Assembly: GCF_011008565.1 (NCBI RefSeq)
Contig: NZ_JAAIWK010000023.1
Location: forward strand, 1-60,477
DNA from: Heyndrickxia ginsengihumi
Lineage (GTDB): Bacteria > Bacillota > Bacilli > Bacillales > Bacillaceae_C
Direction of reading: 5' to 3'
DNA: 60,477 nucleotides
A program made the position numbers and the translations under genes. Under the pieces are notes generated by a model. It was not told where the DNA came from, ran no database searches, and saw only the letters and a program-made list of their open reading frames with translations. Positions 1-60,477 of the stretch are shown one piece after another; within the stretch, counting starts at the first letter, position 1, and the number at the start of each line of letters is the position of its first letter.

Positions 1-60
1 TGCATGTATTAGGCACGCCGCCAGCGTTCGTCCTGAGCCAGGATCAAACTCTCCAAAAAG
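1..60 (-). rRNA. 16S ribosomal RNA, 5' end (partial)
   Basis: The reverse complement contains the universal bacterial 16S start, AGAGTTTGATCCTGGCTCAG, followed by the conserved GACGAACGCTGGCGGCG block. The gene runs off the left edge. By comparison with the B. subtilis 16S start the mature 5' end should be near position 60. The upstream precursor leader (61-140) carries a boxA-like antitermination block (minus strand CTTTGAAAACTGAAC near 105-120) typical of Bacillus rRNA leaders. Confidence 0.97.
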
Positions 61-146
61 ATGTTTGATATAAGCTCATAAAAAATTGACGTTTCGTTTT
101 GTTCAGTTTTCAAAGATCAATCACTTTTTTTCACAGCGACTTTTAT

Positions 147-175
147 ATTATATCAGTATAATATGTCGTTGTCAA
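147..175 (-). promoter_or_regulatory. rrn promoter, proximal (P2)
   Basis: On the minus strand TTGACA (170-175) and TATAAT (147-152) are both exact sigma-A consensus and are separated by exactly 17 bp. The predicted start lies about 80 bp upstream of the 16S gene, so this is the proximal of two tandem rRNA promoters. Confidence 0.9.
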
Positions 176-230
176 CATTTTTTTAATTATTTTTTGTTGT
201 TTACTAACTTCTTTAGCAGCAACGTTTAAT

Positions 231-259
231 AATATATCAAGTTTTTTAGGCATTGTCAA
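231..259 (-). promoter_or_regulatory. rrn promoter, distal (P1)
   Basis: Minus-strand TTGACA (254-259), a 17-bp spacer and TATATT (231-236) form a second sigma-A promoter about 84 bp upstream of P2. Tandem promoters ahead of 16S are usual in Bacillus rRNA operons. Confidence 0.85.
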
Positions 260-471
260 CATGATTATTGATTTTTTTTAAAAGGCTTTGCCACATGTTA
301 ATTCGACTGTTTTTTTATAAAATCCTTACGAGCATATAAAAGGAATATTAGTCCTACCCCTATTGTTAACAACGTATAAACTTTTGTATCAAAAAAAGAA
401 GTTTAACAGTTTAAATTAATATTTTGAAAAAACAATACCGATATCTTACTAAGACACATTCAAGGAAAAAA

Positions 472-705
472 CTAACCTTTTTTCTGCCGTTTCCTGATTG
501 GGAGAATATAATGCGCACATTCACGGTGAGAAGAAGCTACTTTTGTAAATAATTTAAATAAAATTTGATATCTTTCCTCCATTGCCGTTTTTACAATTTG
601 ATTGAATCGATCGTCTCGAAGTTCAAATAAGATTTCATCCATTTCTCTTTTAAGTAAATATTGAATTTCTTGAATTTCTTGATCATGTACAATTAAACCG
701 CGCAT
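472..705 (-). CDS. Small conserved-looking Bacillaceae protein of unknown function
   Basis: A 77-residue, highly charged and probably cytoplasmic protein with no signal peptide or membrane segment. Residues about 8-60 are rich in Glu, Lys, Arg and Leu and look mainly alpha-helical; the C-terminus is basic (RKRQKKG). I choose the ATG at 705 because AAAGGGTGG lies just upstream; an in-frame ATG at 765 would add 20 residues without a comparable ribosome binding site. It is divergent from pdaB and sits directly upstream of the rrn promoters. I recall similar short proteins next to pdaB in other Bacillaceae but no function, so none is assigned. Confidence 0.7.
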   Translation of the reverse strand: MRGLIVHDQEIQEIQYLLKREMDEILFELRDDRFNQIVKTAMEERYQILFKLFTKVASSHRECAHYILPIRKRQKKG

Positions 706-779
706 TCTACCACCCTTTCTGTTTAGCTTGGAAAGTATTTTTACCAAAAAACGAAAAATTATCAAAAAAAGATCTCATT

Positions 780-809
780 GCATATTCACACAATATAAGA
801 GCATATGAT
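780..809 (+). promoter_or_regulatory. Candidate sigma-E promoter for pdaB
   Basis: GCATATT (780-786) fits the sigma-E -35 pattern KMATATT exactly. CATATGAT (802-809) is close to the -10 pattern CATACANT. The 15-bp gap is acceptable, and the element lies 36 bp upstream of the pdaB start. B. subtilis pdaB is expressed in sporulation, which fits; the assignment here is inference. Confidence 0.55.
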
Positions 810-845
810 AAGACAGGAACTTGTCTAATAGGGGATGATAAAAAC

Positions 846-1595
846 ATGAATTTTTTCGTTACATTAAATGGGCGTAGGTTGAAGCAAATACTTTTTATCA
901 TAATTGTTTCTTTTTTTACGGCATTATTCTTTTATACACAAACAATCGCGCAAACTCCTGTTTTTTCAGCAAATGATGGCCCGAAAGCCATTTATAAAGG
1001 GGAAAAAGGGATTGCTCTGACTTTCAATATTGGATGGGGAGATGAAAAAGCAGTACCAATTATTAATACTTTACAAAAAAATGGGGTTAAATCTGCAACG
1101 TTCTTTTTATCCGGTTCATGGGCCGAACAACACCCCGACATCGTTGAGAAAATAGTAAAAAGTGGCTATGAAATTGGCAGTTTAGGGTACGCCTATGTTG
1201 ATTATACTGAACTTGATGAAAGTAAAATTCGGAGCGATATATTAAAAGCTCAAGAAGTATTTAAAAAATTAGATGTTCATGATGTAAAGCTTTTACGTTC
1301 ACCAACAGGGCATTTTGATAAAAAAACATTAAAAGTTGCTGAACAACTTGGCTATACAGTTGTACATTGGAGTGTCGACTCAGATGACTGGAAAAATCCC
1401 GGAGTGAAAACAATCGTCAATAAAACAGTAAAAGCGAAAAACGGGGATATTATTTTATTGCATGCATCAGATTCAGCAAAACAAACTGCGAAGGCATTGC
1501 CAATCATTACGAAAGATCTTTCACACAAAGGAAAATTCACTACCGTCTCAGATTTGATTACAAACGGTCATGTAAAAACAACACTTATTCAATAA
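846..1595 (+). CDS. pdaB: Sporulation polysaccharide deacetylase-family protein PdaB
   Basis: A 249-residue NodB-fold protein with an N-terminal membrane anchor or uncleaved signal (about residues 13-36), placing it outside the membrane. The usual catalytic TFDDG motif is replaced by TFNIGWGDE (about 59-67), and the zinc-binding His motif position reads SLGYAY, as is characteristic of PdaB. The family is therefore suspected to be a weak or non-canonical deacetylase, needed in B. subtilis to keep late-sporulation spores stable. Length matches the family (about 254). AGGGGATG precedes the ATG. It is one of only two plus-strand genes here and is followed by its own terminator. Confidence 0.93.
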   Translation: MNFFVTLNGRRLKQILFIIIVSFFTALFFYTQTIAQTPVFSANDGPKAIYKGEKGIALTFNIGWGDEKAVPIINTLQKNGVKSATFFLSGSWAEQHPDIVEKIVKSGYEIGSLGYAYVDYTELDESKIRSDILKAQEVFKKLDVHDVKLLRSPTGHFDKKTLKVAEQLGYTVVHWSVDSDDWKNPGVKTIVNKTVKAKNGDIILLHASDSAKQTAKALPIITKDLSHKGKFTTVSDLITNGHVKTTLIQ

Positions 1596-1610
1596 ATTTG
1601 AAAGAGGCTT

Positions 1611-1645
1611 AAGGATAAGGGATTTTCACCTTGTCCTTTTATTTT
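1611..1645 (+). terminator. Terminator after pdaB
   Basis: AAGGATAAGG and CCTTGTCCTT form an imperfect stem around the GATTTTCA loop, followed by TTATTTT. It begins 15 bp after the pdaB stop codon. Confidence 0.65.
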
Positions 1646-1934
1646 CCCCCCTGTTCCCCACTCCAACAATTGACATAACCCAAAGTACACTAATTTTGGC
1701 CAAATTATTACTTTCACTTAAAGTGATTTATTAAAATAATGATTCAGACACAATTCGAGGCTCCCTGACTGCCTGCGGAAAGCGGACCCCTGAAGCGAAA
1801 CTCACCCCCTCCTTTTTTATGGAAAAAAGTTCCCGGAAAACAGACAAAATTAAAGAGGTTCGTGTGAATAAAACTGCTAAATTTCCTTATCCTATGTATA
1901 AGACAATGCATAGAAGAAGGGAAGTAGCCACTGA
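1646..1934. repeat. Intergenic region with a degenerate Bacillus-type repeat, at the site of missing kbaA
   Basis: No ORF of note on either strand. The core at about 1759-1808 (CTGCCTGCGGAAAGCGGA, then CCTGAAGCGAAACTCACC) resembles a dispersed intergenic element common in Bacillaceae genomes, whose typical form reads like CCCGCGGAAAGCGAG, then CCTGAAGCGGAAATCAA. B. subtilis has kbaA here; I see no relic of it. The gerD promoter must lie in the last 80 bp; TGAATA at 1865-1870 is a weak sigma-G -35 candidate. Confidence 0.5.
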
Positions 1935-2498
1935 ATGAACAAACTTTTACCTTTGCTCCTGTTATCTATTATCGGTCTAGCCGCTTGTTCAGGAGAAGCA
2001 ACCTCAAGTGGTCAAATGGATTATAATCAAACGAAAAAAATGATGATTGATGTTTTAAAAACGGATGAAGGGAAAAAAGCGTTACAAGATATAATGACTG
2101 ATGATGCAATGAAGCAAAAATTAGTCATTGATCAAGATTTTGTAAAGAAGACAATTGAAAGTACATTGACTTCTAAAAAAGGGCAGGAGTTTTGGAAGAC
2201 AGCTTTTCAAGACCCTAAATTTACACAAGCATTTGCGAAAAGTATGGAATCACAAAATAAAGACTTACTAAAAAAGTTAATGAAAGACCCTGATTATCAA
2301 AAAATGATGATCGACATATTAAAAGACCCTGATTACGAGAAAGAAGTTTTAACTTTACTAAAAAGCAAGGATTTTCGCAGTCATATTCAAGATGTTATTA
2401 TTGAAACTTATAATGACCCGCTTTTTAAAGCCAAATTAGAAGATTCTCTTTTAAAAGCCGCAAAAGAAATGAATAAAACTGATAATAAACAAAAATAA
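1935..2498 (+). CDS. gerD: Spore germination lipoprotein GerD
   Basis: A 187-residue lipoprotein: hydrophobic signal peptide (1-17), then the lipobox LAAC with the lipidated cysteine at residue 18. The mature part is Lys/Asp-rich and helical, with repeated DPDY units around residues 116-135 (KDPDYQK and KDPDYEK). GerD sits on the spore inner membrane and clusters the nutrient germinant receptors for fast germination. Length matches B. subtilis GerD (about 185). It is convergent with salA, as in B. subtilis, and shares a terminator with it. GAAGGGAAG lies 11 bp upstream of the ATG. Confidence 0.93.
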   Translation: MNKLLPLLLLSIIGLAACSGEATSSGQMDYNQTKKMMIDVLKTDEGKKALQDIMTDDAMKQKLVIDQDFVKKTIESTLTSKKGQEFWKTAFQDPKFTQAFAKSMESQNKDLLKKLMKDPDYQKMMIDILKDPDYEKEVLTLLKSKDFRSHIQDVIIETYNDPLFKAKLEDSLLKAAKEMNKTDNKQK

Positions 2499-2524
2499 GG
2501 CGAGAAATCACTCTCGCCTTTTAT
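2499..2524. terminator. Bidirectional terminator between gerD and salA
   Basis: GGCGAGA (2499-2505) and TCTCGCC (2512-2518) form a perfect 7-bp stem. TTTTA follows on the plus strand, and an A-rich run before the stem gives U residues on the minus strand. It can serve both convergent genes. Confidence 0.85.
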
Positions 2525-2528
2525 CATT

Positions 2529-3578
2529 TTAGTCATTAAATGTTTGATCAATCTTATGAGCAATATCACCATAAATTTTTCCAACACGATGATCTTCTCC
2601 ATATACGGAAGGAGCGAAATCCGCTTCATTCCAATCAGGTTGTTGTAATGGCAGTTGCCCTAATAACGATGTATTTAGCTCCTTCGCAAGCTTTTCACCG
2701 CCGCCTTTACCAAAAACATACTCACGTTCACCTGTTAATTTACTTTCAAAATAAGACATATTTTCAATTACACCTAAAATAGTATGTTCCGTTCTTAATG
2801 CCATAGCGCCAGCTCGCGCAGCAACAAATGCAGCAGTTGGATGCGGAGTTGTAACAATAATCTCATTACATTTTGGCAGCATGGAATGGACGTCTAAAGC
2901 AACATCCCCTGTTCCAGGAGGCAAGTCAAGCAAGAGATAGTCTAAATCTCCCCATTCTACCTCTTTAAAGAAGTTATTTAACATTTTCCCTAGCATTGGA
3001 CCACGCCAAATAACAGGAGCATTATCCTCGACAAAGAATCCCATTGAAATTACCTTTACACCAAAACGTTCAACAGGATAAATTTTCTGACCGCGAACGA
3101 CAGGACGTTGCATAATTCCCATCATGTCCGGAACACTGAAACCATAAATGTCAGCATCTACTAAACCAACTTTTTTACCAAGACGTGCAAGAGCGACCGC
3201 TAAATTAACGGATACAGTAGATTTACCTACACCACCTTTACCACTGGCAATTGCTATGTATTTCGTTCCTTTAGAGGATAATGGGTTATGCTCTGCTTCT
3301 AATTCCCCGCGGTATTTTTCTAATATTTCTTTTGGCAATTCAGCAAAACGAATTCCTACTGTATTTGCCCCAATTTCTTTTAATTTATTTACAATCGCCA
3401 TTTGCAATTCTAATTGCTCTTTTGTTCCTGTTTTTGCAATGGCAACCTTTACACTGACATGCTGAATTTCGTCTTTTATTTTAACTTCTAGAATGCCATC
3501 TGTTTCTTCTAAAGTTTTATGTAAGAAAGGATCTTTAAACCCTTTAAGAGCATCTGTTACCTGTTTTTCGCTCAACAT
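2529..3578 (-). CDS. salA: Mrp/NBP35-family P-loop ATPase SalA
   Basis: A 349-residue cytoplasmic protein with an N-terminal MIP18/DUF59-like domain (about 1-90) and a MinD/Mrp ATPase domain (about 105-345). The deviant Walker A motif SGKGGVGKST lies near residue 113, and DLPPGTGD carries the switch/Walker B region. B. subtilis SalA is a regulator that represses scoC and raises exoprotease production; relatives elsewhere are Fe-S cluster carriers. The ATG at 3578 is preferred: AAGGAAGGTG lies 8-9 bp upstream, whereas the in-frame GTG at 3590 overlaps that ribosome binding site. Confidence 0.9.
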   Translation of the reverse strand: MLSEKQVTDALKGFKDPFLHKTLEETDGILEVKIKDEIQHVSVKVAIAKTGTKEQLELQMAIVNKLKEIGANTVGIRFAELPKEILEKYRGELEAEHNPLSSKGTKYIAIASGKGGVGKSTVSVNLAVALARLGKKVGLVDADIYGFSVPDMMGIMQRPVVRGQKIYPVERFGVKVISMGFFVEDNAPVIWRGPMLGKMLNNFFKEVEWGDLDYLLLDLPPGTGDVALDVHSMLPKCNEIIVTTPHPTAAFVAARAGAMALRTEHTILGVIENMSYFESKLTGEREYVFGKGGGEKLAKELNTSLLGQLPLQQPDWNEADFAPSVYGEDHRVGKIYGDIAHKIDQTFND

Positions 3579-3683
3579 CTTTCCAAACACCTTCCTTAAA
3601 ATGAATTCGTTCCCAATCTTTCATTAGTATAACACACTTACTACCATTTTTAGACTAGAACGACTTGTAAAAGCAGGGACTAA

Positions 3684-3710
3684 AAAAGGGCACACTATTT
3701 GTGTCCCTTT
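3684..3710 (-). terminator. Terminator after cwlD
   Basis: On the minus strand GGGACAC pairs with GTGTGCCC (one bulged base) around a short AAATA loop, and TTTTTT follows. It lies just past the cwlD stop codon. Confidence 0.8.
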
Positions 3711-3722
3711 GAAAAACGTCGT

Positions 3723-4439
3723 TTATTTTAAATCCAAATCTTTTTCTTTTGAAAAATATCTCATCACCCCATTATAGATTGAGGCTGCAACCTGTGTTTG
3801 ATATTTATCTGAAGTTAGATTCTTCCGCTCTTGCGGATTTGATAAAAAGCCAATCTCCACTAAAGCCCCTGGTTTTTTCGCATGCTTTAATAGATAGACG
3901 CTGGAAAGTGTCTTTGGAATCCTCTTTGTATTTTCAAGATTACGAATCAATTCCGCCTGAACAAAAGACGCTATCCGTTTATTTTCTACTAACTGCGGTG
4001 AATAAAAGGTCTGCGCCCCGCTCCACTGGGATTGAGGAATTGCATTTAAATGAATACTAATAAATAAATCCGCTTCGGACTCATTAATCATCGAAAGGCG
4101 TTTCTTTAAATCCTCTACTTTTCGGCGGCTATACCCTTTTGTATCGCTATCTGCCAAATCTGTGTCTGTTTCCCGTGTCATTAATACGAGTGCACCTTGC
4201 TGCTGTAAATAATCTTTAAGTTTCAGCGCAACGTTTAAGGCAATATCTTTTTCTAATACTTCATCACCGGTTGCCCCTCCGTCCGGTCCTCCATGTCCTG
4301 GATCTAAATAAATGATTTTTCCTGACAAAGGTAAGTTCCAAGACCGCCAAGTATCTTTTTGGAAAAATTGAAATTGAAAAAGTAAAAATAAAAGCACTGC
4401 TCCAATCATAAACGCGGTAATTTTTATCCGTTGTTTCAT
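3723..4439 (-). CDS. cwlD: Germination-specific N-acetylmuramoyl-L-alanine amidase CwlD
   Basis: A 238-residue Amidase_3 enzyme. An N-terminal hydrophobic segment (about 8-26) is a signal or anchor. The catalytic domain begins with LDPGHGGPDGGA (zinc His in DPGHGG), has the second zinc His in FISIHLNAIP, and ends with the glutamate motif ALVEIGFLSN. CwlD, acting with PdaA, removes the peptide side chain from muramic acid so that muramic-delta-lactam can form in the spore cortex, the mark read by germination lytic enzymes. Length equals B. subtilis CwlD (237). The ribosome binding site AAGGAAGGGAAG is partly inside a strong hairpin, which could control translation. Confidence 0.95.
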   Translation of the reverse strand: MKQRIKITAFMIGAVLLFLLFQFQFFQKDTWRSWNLPLSGKIIYLDPGHGGPDGGATGDEVLEKDIALNVALKLKDYLQQQGALVLMTRETDTDLADSDTKGYSRRKVEDLKKRLSMINESEADLFISIHLNAIPQSQWSGAQTFYSPQLVENKRIASFVQAELIRNLENTKRIPKTLSSVYLLKHAKKPGALVEIGFLSNPQERKNLTSDKYQTQVAASIYNGVMRYFSKEKDLDLK

Positions 4440-4449
4440 GGTATTCTTC

Positions 4450-4489
4450 CCTTCCTTGTCCTTATTGAATAATTATGGGACAAGGAAGG
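4450..4489 (-). promoter_or_regulatory. 12-bp perfect hairpin over the cwlD ribosome binding site
   Basis: Arms 4450-4461 and 4478-4489 are perfectly complementary (12 bp, 16-nt loop). As minus-strand RNA the 3' arm GGACAAGGAAGG runs into the Shine-Dalgarno sequence, and the stem ends 10 nt before the ATG. There is no U-tract, so it does not look like an intrinsic terminator; sequestering of the ribosome binding site is inferred. Confidence 0.6.
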
Positions 4490-4505
4490 AATTTAGAACT
4501 GAATC

Positions 4506-4946
4506 TTAGTGAAGGCGTAATTTTCTTCGTTTCTCTGCCTTTTTAAAGCCTTCAGTCCACCAGTAATCTATAAATTGTTCACAAGTATAGTAAAGTGATT
4601 CTTGCATCGTACCAGTTTCATCAGTCCATAATTGCCAATCATTGTACAGTGTATCTGTAAGTTCTTTTAATTCCTTTGCACAGCGTTTTTTTGTTTGTTC
4701 AATCGTTTCACCATAAAGACCAAATCGGCTATAATGACCGCCTAATAAAAAAGATTCGATTGCGAGATCGCCACAGCCTTCTTCTGCACTACGTTGTATC
4801 CACGCTCCCCCGTTCAAGCGAATAAAATTAAAATGTGATTGAATACTTTTTTTCAATGCCTGAACGGGAAGCTCTCGTAATAATTTACGCTCATATTTAA
4901 TTTGTCTTTCTCTCCGTTTTGAAGCTAAACTAATAAGGTCATTCAT
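4506..4946 (-). CDS. ybaK: Conserved Bacillaceae protein YbaK (DUF2521 family)
   Basis: A 146-residue soluble protein, basic at both ends, with a Trp/Tyr-rich C-terminal half (YNDWQLW, then YWWTEGFKKA). It matches B. subtilis YbaK in length (147) and in position immediately upstream of cwlD. No enzymatic motif is visible and the function is unknown; retention beside cwlD-salA-gerD suggests, without proving, a sporulation link. The ATG at 4946 is chosen because AAGGAG lies 9 bp upstream; an ATG at 4994 would add 16 residues with no ribosome binding site. Confidence 0.82.
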   Translation of the reverse strand: MNDLISLASKRRERQIKYERKLLRELPVQALKKSIQSHFNFIRLNGGAWIQRSAEEGCGDLAIESFLLGGHYSRFGLYGETIEQTKKRCAKELKELTDTLYNDWQLWTDETGTMQESLYYTCEQFIDYWWTEGFKKAEKRRKLRLH

Positions 4947-5051
4947 TGTTACACACTCCTTATATGTATTTTTCGATAGATAACCATTTCTCATTCAATC
5001 AATCATTTCCAATGTTTAGCTTCTATGCTATCTTTGTTTAATAAACTAACA

Positions 5052-5082
5052 TAAAAAAACACGCCCTAATTTATAGGACGCG
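5052..5082 (-). terminator. Terminator after sodF
   Basis: On the minus strand CGCGTCCTA pairs with TAGGGCGTG (nine pairs including two G-U) and is followed by seven T. It begins 4 bp past the sodF stop. Confidence 0.8.
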
Positions 5083-5085
5083 CCT

Positions 5086-5970
5086 TTAATACGGCTGCCA
5101 TTTTACCCTTTTTGCTGTCATAAATCTTTTTTCGACATTCGGCCAATAAACAATATTCCACCATTGATCTACATATTTCCCACGATCATTTTTATATTGT
5201 AAATAATAGGCATGCTCCCAAACGTCAAGGACAAGAAGTGGAATCACATCCCATTGTGTTAATAATTGATGGCGTTCGGCTTGTAAAATTTCTAATTTCC
5301 AAGACCTCGGGGCCCATACTAATATCGCCCATCCAACACCTTCAACTTTTTTTGCCGCTTCGGTAAAATGTGCTTGAAATAATTCATAACTGCCGAAATC
5401 ATGTTCAATTTGAGCAAGTAAATCTCCTTTTGGCTTTCCACCTCCATCAGGATTCATCACTTCCCAAAAAATGCAATGCAAGTAATGGCCCGCACCATTA
5501 AAAGCCAATTCTCTTTCCCAATGTTTTATTAGCTCATAGTCATTATGTTGGCGCGCCTCTTGCATCTTCATCTCCGCCTTATTTAATCCATCAACATAGC
5601 TTTGATGGTGCTTCGTATAATGAAGCCGCATGATGTCCTCGCGAATATAAGGTTCTAACGCATTATATTTATAGGGCAAAGGCGGGAGTTGATGTTTGCC
5701 AATTGGCACAGCTCCATAAACCCTCACTTGCCGGTTATCATCAATGCGATGATCAATATCTCGAACGGTACGTTGAAGTTCAATAAGTGTTGGTTCAGTA
5801 ATAGACTCCTCCGCGAGGCAATGCTGTACATCTTTTCTTACTAACTTGATTTTTTCAATTACATCTTGATCAATATCTTCATTCCGACTATACAAAAAAA
5901 GCTCCACATCCCGCAGCCAAGTTTCTACTTCCCTTAAATATTGAATTGCCTTTTGTTCAAACGCCATCAT
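5086..5970 (-). CDS. sodF: SodF-type iron/manganese superoxide dismutase with N-terminal extension
   Basis: A 294-residue two-part protein. Residues 1-85 are a charged helical extension seen only in SodF-type enzymes. Residues about 88-285 are a complete Fe/Mn-SOD: first metal His in LHYTKHHQSYVDG, second in NGAGHYLHCIFW, then the Asp and His ligands in LLVLDVWEHAYYLQY. It converts superoxide to hydrogen peroxide and oxygen. Overall pattern and length are close to B. subtilis SodF (281). GGGGG precedes the start; ATG at 5970 or 5967 would both work. The gene is not at this locus in B. subtilis, so the locus differs by insertion or rearrangement. It has its own terminator. Confidence 0.9.
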   Translation of the reverse strand: MMAFEQKAIQYLREVETWLRDVELFLYSRNEDIDQDVIEKIKLVRKDVQHCLAEESITEPTLIELQRTVRDIDHRIDDNRQVRVYGAVPIGKHQLPPLPYKYNALEPYIREDIMRLHYTKHHQSYVDGLNKAEMKMQEARQHNDYELIKHWERELAFNGAGHYLHCIFWEVMNPDGGGKPKGDLLAQIEHDFGSYELFQAHFTEAAKKVEGVGWAILVWAPRSWKLEILQAERHQLLTQWDVIPLLVLDVWEHAYYLQYKNDRGKYVDQWWNIVYWPNVEKRFMTAKRVKWQPY

Positions 5971-6065
5971 CTTTTTCCCCCATCATCTTACCTTTTAAAT
6001 AGGTCATATACCCATAATGTATTATTCATCTATAAAAACGTGACTAGGAAGGACTTTGATAAACT

Positions 6066-6096
6066 AAAAAAGGGGAACCCATATAGAGCACCCCCT
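6066..6096 (-). terminator. Terminator after the LysP-type permease gene
   Basis: On the minus strand AGGGG (6096-6092) pairs with CCCCT (6075-6071) across a 16-nt loop, followed by six T. Located 14 bp past the stop codon. Confidence 0.7.
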
Positions 6097-6109
6097 GAAA
6101 GGAAACATA

Positions 6110-7564
6110 TTATTTTAATTCATCTATGTCAATTTTACATTCTTGCAAAGGTACGACTTTTGTCTTCCTCACAAATTTGTATCCTAACCACATGATTATA
6201 AATAAAGGAATTCCTAAATAAGCTGCAATTACATTAAGCCAATCAATTTTGTCGCTAAGAAAGGCTTGATAATCTTGAGCTAAAATAACGATCAGCCCAA
6301 CAGCTAAAGCAAAAATCGGACCAAATGGGTAAAGCTTTGCAGTGTATGGCAGCTTTTTTACATCGTGGCCTTGCGCGATAAATGCTTTACGAAATCGATA
6401 ATGGCTGGCTGCAATCCCAAGCCAGAAAATAAAACCAGTGACACCTGCAGCATTTAATAGCCACATGTAAATAGTACCATCGCCAAAGATTGACGCTAGG
6501 AAAGCAAGTAATCCAACAACGGTCGTTGCTACAAGGGCAGCAACTGGAACTCCGCGCTTGTTTAATTTCCCAAAAAGTTTTGGCGCTTGACCTTCCTTTG
6601 CCATTGCATACAGAATTCTTGTTGAAGCGTATAAACTAGAGTTTCCGGCAGATAGAACAGCTGTTAAAATAACTGCGTTCATTAATGAAGCCGCAAATGC
6701 TAATCCTGCTTTTTTAAACACAAGCGTAAATGGACTAACCATAATATCGCTGCTTTGCAATGTTTCTGTCGTATACGGAATAATCAAACCAATTACGAAA
6801 ATCGCTAATACGTAAAATAAAAGAATTCTCCAAAAGATACTTCTAATGGCTTTTGGCACATTTTCTCTAGGATTTTCACTTTCACCAGCGGCAACACCAA
6901 CAATTTCCGTTCCTTGAAACGAGAACCCAGCGGTTAGGAACACACCTAAAATCGCTAATATTCCACCGTGGAATGGTGCATCACCTACTGTAAAGTTTTT
7001 AAAACCTACTGCATCGCCTTTCATAATTCCAAAAATCATTAGTAAACCAACAATAATGAAAATAATAATAGTCGTTACTTTAATAAATGAAAACCAATAT
7101 TCTCCTTCACCATATCCTCTAACAGAAAGGATATTCAAACCAAAAATAATAATGATAAATATTCCACTCCATAGCCATGACGGACTATGCGGGAACCAAA
7201 ACTTCATAACAAGTGTAGAAGCAGAAAGCTCTGCCGCAAGCGTAATTGCCCAGCTGTACCAATAGTTCCAGCCTAATGCAAACCCTAGGGCTGGATCAAT
7301 AAAGCGAGTTGCATACGTACTGAATGCTCCACTCGATGGCATGAAAGAAGCCAACTCTCCCAAGCTTGTCATAATAAAATAAACCATCACACCGATGATC
7401 AAATATGCTAATAGTGCTCCGCCAGGCCCTGCCTCATAAATCGCCGAACCACTACCTAAAAACAGTCCTGTTCCAATCGATCCACCTAGTGAAATCATCA
7501 TCAGATGACGCGCTTTTAACCGCCGTTGCAGTCCACCATTTTGATCGACATGTTGATCTTTCAT
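6110..7564 (-). CDS. lysP: APC-superfamily amino acid permease, LysP type
   Basis: A 484-residue inner-membrane transporter with about 12 hydrophobic helices. The N-terminal ARHLMMISLGGSIGTGLFLG block is the substrate/cation site of the amino acid transporter family. Long segments (GGALLAYLIIGVMVYF, ALGWNYWYSWA, AVILTAVLSAGNSSLYAST, IDWLNVIAAYLGIPLF) follow E. coli lysine permease LysP as I recall it, so proton-coupled uptake of lysine or a similar amino acid is likely; specificity is inferred. The ATG at 7564 is chosen: AGAGGTG lies 6 bp upstream. An in-frame GTG at 7573 overlaps that site. It is monocistronic with its own terminator and is absent from this position in B. subtilis. Confidence 0.85.
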   Translation of the reverse strand: MKDQHVDQNGGLQRRLKARHLMMISLGGSIGTGLFLGSGSAIYEAGPGGALLAYLIIGVMVYFIMTSLGELASFMPSSGAFSTYATRFIDPALGFALGWNYWYSWAITLAAELSASTLVMKFWFPHSPSWLWSGIFIIIIFGLNILSVRGYGEGEYWFSFIKVTTIIIFIIVGLLMIFGIMKGDAVGFKNFTVGDAPFHGGILAILGVFLTAGFSFQGTEIVGVAAGESENPRENVPKAIRSIFWRILLFYVLAIFVIGLIIPYTTETLQSSDIMVSPFTLVFKKAGLAFAASLMNAVILTAVLSAGNSSLYASTRILYAMAKEGQAPKLFGKLNKRGVPVAALVATTVVGLLAFLASIFGDGTIYMWLLNAAGVTGFIFWLGIAASHYRFRKAFIAQGHDVKKLPYTAKLYPFGPIFALAVGLIVILAQDYQAFLSDKIDWLNVIAAYLGIPLFIIMWLGYKFVRKTKVVPLQECKIDIDELK

Positions 7565-7890
7565 CATAAACACCTCTATTACACGTTAGTTCATACTATT
7601 TAACGAATTATATTTACAACATATCATGCATAATTAATCAAAAACACAACTATAATACAATATCATAAACATTCACTCTTGAAAATAGAAATTTGTATAT
7701 TTTATCACTGGTATGTATTTTATTGCATGGATGAATTTGGAAAGCTGTTATGGAGATTCGTTCAAAATGTTATTTGGTTTATCTCCAATCTATGTTGTGA
7801 TGCATTAGAATATGAAAACATAAGTAAGCGATCATCCTAATTAGGACAATCACTTTTTAAATCCAAAACGCCTTCCGCGAGAGTACTATT
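7565..7890. other. Intergenic region between permease and small peptide gene
   Basis: Holds the presumed permease promoter (no convincing -35/-10 pair) and one clear structure: a near-perfect palindrome at 7826-7855 whose 15-base arms pair fully if G-U is allowed, meeting at TCCTAATTAGGA, with TTTTT on its plus-strand side (7854-7858). That orientation would terminate plus-strand transcription. A 36-codon plus-strand ORF (7727-7837) runs into it but has no convincing ribosome binding site. Confidence 0.5.
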
Positions 7891-8058
7891 TTAGAGCCCT
7901 CCGCAAGAAGGATTTGTTGTTTTCCCCTTTTCCTCCGCTGATTCAGTTGGTACTGAAACATAACCATAACCTGTAGGGCTAATTTCTAGCACATCTTGAT
8001 TCGCTTTCCCATTTGAACTTAAATTAAGATTCTTTCCATTTGTTAAGCGACTTTTCAT
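7891..8058 (-). CDS. 55-residue peptide of unknown function with Cys-Gly-Gly-Leu C-terminus
   Basis: A short ORF preceded by an ideal Shine-Dalgarno sequence (AAGGAGG, 9 bp before the ATG), in an otherwise gene-free gap. The peptide starts MKSRLTNGKNLNLSSNGK, is polar in the middle (TGYGYVSVPTESAEEK) and ends in KTTNPSCGGL, with a single Cys at residue 52. There is no signal peptide or membrane helix. The polar leader-like N-terminus and short tail with one Cys, Ser, Thr and Gly residues could suit a modified or secreted peptide, but no modification enzyme or exporter is nearby, so this is speculation. I do not recognise the family. Confidence 0.6.
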   Translation of the reverse strand: MKSRLTNGKNLNLSSNGKANQDVLEISPTGYGYVSVPTESAEEKGKTTNPSCGGL

Positions 8059-8253
8059 TAAACATCCTCCTTATTAAAATTTTATAAACTAGATATACTT
8101 TGCCTTGGCTAATGAATATATTTTTTTCTTTCGCCAATACAACTAACAATACTTTCCCCTAAAAACGGAAAACAACTCTTTTAATACATGTTATAACTCC
8201 AAATGATACCTGCGATATTTATTTCATATTACGCGTAAAAATATAGAAGCATT

Positions 8254-8287
8254 AAAAAGATCATTCCCTCAGAATGATAAGCTTTTT
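8254..8287. terminator. Symmetrical hairpin, possible second terminator after rpsI
   Basis: ATCATTC (8260-8266) and GAATGAT (8272-8278) form a perfect 7-bp stem flanked by AAAAAG on the left and CTTTTT on the right, so it could terminate transcription in either direction. It sits just beyond the main rpsI terminator and upstream of the 55-residue peptide gene. Confidence 0.55.
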
Positions 8288-8291
8288 ACAT

Positions 8292-8325
8292 AAAAAAAGA
8301 CCCCCAACCAAATTGGTTGAGAGCC
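8292..8325 (-). terminator. Terminator after rplM-rpsI
   Basis: On the minus strand GGCTCTCAACC pairs with GGTTGGGGGTC (11 pairs, three G-U) around AATT, followed by seven T. It lies about 17 bp past the rpsI stop. Confidence 0.85.
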
Positions 8326-8341
8326 TTTGAAACGCAAACAA

Positions 8342-8734
8342 TTAACGTTTTGAGAACTGAGGTGCACGACGAGCGCCTTTAAGACCGTATTTTTTACGTT
8401 CTTTCATACGAGCGTCACGAGTTAACAATCCAGCGCGTTTTAGTGTTCCACGATATTCAGGATCAGCTTGTAGCAATGCACGAGCGATACCATGACGAAT
8501 TGCACCAGCTTGACCAGTGAAGCCGCCACCTTTAACGTTTACTAAAACATCATAGCTGCCTACAGTTTCAGTTGCAACTAATGGTTGTTTAATTACTTCG
8601 ATTAATGCTGCGAATGGAATATAGTTTTCAACATCGCGACCATTGATTACGATACGACCGTTACCTGGTACTAAGCGAACACGAGCAACAGAACTTTTAC
8701 GACGTCCTGTTCCGATATATTGAACTTGTGCCAA
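8342..8734 (-). CDS. rpsI: 30S ribosomal protein S9
   Basis: A 130-residue protein of the small-subunit head whose C-terminal tail reaches the P-site tRNA. It shows the family block [16 protein letters not shown] near the start, [19 protein letters not shown] in the middle, and the invariant basic tail ending in FSKR. Length is standard. It is the last gene of the rplM-rpsI pair, 22 bp after rplM, and shares control by the L13 leader. Confidence 0.98.
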
Positions 8735-8756
8735 AATAATAACCTCCTTTTAGTAA

Positions 8757-9194
8757 TTATCCGCGAAGTTCGTAAACTTCTGGTTTTTGTGCTTCATGTG
8801 GATGTTCTGCACCAGCATACACATGTAATTTTTTAAACATTTGACGTCCTAAAGAACCTTTTGGAAGCATACCTTTAATAGCAAGTTCCAACATTTGTTC
8901 TGGATAGTTTGTACGCATTTCGTTAGCAGTACGTTGTTTAAGACCACCAGCGAATTGTGTATGACGGTAGTAGATTTTGTCAGTTAATTTTTTACCTGTT
9001 AATTCAATTTTAGATGCATTTAAAATGATAACATGATCACCAGTGTCTACATGTGGTGTGAAAGTTGGTTTATGTTTACCACGTAAGATAGATGCTACTT
9101 CAGAAGCAAGACGACCTAAAGTTTTGCCTTCAGCATCTACTACGTACCATTTACGTTCAATGTTATTTGCATTAGCCATATAAGTAGTACGCAT
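8757..9194 (-). CDS. rplM: 50S ribosomal protein L13
   Basis: A 145-residue large-subunit assembly protein, first gene of rplM-rpsI. Diagnostic blocks are [28 protein letters not shown] and [20 protein letters not shown]. The start MRTTYMANA equals the B. subtilis form, and AGGAGGG lies upstream. The preceding untranslated leader has the L13-binding structure that lets the protein control its own mRNA. Confidence 0.98.
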
Positions 9195-9297
9195 TCGTTA
9201 CCCTCCTAAAAAAATAATAAAAACATTTCATTTTCTATTTATTCTAATCACGAATAAGTTTCCGGGGCTTATCGTGGGTTTAAAAAAAACAGTACCA
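9195..9297 (-). promoter_or_regulatory. L13 ribosomal protein leader (rplM-rpsI autoregulation)
   Basis: Between the promoter and rplM the minus strand carries TTAAACCCACGATAAG, a CCCCGGAAA stretch, then CTTATTCGTG: a stem (CACGATAAG with CTTATTCGTG) beginning in the conserved AAACCCACG. This matches the Bacillus L13_leader RNA (Rfam family L13_leader), through which L13 is thought to repress its own synthesis. The hairpin spans 9249-9276. Confidence 0.8.
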
Positions 9298-9303
9298 TAG
9301 GTA

Positions 9304-9332
9304 ATAATACATTCTTAGAACATCAATGTCAA
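9304..9332 (-). promoter_or_regulatory. Sigma-A promoter of rplM-rpsI
   Basis: Minus-strand TTGACA (9327-9332), 17-bp spacer, TATTAT (9304-9309). The L13 leader begins immediately downstream, so rplM-rpsI is transcribed separately from truA. Confidence 0.85.
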
Positions 9333-9380
9333 GACAATGTTACGCCTGGTTAAGTTGTTTTCTCCTTGGGAAATATTCCT

Positions 9381-10118
9381 TTAATAAAATACTTTCCATA
9401 AGTATAACCCTTCGGCGGGTGCTGTCTTTCCAGCTGCACTTCTGTCCCGCTTCTCAAGAATAGGACGCATATCTTCCGGCTTCTTTCGCCCTGTTCCTAC
9501 TTCTAGTAATGTCCCTACTAAAATCCTTACCATATTATATAGAAATCCATTACCAACGAATTGAATAACCCACTCTTCATCCGTCTTGTAAAAGGAAATT
9601 TCTTTAAGCGTGCGGACTTTATCATTTACTTCTGTTTTTGCAGAGCAAAAGCTTGTAAAATCATGGGTTCCTAACAACTGTTCTGCTGCTAATTTCATTG
9701 CTTCAAAATCCAATTGATAAGGAACTTGATAAGCATATTTTCTTTTTAATGGATCACGTATCGGTGATTGGTACATCCGATATTGATAAGCTTTACCAAC
9801 GGTTGAAAAACGGGCATGAAAATGATCATCTACTATTTCCGTTTTTAAAATGGCAATATCGTCCGGTAATAATCCATTTAAGACAATGGGCCATTTTTCT
9901 ATCGGGATCGATAGCGGGGAGTCAAAATGGATGACCTGCCCCTTTGCATGGACACCAGCATCTGTCCTGCCTGAAGCAAATATTTTAATCACTTCACCTT
10001 TATGAATTGTTGCAAGTGCTTGTTCAATTTCTGACTGCACCGTTCGTTTATTCGGTTGGACTTGATACCCGGAAAATTGTGAACCATCGTAGCTGACAAT
10101 ACATTTGTATCTCTTCAT
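9381..10118 (-). CDS. truA: tRNA pseudouridine(38-40) synthase TruA
   Basis: A 245-residue enzyme converting uridines 38-40 of the tRNA anticodon arm to pseudouridine. The catalytic aspartate is in [11 protein letters not shown] (Asp53); other family blocks are [14 protein letters not shown] and [17 protein letters not shown]. Length fits B. subtilis TruA (247). The ATG at 10118 is chosen since GGAGGG lies 6 bp upstream; in-frame codons back to 10205 extend into ecfT with no ribosome binding site. It follows ecfT by 11 bp. Confidence 0.96.
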
Positions 10119-10129
10119 AATGCCCTCCA

Positions 10130-10927
10130 TTAAGCACGGAAAATGACAAGTAGAATGGTTACAAGGACAAGAGAGAGCAATGCAAGCGTATCGCGAAATT
10201 TCCAAATTAAAATGCGGTATTTCGTTCTCCCCTCTCCCCCTTGATAGCCCCTTGCCTCCATGGCAGTTGCCAATTCTTCCGCTCTTTTAAAAGAGCTAAC
10301 AAACAACGGGATGAGCAAAGGAATAATCGATTTAATCCGATTTGTCATACTGCCGCTAGAAAATTCTACTCCTCTTGCCATTTGCGCCTTCATAATTTTT
10401 TCAGTCTCATCCATTAATGTCGGGATAAACCGTAACGAAATCGACATCATCAGTGCTAATTCATGAACAGGAAATTTTATTTTTTTGAGCGGATTTAATA
10501 ATGCCTCTATTCCATCTGTTAAAGAAATTGGCGTCGTTGTCAACGTCAATAAAGACGTCAAGAAAATCAAGAGTAAAAACCGCACTGAAATAAATATACC
10601 TTGCCGGATTCCTTCACTATAAATTTTGACAATGCCTAAATGGTAAACTAAATGTCCTTCACGGTTAAAAAATATTTGTAAGATCAGTGTAAATAATACT
10701 AACCATAGAATTGGCTTTAATCCATTCAAGAAAAAGCGAAGAGACACTTTCGAAATGAATATAATCAGAATGGTAAAAACTGCTAATATTCCATATGTAA
10801 TGGTATTATTAGCTATAAAAACAATACAAATATAGGCAAAAACAAAGATTAACTTTGAACGAGGGTCCATGTGATGGATAAAAGAGTCACCAGGGACATA
10901 ACGTCCAAATATCATTTTTTCCATCAT
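10130..10927 (-). CDS. ecfT: ECF transporter transmembrane subunit EcfT
   Basis: A 265-residue membrane protein with five or six hydrophobic helices (the first about residues 28-60, the last at the C-terminus). It carries both Ala-Arg-Gly coupling motifs (QMARGVEF and MEARGYQG) in the cytoplasmic helices that dock onto the ATPases. EcfT links substrate-binding S components for vitamins or other trace nutrients to ATP hydrolysis by EcfA1/A2; no S component lies nearby, as expected for a shared group II module. The start overlaps the ecfA2 stop by 4 bp, suggesting translational coupling. Confidence 0.96.
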
Positions 10928-11787
10928 TGCAAGTCACCTCGCATACTTTGCAATTCCTCTGCCAGCTCTTCAATTGTTAGACATGTCTTATTTAATTTGC
11001 GATTAAGCTTTTGCTCCACCATATACTGAAAATGAACAATATCTGGGACACTTAATCCCCATTGCTCCAATTCCTTTGGAGATGAGAAAATATCCCTCGG
11101 GCTGCCCTTCTTCTTCATTTCACCGTGATGCAAAATGACAAGTTCATCTGCATACAGTGCCGCATCCTCCATACTATGTGTAACAAGAATCGTTGAAAGA
11201 TTTTTCTCTTTATGCAAATTGTAAAACATACTCATCATTTCTTTCCGACCACGGGGATCCAAACCTGCAGTAGGTTCATCAAGTACAAGCACATCTGGTT
11301 CCATTGCCAATACTCCTGCTATTGCAACACGGCGCATCTGACCGCCAGATAAATCAAAGGGTGATTTGTTCAGCACCTCTTCAGGCAGTCCAACCAATTG
11401 AACTAAACGATGAGCACGCTTGATTGCTTCTTCTTTAGAAACGCCAAAATTCATTGGTCCAAAGCAAATATCTTTTTCAACAGTTTCTTCAAAAAGTTGA
11501 TGTTCAGGGAATTGGAAAACAATTCCGACCTTTTGACGAATCTCTCGTAAATTTTTTCCTTTTTGACCTGCCTGAATCGTGCGATCACCTATTTTCATTT
11601 GACCTTTCGTAGGCTGCAGCAAGGCGTTTAAATGTTGCAAAAGCGTTGATTTCCCTGAACCAGTATGTCCAATGATAGCAACGTAACTACCGGACGGAAT
11701 ATTCATGGAAATGTCATGAAGTGCGAGTCTTTCAAAAGGTGTATGTTGCTGATAACGATATTCTATTTGTTCAAGTGTAATGTCCAT
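10924..11787 (-). CDS. ecfA2: ECF transporter ATPase EcfA2
   Basis: A 287-residue ABC ATPase. Walker A is GHTGSGKST (about 40), the Q-loop lies in [11 protein letters not shown], the signature is LSGGQMRR, Walker B and D-loop are [13 protein letters not shown], and the switch His lies in LVTHS. It pairs with EcfA1 to drive vitamin-type uptake through EcfT. Its start lies 25 bp inside the end of ecfA1, so the two ATPases are probably translated together. Confidence 0.96.
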
Positions 11788-12614
11788 AATGCATCCACCA
11801 ATTCTTTATCTGTTAAATATAATGTTGGAAAGTGAAAACCTTTCATCTCTAATGCTTTTGCCATTTTTATAGAAAAAGGAATATCTAAACCAAGTTGAGT
11901 CAATTCACTTTCTAATTGAAAGATCTCCATTGGAGTACCTTCCCGATATACTTTTCCTTGATTCATGACAATGATACGATCTGCCTGTGCTGCCTCATCT
12001 AAATCGTGGGTAATTGAAATAACTGATAATTCCAGTTCATCTTTTAATTGCCTTATTGTTTCAATTACTTCTTTTCGGCCAATTGGATCTAACATTGATG
12101 TTGCTTCATCTAAAATAATTACTTTCGGTTGTAAAGCAATAATACCAGCTATTGCAACTCTCTGTTTCTGTCCACCAGAAAGATGGTGCGGCTCTTGATT
12201 TAGAAACTCCGACATCCGAACTCTTTGCAATGCGTCATGCACACGCTTCTCCATAATTGCTTGAGGAATTCCTTGATTCTCCAAACCAAAAGCCACATCA
12301 TCTTGGACAGTCGTTCCTACGAATTGATTGTCCGGATTTTGAAATACCATACCAACACGTTTTCTAATATCCCAAACAGTGTCCTCAGATAGTACGAGCC
12401 TATCGACCTGTATCGTACCTGATTCTGGATATTGCAGTCCATTCAATAATTTTGCCAATGTAGACTTTCCAGAACCATTATGACCGACAATGGCAAGCCA
12501 TTCTCCATTATATACTTTAAAAGAGACATCACTTAATGCATACCTGTCCTGATCTGGATAGCGAAACGACACATGATCAATTGAAATCATTTCAGTTCCC
12601 TGATTGTTCACCAT
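11763..12614 (-). CDS. ecfA1: ECF transporter ATPase EcfA1
   Basis: A 283-residue ABC ATPase, partner of EcfA2. Walker A is GHNGSGKST, the signature LSGGQKQR, Walker [14 protein letters not shown] (the ATS variant typical of EcfA1) and the switch region SITHD. The ATG at 12614 is preferred since GAGGAGGGG lies 5 bp upstream and the length fits B. subtilis EcfA1 (281); an in-frame GTG at 12638 would add eight residues. Cut off from rplQ by terminators, the ecf operon must have its own promoter or a read-through switch. Confidence 0.95.
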
Positions 12615-12746
12615 CAACCCCTCCTCTCTCATACTCACCTAATCTCTGCTCATCTAATATAACTAAAAAGGATAGCCATAAATAGCTGTGTTCCTTTAAA
12701 ACAGAATAAATTGATTATAAGGTGGAAACATAATGATATATTAAAA

Positions 12747-12842
12747 AGCTCCTCATAATAAAAAAGCCTGCACCCCTCTTCAGTGTGTAGACATTAAATG
12801 ATTGATACAAAAATATTTAAATGAAGAGGGTTGCAAGGAGCT
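12747..12842 (-). terminator. Long hairpin terminator/attenuator in the ecfA1 leader
   Basis: On the minus strand the arms 12837-12822 and 12782-12767 (TTGCAACCCTCTTCA against TGAAGAGGGGTGCAGG) pair almost perfectly across a 39-nt AT-rich loop, and CTTTTTT follows. Outside it AGCTCCT (12836-12842) and AGGAGCT (12747-12753) are also complementary and overlap the stem, so an alternative pairing exists. A possible extended -10 promoter (TGTTATGAT, 12873-12881) lies upstream. The arrangement resembles an attenuator, but no known riboswitch is recognised. Confidence 0.5.
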
Positions 12843-12919
12843 AGACGGGACATGAACAAATCTTTCATGCCCATCATAACACTCAATATGCTTTTAAAAA
12901 TCAGAAAAAACGTTAAACA

Positions 12920-12966
12920 AAAAGGGCATAGAAGCAGTTAAGATATGTTCCTAAACTGTCCTGCCC
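12920..12966 (-). terminator. Terminator after rplQ, end of the superoperon
   Basis: Minus-strand GGGCA pairs with TGCCC, and the inner CAGTT with AACTG, forming an interrupted two-part stem followed by TTTTTG. It begins 17 bp after the rplQ stop. Confidence 0.75.
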
Positions 12967-12982
12967 TAGATGTGTAAGTATA

Positions 12983-13345
12983 TTAAACTAATTCGATGAC
13001 AACAACTGGTGCACCGTCACCACGACGAGGTCCAAGTTTCATGATACGAGTGTATCCACCTTGACGCTCTACATAGCGAGGAGCAATATCAGCGAATAAC
13101 TTTTGAACAGCATCTTGCTTAGTTTCAGCGTTAGCCACTTCATGACGGACAAATGCAGCTGCTTGTCTACGAGCATGAAGATCGCCACGTTTACCAAGAG
13201 TGATTAATTTTTCAACAACTGAACGTAATTCTTTAGCACGAGCTTCAGTTGTTTCAATGCGTTCGTTAATGATAAGGTCTGTTGCTAAATCGCGTAGCAA
13301 TGCTTTACGTTGGGCACTTGTACGTCCTAACTTTCTGTAAGGCAT
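12983..13345 (-). CDS. rplQ: 50S ribosomal protein L17
   Basis: A 120-residue protein near the polypeptide exit tunnel. It begins [20 protein letters not shown], the invariant L17 signature, and ends [10 protein letters not shown]. Standard length for Bacillus. It is the last gene of the alpha operon, 57 bp after rpoA, and is followed by a terminator. Confidence 0.98.
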
Positions 13346-13402
13346 GAAGTTTCCCTCCCTTATTATTGAATTATAATTCTCATATTAATAAATTGACTGT
13401 TA

Positions 13403-14347
13403 TCAATCATCTTTGCGTAGACCTAAACCTAAATCTTCTAACTTCGCTTTAACTTCTTCTAAAGACTTACGACCTAAATTACGTACTTTCATCATATCTT
13501 CTTCAGTTTTATTAGCTAACTCCTGAACAGTGTTAATACCAGCACGTTTTAGACAGTTATAAGAACGAACAGAAAGATCTAGTTCCTCAATTGTCATTTC
13601 AAGAACTTTTTCTTTTTGATCTTCTTCTTTTTCAACCATGATCTCAGCATTTTGTGCCTCATCAGTAAGTCCTACAAAAATATTTAAATGCTCAGTTAAA
13701 ATTTTAGCTCCTAAAGCAATAGCTTCTTTAGGTCCAATGCTTCCATCTGTTAACACATCTAGTGATAGCTTATCAAAGTTGCTCACTTGTCCAACACGTG
13801 TATTTTCTACTTGGTAGTTTACACGTTGAACTGGAGTGTAAATGGAGTCGATTGGAATTACGCCAATTGGATGATCTTCTCGCTTGTTTTGGTCAGCCGG
13901 TGTATAACCACGGCCTGTAGAAGCCGACATACGCATACGGAAATGACCATTAGCTGCAACTGTTGCAATATAAAGGTCTGGATTTAAAATTTCAACATCA
14001 CTGTCGTGCGTAATATCAGCAGCAGTTACGATTCCTTCTCCCTGCACATCAATTTCAAGCGTCTTTTCTTCGTCAGAATAAATTTTTAAAGCAAGTTTTT
14101 TCAGATTAAGAATAATGGATGTAACATCTTCTACGACGCCTTCAATTGTTGAAAACTCATGCATAACCCCATCTATTTGAATAGATGTGACAGCGGCACC
14201 TGGGAGTGAGGATAGTAGGATACGACGTAAGGAGTTACCCAAAGTAGTACCATATCCACGCTCTAGCGGCTCCACGACGAATTTGCCATAAGTAGCATCA
14301 TCGCTAACCTCAATCGTTTCAATTTTTGGTTTTTCAATTTCAATCAT
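13403..14347 (-). CDS. rpoA: DNA-directed RNA polymerase alpha subunit
   Basis: A 314-residue protein. The N-terminal domain (about 1-230) has the dimerisation and assembly block [21 protein letters not shown] linker rich in Glu/Lys is followed by the C-terminal domain (about 250-314), whose [18 protein letters not shown] and [14 protein letters not shown] blocks bind UP elements and activators. Length equals B. subtilis RpoA (314). It is separated by 176 bp from rpsK, unlike the tight spacing elsewhere, leaving room for an extra promoter. Confidence 0.99.
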
Positions 14348-14471
14348 TCAAATTTAACCTCCTTCAAAACGTCGAAACCCCGCATAGACCTCCACGAGTT
14401 CTATCCGAAATTCCCCATGTTTACATTCCCGATTGTGCACAACAACTGGATTAATCAATTCTTTGTTTAAG

Positions 14472-14499
14472 ATACTATATCATATCCCATTATTGACAA
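14472..14499 (-). promoter_or_regulatory. Candidate internal promoter for rpoA-rplQ
   Basis: In the 176-bp rpsK-rpoA gap the minus strand has TTGTCA (14494-14499), a 16-bp spacer and TAGTAT (14472-14477). Four to five of six bases match consensus in each box. The long leader supports an internal start, but this is a weak match. Confidence 0.4.
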
Positions 14500-14523
14500 G
14501 GATACAAAATCTATACAAAAAAA

Positions 14524-14916
<393 letters not shown>

Positions 14917-14936
14917 TTAATACCCTCCTTTACAAA

Positions 14937-15302
14937 TTATTTCTTTTTACCTGCTACAGTTTTACGAGGACCTTTACGTGTACGAGCATTGTTTTTCGTA
15001 TTTTGTCCACGTACAGGTAAACCACGACGATGACGAAGGCCACGGTAAGAACCGATTTCGATTAAACGTTTAACGTTTAATGAAATTTCACGACGAAGGT
15101 CACCTTCAACTTTTAATTTATCAATGACGTCACGAATTTTATTAACTTCTTCTTCAGTTAAATCGCGAACGCGTGTATCTTGAGAGATACCAGCTTCATC
15201 TAAAATTTTGATAGCAGTTTGTTTACCAATTCCATAAATGTAAGTTAAAGAAATGACAACCCGCTTATCACGTGGAATGTCAACACCAGCAATACGTGCC
15301 AT
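14937..15302 (-). CDS. rpsM: 30S ribosomal protein S13
   Basis: A 121-residue head protein bridging to the large subunit. It opens [20 protein letters not shown], has the helix-hairpin block [10 protein letters not shown] and the nucleic-acid binding [13 protein letters not shown], and ends in a basic tail ([14 protein letters not shown]) that reaches the P-site tRNA. It lies 20 bp downstream of rpmJ, the usual order. Confidence 0.99.
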
Positions 15303-15322
15303 ATATGCGCACCTCCTTTAAA

Positions 15323-15439
<117 letters not shown>

Positions 15440-15595
15440 TTATTACCTCCTTAATATTACGGAGTGCATGATTAGTTATCATAAAAATAACACTAATTTC
15501 TACACGTCAAGGTTGATAATCAAGCAATACTAATAAAATGATCGCAAACACGAATTAACAACTAGCAATAAGTAGAACGAGCGTTAAACATTTAA

Positions 15596-15814
15596 TTATT
15601 TAAAACGATATGTGATTCTTCCACGAGTTAAATCATACGGAGAAAGCTCAACTGTTACTTTATCACCTGGTAAAATACGAATGAAATTCATTCTAATTTT
15701 TCCAGATACATGTGCAAGAACAGTATGACCATTCTCTAATTCTACCTTAAACATTGCGTTTGGCAAAGTTTCACTAACTGTACCTTCAACCTCGATAACA
15801 TCATCTTTCGCCAT
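15596..15814 (-). CDS. infA: Translation initiation factor IF-1
   Basis: A 72-residue OB-fold (S1-like) protein that occupies the A site during initiation with IF-2 and IF-3. Blocks are [39 protein letters not shown] and the C-terminal [12 protein letters not shown]. Standard length. GAAGGGAG lies upstream. It follows a 717-bp stretch containing only the map relic; either read-through from adk or a new promoter within the relic must express it. Confidence 0.99.
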
Positions 15815-15964
15815 CGAACTTTTCTCCCTTCTTCTAACATTTGGGACCTTAATAAAATACCTCTTCCGTAAACCTCAAAAACTATACGGCTCGCCCAAAT
15901 TCCTATTTTTATGACTGTTAGACGCTTAACGAATAATGAACAACACTAGATACATGTAAAGCGG

Positions 15965-16527
15965 ATGATCGGCTCTCACAATTCTATCGTTGCTCCCATT
16001 GGACATCTCAAAAAGACATATGCATACATCATCATACTAGATCATGCTTCAGGCAATTGGCGAGGGCCTATAGGTGGTCCATCACGAGGTATATTAGTTC
16101 TTCATGTCAGTCTTGACCAATCCCATGTCCGGCATACCCGCGAACGATAGAAAGCCACTTACATGAAAAAAACTGAATTGCATGAGAGACGTTCGATTGA
16201 CGTTAACTAGCCAATCACTGTTAAAACAATAACAGACTAGTAATTCCTCATCTATTTTCAACAGAATATTTAGAAGAAGAATATTATATAAATTAATCCT
16301 CTGGTTTTCACCAATTAAATATTCTGTGATCCTTCAATGGTGAAAATCGTCACGATAACCATTATAACCTTTTCAAGCCGGAAATGCATCATACTCATAA
16401 AGAAAATTTTCAGCAATTCCAACAAAAAATGGAATTTACTCAGACTATGCTGCTTTCCAAAAAAATGAAGAGTGTTTAAAGCATGTAAATTGCTGCTACT
16501 CTCATGAATTCATCAATGCTTTCTAAC
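15965..16527 (-). pseudogene. map: Decayed methionine aminopeptidase gene (map)
   Basis: Between adk and infA, where B. subtilis has map, the minus strand retains map segments in several frames. Recognisable pieces, in the right order: IDEFMRVAA (about 16520), IAENFLYEYDAFPA-stop-KGYNGYR (16417-16352, family IAEKFIREHDAxPSFKGYNGFR), NVSHAIQ (16193-16173) continuing in frame through WLSIVRGYAGHGIGQD-stop-HEE (family GFSVVRDFVGHGVGQDLHED), and DGPPIGPR (16083 downward). In-frame TGA codons occur at 16375-16373 and 16109-16107, and at least two frame changes separate the blocks. This copy cannot make an active enzyme; since the activity is essential, another methionine aminopeptidase must exist elsewhere. 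Confidence 0.9.
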
Positions 16528-16531
16528 GACC

Positions 16532-18536
<2,005 letters not shown>

Positions 18537-18537
<1 letters not shown>

Positions 18538-18986
18538 TAGATCACCTCAATTGAACCGCCAGCAGCTTCAATTGCTTCTTTAGCAGCAGAGGAGAATTTA
18601 TGTGCTTTTACCGTTAATTTTTTCTCAAGTTTACCGTTAGCAAGTACTTTAATACCTGATTTTTCCTTGCTTACAACACCAGTTTCCAAAAGAAGAGCAG
18701 GTGTTACTTCAGTACCTTCGTCAAAACGGTTCAAAGCATCTAAGTTTACAACTGCATAATCTTTACGATTGATGTTTGTGAAACCGCGTTTTGGTAAACG
18801 ACGGAATAAAGGAGTTTGACCACCTTCAAATCCAAGACGTACACCGCCGCCGGAACGAGCCTTTTGACCTTTATGTCCTTTACCAGCAGTTTTACCGTTA
18901 CCAGAACCAGTACCACGACCAACACGATTACGTTCTTTACGAGATCCTTCCGCAGGTTGTAATTCATGAAGTTTCATTGTCCGCAC
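18537..18986 (-). CDS. rplO: 50S ribosomal protein L15
   Basis: A 149-residue late-assembly protein. The N-terminal extension [20 protein letters not shown] and the [20 protein letters not shown] block are the L15 signature; the C-terminal globular part ends AAGGSIEVI. One base longer than B. subtilis L15 family average is not seen; length is standard. It precedes secY with overlapping stop/start codons. Confidence 0.98.
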
Positions 18987-19008
18987 CTCCTTATTTTAGA
19001 ATCATTGA

Positions 19009-19185
19009 TTATTCTTCTACTGTTACAAGATGACTAACTTTGTTAATCATTCCGCGAATAGCAGCATTATCTTCTTTCTCAACAGTTTGGTTTACTTTAC
19101 GTAATCCAAGAGCAATCACAGTATCACGTTGATCTTGTGGACGACCGATCACGCTGCGAGTGAGGGTAATTTTTAATTTTGCCAT
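19009..19185 (-). CDS. rpmD: 50S ribosomal protein L30
   Basis: A 58-residue protein, too short for many ORF filters. It begins [20 protein letters not shown] and has the L30 signature [16 protein letters not shown], then [26 protein letters not shown] precedes the ATG at 19185. Lies between rpsE and rplO in the usual spc order. Confidence 0.97.
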
Positions 19186-19198
19186 TAGTGTTCCCTCC

Positions 19199-19699
19199 TT
19201 AACCTAATAGTTCTTCTACTGATTTGTTACGTAATTTTGCAACTTCATCCGCACGCTTTAATTGACTAATACCGTTCATAGTAGCACGAATCATATTAAT
19301 TGGTGTATTAGAACCTAAAGACTTAGATGTAATATCAGCAACACCAGCTAATTCTAATACGGCACGAACAGGACCACCAGCGATAACACCAGTACCTGGA
19401 GAACCTGGTTTTAATAAGATTTTACCTGCACTGAAGTGTCCAACTACTTCATGAGGGATTGTTGTACCAACAAGAGGTACTTCAACTAGGTTTTTCTTAG
19501 CATCTTCAACTGCTTTACGAATAGCATCAGGTACTTCTTGTGCTTTACCTGTACCAAAGCCAACGTGTCCGTTTTTATCTCCAACAACAACTAGTGCAGA
19601 GAAGCGGAAACGACGTCCACCTTTAACAACTTTCGCAACACGATTTACCGTAACTACGCGTTCTTCTAATTCAAGTTTGTTTGGATCAATGCGACGCAT
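19199..19699 (-). CDS. rpsE: 30S ribosomal protein S5
   Basis: A 166-residue protein at the mRNA entry site, involved in fidelity and helicase function. The N-terminal double-stranded RNA-binding domain has [20 protein letters not shown] and [19 protein letters not shown]; the C-terminal part has [20 protein letters not shown]. The VKGGRRFRF loop, where spectinomycin-resistance changes arise, looks wild type. Standard length (166). Confidence 0.98.
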
Positions 19700-19720
19700 C
19701 TGTTTTTCCCTCCTTTATGA

Positions 19721-20083
19721 TTAAAATTGTAAGCCGTTTTCACGAGCTGCATCAGCAAGAGCTTTAATACGTCCGTGATATAAATAACCACCACGATCAA
19801 ATACTACTTCACTTAATCCTTTTTCTGTAGCACGTTTAGCGATTAATTCACCAACTTTTTGTGCTGCTTCAACATTACCAGTAGATTCAAGATTTAATTC
19901 TTTATCAACAGTTGAAGCACTAACTAAAGTTACACCATTTACATCATCAATTAATTGAGCGTAAATGTTTTTATTAGAACGATACACGTTCAAACGTGGA
20001 CGAGTAGGAGTTCCGCTTAACTTAGCTCGTACGCGAGCGTGTCTTTTTTTACGCACTTGGTTTTTATCAGGTTTAGTGATCAT
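19721..20083 (-). CDS. rplR: 50S ribosomal protein L18
   Basis: A 120-residue 5S rRNA-binding protein of the central protuberance. It shows [20 protein letters not shown], then [15 protein letters not shown] and [20 protein letters not shown]. The ATG at 20083 is chosen because AAAGGAGTG lies about 8 bp upstream and the length then equals B. subtilis L18 (120). An in-frame GTG at 20092 overlaps that ribosome binding site. Confidence 0.97.
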
Positions 20084-20114
20084 CGATTTCACTCCTTTCT
20101 CAAACTATGCAGCA

Positions 20115-20651
20115 TTATTTACCAGTTTTACCTTCTTTTCTACGTACATATTCGCCTTCGTAACGAATTCCTTTTCCTTTATAAGGTTCAGGAGGACGTA
20201 CAGCGCGAATATTTGCAGCAAGAGCGCCTACACGTTCTTTACTTACGCCTTTAACGATAACTTTTGTATTAGAAGGAACATCGATTTCAAGTCCTTCTTC
20301 TGGATCAAATTCAACTGGATGAGAATAACCTACATTCAAAACAAGTTTTTTACCTTGTTTTTGAGCACGGTATCCAACACCAATTAATTCTAATGATTTT
20401 TCATAGCCTTTTGATACACCTTCAACCATGTTTGCAAGTAAGGCACGAGTTGTACCATGCAATGCACGATGATTTTTTGCATCAGAAGGGCGAGTTACGT
20501 TAATGATATTATCTTCGATGTTAATTGCGATATCAGGACTAAAGCTGCGAGTTAATTCGCCTTTAGGTCCCTTTACCGTAACGTCATTGTTATTAATTGT
20601 TACAGTAACTCCAGCTGGAATTTCAACTGGTTTTTTTCCTACACGTGACAT
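20115..20651 (-). CDS. rplF: 50S ribosomal protein L6
   Basis: A 178-residue two-domain protein near the factor-binding centre. It begins [19 protein letters not shown], and the second domain carries [15 protein letters not shown] and the signature [20 protein letters not shown]. The ATG at 20651 follows GGAGGTG by 8 bp; a GTG three codons earlier is inside that ribosome binding site. Confidence 0.98.
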
Positions 20652-20679
20652 GCTTTGCACCTCCGTTCAACTTCAATTA

Positions 20680-21078
20680 TTACCAAACGTATGCTAATAC
20701 TTCTCCACCGATCTTTTTAGAACGAGCTTCTTTATCAGTTAAAACACCTTGAGAAGTAGAAACAATCGCAATACCAAGACCGTTTAATACTTTAGGAACT
20801 TCGTCAGCTTTTGCATAAACGCGAAGTCCAGGTTTACTGATACGTTTAATTCCAGTGATAACACGTTCGTTATTCGCACCATATTTCAAGAAGATCCGAA
20901 TGATTCCTTGTTTATTATCTTCAATAAATTCAACATCACGAACGAATCCTTCACGTTTAAGGATTTCAGCTACATCTTTTTTAATCTTAGAAGCAGGAAC
21001 TTCTAATTTTTCGTGACGTACTGTATTTGCATTACGAATACGAGTTAACAAATCTGCAATTGGATCTGTCATGACCAT
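20680..21078 (-). CDS. rpsH: 30S ribosomal protein S8
   Basis: A 132-residue primary 16S rRNA-binding protein. The start [18 protein letters not shown] and the C-terminal [20 protein letters not shown] are S8 hallmarks. In E. coli S8 represses the spc operon; whether that holds here is unknown. Length equals B. subtilis S8. Confidence 0.98.
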
Positions 21079-21107
21079 TTAAATAACCTCCTTCCCAATA
21101 TTGGGTT

Positions 21108-21864
<757 letters not shown>

Positions 21865-21890
21865 GTCGTGTACCTCCCTTCATCAAAAAA

Positions 21891-22202
21891 CTATTTATCT
21901 AAAACTTCACCAGATTTTTTTGCTACACGCACTTTTTTGCCATCAACTACTTGATATCCAATACGAGTTGGCTCATTTGTTTTCGGGTCAACTACCATTA
22001 CATTAGATACGTGAATTGGTGCTTCTTTATCGAAAATTCCACCTTGTGGATTCGCTTGAGAAGGTTTTGAATGTTTTTTCACAACGTTCACACCTTCAAC
22101 AATTACACGGTCTTTTTTAGGAAAAGCTGCAAGGATAGTTCCTGTTTTGCCTTTATCTTTACCTGAAATAACCATAACTTTATCGCCTTTTTTTACATGC
22201 AT
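21891..22202 (-). CDS. rplX: 50S ribosomal protein L24
   Basis: A 103-residue assembly initiator with a KOW motif, [21 protein letters not shown], and the tract [21 protein letters not shown] prefer the ATG at 22202 because family members begin MHVKKGD. An ATG two codons earlier (22208) is also possible, as AAGGAGGTG lies 4 bp before it and 10 bp before the chosen one. Confidence 0.96.
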
Positions 22203-22238
22203 CTTCATCGCACCTCCTTAACAACAAATCATTTTTTA

Positions 22239-22634
<396 letters not shown>

Positions 22635-22652
22635 TCAATCCGAACCGATATA

Positions 22653-22916
22653 TTAAATAATAACTGCTTTTTCAACGATTTCAACAAGACGGAAACGTTT
22701 TGTCGCAGATAATGGACGAGTTTCCATAATGCTTACGATATCGCCTACTCTTGCTTCATTATTTTCATCATGAGCTTTAAATTTCTTAGAGTACTTTACG
22801 CGTTTACCGTATAGAGAATGTTTCTTGTAAGTTTCAACAAGTACAGTAATCGTTTTGTCCATTTTATCTGATACGACACGACCTGTATAAACTTTTCGTT
22901 GGTTGCGTTCACTCAT
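22653..22916 (-). CDS. rpsQ: 30S ribosomal protein S17
   Basis: An 87-residue primary rRNA-binding OB-fold protein: [39 protein letters not shown], and the signature [20 protein letters not shown]. Standard length. It follows rpmC by 20 bp. Confidence 0.98.
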
Positions 22917-22936
22917 TTATCGCAAACCTCCTCCCA

Positions 22937-24223
<1,287 letters not shown>

Positions 24224-24226
24224 AAA

Positions 24227-24568
24227 TTATCCCTCCTTCTGATCTGATACTACGATAGTAATATGACTAGTACGTTTGTTGATTTGGCTTGCGCGGCCTT
24301 GTGCACGTGGACGGAAACGTTTCAGTGTTGGACCTTCATTTACATAAGCCTGTGTAACAACAAGACTGTTAATATCCATATCGTAATTATGTTCTGCATT
24401 TGCGATAGCAGATTTTAATACTTTTTCAATGACTGGTGAAGCAGCTTTTGGAGTGTATTTTAAGATTGAAATTGCTTCGCCTGCTTGCTTTCCTCGAATT
24501 AGATCAACAACTAGTCGTGCTTTACGAGGAGCAATACGAACTGTTCTTGCAACAGCTTTTGCTTGCAT
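24227..24568 (-). CDS. rplV: 50S ribosomal protein L22
   Basis: A 113-residue protein lining the exit tunnel. It opens [20 protein letters not shown] and has [20 protein letters not shown]. The tunnel loop reads [20 protein letters not shown] with no insertion or deletion of the kind linked to macrolide resistance. Confidence 0.99.
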
Positions 24569-24586
24569 TGAAATGCCCTCCTCTCA

Positions 24587-24865
24587 TTAGCGTCTTGTTT
24601 TCTTATCGTCACTAGCGTGACCTTTATAAGTACGTGTTGGTGCAAATTCACCAAGTTTGTGGCCTACCATATCTTCTGTAACATATACAGGTACATGCTT
24701 GCGACCATCATAAACAGCAATTGTATGTCCAACAAATGCTGGGAAAATCGTTGAACGACGTGACCAAGTTTTAATTACTTGCTTTTTGTTATCTGCATTT
24801 AATTTTTCAACCTTTACCATTAAATGATCATCAACAAAAGGCCCTTTTTTTAAGCTGCGACCCAT
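24587..24865 (-). CDS. rpsS: 30S ribosomal protein S19
   Basis: A 92-residue head protein at the A-site side. The start [20 protein letters not shown] and the signature [20 protein letters not shown] followed by [15 protein letters not shown] are diagnostic. Length is standard (92). Confidence 0.99.
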
Positions 24866-24925
24866 GGTCGAACCTCCCTTCGTGATTGCGCTACGGTCCT
24901 TATTTTGAACCGTAGTTCAACCGCA

Positions 24926-25786
<861 letters not shown>

Positions 25787-25790
25787 CTAA

Positions 25791-26075
25791 TTAAAGTTCA
25801 AAGATTTCAATTTCTTTGCTATCAGCAGTTAAAGTAACAATAGCTTTACGGCGCTTGTTAGTGTAACCTGCAAAACGACCCATGCGTTTAAGTTTGCCTT
25901 TGTAATTTGCAATGTTTACTTTTGCAACTTTTACACCAAATACTTCTTCGATTGCGTCTTTTACTTGCGTTTTGTTCGCTTTAACATCAACTTCGAATGT
26001 GTATTTTTTATCGGCAACAACTTGCATAGAACGTTCAGTAATTACGGGGCGCTTAATGATATCACGAGCTTCCAT
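25791..26075 (-). CDS. rplW: 50S ribosomal protein L23
   Basis: A 94-residue protein at the tunnel exit that docks trigger factor and SRP. Blocks are [37 protein letters not shown] and [20 protein letters not shown]. Its start codon overlaps the end of rplD by one base. Confidence 0.98.
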
Positions 26076-26698
26076 TATCCAAGCACCTCCTCTACTTTTT
26101 CAACAGCAGCTTTAGTCATAATTAAATGGTCATGACTTACTACATCTAAAACATTAATACCGTTAGCTTCAACAACAGTTACTCCAGGTATATTACGAGC
26201 AGAAAGTGCAACATTTTCATCTAAACCATCTGTTACAACAAGAGCTTTCTTATTTACAGATAGATTTTTAAGAACTGCAACAAATTCTTTTGTTTTTGGA
26301 GCATTGAAGTTTAATGCATCTAGTACTAAAATGCTTTCTTCTTGTACTTTAGAAGATAACGCAGATTTAATTGCTAAACGACGTACTTTTTTAGGTAATT
26401 TATAGCTATAGCTACGTGGAACAGGACCAAATACAGTACCACCACCACGCCATTGTGGAGAACGGATAGAACCTTGACGGGCACGACCTGTACCTTTTTG
26501 ACGCCATGGTTTACGACCACCGCCACGTACTTCTGAGCGACCTTTTACTTTATGTGTTCCTTGACGAAGTGAAGCTCTTTGCATAACGACTGCTTCAAAT
26601 ACAACATGGTTATTAGGTTCAATACCAAACACTGAATCGTTAAGTTCTACTTCACCAACTTTTGATCCGGTTTGATTGTATAGAGCAACTTTTGGCAT
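26075..26698 (-). CDS. rplD: 50S ribosomal protein L4
   Basis: A 207-residue protein whose extended loop reaches the exit tunnel. It opens [20 protein letters not shown]; the loop has [20 protein letters not shown] and [19 protein letters not shown], with no alteration typical of macrolide resistance. L4 autoregulates the S10 operon in E. coli; in Bacillus this is not established. Confidence 0.98.
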
Positions 26699-26725
26699 TC
26701 CTGTTTCCTCCTTTCTGAATAAATA

Positions 26726-27355
26726 TTATTGTGCTTTAATCGCTGATTTCACGATAACCATTGATTTTTTAGGACCAGGAACGTTCCCTTTTACTAAAAG
26801 TAGATTGCGTTCTGCATCAACTTTAACGATTTGAAGGTTTTGAATTGTAATTCTTTCTCCTCCAGTACGTCCAGGTAATGCTTTTTGCTTAAATACACGG
26901 TTTGGCGCTACAGGTCCCATTGAACCAGGACGACGATGGTAACGAGAACCGTGGGCCATTGGACCACGAGATTGACCATGACGTTTAATTACGCCTTGGA
27001 ATCCTTTACCTTTAGAGATTCCAGTAACGTCTACGATGTCACCTTCCGCAAAAATATCTACTTTGACTTCTTGACCAATTTCAAAATCACCAGTGTTTAC
27101 TCCGTTAAATTCACGAATGAAGCGCTTAGGAGCAGTATTGGCTTTTGCAACATGACCTTTTTCAGGCTTGTTTGCTAATTTATCGCGTTTATCTGAAAAA
27201 CCAAGTTGGATCGCTTCATAGCCATCTGTTTCAGCAGTTTTCTTTTGAAGAACAACGTTTGGCGCTGCTTCAATAACAGTAACTGGAATAAGATCACCAT
27301 TTTCAGCGAATACTTGTGTCATACCGATTTTTCTTCCTAAGATTCCTTTGGTCAC
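26726..27355 (-). CDS. rplC: 50S ribosomal protein L3
   Basis: A 209-residue early assembly protein near the peptidyl-transferase centre. It opens [20 protein letters not shown] and carries the L3 signature [20 protein letters not shown] with the central-loop [19 protein letters not shown]. Standard length. Follows rpsJ by 36 bp. Confidence 0.99.
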
Positions 27356-27391
27356 GAGTCACACCTCCTAATATATTATCAAATATGTTTA

Positions 27392-27826
<435 letters not shown>

Positions 27827-27832
27827 TCATCT

Positions 27833-27861
27833 ATTATACACATATCGCCCATGAAATGCAA
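27833..27861 (-). promoter_or_regulatory. Sigma-A promoter of the S10-spc-alpha superoperon
   Basis: Minus-strand TTGCAT (27856-27861), 17-bp spacer, TATAAT (27833-27838). It lies downstream of the tuf terminator and is the only strong promoter seen before rplQ about 15 kb later. Confidence 0.9.
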
Positions 27862-27954
27862 CACGTATATAATATTTAATTGGTTTTTCAACACTTTTTC
27901 TATTATACATATTTAATACCAATACATCAAGTTTTACAAAAAAGAAATAAAAAC

Positions 27955-27991
27955 CAAAAAAGAGCAATTGGAAGACCAACTGCTCTTTTTC
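27955..27991 (-). terminator. Terminator after tuf, end of the str operon
   Basis: Minus-strand AAGAGCAGTTGG pairs with CCAATTGCTCTT (one G-U) around a short TCTT loop, followed by TTTTTT. It begins 17 bp past the tuf stop. Confidence 0.92.
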
Positions 27992-28007
27992 TTATTAATC
28001 ATGAAGA

Positions 28008-29195
28008 TTATTTTTCGATTGAAGATACTGATCCAGCACCTACAGTACGTCCACCTTCACGGATTGAGAACTTAGTTCCTTCTTCGATAGCGATTGGAGA
28101 AATAAGTTCCACAGTCATTTCAATGTTATCTCCAGGCATTACCATTTCAACACCTTCTGGTAATTGGATGATTCCAGTTACATCAGTAGTACGGAAATAG
28201 AATTGTGGACGATAGTTAGAGAAGAATGGAGTATGACGTCCACCTTCTTCTTTAGAAAGAACGTAAACTTGTGCTTTAAATTTTGTATGTGGTGTAATTG
28301 AACCTGGTTTAGCCAATACTTGACCACGTTGTACATCTTCACGAGCAACCCCACGGAGAAGAGCTCCAATGTTGTCACCAGCTTCTGCATAGTCAAGAAG
28401 TTTACGGAACATTTCAACACCAGTTACAGTTGTTGAAGCAGGTTCTTCAGAAAGACCGATGATTTCAACAACGTCACCAACTTTAAGTTGTCCACGTTCA
28501 ACACGACCTGTAGCAACAGTACCACGTCCAGTAATTGAGAACACGTCTTCAACTGGCATCATGAATGGTTTATCAGTTTCACGTTGTGGAGTTGGAATGT
28601 ATTCATCAACAGCATCCATAAGTTCGATGATTTTAGCTTCCCATTCTGCATCGCCTTCAAGAGCTTTAAGAGCAGAACCTTTAATTACAGGAATATCATC
28701 TCCTGGGAAATCATATTCAGAAAGTAAGTCACGAACTTCCATTTCTACTAATTCAAGTAATTCTTCGTCGTCTACCATGTCGCATTTGTTTAAGAATACA
28801 ACGATGTAAGGAACACCTACTTGACGAGAAAGAAGGATATGTTCACGAGTTTGTGGCATTGGACCATCAGCAGCAGAAACTACTAAGATAGCTCCGTCCA
28901 TTTGTGCAGCACCAGTGATCATGTTTTTAACGTAGTCAGCATGTCCTGGGCAGTCAACGTGTGCATAGTGGCGTTTTTCAGTTTCATACTCAACGTGTGC
29001 AGTATTAATTGTGATACCACGCTCACGTTCTTCTGGTGCACCGTCGATTTGATCATATGCACGAGCTTCAGCTTTACCTGATTTAGATAAAACAGTTGTG
29101 ATAGCAGCTGTTAAAGTAGTTTTACCATGGTCAACGTGACCGATTGTTCCAATGTTAGCATGTTCTTTTGAACGATCGAATTTTTCTTTAGCCAT
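28008..29195 (-). CDS. tuf: Translation elongation factor Tu
   Basis: A 395-residue GTPase delivering aminoacyl-tRNA to the ribosome. G motifs: GHVDHGKTT (residues 18-26), [20 protein letters not shown] and SALKA. Domains 2 and 3 follow, ending with [13 protein letters not shown]. Length equals B. subtilis EF-Tu to within one residue. It is last in the str operon, with a candidate promoter of its own. Confidence 0.99.
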
Positions 29196-29294
29196 TAGGA
29201 AATCCTCCTTAATATGTTAAATTAGATTTTTAAGTATATTAGAAGCTTTAAAGTGGCATTACCAACTTTAAAGCGACATACCATTATAGTAGTA

Positions 29295-29323
29295 GTTATA
29301 CTGTATTAAAGCGAATAAATCAA
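29295..29323 (-). promoter_or_regulatory. Candidate promoter for tuf
   Basis: Minus-strand TTGATT (29318-29323), 17-bp spacer, TATAAC (29295-29300), just past the fusA stop, with a 100-nt leader to tuf. An extra promoter for the most abundant protein is expected, but neither box is perfect. Confidence 0.55.
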
Positions 29324-31402
29324 TTATTCGCCTTTATTTTTTTTGATAATTTCTTCTGAAATTGCTTTTGGTACTTCTTCATAGTGATCAAAGTGCATAG
29401 TGAATACACCACGACCTTGTGTGCTTGAACGAAGTGCAGTAGCATAACCAAACATTTCAGAAAGTGGAACAAACGCACGAACAACTTGAGCATTACCGCG
29501 AGCTTCCATACCTTCTACACGGCCACGACGAGCTGTAATTTGTCCCATGATATCGCCTAAGTATTCTTCAGGGATAACAACTTCAACTCTCATAACAGGT
29601 TCTAATAGAACTGGATCACATTTTGAAGCAGCATTTTTAAGTGCTAATGAAGCAGCAATTTTAAACGCCATTTCACTTGAATCGACATCATGGTAAGAAC
29701 CGTCATAAAGTTTAGCTTTGATATCAACTAATGGATAACCAGCTAGTACCCCACGTTGAAGTGCATCTTCAAGACCAGCTTGTACAGCTGGGATGTATTC
29801 ACGTGGAACTACACCACCGACAATTGCATTTTCGAATTCAAAACCTTTTCCTTCTTCATTTGGAGTGAATTCAATCCAAACGTCACCGTATTGTCCGCGT
29901 CCACCAGATTGACGAGCGAACTTACCTTGAACTTGTGCAGACTTACGGAAAGTTTCACGGTAAGCAACTTGTGGAGCACCAACATTGGCTTCAACTTTGA
30001 ATTCACGTTTCATACGGTCAACGATAATATCAAGGTGAAGTTCACCCATACCAGCAATGATTGTTTGACCTGTTTCTTGGTCAGTATGAGCACGGAATGT
30101 TGGATCCTCTTCTTGTAATTTTTGAAGAGCTGTTGTCATCTTATCTTGGTCTGCTTTAGATTTAGGTTCAACAGACAATTGAATTACAGGTTCAGGGAAT
30201 TCCATAGACTCTAGGATTACAAGGTTTTTCTCATCACATAGAGTATCACCTGTAGTTGTATCTTTTAAACCTACTGCAGCAGCGATGTCTCCAGCGTAAA
30301 CTTCAGAAATTTCATTACGGTGGTTCGCGTGCATTTGAAGAATACGACCTACACGTTCACGTTTGCCTTTTGTTGAGTTTTGTACATAAGATCCTGAACT
30401 TAAAGTTCCTGAATATACACGGAAGAATGTTAACTTCCCAACAAATGGGTCAGTCATAACTTTAAACGCTAACGCAGAGAATGGTTCATCATCGCTTGAA
30501 GGACGTGTTACTTCTTCATCTGAACCAGGAATAGTACCTTTAATTGCTGGTACATCTAATGGTGATGGGAGGTAATCAATAACAGCATCAAGCATTAATT
30601 GAACACCTTTGTTTTTGAACGCAGACCCACAAAGAACAGGGAAGAATTCAACATTAATGGTACTCTTACGAATAGCAGCTTTTAATTCTTCTTTAGAAAT
30701 TTCTTCGCCACCAAGGTATTTTTCCATTAATTCTTCATCAAGTTCAGCAACTGCTTCAATTAGTTTTTCACGGTACTCATCTGCTTGATCTTTGTATTCT
30801 TCAGGAATATCACGAACTTCGATATCTGTACCTAAGTCATTACCATAGAATGTTGCTTTCATTTCAATTAAGTCAATGATACCTTCGAAATTATCTTCAG
30901 CACCAATTGGTAATTGAATTGCATGAGCGTTTGCTTGTAGACGATCATGGATAGTATTTACAGAATATAAAAAGTCTGCACCGATTTTATCCATTTTATT
31001 TACAAACACAATACGAGGAACCCCGTATGTTGTAGCTTGTCGCCAAACTGTTTCAGTTTGTGGCTCTACACCAGATTGTGCATCTAGAACTGCTACAGCA
31101 CCATCTAATACACGAAGAGAACGTTCTACTTCAACAGTGAAGTCTACGTGCCCTGGAGTATCGATAATGTTTACACGATGGTTGTTCCATTGTGCAGTTG
31201 TTGCAGCAGATGTGATTGTGATACCACGCTCTTGCTCTTGTGCCATCCAGTCCATTTGAGACGCACCTTCATGAGTTTCACCGATCTTATGAATACGACC
31301 AGTGTAGTAAAGGATACGCTCAGTAGTTGTAGTTTTACCAGCATCAATGTGAGCCATGATACCGATATTACGAGTGTTTTCTAAGGAGAACTCTCTTGGC
31401 AT
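29324..31402 (-). CDS. fusA: Translation elongation factor G
   Basis: A 692-residue translocase GTPase. G motifs: [19 protein letters not shown] (P-loop), [20 protein letters not shown] and [11 protein letters not shown]. Domains II to V follow, with [18 protein letters not shown] in domain III and [17 protein letters not shown] in domain V. Length equals B. subtilis EF-G (692). It lies 46 bp after rpsG. Confidence 0.99.
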
Positions 31403-31448
31403 CTCGTATTTCTCCTTCCTTTAACTAGATTTTAGGAGTATAAAATTA

Positions 31449-31952
<504 letters not shown>

Positions 31953-31960
31953 TTAAGTTA

Positions 31961-32380
<420 letters not shown>

Positions 32381-32436
32381 CTACTTTTCCTCCCTTCGAA
32401 TAATTTAAGTCCACACATCCAGGTGGTTCATTTAAA

Positions 32437-32477
32437 TGTAAAAACATATTTTTGCAGTGTATACCGCAAAAATGTTT
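32437..32477 (-). terminator. Terminator-like hairpin between rplGB and rpsL
   Basis: Minus-strand AAACATTTTTGC pairs with GCAAAAATATGTTT (one bulge) around GGTATACACT, followed by TTACATTT. It overlaps the rplGB stop codon. The short T run suggests partial termination or attenuation of the downstream str genes rather than a full stop. Confidence 0.45.
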
Positions 32478-32724
32478 AATAAATAAGTGCAACAGTTGCA
32501 GCTCCAACTTCAATACCACATGTCTTACCAAGTTGTTTCATAGAATCAACATAAGTAACTGGTATATGAAACTCTTGAGCGATATTCACAACTTTACTAG
32601 TTATTGCTGGGTCAGCATCTTCAGCAACAAGAAGTTCATTTACTTTACTCGCCTTAAGAGCTTTTACTGTTTGTTTTGTCCCTACAATAATTTCTTTAGC
32701 CTGAGTTACTTTTTCATAAGACAT
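32476..32724 (-). CDS. rplGB: L7Ae-family kink-turn RNA-binding protein (YbxF)
   Basis: An 82-residue L7Ae/L30e-fold protein: [20 protein letters not shown], then [16 protein letters not shown] and [21 protein letters not shown]. subtilis YbxF binds kink-turn RNA; its in vivo target is uncertain. The ATG at 32724 follows GGAGGATG and gives the B. subtilis length (82); earlier in-frame codons lack a ribosome binding site. Located between rpoC and rpsL, the conserved place. Confidence 0.94.
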
Positions 32725-32826
32725 ATTTAACATCCTCCAAAGTATACAGGTAATTGATAGGAGCACCTTGAATATATTATCATTTTAAAAATTCAAAGTC
32801 AACATCCATCTTCTTAAAATTTAATA

Positions 32827-32862
32827 TTTCTATGTGCCGATACTAATACCGGCACATAGAAA
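32827..32862 (-). terminator. 13-bp perfect hairpin after rpoC
   Basis: Arms 32827-32839 and 32850-32862 (TTTCTATGTGCCG with CGGCACATAGAAA) are perfectly complementary around a 10-nt loop, starting 8 bp after the rpoC stop. Only TATTAAATTTT follows on the minus strand, a poor U-tract, so it may be a weak terminator or an mRNA-end stabiliser. Confidence 0.6.
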
Positions 32863-32870
32863 TGATTTTA

Positions 32871-35800
32871 TTAATCAACTGGTACTTCTTCTTCTGTTTT
32901 AACAACTTCTGTTTGGGCTTTACGATAACGTGTCATACCAGTACCTGCTGGAACAAGTTTACCGATAATAACATTTTCTTTTAATCCTAGAAGTTCATCG
33001 CGTTTACCCTTAATAGCAGCATCTGTCAACACACGTGTTGTTTCTTGGAATGATGCAGCTGATAAGAATGAATCTGTTTCTAAGGATGCTTTTGTAATAC
33101 CCAATAGAATTGGTCGGCCAGTTGCTGGTTGGTTACCTTCAATCAAAGCTCTTTCGTTTGCTTCGGTAAATTGGTGAATATCAAGTAATGATCCCGGCAA
33201 TACATCAGTATCTCCAGCGTCAAGTACTCGGACTTTGCGAAGCATTTGACGTACCATTACTTCAATATGTTTATCACCGATTTCAACCCCTTGCATACGA
33301 TAAACCTTTTGCACTTCATGAAGCAAGTATTCTTGAACAGTTTTAACGTCTGTTACACGTAGCAAGTCTTTAGGATCAATTGAACCTTCAGTTAATTCTT
33401 GACCTCTAACAACATGGCTGTCAACTGCCACTTTTAATCGTGACGTGTAAGGTGCTGTATATGTGCGTGTCTCAACTGCACCTTGAATTACGATTTCGTA
33501 TTGGCGGTCACGACCTTCACTAATGGATGTTACAACACCATCAACCTCAGAGATCACCGCTTGACCTTTTGGATTTCTTGCTTCAAACAACTCTTGGATA
33601 CGAGGAAGACCTTGTGTAATATCGTCTCCTGCTACTCCACCAGTATGGAATGTACGCATTGTTAACTGTGTACCAGGTTCACCGATAGATTGAGCAGCAA
33701 TAATACCAACTGCTTCACCTACTTCAACTTCTTGACCTGTAGCTAAATTACGTCCATAACATTTCTTACACACACCATGACGAGTGTTACATGTAAACGC
33801 TGAACGAATCCAAACTTTTTCATAACCGGCATCTACAATTTCTTTCGCAACATCTTCGTTGATGAAACCATTCTCTTCTACAAGAATCTCACCAGTTTCA
33901 GGATGTTTAATTGTTTTTCTTGAATATCTGCCAATTAAGCGTTCTTCAAGAGATTCAATGATTTCATTTCCTTCTTTAAGTGCACTAATTAGCAATCCTC
34001 TATCTGTACCACAATCATCTTCACGGATGATAACATCTTGTGCTACATCAACGAGACGACGTGTCAAGTAACCAGAGTCAGCTGTTTTAAGGGCTGTATC
34101 GGCAAGACCTTTACGGGCACCATGTGTCGAAATAAAGTACTCTTGTACAGTTAAGCCTTCACGGAAACTTGATTTAATTGGCAACTCAATAATACGACCA
34201 GCTGGGTTGGCCATCAGACCACGCATACCAGCAAGCTGGGTAAAGTTTGAGGCGTTACCACGGGCTCCTGAGTCACTCATCATAAAGATTGGGTTCCGTT
34301 TATCGAGAGAAGCCATTAGCTTACCTTGGATCGTGTCTTTAGCAGCACTCCAAATAGAAATGACTCTGTCGTAACGTTCATCTTCAGTAATAAGACCACG
34401 TCTAAACTGTTTCATGACCTTATCAACTTTAATTTGCGCTTCATGAAGGATTTCTTCTTTTTCTCCTAATACAACAATATCTGCTACCCCAACAGTAATA
34501 CCTGCTTTAGTAGAATATTTGAACCCTAGATCTTTCAAGCGGTCAAGCATCTTAGAAGTTTCAGTAATCTTAAATCGTTTGAACACTTCAGCAATGATGC
34601 TTCCTAGGAATCCTTTAACAAACGGCTTATTAAGCGGTTGTTTTTTAATATACTCTTTTACATCAACAGTCGGATCAACAAAATACTTTTCTGGTGTTTT
34701 TTCTTCCAGATTCGATTTTGTTGGCTCGTTGATATACGGGAAGCTTTTTGGCAAAATTTCGTTAAAAATAACTTTACCAGCAGTTGTAATTAATAATTGT
34801 TCATTTTGTTTTTCTGTAAATGTTGGATTATTTAGAGAACCAGCTTTAATCGCAATACGCGTATGGAAATGAACATAACCATTTTGATAAGCAAGATGCA
34901 CTTCATTCACATTATTAAATATTGATCCTTCACCTACAGCATCTTCACGTTCTAAAGTAAGATAATAGTTACCTAATACCATATCTTGAGATGGTGTAAC
35001 AACTGGTTTACCATCTTTCGGATTTAGAATGTTTTGCGCTGCTAACATCAACATACGTGCTTCAGCTTGAGCTTCTGCTGATAATGGAACGTGGACAGCC
35101 ATTTGGTCACCATCAAAGTCCGCGTTGTATGCTGTACATACAAGTGGATGAAGGCGAATAGCGCGTCCTTCAACAAGCGTTGGTTCAAAAGCTTGAATCC
35201 CTAATCTATGCAAAGTCGGTGCACGGTTAAGTAATACTGGGTGTTCCTTAATAACTTCTTCTAGGACATCCCAAATTTCCGGCTGTAAACGTTCGATTTT
35301 ACGTTTAGCACTCTTAATATTGTGAGCTAAACCTTTTTCAACTAGCTCTTTCATAACAAAAGGTTTGAACAATTCAATTGCCATTTCACGCGGCAGACCA
35401 CATTGATACATTTTTAAGTTTGGTCCTACAACGATAACAGAACGGCCAGAGTAGTCAACACGTTTACCTAACAAGTTTTGACGGAATCGACCTTGTTTAC
35501 CTTTCAGCATATGAGATAGTGATTTTAATGGACGGTTACCTGGTCCAGTTACAGGACGGCCACGGCGACCATTATCAATCAACGCATCTACAGCTTCTTG
35601 TAGCATACGTTTTTCGTTTTGAACAATGATACTTGGAGCACCAAGATCTAACAATCGTTTTAAACGGTTGTTACGGTTAATAACACGACGGTATAAATCA
35701 TTCAAGTCAGAAGTAGCAAATCTTCCACCTTCCAATTGAACCATTGGACGTAATTCAGGCGGTATAACAGGAAGAACATCTAGAATCATCCAATCTGGAT

Positions 35801-36464
35801 TATTTCCGGAATTACGGAATGCTTCTAACACTTCCAAACGTTTAATTGCACGAGTACGGCGTTGCCCTTGTGCTGATTTTAGTTCTTCTTTTAACATTTC
35901 TACTTCTTTATTGACATCGACGTCTTGGAGAAGTTTCTTAATCGCTTCAGCACCCATTCCTGCTTGGAATTTATTACCGTATTTTTCGCGGTACGCACGA
36001 TATTCTTTTTCTGAAAGTAATTGTTTCTTTTCTAGTGAAGTATCACCTGTTTCAGTAACAACATAAGAAGCGAAATAAATTACTTCCTCTAATGCACGTG
36101 GAGACATATCTAGCACAAGTCCCATGCGGCTAGGTATCCCTTTAAAGTACCAAATATGTGATACTGGTGCAGCTAATTCAATGTGACCCATTCTTTCACG
36201 ACGTACTTTTGCTCTCGTAACTTCTACACCACAGCGGTCGCAGACAACACCTTTATAACGAACACGCTTATATTTTCCACAATGACATTCCCAATCTTTT
36301 GTTGGACCAAAAATACGTTCACAGAAAAGACCATCTTTTTCAGGCTTTAATGTACGGTAATTAATCGTCTCAGGTTTTTTTACTTCACCATATGACCAAG
36401 AACGGATTTTATCTGGTGAAGCGAGACCTATTTTCATATATTCAAAATTATTTACATCTAGCAA
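32871..36464 (-). CDS. rpoC: DNA-directed RNA polymerase beta' subunit
   Basis: A 1197-residue catalytic subunit. The N-terminal zinc ribbon is [20 protein letters not shown] (residues about 60-79). The active-site magnesium loop is [12 protein letters not shown], the bridge/trigger region includes [20 protein letters not shown] and [17 protein letters not shown], and the second zinc site is [13 protein letters not shown]. The start is TTG at 36464, as in B. subtilis rpoC, with GGGAGG upstream. Length matches (1199). It follows rpoB by 152 bp. Confidence 0.99.
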
Positions 36465-36616
36465 GGGGCCTACCTCCCTTTAGTCTTTAGGTTATTACCT
36501 TAAAACAGCTTCTAGAAGAACAGAAATAGAAGTCAATACGTACGGATATAACATGAAAATGTGTTTTACCATCCGACCCATGACCTCTCATTTCTGTTCC
36601 ATCTAGCTTCTAGATA

Positions 36617-39600
36617 CTATTCCTTTGATGCACCTATTTCTTCTGGTTCTTCCTTAGTTTCTGGAGCAATATTTAAAGTATCAGCTTGATTTAGATCATC
36701 TTCATCCTCTAAATCACGCATCTCAATTTCTTCATCATCACTTGACAAGATTTTAACATCAAGGCCTAAACTTTGTAGTTCTTTAATCAATACTTTGAAT
36801 GATTCAGGAACACCTGGTTCAGGGACATTTTCGCCCTTAACAATCGCTTCGTAAGTTTTCACACGGCCTACAACGTCATCTGACTTAACAGTAAGGATTT
36901 CCTGTAATGTGTATGCAGCACCATAAGCTTCCAGTGCCCATACCTCCATTTCTCCAAAACGTTGCCCACCGAATTGTGCTTTACCACCAAGCGGTTGTTG
37001 TGTAACAAGTGAGTAAGGTCCCGTTGAACGAGCATGAAGTTTATCATCAACCATGTGAGCCAATTTAATCATGTACATAATACCAACTGACACACGGTTA
37101 TCGAACGGTTCACCAGTACGTCCATCATATAGAATCGTCTTGGCATCACGGGCCATACCAGCTTCTTCAATTGTTTCCCAAACATCTTCCTCACGTGCAC
37201 CATCAAATACTGGTGTTGCGACACGGAGTCCAAGTTGTCTTGCAGCCATACCTAAATGTAATTCGAGTACTTGCCCGATGTTCATACGAGATGGCACGCC
37301 TAATGGGTTTAACATAATTTGAACTGGTGTACCATCTGGCATAAATGGCATATCTTCTTCAGGAAGAATACGGGAGATAACCCCTTTATTTCCGTGACGA
37401 CCCGCCATTTTATCCCCTTGATGGATTTTACGTTTTTGTACAATATATACACGTACAAGCTGATTAACACCTGGTGGTAATTCATCACCAGCTTCACGAG
37501 TAAATACTTTGACATCTAAGACGATACCGCCCCCGCCGTGTGGAACACGTAGAGAAGTATCACGGACTTCGCGTGCTTTTTCACCAAAGATAGCATGTAA
37601 TAGACGTTCTTCAGCAGTTAATTCTGTTACGCCTTTTGGTGTTACTTTACCAACAAGTAAATCGCCATCTTTAACTTCCGCACCAACACGAATGATTCCT
37701 CTTTCGTCTAGATTACGTAGCGCATCTTCACCGACATTTGGAATATCGCGTGTCATTTCTTCAGGTCCTAGCTTAGTATCACGTGCCTCAGATTCATACT
37801 CTTCAATATGAATAGAAGTGTAAACATCTTCTTTTACAAGTTTTTCACTCATAATGATGGCATCTTCATAGTTATAACCATCCCATGTCATAAAGGCAAC
37901 TAAAACGTTTTGACCTAACGCTAATTCCCCTTGGTCCATAGATTGACCATCGGCAAGAATTTCGCCTTTTGTTACACGGTCACCTTTTTGAACAATTGGA
38001 CGTTGGTTAATACACATACCATTATTTGAACGTTTAAACTTTTGTAGTCGATATTTATCAAGATCACCTTGAATTTCTTGGCCATCTACTTCTTGAATAC
38101 GGCGTACCCAAATCTCACGAGCTTCAACATGTTCTACAATACCATTATGTTTACAAATTAAAGCCGCACCTGAATCTTTGGCAGAAACATATTCCATTCC
38201 AGTACCAACAATCGGCGCAGATGGTTTCATAAGTGGAACAGCTTGACGTTGCATGTTCGCTCCCATTAACGCACGGTTTGAGTCGTCGTTTTCAAGGAAT
38301 GGGATACAAGCTGTAGCGGCAGATACTACTTGTTTAGGTGATACGTCCATATAATCAACGCGATCTGTTTTAACTACAATGTTTTCACCTCTAAAGCGAG
38401 CGTAAACTTCTTCCTCAGCGAAATATCCTTCATCATCCAAAATTGCATTCGCTTGAGCAACAACGTAATTGTCTTCTTCGTCTGCAGTTAAATAATCAAT
38501 ATGCTCAGTAACACGTCCTGTTTCAGGATCAACACGACGATACGGTGTTTCAATGAAACCAAAACGGTTTACCTTTGCATACGTTGATAACGAGTTAATT
38601 AGCCCAATGTTAGGTCCCTCAGGAGTTTCGATAGGACACATACGGCCATAGTGAGAATAGTGAACGTCACGAACTTCCATACCTGCACGTTCACGTGTTA
38701 AACCACCAGGTCCTAATGCAGATAAACGACGCTTATGCGTTAATTCTGCTAACGGATTTGTTTGGTCCATAAATTGTGACAACTGAGAGCTTCCAAAGAA
38801 CTCTTTAATAGCCGCAATGACAGGACGAATATTAATTAATTGTTGCGGTGTGATTGTATTTACATCTTGGATAGACATTCTTTCACGTACTACCCGTTCC
38901 ATCCGAGACAAACCGATACGGAATTGGTTTTGTAATAATTCACCAACAGAACGTAAGCGGCGGTTTCCAAGATGGTCAATGTCATCAGTGTCACCAACAC
39001 CGTACAATAAATCAAAGAAATAACTGATAGACGCTACAATATCTGCAGGCGTAATATGTTTAATTTCTTCATCAACATAAGCGTTTCCGATTACATTTAT
39101 TACTTTTTCATTATCATCAATTGGAGCATAAATTTTAATGGATTGCAGAACAACATCTTCTTCTACAACTCCTCCAACTTGCTGATATGTTTTGAAACCT
39201 AATCCACTTTCAAGGTTAGGTAAAATTTTATCAAGAGTTCGACGATCTAAAACTGTTCCTTCTTCAGCAATAATTTCTCCCGTTTCCGGATCTGCTAAAG
39301 TTTCAGCAAGACGTTGTCCGAAAAGACGAAACTTCATATGAAGTTTTTTGTTTATTTTATAACGACCAACATTTGCCAAATCGTAGCGTTTTGGATCGAA
39401 GAAACGTGAAATCAATAGACTTTTTGCGTTTTCTACGGTTGGTGGTTCACCTGGACGCAATCTTTCATATATCTCTAGTAAGGCCTTTTCAGTTCCTTCA
39501 GTATTGTCTTTTTCTAGTGTATTTCGAAGATACTCATTATCACCGATTAGATCAATTATCTCTTGATCAGAACCAAACCCAAGTGCTCTAAGAAGAACGG

Positions 39601-40177
39601 TTACAGGAAGCTTTCTTGTACGGTCAATACGAACATACACTACATCTTTAGCATCTGTTTCATATTCAAGCCATGCTCCACGGTTCGGAATTACAGTAGC
39701 AGTAAAACCGAATTTACCGTTTTTATCCATTTTTTTATTGAAGTAAACACTTGGTGAACGTACTAACTGAGATACAATAACACGCTCAGCACCGTTAATA
39801 ATGAATGTTCCTGTTTCAGTCATTAACGGGAAATCACCCATAAAAACATCCTGGTCTTTTACTTCACCAGTCTCTTTATTCACAAGACGAACTTTTACGC
39901 GAAGTGGAGCAGCATATGTAACATCACGCTCTTTGCATTCATCTATAGAATATTTAGGCTCACCAAGACTATAATCGATAAATTCTAAAGATAAGTTACC
40001 AGCAAAATCCTCAATTGGAGAAATATCTTGAAACATTTCTCGTAAACCTTCATCAAGGAACCATTGGTATGAAGCTGTTTGAATCTCGATTAAGTTTGGT
40101 AATTCTAATATTTCACTAATACGCGCATAACTTCTACGTTGGCGGTGCCGTCCATACTGAACTAGTTGATGTGACAA
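36617..40177 (-). CDS. rpoB: DNA-directed RNA polymerase beta subunit
   Basis: A 1186-residue catalytic subunit. The rifampicin pocket reads [20 protein letters not shown] then [11 protein letters not shown], the wild-type sequence, so sensitivity is expected. Other landmarks are [24 protein letters not shown] and [20 protein letters not shown]. The C-terminus is acidic. I choose the TTG at 40177: GAGGGGTG lies 6 bp upstream and B. subtilis rpoB also starts at TTG in the same context (QLVQYGRH follows). A GTG at 40186 overlaps the ribosome binding site. Confidence 0.98.
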
Positions 40178-40389
40178 CTGATTCACCCCTCAAATCAAGC
40201 GTTTTGTTTGCGTCTTTAAGTCCAAAATCCTTCAGGCATGAGACAAAAAGAAAAAGGGTTTTTTACTAAAAACCACAATATCGCATGACGAGCTATTATT
40301 TTATAAGTATTTTCCATTAAATCCAAAATATATACTTGACAAAATAAAATTAAATTGGATTATGGAAAATATGATATTGGCATTTTATG
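40178..40389 (-). promoter_or_regulatory. rpoB leader with terminator-like hairpin
   Basis: About 205 nt of untranslated leader. At 40251-40274 the minus strand has GGTTTTT, a short loop and AAAAAACC followed by CTTTTTC, resembling a weak AT-rich intrinsic terminator well ahead of rpoB. Role in polymerase autoregulation is inference only. Confidence 0.4.
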
Positions 40390-40418
40390 ATTTTAACACA
40401 TGGTTAGATGTGAGTCAA
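40390..40418 (-). promoter_or_regulatory. Sigma-A promoter for rpoBC
   Basis: Minus-strand TTGACT (40413-40418), 17-bp spacer, TAAAAT (40390-40395). The -35 box overlaps the last codons of ybxB, so rpoBC can be transcribed independently of rplJL-ybxB. Confidence 0.75.
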
Positions 40419-41017
40419 CTCTTTTTCGCTTTATAAATATAATATCCTTTTTCTTTTCCTACCAATTCCACCTCAGCAAAGATACTTTCTAGTTTTGCTT
40501 TTGCAGATGGTGCTCCTTGTTTCTTTTGAATAACAATCCATAATTCCCCACCCAATACAAGGTGCTGGTAGCTTTTTTCAAAAATTTCATGGACAACTTT
40601 TTTTCCGGCACGAATCGGCGGGTTTGTAACAATTAATGAAAAATGATTTTCACTGACATGTTCATAAATATTACTTTGGTAAATAAGAACATTAGAAAGG
40701 CCGTTGTATGAAGCGTTTTGTTTAGCCAAATCCACGGCCCTCTCATTCACATCAACCATATGAATTGTTCTTTCCGGAAAAGATTTTGCTAACGCTAAAC
40801 CGATTGGTCCATACCCACAACCCATATCAAGAATCGGACCATTAATTTCTGGGAGTTGAATCTTCTCCACTAACACCCTAGATCCAAAGTCAACTTCATT
40901 TTTTGAAAAAACCCCTTGATCAGTACGGAAATGAAATGAATGACCTCTCAATATAAAGTCCCATGACATCGGTTTGCTTTCAACTTCTGGATGTTTCGAA
41001 TAGTAATGTTCGGTCAT
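40415..41017 (-). CDS. ybxB: Class I SAM-dependent methyltransferase YbxB (RsmC-like)
   Basis: A 200-residue methyltransferase of the MTS/RsmC small-domain family. The SAM motif is GPILDMGCGYGPIGLALAKS (about residues 57-76), motif II includes MVDVNERAVDLAKQNA, and the catalytic motif is IVTNPPIRAGKK (NPPI, typical of base N-methyltransferases). RsmC-type enzymes make m2G1207 in 16S rRNA; the substrate here is inferred. Position between rplL and rpoB is conserved in Bacillus. Confidence 0.9.
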   Translation of the reverse strand: MTEHYYSKHPEVESKPMSWDFILRGHSFHFRTDQGVFSKNEVDFGSRVLVEKIQLPEINGPILDMGCGYGPIGLALAKSFPERTIHMVDVNERAVDLAKQNASYNGLSNVLIYQSNIYEHVSENHFSLIVTNPPIRAGKKVVHEIFEKSYQHLVLGGELWIVIQKKQGAPSAKAKLESIFAEVELVGKEKGYYIYKAKKS

Positions 41018-41080
41018 ATGCTACGCCTCTTTCTTATTAGAGGTTTGAGGTAAAAATATAGGAGTTTAAATATTAGTTGC

Positions 41081-41107
41081 AAAAAAGCCCGCCAAAATAG
41101 CGGGCTT
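41081..41107 (-). terminator. Terminator between rplL and ybxB
   Basis: Minus-strand AGCCCGC pairs perfectly with GCGGGCT around TATTTTG, followed by TTTTT. It lies 14 bp beyond the rplL stop and should limit expression of ybxB relative to rplJL. Confidence 0.88.
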
Positions 41108-41120
41108 TTCTAAGGCAATA

Positions 41121-41486
41121 TTACTTAACTTCTACGCCAGCTCCAACTTCTTCAAGTTTAGCTTTGATTTCTTCAGCTTCTTCTTTAGCAACGCCTTCTT
41201 TAAGCGGTTTTGGAGCGCCATCAACAAGTTCTTTTGCTTCTTTAAGTCCAAGACCAGTGATTTCACGAACCACTTTGATAACTTTGATTTTTTGATCTCC
41301 AGCGCTAGCTAGGATTACATCAAATTCAGTTTTTTCAGCAGCTGCTTCTCCACCTGCTGCTCCGCCAACAACTGCAACAGGAGCTGCAGCAGTTACGCCA
41401 AATTCTTCTTCAATTGCTTTAACAAGATCGTTTAATTCAAGAACTGTCATTTCTTTGACAGCTTCAATGATTTGTTCTTTAGTCAT
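41121..41486 (-). CDS. rplL: 50S ribosomal protein L7/L12
   Basis: A 121-residue acidic stalk protein that recruits translational GTPases. The N-terminal dimerisation domain (1-35) has [19 protein letters not shown], an Ala/Gly hinge ([18 protein letters not shown]) follows, and the C-terminal factor-binding domain has [20 protein letters not shown]. Length is standard. Confidence 0.99.
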
Positions 41487-41547
41487 TTTGAAATCCTCCT
41501 AAGATTTTTATTTATACTAACTGAAATTTAAATTACGTACTGATAGA

Positions 41548-42048
41548 TTAAGCGCCTTGCTCTTCTTTTTGATCTGCAACAGCTTTTGCAGCAAGAGCAA
41601 AGTTGCGAATTGGTGCTTGTAGAACACTAAGCAACATAGAAAGCAATCCTTCACGTGATGGAAGATCAGCAAGAGCTTTAATATCTTCTGCAGAAGCAAC
41701 ATTGCCTTCGATAACACCTGCTTTAATTTCTAAAGCTTCGTGTTTTTTAGCAAAGTCATTTAAAATTTTTGCCGGAGCAACAACATCTTCATTACTGAAT
41801 GCAATTGCATTTGGACCAACTAAAACTTCATTTAGACCTGAAAGATCTACTGAATCAGCAGCACGGCGAGTCATAGTATTTTTATATACTTTGAATTCAA
41901 CGCCTGCTTCACGAAGTTGCTTACGAAGTTCAGTAACTTCAGCAACGTTTAAACCACGGTAGTCAACAACTACTGTAGAAACGCTAGATTTTAATTTAGT
42001 AGCAATTTCATCAACTACTTGTTTCTTTTGTTCAACGATACTGCTCAT
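41548..42048 (-). CDS. rplJ: 50S ribosomal protein L10
   Basis: A 166-residue protein anchoring the L7/L12 dimers to 23S rRNA. It opens [20 protein letters not shown] and has [20 protein letters not shown] and [13 protein letters not shown]. The C-terminal helix ends EEQGA. The ATG at 42048 follows GGAGGTG; in-frame codons back to 42129 are part of the L10 leader. It binds its own leader to repress rplJL. Confidence 0.98.
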
Positions 42049-42230
42049 CTTGACACCTCCTAATAGATATTCTTGATGAACATTTATACCAATTAAAAGC
42101 CCCCATATCGCGAAGACATGGAGGCTCAATGCATAAGTCTGCTAAACAGACAATCAATCTATACGCATTACCTCGGCAGGGAATTAAGCTTTTCAGCACC
42201 TGCTGTCTACGGTACAAATGTTTATTTAAT
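42049..42230 (-). promoter_or_regulatory. L10 ribosomal protein leader with attenuator
   Basis: The minus strand has GTACCGTAGACAGCAGGTGC and AATTCCCTGCCGAGGT, the conserved L10-binding pair (Rfam family L10_leader), at about 42215-42165. Further downstream, a perfect-loop hairpin (GCCTCCATGTC, TTCG, then CGATATGGGGGC, 42125-42099) is followed by TTTTAATT, an attenuator. L10-L12 binding is expected to favour termination. Confidence 0.92.
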
Positions 42231-42244
42231 TAACAACGAAATAT

Positions 42245-42273
42245 ATTTTATCAAGACACTTTTAAAATGTCAA
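42245..42273 (-). promoter_or_regulatory. Sigma-A promoter for rplJL
   Basis: Minus-strand TTGACA (42268-42273), 17-bp spacer, TAAAAT (42245-42250), immediately downstream of the rplA stop codon and upstream of the L10 leader. Confidence 0.88.
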
Positions 42274-42275
42274 TA

Positions 42276-42974
42276 TTATTTTACAGCGAATGAAGATGGG
42301 TCTACTTTAATTCCAGGTCCCATTGTAGAAGTAACGCTGATATTTTTCATGTAAGTACCTTTAGCAGCAGATGGTTTTGCTTTTGCTAAAGTTTCAAATA
42401 GAGTAGTAAAGTTTTCAACTAATTTTTCAGTATCAAATGAAGTTTTACCGATAGGAGCATGTACGTTACCAGCTTTGTCTACACGGTATTCAACTTTACC
42501 AGCTTTAATATCGTTAATAGCTTTCGTTACATCGAAAGTTACAGTACCTGTTTTAGGGTTTGGCATTAAACCTTTTGGTCCTAAAACACGACCTAGTTTA
42601 CCAACTTCACCCATCATATCAGGTGTAGCAACGATTACATCAAATTCAAACCAACCTTGGTTGATTTTGTTAATATAATCTGTATCACCAACATAGTCAG
42701 CACCTGCAGCTTCTGCTTCTTTCGCTTTTTCACCTTTAGCAAATACTAAAACGCGTTGTGTTTTACCAGTTCCGTTTGGAAGAACGACAGCACCACGAAT
42801 TTGTTGGTCTGCTTTCTTAGGGTCAACACCTAAACGAAATGCTACTTCGATTGTTGCATCGAATTTTGCAAAACTTGTTTTTTGAGCAAGTTCAATTGCT
42901 TCTTGTACTGAATAAGCTTTAGAACGATCAACTAGTTTTAAAGCTTCAATATATTTTTTTCCTTTTTTAGCCAT
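42276..42974 (-). CDS. rplA: 50S ribosomal protein L1
   Basis: A 232-residue protein of the mobile L1 stalk at the E site. It opens [20 protein letters not shown] and has [20 protein letters not shown], the signature [20 protein letters not shown] and [13 protein letters not shown]. The ATG at 42974 follows GAGGAGG; in-frame codons to 43052 run through a hairpin and lack a ribosome binding site. Standard length (232). Confidence 0.98.
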
Positions 42975-43021
42975 TATATTTTTCCTCCTCGAATGTGGTT
43001 TTAACGGATTAACCTCCCACG

Positions 43022-43054
43022 AAAAAGGTTGCGAGCAAGAGTAGCATCGCAACC
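43022..43054 (-). terminator. Terminator-like hairpin between rplK and rplA
   Basis: Minus-strand GGTTGCGA (43054-43047) pairs perfectly with TCGCAACC (43034-43027) around a 12-nt loop, directly followed by TTTTT. It has every part of an intrinsic terminator yet lies inside the rplKA operon, so attenuation or differential expression is possible. Confidence 0.6.
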
Positions 43055-43084
43055 TCGTCGGACAGAAACCATTATGAGCATGGA

Positions 43085-43510
43085 TTAATCTTCGATTGTG
43101 ATTCCCATGCTACGTGCAGTACCTTCTACCATGCGCATAGCTGCTTCAACGCTAGCTGCATTAAGGTCAGGCATTTTTGTTTCAGCGATTTCACGTACTT
43201 TGTCGCGTTTAACAGTTGCCACTTTATTGCGATTTGGTTCACCAGATCCAGACTCAATACCAGCTGCTTTTTTAAGTAAAACTGCAGCAGGTGGGGTTTT
43301 TGTGATAAATGTAAATGAACGGTCTTCAAATACCGTAATTTCAACAGGAATAATCAAACCAGCTTGATCTGCAGTACGAGCGTTAAATTCTTTACAGAAT
43401 CCCATGATGTTTACCCCAGCTTGACCAAGTGCAGGACCAACTGGTGGAGCTGGATTTGCTTTACCAGCAGGAATTTGTAATTTTACAACTTTCACTACTT
43501 TTTTAGCCAC
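43085..43510 (-). CDS. rplK: 50S ribosomal protein L11
   Basis: A 141-residue protein of the GTPase-associated centre, required for RelA activation and thiostrepton action. [38 protein letters not shown] and [20 protein letters not shown] are near-identical to B. subtilis. The GTG at 43510 follows AAGGAGGTG and gives the standard length; an in-frame extension to 43552 is leader. Confidence 0.98.
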
Positions 43511-43641
43511 GAGACACACCTCCTTAAGTCCGTGATGTGGTAATAGGGACAAGCCCTCCCACTCATTTAACTAAATCTTTATTACGATAAAGATAATTTT
43601 ATTGTTCAGTCTCTGTTCAGATGAACATACTGACTTATAAC

Positions 43642-43670
43642 ATATTATCACTTACAACGATAGATTTCAA
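43642..43670 (-). promoter_or_regulatory. Sigma-A promoter for rplKA
   Basis: Minus-strand TTGAAA (43665-43670), 17-bp spacer, TAATAT (43642-43647), between nusG and rplK, leaving a leader of about 125 nt. Confidence 0.75.
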
Positions 43671-43681
43671 GCCATTTCAAA

Positions 43682-44215
43682 TTATATTTTGTCTAATTGC
43701 CCGAAAACGAGATCAACTGGTGTTTCTCTATCAAACATGTTGATCATTACTTTCACTCTACCTTTATCTTGATCAATCTCAATAATTTTGCCCTCAAAGT
43801 TTGCAAACGGCCCTTCTTTTACAGTTACCGTCTCACCAACTTCAAAGTTTGTATCTGCCTTTTTCTCTTCAAGTCCCATTCTTTTCAAAATAACATTAAT
43901 CTCTTCCGGAAGTAGCGGAGATGGTTTTGAACCTGATCCCGAAGAACCAACAAACCCTGTAACACCAGGTGTGTTTCTCACTACATACCATGAATCATCT
44001 GTCATCACCAATTCAACGAGCACATATCCTGGAAATACTTTGCGTTTTACTACTTTTTTCTTTTCATTCTTTACTTCTACTTCTTCTTCTTCAGGAACAA
44101 CAACTCTAAAAATCTTGTCCTGCATTCCCATTGATTCTACACGTTTTTCTAAGTTTGCTTTTACTTTATTTTCATAGCCTGAATAAGTATGAACAACATA
44201 CCAGTTTTTTTCCAT
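43682..44215 (-). CDS. nusG: Transcription termination/antitermination factor NusG
   Basis: A 177-residue elongation factor with the NGN domain (MEKNWYVVHTYSGYENKVKA, then KVFPGYVLVELVMTDDSWYV) binding the polymerase clamp, and a C-terminal KOW domain (GETVTVKEGPFANFEGKIIE). It drives sequence-specific pausing in B. subtilis. Length equals B. subtilis NusG (177). It has its own promoter and a terminator-like hairpin in the leader. Confidence 0.98.
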   Translation of the reverse strand: MEKNWYVVHTYSGYENKVKANLEKRVESMGMQDKIFRVVVPEEEEVEVKNEKKKVVKRKVFPGYVLVELVMTDDSWYVVRNTPGVTGFVGSSGSGSKPSPLLPEEINVILKRMGLEEKKADTNFEVGETVTVKEGPFANFEGKIIEIDQDKGRVKVMINMFDRETPVDLVFGQLDKI

Positions 44216-44276
44216 TAATAAGGACTTTATGTCCGTCCCTCCCTGCTAGAGCTCATTAATTTAATTTTCAACAAAT

Positions 44277-44298
44277 GAAAAAACCCGTTAACCGGGTT
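44277..44298 (-). terminator. Terminator-like hairpin in the secE-nusG gap
   Basis: Minus-strand AACCCG pairs with CGGGTT around GTTAA, and the U-tract TTTTTT overlaps the stem end. It lies downstream of the nusG promoter, so it could end secE transcripts and also attenuate nusG itself. Confidence 0.7.
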
Positions 44299-44320
44299 AA
44301 AATCGTTGTTTATTTTCTCC

Positions 44321-44351
44321 ATTATACCATGTATAAATAGATGTTATTCAA
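44321..44351 (-). promoter_or_regulatory. Extended -10 promoter for nusG
   Basis: Minus-strand TGGTATAAT is a consensus extended -10 (TATAAT at 44321-44326). TTGAAT (44346-44351) lies 19 bp upstream, a long spacer tolerated with an extended -10. Confidence 0.65.
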
Positions 44352-44366
44352 GAATAAAATAAAAAA

Positions 44367-44555
44367 CTATTGTTTTGAATCAGCAATCCACCGAATTAAT
44401 GCGGAAATACCTAAGTCAACAACAAGAAAAAAGACAGCTAAAAAGACAACTGTGACAACAACCGTAATCGTATAGTTAGTAAGCTCTTTACGTTTCGGCC
44501 AACTAACCTTTCTCATTTCTGTTGATACGTTACGGAAAAATTTTGTTATGGACAT
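44367..44555 (-). CDS. secE: Preprotein translocase subunit SecE
   Basis: A 62-residue single-span membrane protein that clamps SecY. The amphipathic cytoplasmic helix KFFRNVSTEMRKVSWPKRKE carries the invariant VSWP; the membrane helix is about residues 28-55. GGAGGTT lies upstream. Gene order rpmG-secE-nusG is conserved in bacteria. Confidence 0.97.
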   Translation of the reverse strand: MSITKFFRNVSTEMRKVSWPKRKELTNYTITVVVTVVFLAVFFLVVDLGISALIRWIADSKQ

Positions 44556-44594
44556 GTTTTTTAACCTCCAACCAAAAACTAAAATAAATCCTTA

Positions 44595-44741
44595 CTATTT
44601 TGTATCACGGTGGATTGTATGTGCATTGCAATACTTGCAAAATTTCTTTAGTTCTATTCGCTCAGACTGCGTTACATTACGGGCTGTCGTATAATTTCTT
44701 GAACCGCATTGTGAACAGGCCAATGCCACTTTCTTTTGCAT
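44595..44741 (-). CDS. rpmG: 50S ribosomal protein L33, zinc-binding form
   Basis: A 48-residue zinc-ribbon protein: [20 protein letters not shown], then [17 protein letters not shown], giving two CxxC pairs (C+ form). The ATG at 44741 is supported by AGATGGTG and by the family start; codons to 44819 extend upstream into the promoter region. Paralogues of L33 are common in Bacillus; this is the copy linked to secE. Confidence 0.93.
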
Positions 44742-44799
44742 GTAAACACCATCTTTTAAACTTTTTATAAACACAAAATGAATTTTAGTTCCATTTTTC

Positions 44800-44829
44800 A
44801 ACTTAACACGCTTGTACAACTTTTGTCAA
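44800..44829 (-). promoter_or_regulatory. Sigma-A promoter for rpmG-secE
   Basis: Minus-strand TTGACA (44824-44829), 18-bp spacer, TAAGTT (44800-44805). The -35 is perfect and the -10 moderate. Confidence 0.65.
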
Positions 44830-44879
44830 CATAGGCTATCGTATAAACTAAACGTTCGTTGTTTACTCAGACTGACTAC

Positions 44880-45530
44880 TCATAAAGATAATTCTCTATT
44901 CTCTAGATAGCGCTCCAACTTCCGTTTTACCCTTTGTAAAGCGTTGTCAATTGATTTTACATGGCGATTCAATTCCTCTGAAATCTCTTGATATGATTGA
45001 CCATCTAAATACAATGCTAATACTCTGCGTTCTAAATCACTTAATAGTTCGGAAATCTTCCCCTCAATATTCACATATTTTTCACGATTAATCAATAACT
45101 CTTCCGGATTAGACACCTTTGCTCCGGTAATGATATCCATCAAAGTACGATCAGAATCTTCATCATAAATAGGCTTATCCAAGGAAATATAGGAATTGAG
45201 CGGTATATGTTTTTGACGGGTGGCAGTTTTGATTGCGGTAATAATTTGTCGAGTAATACATAACTCGGCAAAAGCTTTGAAAGAGGTAAGTTTTTCCCCT
45301 TTGTAATCGCGAATGGCTTTGTACAAACCAATCATTCCCTCTTGTACAATATCTTCACGATCTGCACCTATTAGAAAATATGAGCGCGCTTTTGCCCTCA
45401 CAAAGTTACGATATTTCTGAATGAGGAAATCTAACGCTTCACTCTCTCCATTATGAATCCACAAAATTAGTGTTTCATCTTCTACTGTACCATATTTTTC
45501 GCTATGTGTTACCTCCGTGTTTAGGTTCAC
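44880..45530 (-). CDS. sigH: RNA polymerase sigma-H factor (early sporulation/transition state)
   Basis: A 216-residue sigma-70 family factor. Region 2 contains AKARSYFLIGADREDIVQEG and MIGLYKAIRDYKGEKLTSFK, and region 4 contains LSDLERRVLALYLDGQSYQE. It directs genes for competence, the phosphorelay and asymmetric division. The start is GTG at 45530 with GGAGGGG upstream; an overlapping ATG one base earlier in another frame stops at once. Length matches B. subtilis SigH (218). Confidence 0.97.
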   Translation of the reverse strand: MNLNTEVTHSEKYGTVEDETLILWIHNGESEALDFLIQKYRNFVRAKARSYFLIGADREDIVQEGMIGLYKAIRDYKGEKLTSFKAFAELCITRQIITAIKTATRQKHIPLNSYISLDKPIYDEDSDRTLMDIITGAKVSNPEELLINREKYVNIEGKISELLSDLERRVLALYLDGQSYQEISEELNRHVKSIDNALQRVKRKLERYLENRELSL

Positions 45531-45572
45531 ATAAATCCCCTCCGCCCTCTCAAAAAAGCATTAGATAGAAAT

Positions 45573-45602
45573 ATTATACATTACTGAATTTTTGAGCGTC
45601 AA
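45573..45602 (-). promoter_or_regulatory. Sigma-A promoter for sigH
   Basis: Minus-strand TTGACG (45597-45602), 18-bp spacer, TATAAT (45573-45578). In B. subtilis the sigH promoter is repressed by AbrB; no distinct AbrB motif can be recognised by eye. Confidence 0.8.
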
Positions 45603-45606
45603 TATA

Positions 45607-46116
45607 TCATTGCTTCCCTCTGCGCAATTTTTCAAAAATTTCTATAACCTCTTTGCTAAGGGGAATTCTTGAAGTTGGTCTATCCTCTTGAATTTCCTGC
45701 ACACTTCTTTTAATATTCTTTTCAATCATTTCTACTTTCGTCAGCAACTCTCTTGCTGATATTCTTAAAGCACCTTGTCCAAAAATCTGCCATTGTTCCG
45801 TCAAATCAGATGTAGCGACATATATTTGCGTTTTTATATTATTTAATTCTATCGCCATTTTTTCGATTCTTTCATCTGCTGTTTCATTTTCCTTTGTGAA
45901 ATAAACATCTACTTTATGGTATTTATATTTTTTCTCTAACCCTTTTACACCATATGCGTCAAAAACAACCATGACTTTATAGCCTGTGTAAGCTTGATAT
46001 TCAGCCATTATTTCTACTAAACGATCTCGAGCTGCAGCGAGATCGTTTTTTTTTAATTTGCTTAGTTCAGGCCATGCGCCAATGATGTTATAACCATCCA
46101 CAATTAAGATATTCAT
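45607..46116 (-). CDS. rae1: Ribosome-associated NYN/PIN-like endoribonuclease Rae1 (YacP)
   Basis: A 169-residue NYN-domain nuclease with the acidic motif ILIVDGYNIIGAWPEL at the start, VVFDAYG in the centre, and YVATSDLTEQWQIFGQGA further on, which give the metal-binding acidic residues. B. subtilis Rae1 cleaves mRNA in the ribosomal A site. The ATG at 46116 follows AGGTGA; it lies one base past the rlmB stop. Length fits B. subtilis (170). Confidence 0.93.
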   Translation of the reverse strand: MNILIVDGYNIIGAWPELSKLKKNDLAAARDRLVEIMAEYQAYTGYKVMVVFDAYGVKGLEKKYKYHKVDVYFTKENETADERIEKMAIELNNIKTQIYVATSDLTEQWQIFGQGALRISARELLTKVEMIEKNIKRSVQEIQEDRPTSRIPLSKEVIEIFEKLRRGKQ

Positions 46117-46117
46117 T

Positions 46118-46861
46118 TTATTCACCTAGCGGATGACGCTTTCTATATACTTCATACATTAATAAACTTGCTGCAACAGATGCATTTAAAGATGTGACAT
46201 GACCAACCATTGGGAGTTTCACTAAGAAGTCACAGGACTCTTTCACAATCCTGCTCATTCCTTTTCCCTCACTGCCGATAACAATGCCTAAAGGTATCGT
46301 TGCATCCATCGAACGATAGTCTTGTTTTCCAGAAGCATCAGTGCCAACAATCCATACACCTTGCTTCTTTAAATCGTCAATTGTTCTTGCCAAATTTGTA
46401 ACGCGTGCTACTGGAATATGTTCAATAGCCCCGGTAGAGGCCTTTGCAACTGTTGCTGTTAAGGCTACAGATCTTCTTTTTGGAATGATAATACCGTGTG
46501 CACCAACTGCATCAGCTGTTCTTAATATTGATCCAAGATTATGCGGATCCTCTAACTCATCTAAAATAAGAAACAGTGGTGGCTCATTTCGTTTCGCGGC
46601 CAAGTTAAAAAGATCATCTATTTCTGCATAATGATAAGCTGCTACTAGCGCGACAACGCCTTGATGTGTTTCGTCTACAAATTGATCAATTTTTTGCTTT
46701 GGCACAAATTGCACCAACACCTTTTTCTGTTTAGCTAATTGCACAATTTGCTGCATAGAACCTTTTTGTGATCCCTCAGCAATCCAAATTTTATTAATTT
46801 CCCTATTTGCCCTTAATGCCTCAATAACAGGATTTCTCCCTGCAATATATTCCTGATTCAT
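46118..46861 (-). CDS. rlmB: 23S rRNA (guanosine-2'-O)-methyltransferase RlmB, TrmH/SpoU family
   Basis: A 247-residue knotted (SPOUT) methyltransferase. The substrate-binding N-terminal domain (about 1-80) begins [20 protein letters not shown]. Motif 1 is [19 protein letters not shown], motif 2 [14 protein letters not shown] and motif 3 [20 protein letters not shown]. Related enzymes make Gm2251 in 23S rRNA. Its ATG overlaps the mrnC stop (ATGA). Confidence 0.93.
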
Positions 46862-47289
46862 TTAGACGCCCCTCCTTTCTTTTCTTCAGCTATTTCAATG
46901 GCCTTTTCAATAAGGAATTCCATCCTCTTCTTATTGTTTGCCAAAAATAAAAATCCGATCAACGCTTCAAAAGCAGTACTATATCGATATGTTTGCACAT
47001 CCGTGTTTTTTGGAATAGTCCCTGATTTTGCATTTCTTCCCCGTCTAACAATCGCCTGTTCTTCTTCTGTCAAAATACCTTCATCAAAAAATTGCTTTAA
47101 TACAAATGCCTGTGCTTTTGCTGAAACAAAATGAATCGCATACCGATGCAATTGATTCGGCTTTGTTTTCCCCCGCATCAGGACATAGTACCTGACATAT
47201 TCCTCATAAACTGCATCACCCATATATGCTAAGGCAAGGCTATTTAATTGTTTTAAATCAACCTGCTTATTCTCATGCTGCACCATCAT
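46858..47289 (-). CDS. mrnC: Mini-ribonuclease III MrnC
   Basis: A 143-residue dimeric RNase III catalytic domain without a double-stranded RNA-binding domain. The signature is [20 protein letters not shown] with the catalytic Glu/Asp, and [20 protein letters not shown] followed by [13 protein letters not shown]. It matures 23S rRNA in B. subtilis. I choose the ATG at 47289, which overlaps the cysS stop as ATGA and follows GGTGGAG; a GTG at 47301 is the alternative. Confidence 0.94.
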
Positions 47290-48683
47290 CCACGTCTCCA
47301 CCTAACTCCTTGAGGTGTGTCCTCTAACACAATATTCATATCTTTTAGTTGATCACGAATTTGATCAGCCAATTGGAAATTACGGTCTTTTCTTGCTTGA
47401 TTTCTCTTTTCAATCAATGCCTCAATTTCTTCGTCTAAAAGCTCATTACTTTCTAAGTTTAGTCCTAAAACTGCAAAAAGATCCTCAAACTCTTTCATGA
47501 ATGCATCAATTACTTTATCTGATGTATTTTTTTCGCGCAAATAATAATTAGCCTGCTTTGAGAGATCAAATAACACAGAAATTCCGTTCGCTGTATTAAA
47601 GTCATCATCCATTTCGTTAATAAATTGCTGATGAAGACCTTCAATTGTATTCAGCCATTCTTGATTGTTTTCCGTTAAGTTCATACTTGCTTGTTTGCGA
47701 TGCTTTAAATTCTCATAAGACGTCTTTATTCTATCCAATCCCGCTCCAGCATTTTCTAATAACTCCTCATTATAATTAATAGGATGACGATAATGAACTG
47801 AGAGCATAAAAAATCTTAATACTTGTGGATCGTGATGCTTAATGATGTCATGAACCAAAACGAAATTCCCAAGTGATTTTGACATCTTTTCATTGTCAAT
47901 ATTGATATAACCGTTATGCATCCAATAGCGAGCAAATGTTTTTCCTGTCAAAGCCTCAGATTGTGCAATTTCATTTTCGTGATGAGGAAAAGCTAAATCT
48001 TGACCGCCGGCATGAATATCAATCGTATCCCCAAGGTATTTCTTCGCCATCGCTGAACATTCGATATGCCACCCTGGGCGCCCTTTCCCCCATGGACTAT
48101 CCCAAGAAATTTCTCCTTCTTTTGCAGCTTTCCAAAGGGCAAAATCTAAAGCATCATCTTTCTTTTCTCCAATTTCAATACGCGCACCCGATTTCAGTTC
48201 ATCAATTGATTGGTGCGATAGTTTCCCATACTCTTTAAAACTACGGGTGCGATAGTATACATCTCCGCTTGATTCATAAGCATAACCTTTATCAACCAAC
48301 ATCTGAATAAATGTAATGATGGAATCCATATTTTCTGTTACCCGCGGATGCACATCTGCATGTTTGCACCCTAGTGCTGTAACATCTTCAAAGTATGCCT
48401 TTATAAAACGTTCACTAATAACAGGAACCTCTTCTTTTAGCTCTTTTGCGGCCTTAATCAATTTATCATCTACGTCAGTAAAATTAGAAACGTACTGGAC
48501 ATCATAACCACGATATTGTAAGTAACGTCGGACTGTATCAAATACGATAGCTGGTCGTGCGTTACCAATGTGAATGTAGTTATAAACCGTTGGACCACAT
48601 ACGTACATTTTCACCTTTCCTTCTTCAAGAGGAACAAACGGCTCTTTCTTTCTCGATAATGTATTATAAATCTGAATGCCCAT
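47286..48683 (-). CDS. cysS: Cysteinyl-tRNA synthetase
   Basis: A 465-residue class I synthetase. HIGH-type motif: [16 protein letters not shown] (Cys28 region, zinc ligand); other zinc ligands lie around [14 protein letters not shown] and [18 protein letters not shown] motif: [11 protein letters not shown]. The C-terminal anticodon-binding helical domain starts near 320. Length equals B. subtilis CysS (466). It is 4 bp after cysE and, with it, under T-box control. Confidence 0.98.
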
Positions 48684-48687
48684 ATAC

Positions 48688-49335
48688 TTATTGAACCCCT
48701 TCCTTTTTTAAGCCTTCAATTTCATTTCGCAGTTTGCTTAATTCCAGTTCCATTTTATTGATACGATCAGATACAGGATCTGGTAATTCATTATGCTTTA
48801 AATCTTTATTAATTTTAACACCATCTTGGACAACTACTCGTCCGGGTATACCAACAACTGTAGAATTTGGAGGGACATCTTTTAGTACGACTGATCCTGC
48901 ACCTATTTTAGAGTTTTCCCCAACTGTAATCGAGCCTAAAACCTTTGCTCCCGCAGCAATAAGTGCATTGTCTTTAATCGTCGGGTGTCTTTTCCCTTTT
49001 TCTTTTCCTGTACCACCTAAAGTGACACCTTGATAAACGGTAACATTATCACCAATTTCACAAGTTTCCCCTATTACAACACCCATACCATGATCGATAA
49101 AAAAGCGCCTGCCAATTTTTGCTCCAGGATGAATCTCAATTCCCGTAAAAAACCGACTCAGTTGTGAAATAACGCGTGCAATAAAGAAGAATTTTTTATG
49201 ATAGAAAAAATGAGCAATCCGGTGTGCCCATATTGCATGTAGTCCAGAGTAGGTTAAGATTACTTCTACAGCATTTCGTGCCGCAGGATCTTGATCAAAT
49301 ACAACTTCCACATCTTCCTTAATTCTTTTAAACAA
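48688..49335 (-). CDS. cysE: Serine O-acetyltransferase
   Basis: A 215-residue left-handed beta-helix enzyme making O-acetyl-L-serine for cysteine synthesis. The N-terminal helical domain (about 1-65) is followed by hexapeptide repeats with the catalytic [20 protein letters not shown], the loop [14 protein letters not shown] and [20 protein letters not shown]. Length fits B. subtilis CysE (217). First gene after the cysteine T-box. Confidence 0.97.
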
Positions 49336-49400
49336 CTATTCCACTCCTTCCTCGATTCATTAAATAAAAGTTAGTATGTTAGATTGACTCCTTAAACAAA

Positions 49401-49650
49401 ATAAAAAGGGAGCGTCTCTGTATAGACAGAGACGCTCCCTTTGCGCGGTTCCACTCTGTTTGATTGCAAGCTATAACGAGCTGCAACCCAACTTTTCCTG
49501 TTAACGAGAGGACCCGCTTTATCCTACTAAATAATTTTCGGATTCAGACTCAGAGGTGCATTTCAAAAAAGGAGGGGCTTAAACCACTTCCAGCCACCGG
49601 TGGTTCTCTCTATTAAGCATCCTTTCTTTACTTCTCCTCATCAACGCTTT
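49401..49650 (-). promoter_or_regulatory. T-box riboswitch, cysteine-specific, controlling cysE-cysS
   Basis: The minus strand has the T-box core GAGTGGAACCGCG (about 49456-49444) that pairs with uncharged tRNA, then a terminator with perfect arms GGGAGCGTCTCTGT and ACAGAGACGCTCCC (49439-49408) followed by a T run. In stem I, GAAATGCACC places TGC (Cys codon, 49560-49558) as the specifier. Uncharged tRNA-Cys should stabilise the antiterminator and induce both genes. Confidence 0.93.
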
Positions 49651-49685
49651 ACATTATTAAGGACTATTATCTAAATATATATCCT

Positions 49686-49714
49686 ATGATATTACATAAA
49701 CATTAAAATGTTAA
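49686..49714 (-). promoter_or_regulatory. Candidate promoter for the cysE-cysS T-box transcript
   Basis: Minus-strand TTAACA (49709-49714), 17-bp spacer, TATCAT (49686-49691). It overlaps the gltX stop codon and gives a leader that begins just ahead of T-box stem I. Confidence 0.6.
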
Positions 49715-51168
49715 CCAATTAGTTTTTGAATACGTTGGATTACTTTTTCTTTTCCAAGTAATTCAATTACGCTTGGCAATTCTGGTCCGTGACTTACACC
49801 ACTCACTGCAATGCGGATAGGCATAAATAATTTTTTCCCTTTATGTCCTGTAGCCTTTTGAACTCGTTTAATTGCTTGCTTAATCTCATCTGCTTCAAAT
49901 ACTTCAAGCTGGTTAAGCTCATTTACGAGTGCGCTTAATACTTCCGGAACTTGTTCTTCACCTAAAATTGTCTTTGCTTCTTCATCATAAGTAATATCAT
50001 CTTTAAAGAATAGCTCAGATAGTTCTACAATTTCAGCACCATAGCTCATTTGTTCTTGATAAAGAGCGATTAATTTCCGTACCCACTCATTTTCCTCAGC
50101 GGATCTATTTTCAGGAACTAGCCCTGCTTTTACAAGATGTGGTAAAGATAATTCAACGACTTTGTCCAAATCTAACTTCTTCATGTATTGATTGTTCATC
50201 CATGCTAGTTTTTGACGGTCAAATAGAGCAGGTGATTTCGACAATCTTTCCGCATCAAAAATTTCGATGAACTCTTCACGAGAGAATATTTCTTCTTCAC
50301 CTTTTGGTGACCACCCTAAAAGCGCAATGAAGTTAAAAATCGCTTCTGGTAAATAACCTAGCTCTTCATATTGTTCAATAAATTGAATAATACTTCCATC
50401 ACGTTTACTTAATTTCTTACGACTTTCGTTAACAATTAATGTCATATGTCCAAATATAGGAGGCTCCCAACCAAACGCTTCATAAATCATCAATTGTTTT
50501 GGTGTATTAGAAATATGGTCATCCCCACGTAGAACATGGCTCATCTCCATTAAATAATCATCAACAGCAACAGCAAAATTATATGTTGGTACGCCATCTT
50601 TCTTGACAATAACAAAATCGCTAATACCGTCTGATTCAAATGAAACTTCGCCTTTAACGATATCATTGAAAGTATAAACCTTTCCTTCTGGAACACGGAA
50701 ACGAATGCTTGGCTTTCTTCCTTCTTGCTCTAGACGTTGTTGGTCTTCTTTTGTTAAATGACGGCATTTGCCAGAGTAATGAGGCATTTCTCCACGTGCA
50801 ACTTGAGCTTCCCGTTCCGCTTCAAGCTCTTCTTCCGTACAGTAGCATTTATAAGCTAGTCCACGTTCTAATAGGTCCTCATAGTACTTTTTATAAATTT
50901 CGAGGCGTTCTGATTGTCGATAAGGCCCGTATTCACCACCGCAATCAATGCTTTCATCCCAGTCCATTCCTAGCCATTTTAAATATTTAAGCTGGCTTTC
51001 TTCTCCACCTTCAATATTCCGTTTTTGATCAGTATCTTCAATTCGGATTACGAAAGTGCCACCTTGGCTGCGGGCAAATAAATAATTGAATAATGCAGTA
51101 CGTGCATTTCCAATATGCAAAAATCCAGTTGGGCTTGGTGCATAACGGACCCTTATTTCTTTTTTCAT
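49711..51168 (-). CDS. gltX: Glutamyl-tRNA synthetase
   Basis: A 485-residue class I synthetase. HIGH motif: [24 protein letters not shown]-type motif: [11 protein letters not shown]; the acceptor-binding region includes [13 protein letters not shown]. Bacillus GltX also charges tRNA-Gln with Glu, later amidated by GatCAB. AAAGGAG precedes the ATG. Length matches the family (about 483-489). Confidence 0.98.
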
Positions 51169-51318
51169 TTTTATTCTCCTTTATTAATCTATTACCAATT
51201 TTGTAGAAATACGATTTTTATACTAATTTATTTTATCACCGTATTATAGTTGATGAAAGGATAAATACGGAAAAATTTGACGGAAGCGTTCCCTTTTGAA
51301 CTCCATACTTATACTGTT

Positions 51319-51795
51319 TTACTGCTTTTGTAAAAGAATGACAGCCTGTGCCGCAATTCCCTCTTCGCGACCCGGGAAACCTAATCTTTCAGTTGTAGTA
51401 GCTTTAACATTGACTTGTTCTAAGCTTCCTTCTAAAAGGTTAGCAATATTTTCACGCATACGCTCTATATGAGGGGCCATTTTTGGTTGTTGTGCAATAA
51501 TTGTACAATCAACATTTCCTAAAACAAATCCTTTTTCCTTCACAATTTTCCATACATGTGCCAATAGCTTTGACGAGTCCGCATCTTTAAATGCAGGGTC
51601 AGTATCTGGAAAATGCCTTCCAATATCACCTTCACCAATCGCTCCTAAACAAGCATCTGCAACAGTATGGAGAAGGACATCAGCATCAGAGTGCCCCAGT
51701 AGTCCTTTGTCATGAGAAATTTCCACTCCGCCTATAATTAATGGACGCCCCGCTGTTAATTGATGAACATCAAATCCTTGTCCAATACGAAACAT
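51319..51795 (-). CDS. ispF: 2-C-methyl-D-erythritol 2,4-cyclodiphosphate synthase
   Basis: A 158-residue trimeric enzyme of the MEP isoprenoid pathway. The metal ligands lie in GFDVHQL (Asp8, His10) and [20 protein letters not shown] (His42 region); the substrate loop is [18 protein letters not shown]. Length equals B. subtilis IspF (158). It acts two steps after IspD, encoded 44 bp upstream. Confidence 0.98.
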
Positions 51796-51839
51796 GATTA
51801 TTCTCCTTTGCTCCTAGTTACTATACTTATATATTACTT

Positions 51840-52520
51840 TCAGCTACGCTTTTTTAAAATTGCCTCAGCAAAATATAAATCTTCAAGTGTTGTTAGCTTA
51901 ATATTATCATAACTGCTCATTACTATTTGTACAGGATACTTTAAACGTTCTACAAGCGACGCTTCATCCGTACCTAAAAACTGATCTTCTATTGCCTTTT
52001 GATGCGCCTTTTGTAATAAAGAAACGCGAAAAGCCTGTGGTGTCTGAACTTGCCACAAGCTACTACGCTCAATAGTTTCAATAACGGTTTGCCCTTCTAC
52101 CTTTTTAATCGTATCTTTTACTGGTACCGCAGCAATTGCTGCTCCATGCTTAACCGCTTCTTCAACTAGTTGATGAATGACAGAAGATGTAATAAAAGGT
52201 CTTGCCCCATCATGAACGAGTACAATTTCTACATTTTTTACTTCCTGCAGTCCATTATAAACGCTGTATTGGCGTTCATTTCCGCCAATAATAAAATGGA
52301 TCTTTTCAGATAATGGGGAGTTTGCAAAAAGGTTCATCATTTCATCTTGATCTTGTTCGTTTATCACTAACAAAACTTGTTTGCATTGTGTATCTTGAAG
52401 AAATATTCGAACAGTGTGTAAAATAATGGGCTCACTATTTAATTCTAAAAATAACTTGTTTTTTCCAACACCCATGCGCTTTCCTTGCCCCGCTGCCGGG
52501 ATAATAACATTGTAATTCAT
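51840..52520 (-). CDS. ispD: 2-C-methyl-D-erythritol 4-phosphate cytidylyltransferase
   Basis: A 226-residue nucleotidyltransferase of the MEP pathway. The N-terminal CTP-binding loop reads IPAAGQGKRMGVGKNK, then VLVHDGARPFI (Asp of the active site) and AVPVKDTIKKVEG. Length fits B. subtilis IspD (232). It lies upstream of ispF, the common pairing. Confidence 0.97.
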   Translation of the reverse strand: MNYNVIIPAAGQGKRMGVGKNKLFLELNSEPIILHTVRIFLQDTQCKQVLLVINEQDQDEMMNLFANSPLSEKIHFIIGGNERQYSVYNGLQEVKNVEIVLVHDGARPFITSSVIHQLVEEAVKHGAAIAAVPVKDTIKKVEGQTVIETIERSSLWQVQTPQAFRVSLLQKAHQKAIEDQFLGTDEASLVERLKYPVQIVMSSYDNIKLTTLEDLYFAEAILKKRS

Positions 52521-52565
52521 TTCTCCAATACTCCCATTCCCAAACCTAACATTATATAGTAAAAC

Positions 52566-53678
52566 TTATAAAGCCTTTTCCATCAATTTTGGTTTTGCGA
52601 AAATCATTCGACCAGCAGATGTCTGTAAAACGCTTGTTATGAGCACGTCAATCCTTTGGCCAATATAATTCTTCCCTTCTTCAACAACAATCATCGTACC
52701 ATCATCTAAATAAGCAATCCCTTGATGGTGCTCTTTTCCATCTTTAATCACTTGAACATTTAGTTCTTCCCCAGGCAATACCACTGGTTTTACGGCATTT
52801 GCCAAGTCATTAATATTAAGGACCTGAACCTTTTGGAATTCACATACTTTATTTAAATTATAATCGTTCGTAACGACGATACCATTTGTTAGCTTCGCAA
52901 GTTTAATAAGCTTACTGTCTACTTCTTGTATATCGTCAAAATCTCCTTCGTACATTTGAACTTCAATTGGAAGTTCTTTTTGAATACGATTTAATATATC
53001 AAGGCCTCTTCTTCCTCTATTTCTTTTTAGAGCATCTGAAGAATCAGCAATATGTTGTAACTCATCTAAAACAAATTGCGCAATCACAATTGGGCCATCT
53101 AAAAAGCCTGTTTGACAAATATCTGCAATTCGCCCATCTATAATAACACTTGTATCCAAAATCTTCATCGTTGAACCTTGCTTTACTTGCTCTTCACGCT
53201 CACTTGTCTTTTCTTCCTGATCCGTACTAGCTTTTCGCTTGCTGGCACGATTTAAAAACATATTCATAAACTCTTCACGTTTTTTAAACCCGACTTGGAA
53301 TCCTAAATAACCAAGCAAAACGGTTAAAATGATCGGGACAATCGTATCAATAATTGGAATGCCCACTTTATTAAATGGGATACCCGCCAAATAAGCAATA
53401 AAAAGCCCTACAATAAGTCCGATACTGCCAAATACAATCTCAGTAATAGGCACTCTAACTAATGAATCCTCGAACCATTTTACAAAATCAACGACATAAT
53501 TAATTGACCAAAAAGTCATAAAATAAAAAATAATAGCTCCTAGAAGGGCTGAAACATAAGGATTTGCAATTAAAACATATTGATTAATATTCATAAGTCT
53601 GTATAAATCCGACAATAAAAATACGCCGAGTGTTCCACCAATAAGTATAAAGCAAATCTGTACAAGTTTTTTTAACAT
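52566..53678 (-). CDS. yacL: Membrane-anchored PIN/TRAM-domain protein YacL
   Basis: A 370-residue protein with four N-terminal membrane helices (about 1-135), then a cytoplasmic PIN nuclease-like domain opening [15 protein letters not shown] with acidic residues in [20 protein letters not shown], and a C-terminal TRAM RNA-binding domain ([20 protein letters not shown]). The nuclease target is unknown. The ATG at 53678 follows GGAGGTG and fits B. subtilis YacL (366). Upstream, where disA normally lies, is only a short ORF. Confidence 0.9.
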
Positions 53679-53698
53679 AATTTCACCTCCTATATTCA

Positions 53699-53800
53699 TT
53701 ATAAACAAAAAATATTGTTTAAAACGTGAGATTGTAGAATATTTTCAATTTGTAACCTTTTCGACATCTTGTCATAATAAACGAACCGTTTTTCAAACAT
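53699..53800 (-). CDS. 33-codon ORF at the position of missing disA
   Basis: It starts at an ATG 10 bp after AGAGGAG, reads [17 protein letters not shown] and onwards, and stops 20 bp before the yacL start. The peptide is basic and hydrophobic at the end (NNIFCL). It shows no clear similarity to DisA. It may be a small gene, a translated leader for yacL or chance; the good ribosome binding site is the only support. Confidence 0.35.
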
Positions 53801-53865
53801 ATCTATGTCTCCTCTACCCTTAAATTGAGTGACTCAACAAAATGAATACTTAATTAAAACTTCTA

Positions 53866-55236
53866 TTATTCACCGAGCGTATATTTTAATGCTTCATGTA
53901 TAGAAGAAACGCCAATGATTTCGATTCCTTTAGGAACAGACCAACCACTCACATTATTTTTAGGAATAATGGCTCTTTTAAACCCTAATTTTGCCGCTTC
54001 TTGTACACGTTGTTCAATCCTCGATACTCTTCTAATTTCCCCTGTCAGTCCTACTTCACCGATAATACAATCATCCGCTTTAGTAGGCTGATCGCGAAAA
54101 CTTGAGGCAATACTTACTGCAACAGCTAAATCAACTGCCGGTTCATCAATTTTAAGCCCGCCAGCTACTTTCAAATATGCATCTTGATTTTGGATGAGAA
54201 GCCCTGCTCTCTTTTCTAACACTGCCATAATTAAAGTGACTCTGCTTTGATCAATTCCTGTAGCCATTCTTCTTGGCATATTAAAAAATGTTGGCGAAAG
54301 CAATGCTTGAACTTCTACTAATACAGGCCTCGTTCCTTCGATTGATGCAACAACGGTTGAACCGGCTGTACCTTTTGTCCGTTCTTCTAAAAAAATTTCG
54401 GAAGGGTTCTGAACTTCTTCCAATCCCATTTCCTTCATCTCTAGTATGGCGATTTCATTAGTAGATCCGAAACGATTCTTAACCGCTCTTAATATACGAT
54501 ATGAGTTATGGCGCTCACCTTCAAAATAAAGCACTGTATCTACCATATGTTCTAGCACTCTCGGGCCTGCAATCGATCCTTCTTTTGTAACGTGTCCAAC
54601 AATAAAAATCGTTACACCCTTTGTTTTTGCAATTCTCATTAATTGCGACGTACTTTCACGAACTTGTGATACACTCCCTGGGGCAGATGTAACCTCCGGG
54701 TGATAAATTGTTTGAATTGAGTCAATCACTACAAACTTTGGATTGAGTTCGTCAATGGCTTGTTGGATCATCGCTAAGTTCGTTTCTGGCAAAACATATA
54801 AATGATCTGATGATACATTTAAACGATCTGCACGTAATTTTGTTTGCTTTGCTGACTCCTCACCAGAAATATATAAAACATTTAAATGATGTTTCGCCAA
54901 TTGAGAAGAAACTTGAAGGAGCAAAGTAGATTTACCGATACCGGGGTCTCCCCCTATTAAGACAAGCGAGCCTGCAACAATCCCTCCACCTAATACTCGG
55001 TTCAATTCTTGGAATTCGATTTCAATTCTTTTCTCTTCATTTGACTCTATATACGTAATAGGTGTTGCTTTGGTTTCACTTCCTGGAGCACTATGTAAAA
55101 AAACCCCTTTTGGCTTCGGTAATTCCACCTCCTCAACCATCTGATTCCACTGGTTACATTGAGGGCATTTCCCCATCCATTTAGGAGATTCATAACCACA
55201 GGATTGACAAACAAATTTCACTGTTTTTTTCGCCAT
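53866..55236 (-). CDS. radA: DNA repair protein RadA (Sms)
   Basis: A 456-residue RecA-like branch-migration helicase. The N-terminal zinc finger is [18 protein letters not shown], Walker A is [10 protein letters not shown] (about 100), the RadA-specific KNRFG motif is near 260, and the C-terminal Lon-protease-like domain (about 285-450) has [20 protein letters not shown]. Length matches B. subtilis RadA (458). In B. subtilis RadA works with DisA, whose gene should follow but is absent. Confidence 0.98.
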
Positions 55237-55295
55237 ATTGAATTCCTCTCTTTATAGGTATACATAACTTAACTTTATTTTTCCTTAACCTATTT

Positions 55296-55330
55296 AAAAA
55301 AGGGTACAAATACTTATATTGTACCCTTTC
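55296..55330 (-). terminator. Terminator after clpC
   Basis: Minus-strand AAGGGTACAA pairs with TTGTACCCTT around a short AT loop, then TTTT. It separates the ctsR-clpC heat-shock operon from radA. Confidence 0.9.
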
Positions 55331-55337
55331 AAAAGTT

Positions 55338-57785
55338 TTATTTTGCTGTTACGGATTCTTTTGCATCGGAAGAAATAACGAAGTCGCCATTTTGGTAATC
55401 AACGGTTACACGTTGACCCTCTTTTACAGTTCCTTTTAACATTTCTTCTGATAAACGATCTTCAATATTTTTCTGAAGGGATCTGCGTAAAGGTCTTGCT
55501 CCATATTCTGGATCATACCCTTTTTCTGCTATTTGTTCTTTAGCTGCATCTGTTAAGACTAACTCGATATTTCTTTCCGTTAAGCGTTTTGATAATTCTT
55601 TTGCCATCAACGTAATAATCTGATTCAAATGTTTCTTCTCTAGTGAGTGGAACACAATTGTTTCGTCGATACGATTTAAGAATTCAGGGCGAAATGCCTT
55701 TTTCAATTCTTCCAACACTTTTTCCTTCATATCTTTATAATCAGCTTCAGCATGATCTTGAACGTTAAATCCAACATATTTATTACGCTTAAGTGCATCG
55801 GCGCCAACATTAGAGGTCATGATAACAATTGTATTACTAAAATCAACCGTTCTTCCTTTAGAGTCTGTTAAACGACCATCTTCAAGCACTTGTAATAAGA
55901 TGTTAAATACATCAGGATGGGCCTTTTCAATTTCATCAAGCAGCACGACAGAATATGGTTTACGACGAACCTTCTCTGTTAACTGACCACCTTCTTCAAA
56001 GCCAACATATCCTGGAGGAGAACCGACTAAACGAGATGTAGAATGTTTCTCCATGTACTCTGACATATCAACACGAATAATTGCATCTTCATCACCAAAC
56101 ATCGCTTCTGCAAGTGCTCTAGCTAATTCAGTTTTACCTACACCTGTTGGTCCAAGGAAAATAAATGACCCAATTGGACGTTTTGGATCTTTTAATCCAG
56201 CACGGGCACGGCGAACAGCTTTTGCTACTGCAATAACAGCATCCTCTTGACCAATAACTCGAGAATGGAGAATTTCTTCAAGACGTAATAATTTTTCTGT
56301 TTCTGTTTGTGCAAGCTTAGAAACTGGTATCCCGGTCCAGCTCGCAACAACTAGTGCAATATCTTCGACAGTAACTGCACTATTCTCTTGGCCTTGTTTC
56401 TCTTTCCAAGTTTTTTTCGTTTCTTCTAATTGCTCACGTAGTTTTTGTTCTGTATCGCGTAATGAAGCTGCTTTTTCAAACTCTTGACTCTGCACAGCTG
56501 CATCTTTTTCTTTACGAACCTCTTCCAGTTTCAATTCCAATTCTTTTAAATTCGGTGGGGTTGTAAAAGAACGTAAACGTACTTTTGATCCTGCTTCATC
56601 AATTAAATCAATTGCTTTATCTGGTAAAAATCGATCAGAAATATATCGGTCAGATAATTTAACTGCCGCTTCAATCGCTTCATCTGAGATCGATACACGA
56701 TGATGCGCTTCATAGCGATCACGCAAACCTTTTAAAATTTGTATAGACTCTTCTGTTGAAGGCTCATCAACCTGAATCGGCTGAAATCTTCTTTCTAAAG
56801 CTGCATCTTTTTCAATATATTTACGATACTCATCTAAAGTAGTCGCACCAATACATTGTAATTCACCACGAGCAAGAGACGGTTTTAAAATATTCGAAGC
56901 ATCAATTGCTCCCTCTGCACCCCCAGCACCAATCAAAGTATGCAACTCATCAATAAAAAGAATAATATTGCCGGCTTGACGAATTTCATCCATGACTTTC
57001 TTCAAGCGATCCTCGAATTCACCTCGGTATTTTGTCCCCGCTACTACAGTTCCCATATCTAAAGTCATGACACGCTTGTTCCGAAGAGTTTCTGGCACTT
57101 CGTTGTTTACAATTTGTTGAGCAAGACCTTCTGCAATTGCAGTTTTACCTACACCCGGTTCACCAATTAATACCGGATTGTTTTTTGTACGACGGCTTAA
57201 TACTTCAATTACACGTTGAATCTCTTTACTACGTCCAATAACTGGATCCAAGGCATCCTCCCGTGCAATAGCCGTTAAATCTCGGGCCAAGCTATCTAAT
57301 GTTGGTGTATTGACATTCGTAGCGCCTCCGCCTTGAATGCTGCTTGACTCACTGCTTCCAAGTAATTGTAGTACCTGTTGTCTCGCCTTATTTAGACTAA
57401 CGCCGAGATTTGTTAATACGCGGGCAGCAACACCTTCACCTTCTCGAATAAGACCTAGTAAAATATGTTCTGTTCCCACATAGGAATGTCCTAGTTTACG
57501 CGCCTCATCCATAGACAACTCGATTACCTTTTTAGCTCTTGGAGTATAGTGAATGGTTTGAGCAATTTCTGAACCTGTACCAATTAAATTCTCAACTTCT
57601 TGTTGAATTTTTTCTGCACTTAAGCCTAGTCCATATAAAGCTTTGGCTGCAATTCCTTCTCCTTCTCGAACTAGACCTAATAAAATATGCTCAGTACCAA
57701 TATTATTATGTTTTAAGCGAATTGCTTCCTCTTGTGATAGAGCCAATACTTTTTGTGCCCTCTCAGTAAAACGTCCAAACATCAT
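55338..57785 (-). CDS. clpC: ClpC ATPase/unfoldase
   Basis: An 815-residue AAA+ Hsp100 partner of ClpP. Two N-domain repeats (1-145) contain [14 protein letters not shown] and [14 protein letters not shown]. First AAA domain: Walker [14 protein letters not shown]; a middle domain with a UVR-like block ([16 protein letters not shown]); second AAA domain: Walker [14 protein letters not shown]. It degrades phosphoarginine-marked and adaptor-bound proteins. Standard Bacillus length (810). CtsR-regulated. Confidence 0.99.
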
Positions 57786-57802
57786 TTCGCCATTCCTCCT
57801 CT

Positions 57803-58873
57803 TTACTGAATCTCTTCCAGCTTCAAACGTTCTCTTATCAGTGTAGCCCTTCTAATATCCCTTTCATACGGACGAAGTGTCCTTCCAGCATATTGTTGTA
57901 AAAAACCAGGTTGTGTAATAATCATTAGCTCATTCAAAATATGTTTAGAAACATTTTGAATATAGCCTAAATCAATCCCTAATCTTACATCAGATAAGCA
58001 TTGAGCAGCTTCCTTAGTCTCCATTACCCGGCTGTATTTAAGGACACCAAGTGATCGGTAAACTCTATCTTCTAATTGTATGTTTGAAGATTGAATCAAT
58101 GCTTCTCTTGCAGATCTTTCTTGGGCAATAATTTGTTTAATAACACTCGTTAAATCTGTAACAATTTCTTCCTCTGACTTCCCTAAAGTCATTTGATTTG
58201 AGATTTGGAATATATTTCCGATAGCTTCACTGCCTTCACCATATATTCCTCTTACTACTAAGCCAAGCTGATGAATAGCTGGAATGAGACGATTCATTTG
58301 TCGAGTCAGTACAAGACCCGGTAAATGAACCATTGCTGATGCACGAATACCCGTACCCACATTTGTAGGACAACTTGTCAAATATCCTAGTTTTTCATCA
58401 AATGCATAATCAACATGCTGCTCCAACAAATCATCAATTTCCCATGCATTTTTTAATGTCTCTCTTAACTGAAGACCTGGAGAGAGACATTGAATGCGAA
58501 TATGATCTTCCTCATTTATCATAATGCTAATATCCTCATCACCTGACAAAATAACAGCAGCTTCCGGTGAGTTATTAGCCAATAGAGGGCTAATTAAATG
58601 TTTTTCTACTAAAACTCTTTTCTCCAATGATGTTAATTCATCCATCTTCAAAAATTCAAATCCCTTTATGGCTGCAATATCTTTGTCTTCTATGGCTGCT
58701 TTAACATGATTTACAATTTCCCTTGCCTCATTAAGATCAAACACTGTTGGGAAAAGATAATTTTTTAAATTCCTAGCAAGGCGAATTCTAGATGTTAATA
58801 CAATATCAGAATCAGGTCCATCATTATTCATCCATGAACTAACAGCCTCATTCAAAAAGTGTTCAATTGACAT
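57803..58873 (-). CDS. mcsB: Protein arginine kinase McsB
   Basis: A 356-residue phosphagen-kinase-like protein arginine kinase. ATP-binding arginines lie in [14 protein letters not shown]; the block [20 protein letters not shown] is the catalytic region. Arginine phosphorylation inactivates CtsR and marks substrates for ClpCP. The start overlaps the mcsA stop as TAATG, and McsA is its activator, so coupled expression fits. Length is close to B. subtilis (363). Confidence 0.97.
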
Positions 58874-59418
58874 TACTCATCGCCTCCCTTATCAAAAGGA
58901 GTATTCTCTAAATTACGAATTTGATCACGTAATTCCGCAGCTCTTTCAAATTCCTCTTTTTCAATTGCTATCTGTAAGTCTTGTTTTAATTGCTTAATCT
59001 GTTTCTTCGTATAAATACTTCCGCCAATCCTTACTGGAATCTTCCCTTGATGTTCTACATTCTCTCCATGTAACCTTCTTAAAATTGGTATGAGCTGCTT
59101 CTGGAAAGTTTCATAACAATGAGGGCAACCAAATCTACTTATGTTTAGAAATTGATCGAAAGTCATACCACAGTGACTGCATCTTAATATTTCATCCTTT
59201 GGAGTTGCCGACTGTTTAACAACTTGTAAGGCAGGATCAAAGTTAAATAGACTTGCAAGTATATTGTCAAAAGTAAAATCAGGTTCAAAATTAAAGGAGA
59301 ACATTTCCCCCTTTTCCTGAGCACAAATTTCACAATAATGAAATTCAGTTTTTTCACCATTTATAATTTTGGTAAAATGTACTGTCGCCTTCCGTTCATT
59401 GCATTCTTGACATAGCAC
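58873..59418 (-). CDS. mcsA: McsA, activator of McsB kinase
   Basis: A 181-residue zinc-binding protein with four CxxC motifs: CQECNE, CEIC, CSHCGM and CPHC, then a C-terminal UVR motif ([18 protein letters not shown]). It activates McsB and binds ClpC. The start is GTG at 59418, preceded by GGAGGTGAG. Length matches B. subtilis McsA (185). Confidence 0.96.
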
Positions 59419-59436
59419 GTCTTCTCACCTCCGATG

Positions 59437-59898
59437 CTATTTGTATTTTAAAGTTGTCAACATTGATTTTAATATTCTAGCCCTCAATTCATCCCTCTCA
59501 GGCAACTCGCAATATAAAACTGAACGATCCATCACACTCAACATGATCTTTGCTTCTCTTTCAGTGATTACCTCTTCTTCTAGTAATCGAACAATAACGT
59601 CTTCTGCATTAGATTGGGAAATACGGTTATTCACCAGCATCATCAAATGCTCAATTAATTCAGCTTGATTTTCAGGCTTCACTTTTATAATGCGAATATA
59701 TCCACCACCGCCTCTTTTACTCTCAACAATATACCCTCTTTCGATCGTAAAACGTGTATTGATGACATAATTTATTTGTGATGGAACACATTGAAATTTA
59801 TTAGCAATTTCATTCCTTTTGATTTCTAAAATTTCATTATCATTCATTTCTAAAATTCTTTTTAAGTAATTTTCAATAATATCCGATATATTTTTCAT
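59437..59898 (-). CDS. ctsR: Heat-shock repressor CtsR
   Basis: A 153-residue dimeric repressor. The winged-helix DNA-binding domain (1-70) has IANKFQCVPSQINYVINTRF and the Gly-rich wing SKRGGGGYIRI, which is the heat sensor and McsB target. The C-terminal dimerisation domain is helical. The ATG at 59898 follows GGAGGTGG; a GTG at 59907 lies in that ribosome binding site. It represses its own operon through the adjoining operator. Confidence 0.97.
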   Translation of the reverse strand: MKNISDIIENYLKRILEMNDNEILEIKRNEIANKFQCVPSQINYVINTRFTIERGYIVESKRGGGGYIRIIKVKPENQAELIEHLMMLVNNRISQSNAEDVIVRLLEEEVITEREAKIMLSVMDRSVLYCELPERDELRARILKSMLTTLKYK

Positions 59899-59917
59899 CA
59901 AAGCCACCTCCTATCTT

Positions 59918-59940
59918 TTTGACTTTGACTATATTTGACT
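59918..59940 (-). promoter_or_regulatory. CtsR operator
   Basis: Minus strand AGTCAAATATAGTCAAA (59940-59924) matches the direct-repeat consensus RGTCAAANANRGTCAAA exactly. A third GTCAAA follows without spacer (59923-59918). It lies just downstream of the -10 box, so CtsR would block transcription initiation. Confidence 0.95.
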
Positions 59941-59943
59941 ATA

Positions 59944-59973
59944 ATTATACACGATTTGATTCACAAAATGCAA
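59944..59973 (-). promoter_or_regulatory. Sigma-A promoter for the ctsR operon
   Basis: Minus-strand TTGCAT (59968-59973), 18-bp spacer, TATAAT (59944-59949), immediately upstream of the CtsR operator. Confidence 0.85.
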
Positions 59974-60144
59974 TGATGCAACTCGTATAATTTAAGTTAA
60001 AAAATGAAAATTCAGTTTGATTCAATAATCATAAAACATGTACGCCTTACTATACAAGTATAAACTATGATAAAAATCCCTATTCATTTATAAACACTTA
60101 TTTTCTAAAATGAGTTTTCTAATGCTCAGTATTAACTTATACAA

Positions 60145-60178
60145 ATAAAAAACCACAGAGATTTCTCTGTGGTTTTTT
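60145..60178 (-). terminator. rRNA operon terminator
   Basis: Minus-strand AAAACCACAGAGA pairs perfectly with TCTCTGTGGTTTT around AA(A), followed by TTATTTG-like T-rich sequence. It closes the rRNA operon and is symmetrical enough to work in both directions. Confidence 0.93.
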
Positions 60179-60183
60179 ATTTT

Positions 60184-60300
<117 letters not shown>

Positions 60301-60379
60301 CTATTAAATTATTGAGAAGATGTTCTCTCAAAACTAGATAGGAGAAGATTGTAAACCTTAAATCATGTTTGTCTTTCAT

Positions 60380-60477
60380 TTTGGTTAAGTCCTCGATCGA
60401 TTAGTATTCGTCAGCTCCACGTGTCGCCACGCTTCCACCTCGAACCTATCTACCTGATCATCTTTCAGGGATCTTAC
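60380..60477 (-). rRNA. 23S ribosomal RNA, 3' end (partial)
   Basis: The reverse complement holds the conserved 23S tail: AGATCCCTGAAAGATGATCA near the edge and CTAATCGATCGAGGACTTAA at the 3' end. The gene runs off the right edge. A 79-bp spacer separates it from 5S, with no tRNA gene in it. Confidence 0.95.

What the first reader, a model, noticed from the sequence alone, without database searches (positions are those of the whole stretch)
15840..16531. map is a decayed relic inside the essential ribosomal superoperon
Seen: between adk and infA the minus strand keeps ordered fragments of methionine aminopeptidase (IAENFLYEYDAFPA-stop-KGYNGYR; NVSHAIQ; WLSIVRGYAGHGIGQD-stop-HEE; DGPPIGPR) broken by at least two TGA stops and frame changes. 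Known: in B. subtilis this gene is map, one of two methionine aminopeptidase genes. Inference: the lineage switched fully to a second, distant copy and this one is rotting in place. Catching an essential-function gene mid-decay inside the most conserved operon is unusual and could date the switch. Downstream infA, rpmJ, rpsM and rpoA now follow about 700 bp of untranslated RNA.
Basis: partly seen in the sequence, partly recalled or inferred. Interest (0 to 1): 0.75.

Follow-up and report, generated by a model that had tools for sequence, protein, structure and literature searches.

The report
Dead gene still controls its neighbour
A gene for an essential enzyme has died inside a bacterium's main ribosome operon, but the bits of it that survive appear to be kept because their RNA can fold onto and cover the start signal of the next gene, the translation factor IF1.

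Summary
In detail: window 15815-16531 (minus strand) is a map relic (nhmmer E 4e-24 and 6e-8). "Mid-decay" does not: the loss is shared by all 5 genomes of the genus and is one of at least 14 losses among the loci sampled. Two other type I MAPs remain. What survives is not random debris. Three stretches of former map codons stay conserved in the genus's relics while the rest is scrambled, and two of them also show marked synonymous constraint in intact map genes. Block 4 (16202-16183) is complementary to the infA Shine-Dalgarno and start codon (-22.1 kcal/mol; none of 183 control windows is as good; best of all windows in 66 of 76 near loci). One pair co-varies inside the clade (29 intact representatives, no pairing filter: G-C 12, G-U 2, A-U 5, A-C 0, other 10; p 0.002) and not outside (p 0.42). 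Best reading: a long-range mRNA helix, born inside map's coding sequence, gates IF1 translation and outlived its gene. A TATAAT site may be an internal promoter. Block 5 and the signal are unexplained. No experiment was done.

The parts
16532..17179 (-). adk (adenylate kinase), upstream neighbour
   Evidence: 80-87% identical proteins in 80 named loci
15815..16531 (-). map relic, now the adk-infA spacer (717 nt)
   Evidence: no gene-length ORF; nhmmer E 4.3e-24 and 5.6e-8
16361..16390 (-). island 2: box GATGCA (16390-16385), 18 nt, TATAAT (16366-16361); promoter-like, former map codons about 50-60
   Evidence: TGCA-18 nt-TATAAT in 27 of 36 relic loci (7 of the 27 read by eye from the printed rows); no homologous segment detected in the other 9; synonymous excess inside and outside the clade; TATAAT at this Tyr-Asn in 23 of 25 versus 7 of 15 at a control Tyr-Asn. 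The upstream box is not a consensus -35 and the standard scan does not list the site
16173..16202 (-). block 4: anti-Shine-Dalgarno / anti-start sequence, former map codons about 138-147 (RLSNISHAIQ)
   Evidence: 17 bp with the infA start region, -22.1 kcal/mol, none of 183 control windows as good; synonymous constraint and covariation in the clade
16100..16139 (-). block 5, former map codons about 162-175; function unresolved
   Evidence: 35 of 40 columns identical in four species; synonymous excess 0.130 inside and 0.023 outside the clade, but not exceptional within the gene (43 of 231 windows reach it); no pairing partner found
15809..15828 (-). target of block 4: infA Shine-Dalgarno GGGAGA (15828-15823), GUUCGAU (15819-15813) and GGCG (15812-15809), covering the start codon 15814-15812
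   Evidence: duplex structure for L007; sequence
15596..15814 (-). infA (translation initiation factor IF1)
   Evidence: tblastn 97-100% identity in the rows shown

Best explanation
In one large clade of Bacillaceae the map coding sequence had come to carry a second message at the nucleic-acid level. About 20 nt (block 4) can base-pair with the Shine-Dalgarno and start codon of infA, the next essential gene, and so hide it. Where map is translated, ribosomes would open this helix and couple IF1 synthesis to map. On RNAs starting at the promoter-like site inside map, or where map is dead, block 4 is untranslated leader and gates infA translation. In the window's genus the enzyme function rests on two other MAP genes, the reading frame decayed, and selection kept block 4, block 5 and the promoter-like site. 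Shown: the relic, its conserved islands, synonymous constraint at island 2 and block 4, the complementarity, its strong bias to one clade, and one covarying pair. Inferred: that the helix forms in vivo and lowers IF1 translation, that TATAAT is a real start site, and that block 5 belongs to the same device.
For: Islands survive in frame-broken relics: 25 of 26 block-4 and 35 of 40 block-5 columns identical in four species, versus 99 of 458 outside the islands. Block distance is 81 nt in all 22 intact genes listed but 74-82 in 18 relics, 12 of them not in frame with 81 or shifted, so it is not held by coding (L086, 93 nt, has a degraded block 4). Block 4 synonymous excess, all 29 intact representatives inside the clade: 0.235 (1 of 237 windows reaches it); outside 0.054 (44 of 237). 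Conserved residues outside the islands score 0.057 against 0.189 inside; adk and secY have no comparable internal peak. Complementarity to the infA start: mean -18.8 versus -7.7 kcal/mol for other windows, best of all windows in 66 of 76 near loci; infA is the best start region in 33 of 34 loci. Covariation without any pairing filter: inside 12 G-C, 2 G-U, 5 A-U, 0 A-C, 10 other, p 0.0018; outside 2, 8, 10, 6, 33 other, p 0.42; on the tree two G-C to A-U changes, one A-U to G-C, one stepwise through G-U, and one A-U to A-C at L141, whose site is a chance match in a fully deleted map. Strong pairing: 58 of 61 intact and 28 of 42 relic loci inside; 10 of 66 and 0 of 10 outside.
Against: Only one of 13 tested pairs covaries; the Shine-Dalgarno pairs hardly vary, and 17 of 61 intact clade members form no standard pair at the covarying place. 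RNAalifold finds no common fold in 19 relic 4-5 regions, and in 49 joined sequences it prefers another register, block 4 with infA -1 to codon 8. In whole-leader folds the Shine-Dalgarno itself pairs with block 4 at 0.6 or more in 9 of 17 relics and at 0.24 or less in 8; shuffled block 4 reaches the real value in 0 to 15 of 40 trials in the nine relics tested. Own partners beat swapped ones by only 1 kcal/mol, Peribacillus ranking 13th of 14. Four of eight losses inside the clade did not keep the pairing; against 0 of 6 kept outside this gives p 0.07. Block 5 is unexplained and its constraint in intact genes is weak. The clade limits were drawn after seeing the pairing values.
Confidence: 0.58

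Rival explanations
1. Ordinary neutral pseudogene: the conserved pieces are just the most conserved MAP motifs, easiest to recognise, and have no function.
For: The islands overlap conserved MAP motifs (KGYNG, SNISHAIQ, GHGIGQDLHE). Several lineages lost map without trace.
Against: Conservation is relic against relic, with frame shifts between blocks and near-scrambled flanks. Island 2 and block 4 codons are constrained at synonymous sites in intact genes while other conserved residues are not.
Confidence: 0.1
2. The islands are DNA elements only, such as internal promoters or protein-binding sites for the infA operon; complementarity to infA is a by-product of a CUCC-like motif.
For: TATAAT with a box fixed 18 nt upstream in 27 of 36 relic loci; synonymous excess there inside and outside the clade. 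The B. subtilis rpoA unit is said to start upstream of infA (passages of PMC4495994). No common RNA fold of the 4-5 region in relics.
Against: In the window complementarity spans 17 bp, not only CUCC, it favours infA over other start regions, and one pair covaries with a leader base. Block 4 has one exact match in the genome, the next best with 2 mismatches.
Confidence: 0.19
3. The helix serves mRNA processing or stability (for instance a double-strand cut site between the spc and alpha parts) or simply sets a fixed low yield of IF1 relative to ribosomal proteins, with no switch.
For: A 17-bp duplex is predicted between sites about 370 nt apart in the window. A fixed stoichiometric need would explain constraint without a sensor (inference).
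Against: No direct evidence; the retained block 5 would remain unexplained.
Confidence: 0.13

Closest known systems
E. coli infC-rpmI-rplT (IF3-L35-L20) operon
   Same: A translation-factor/ribosomal-protein operon with a promoter inside the upstream coding region and a long-range mRNA structure used for translational control (passage of PMC10931766).
   Different: There the control acts on the ribosomal-protein genes through the repressor bL20 and the upstream gene is alive. Here the target is infA, the donor is map, no repressor is known, and the element persists after the donor gene died.
E. coli rplJ-rplL (L10-L7/L12) coupling (recalled, not read)
   Same: A downstream start region hidden by sequence within the upstream coding region.
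   Different: Different genes; here the coupling partner has become a pseudogene.
map/yflG pair of B. subtilis (PMC1266368: start of abstract in the listing and passages seen)
   Same: A second MAP gene exists elsewhere in the genome.
   Different: In B. subtilis map is intact and essential; here it is dead and two others remain.

Membership tests
Type I methionine aminopeptidase (Map) | Open reading frame of about 250 aa matching the family | tested here: not met
   Longest start-to-stop frame in the spacer 61 aa; stops and shifts; DNA homology only
Pseudogene (map relic) | Homology in order at the orthologous place with disabling lesions | tested here: met
Long-range translational-control mRNA structure of ribosomal-protein operons | Conserved complementarity to a downstream start region, better than to other start regions | tested here: met
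   in the window the second-best start region is nearly equal (-22.0)
Long-range translational-control mRNA structure of ribosomal-protein operons | Compensatory base changes | tested here: inconclusive
   One of 13 pairs covaries; kinship handled only by a parsimony count
Long-range translational-control mRNA structure of ribosomal-protein operons | Measured effect on translation, and a repressor or coupling ribosome | not testable with these tools
   needs reporters or probing
SigmaA promoter (island 2) | -10 TATAAT with a -35 hexamer near TTGACA at 16-18 nt | tested here: not met
   -10 perfect and spacing fixed at 18, but GATGCA matches TTGACA at 2 of 6 places by eye; not listed by the scan
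Known Rfam RNA families | Match to any family | tested here: not met
   No match at E up to 1 in 15400-17300

The most novel reading that the evidence does not exclude
A protein-coding gene in one of the most conserved bacterial operons doubled as a riboregulator: block 4 (cover) and block 5 (sensor or competitor) form a switch for IF1 that answers a signal such as IF1 itself, a ribosomal protein or map translation. In several lineages the enzyme gene died and only the switch and its promoter live on.
Probability: 0.25. Interest if true: 0.9.

Novelty: new variant of a known kind. Interest (0 to 1): 0.76.

Why it matters
It gives a natural experiment on what a gene's sequence is for besides its protein: after loss of the protein, what survives marks embedded regulatory sites. 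It proposes a control point for IF1, whose regulation in these bacteria I did not find described in the searches (open-access library only). It also warns that 'pseudogene' or 'intergenic' labels inside core operons may hide conserved control RNA.

Tried and rejected
Known RNA family: none. Local RNA fold of blocks 4-5: RNAalifold 0.0 kcal/mol on 19 relics; -16.9 with almost no covariation on four species of the genus; -5.5 on 22 intact genes. New small protein: the frames through blocks 4 and 5 differ between species. Dispersed motif: block 4 has one exact match in the genome. Block 5 pairing with block 4, adk, infA, rpmJ or rpsM: no convincing partner; the best, near infA +183 to +186, has z -4.1 to -4.5. 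A consensus-scoring promoter elsewhere in the relic (GTGAAA-17-TATAAT, 16311-16283) comes from a scan whose number of hits (4) equals the shuffled mean (4.3), and the aligned sisters lack that TATAAT. The R1 sequence model matched 298 of 299 genomes, but intact map genes match it too, so it was not used as evidence. A fourfold-site yardstick in adk failed through my own frame error (zero sites) and was not repeated. The Fisher inputs on loss fate were hand counts and are superseded.

Selections that matter: searches used representatives already filtered for strong pairing (26 of 29 inside-clade intact genes, or 46 of 49 joined sequences). One search repeats the constraint, covariation and partner-swap tests without that filter. 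The clade was drawn on the tree after seeing pairing values. Island limits were set partly from the same profile; one search repeats with relic-defined limits (9 of 249 rotations, 12 of 20000 permutations reach the value).

Samples and drops: one search counted 85 loci, three of which (L009, L010, L011) repeat L027, L033, L036; these and L128 were dropped from then on (179 loci: 163 with a block-4-like site by motif search, some of them chance matches where map is gone, and 16 without). 100 of the 150 genomes located were fetched; 2 of the 100 had no infA on the contig. The near sample was chosen by adk similarity. The shuffle control used 9 of the 17 relics.

Full report
1. What is there. The window holds secY-adk-[spacer]-infA-rpmJ-rpsM-rpsK-rpoA-rplQ on the minus strand (gene names other than the tested ones are recognised by eye). 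The 717-nt spacer 15815-16531 has no gene-length frame, but a DNA profile of intact map genes matches it in two ordered places (E 4.3e-24 and 5.6e-8). The genome belongs to the genus of Heyndrickxia coagulans: contig lengths identify G004 with NC_016023.1 (H. coagulans 36D1), G003 with an H. coagulans DSM 1 contig and G002 with an H. acidiproducens contig. No call named the window's own species.

2. Not mid-decay. All five genomes of the genus lack an intact map here. Among 85 loci near in adk (three of them repeats), 47 have intact map and 38 do not; of 98 order-wide loci with both genes, 80 are intact and 18 are not. On a tree of SecY, Adk and IF1 from 179 loci these fall into 14 separate all-relic groups, 8 inside and 6 outside the clade defined below, hence at least 14 losses if loss is irreversible. 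The window genome keeps two other type I MAPs, 259 and 247 aa, above the TIGR00500 cut-off. In the family listing the relic genomes G001, G004, G114 and G241 each show two intact M24 matches with open frames of 251-316 aa besides longer ones.

3. The remains are not random. Aligning the five relics of the genus gives islands of conservation in otherwise poorly alignable sequence. In four species block 4 has 25 of 26, block 5 has 35 of 40 and island 2 has 32 of 41 identical columns; outside all islands 99 of 458. Frame between the blocks is not kept: their distance is 81 nt in all 22 intact genes listed, but 74 to 82 in 18 relics (a nineteenth, L086, reads 93 because its block 4 is degraded). 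Other relics keep the two blocks as well: Peribacillus, L087 and L065, L072 and L076, and in worn form L089 and L073. The Niallia circulans group (L030, L038, L043, L066), L069 and the fully deleted lineages do not.

4. Constraint in living map genes. In 22 intact representatives, synonymous codon identity above codon-usage expectation peaks at codons 51-70, 141-155 and 166-180. Conserved residues inside these stretches score 0.189 (34 codons), outside 0.057 (115 codons); the highest windows of adk and secY are at their first codons, with internal windows at most 0.135 against 0.165-0.219 in map. With limits taken from the relics alone, 9 of 249 rotations and 12 of 20000 permutations reach the value. 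In 62 order-wide representatives the peak at island 2 remains (0.113 against a mean of 0.031); block 4 is lower at 0.07 and block 5 at 0.05.

5. Block 4 covers the infA start. In the window, 16202-16183 pairs with 15828-15809: six pairs with the Shine-Dalgarno GGGAGA, seven with GUUCGAU and four with GGCG, enclosing the start codon; -22.1 kcal/mol, none of 183 control windows as good. Near loci: mean -18.8 against -7.7, best of all windows in 66 of 76, top 5% in 72 of 76; order-wide sample: top 5% in 32 of 87. infA is the best of the recognised start regions in 33 of 34 loci. In the window it is first of 59, with a near-equal second at -22.0, and 23 of 30218 windows on both strands are at least as good, at least nine of them the block's own complement. 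Averaged over 36 loci the best target of block 4 is the infA Shine-Dalgarno (-12.6); rpsM follows at -10.2.

6. Clade bias. The pairing clade (103 loci, local support 0.95, drawn after seeing the pairing) contains the window's genus. Strong pairing (top 2% of windows): 58 of 61 intact and 28 of 42 relic loci inside; 10 of 66 and 0 of 10 outside. Synonymous excess with all representatives, inside (29) against outside (59): block 4 0.235 against 0.054 (windows reaching it: 1 of 237 and 44 of 237); island 2 0.173 against 0.093 (3 of 227 in both); block 5 0.130 against 0.023 (43 of 231 and 120 of 231). So block 4 is constrained where it pairs; island 2 is constrained everywhere sampled; block 5 rises in the clade but does not stand out within the gene. 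The values (0.263, 0.187, 0.169) came from the 26 pairing representatives only.

7. Covariation. The third base of the Ser codon in block 4 and base -2 before the infA start were tabulated without a pairing filter. Inside, 29 intact representatives: G-C 12, G-U 2, A-U 5, A-C 0, other 10 (p 0.0018). Outside, 59: 2, 8, 10, 6, other 33 (p 0.42). All clade loci with a site: 42, 3, 27, 1, other 21; the one A-C is L141, where map is gone and the site is a chance match. Parsimony gives two G-C to A-U changes, one A-U to G-C and one stepwise G-C, G-U, A-U path (L090/L082). 17 of 61 intact clade members form no standard pair at this place. With pairing-filtered representatives the contrast is stronger (25, 2, 10, 0; p 2e-7) but biased. 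Of 13 pairs tested this is the only one that beats shuffling; six Shine-Dalgarno pairs hardly vary and are uninformative.

8. Island 2 as promoter. TATAAT stands 18 nt after a TGCA box in 27 of 36 relic loci (in 7 of them the script printed an extra nearer TATAAT and I read the 18-nt one by eye); no homologous segment was detected in the other nine. In intact genes TATAAT encodes Tyr-Asn there in 23 of 25 clade representatives against 7 of 15 at a control Tyr-Asn (outside 33 of 44 against 17 of 33). The upstream box is not a consensus -35, and the scan lists other sites at chance frequency. Several clean-loss lineages have other TATAAT sites ahead of infA, read by eye. PMC4495994 (passages) states that the B. 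subtilis unit containing rpoA starts upstream of infA.

9. Results against. No common RNAalifold structure for blocks 4-5 of relics. On 49 joined sequences it prefers block 4 with infA -1 to codon 8, so the register is not settled. In whole-leader folding some part of the infA start region pairs with block 4 at 0.88 or more in 15 of 17 relics and 0.28 in two, but the Shine-Dalgarno itself does so at 0.6 or more in only 9 of 17. Shuffled block 4 reaches the real value in 0 to 15 of 40 trials (nine relics). Own partners are better than swapped ones by about 1 kcal/mol (unfiltered: -19.05 against -18.06, 13 of 20000 swaps; at the level of 14 groups 41 of 20000, Peribacillus 13th of 14). Retention after loss is 4 of 8 inside against 0 of 6 outside, p 0.07.

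10. Reading. It works like the E. coli IF3 operon, where a promoter lies in the upstream coding region and a long-range mRNA structure controls downstream translation (PMC10931766, passages). Whether it is a member of that kind needs an expression test. No paper describing this appeared in the listings; the library holds open-access papers only, so older work on this operon may be missing.

Noticed in passing
L163, L164, L140, L158, L167, L159, L192, L211 (adk-infA spacer): Lineages that deleted map completely carry other TATAAT-type sites ahead of (ybzG-)infA, and several changed the infA Shine-Dalgarno (AAAGGAGA or GGAGGGAAC). Read by eye.
   Followed up: partly
L026 spacer, just after the intact map stop: A copy-like AAGGTTATAATGGTTATTGTG, resembling the island 2 motif, follows the intact map gene.
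   Followed up: no
L146, L147, L085: Loci inside the clade with intact map but without strong block 4 pairing; possibly a secondary loss.
   Followed up: no
window 15882-15815: The stretch before infA is also conserved in the genus (45 of 68 columns in four species) and has a GGTATT-like box; possibly a second promoter next to infA that would make RNAs lacking block 4.
   Followed up: no
window 16515-16499: A conserved TGAATTCATGAGAG right after the adk stop in the five aligned relics of the genus, with no match to the map profile; function unknown.
   Followed up: no
L018, L024, L035: Records titled Pseudomonas sp. ISL-84 and Paenibacillus sp. group with Cytobacillus or Peribacillus loci in the tree; the titles look wrong.
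   Followed up: no
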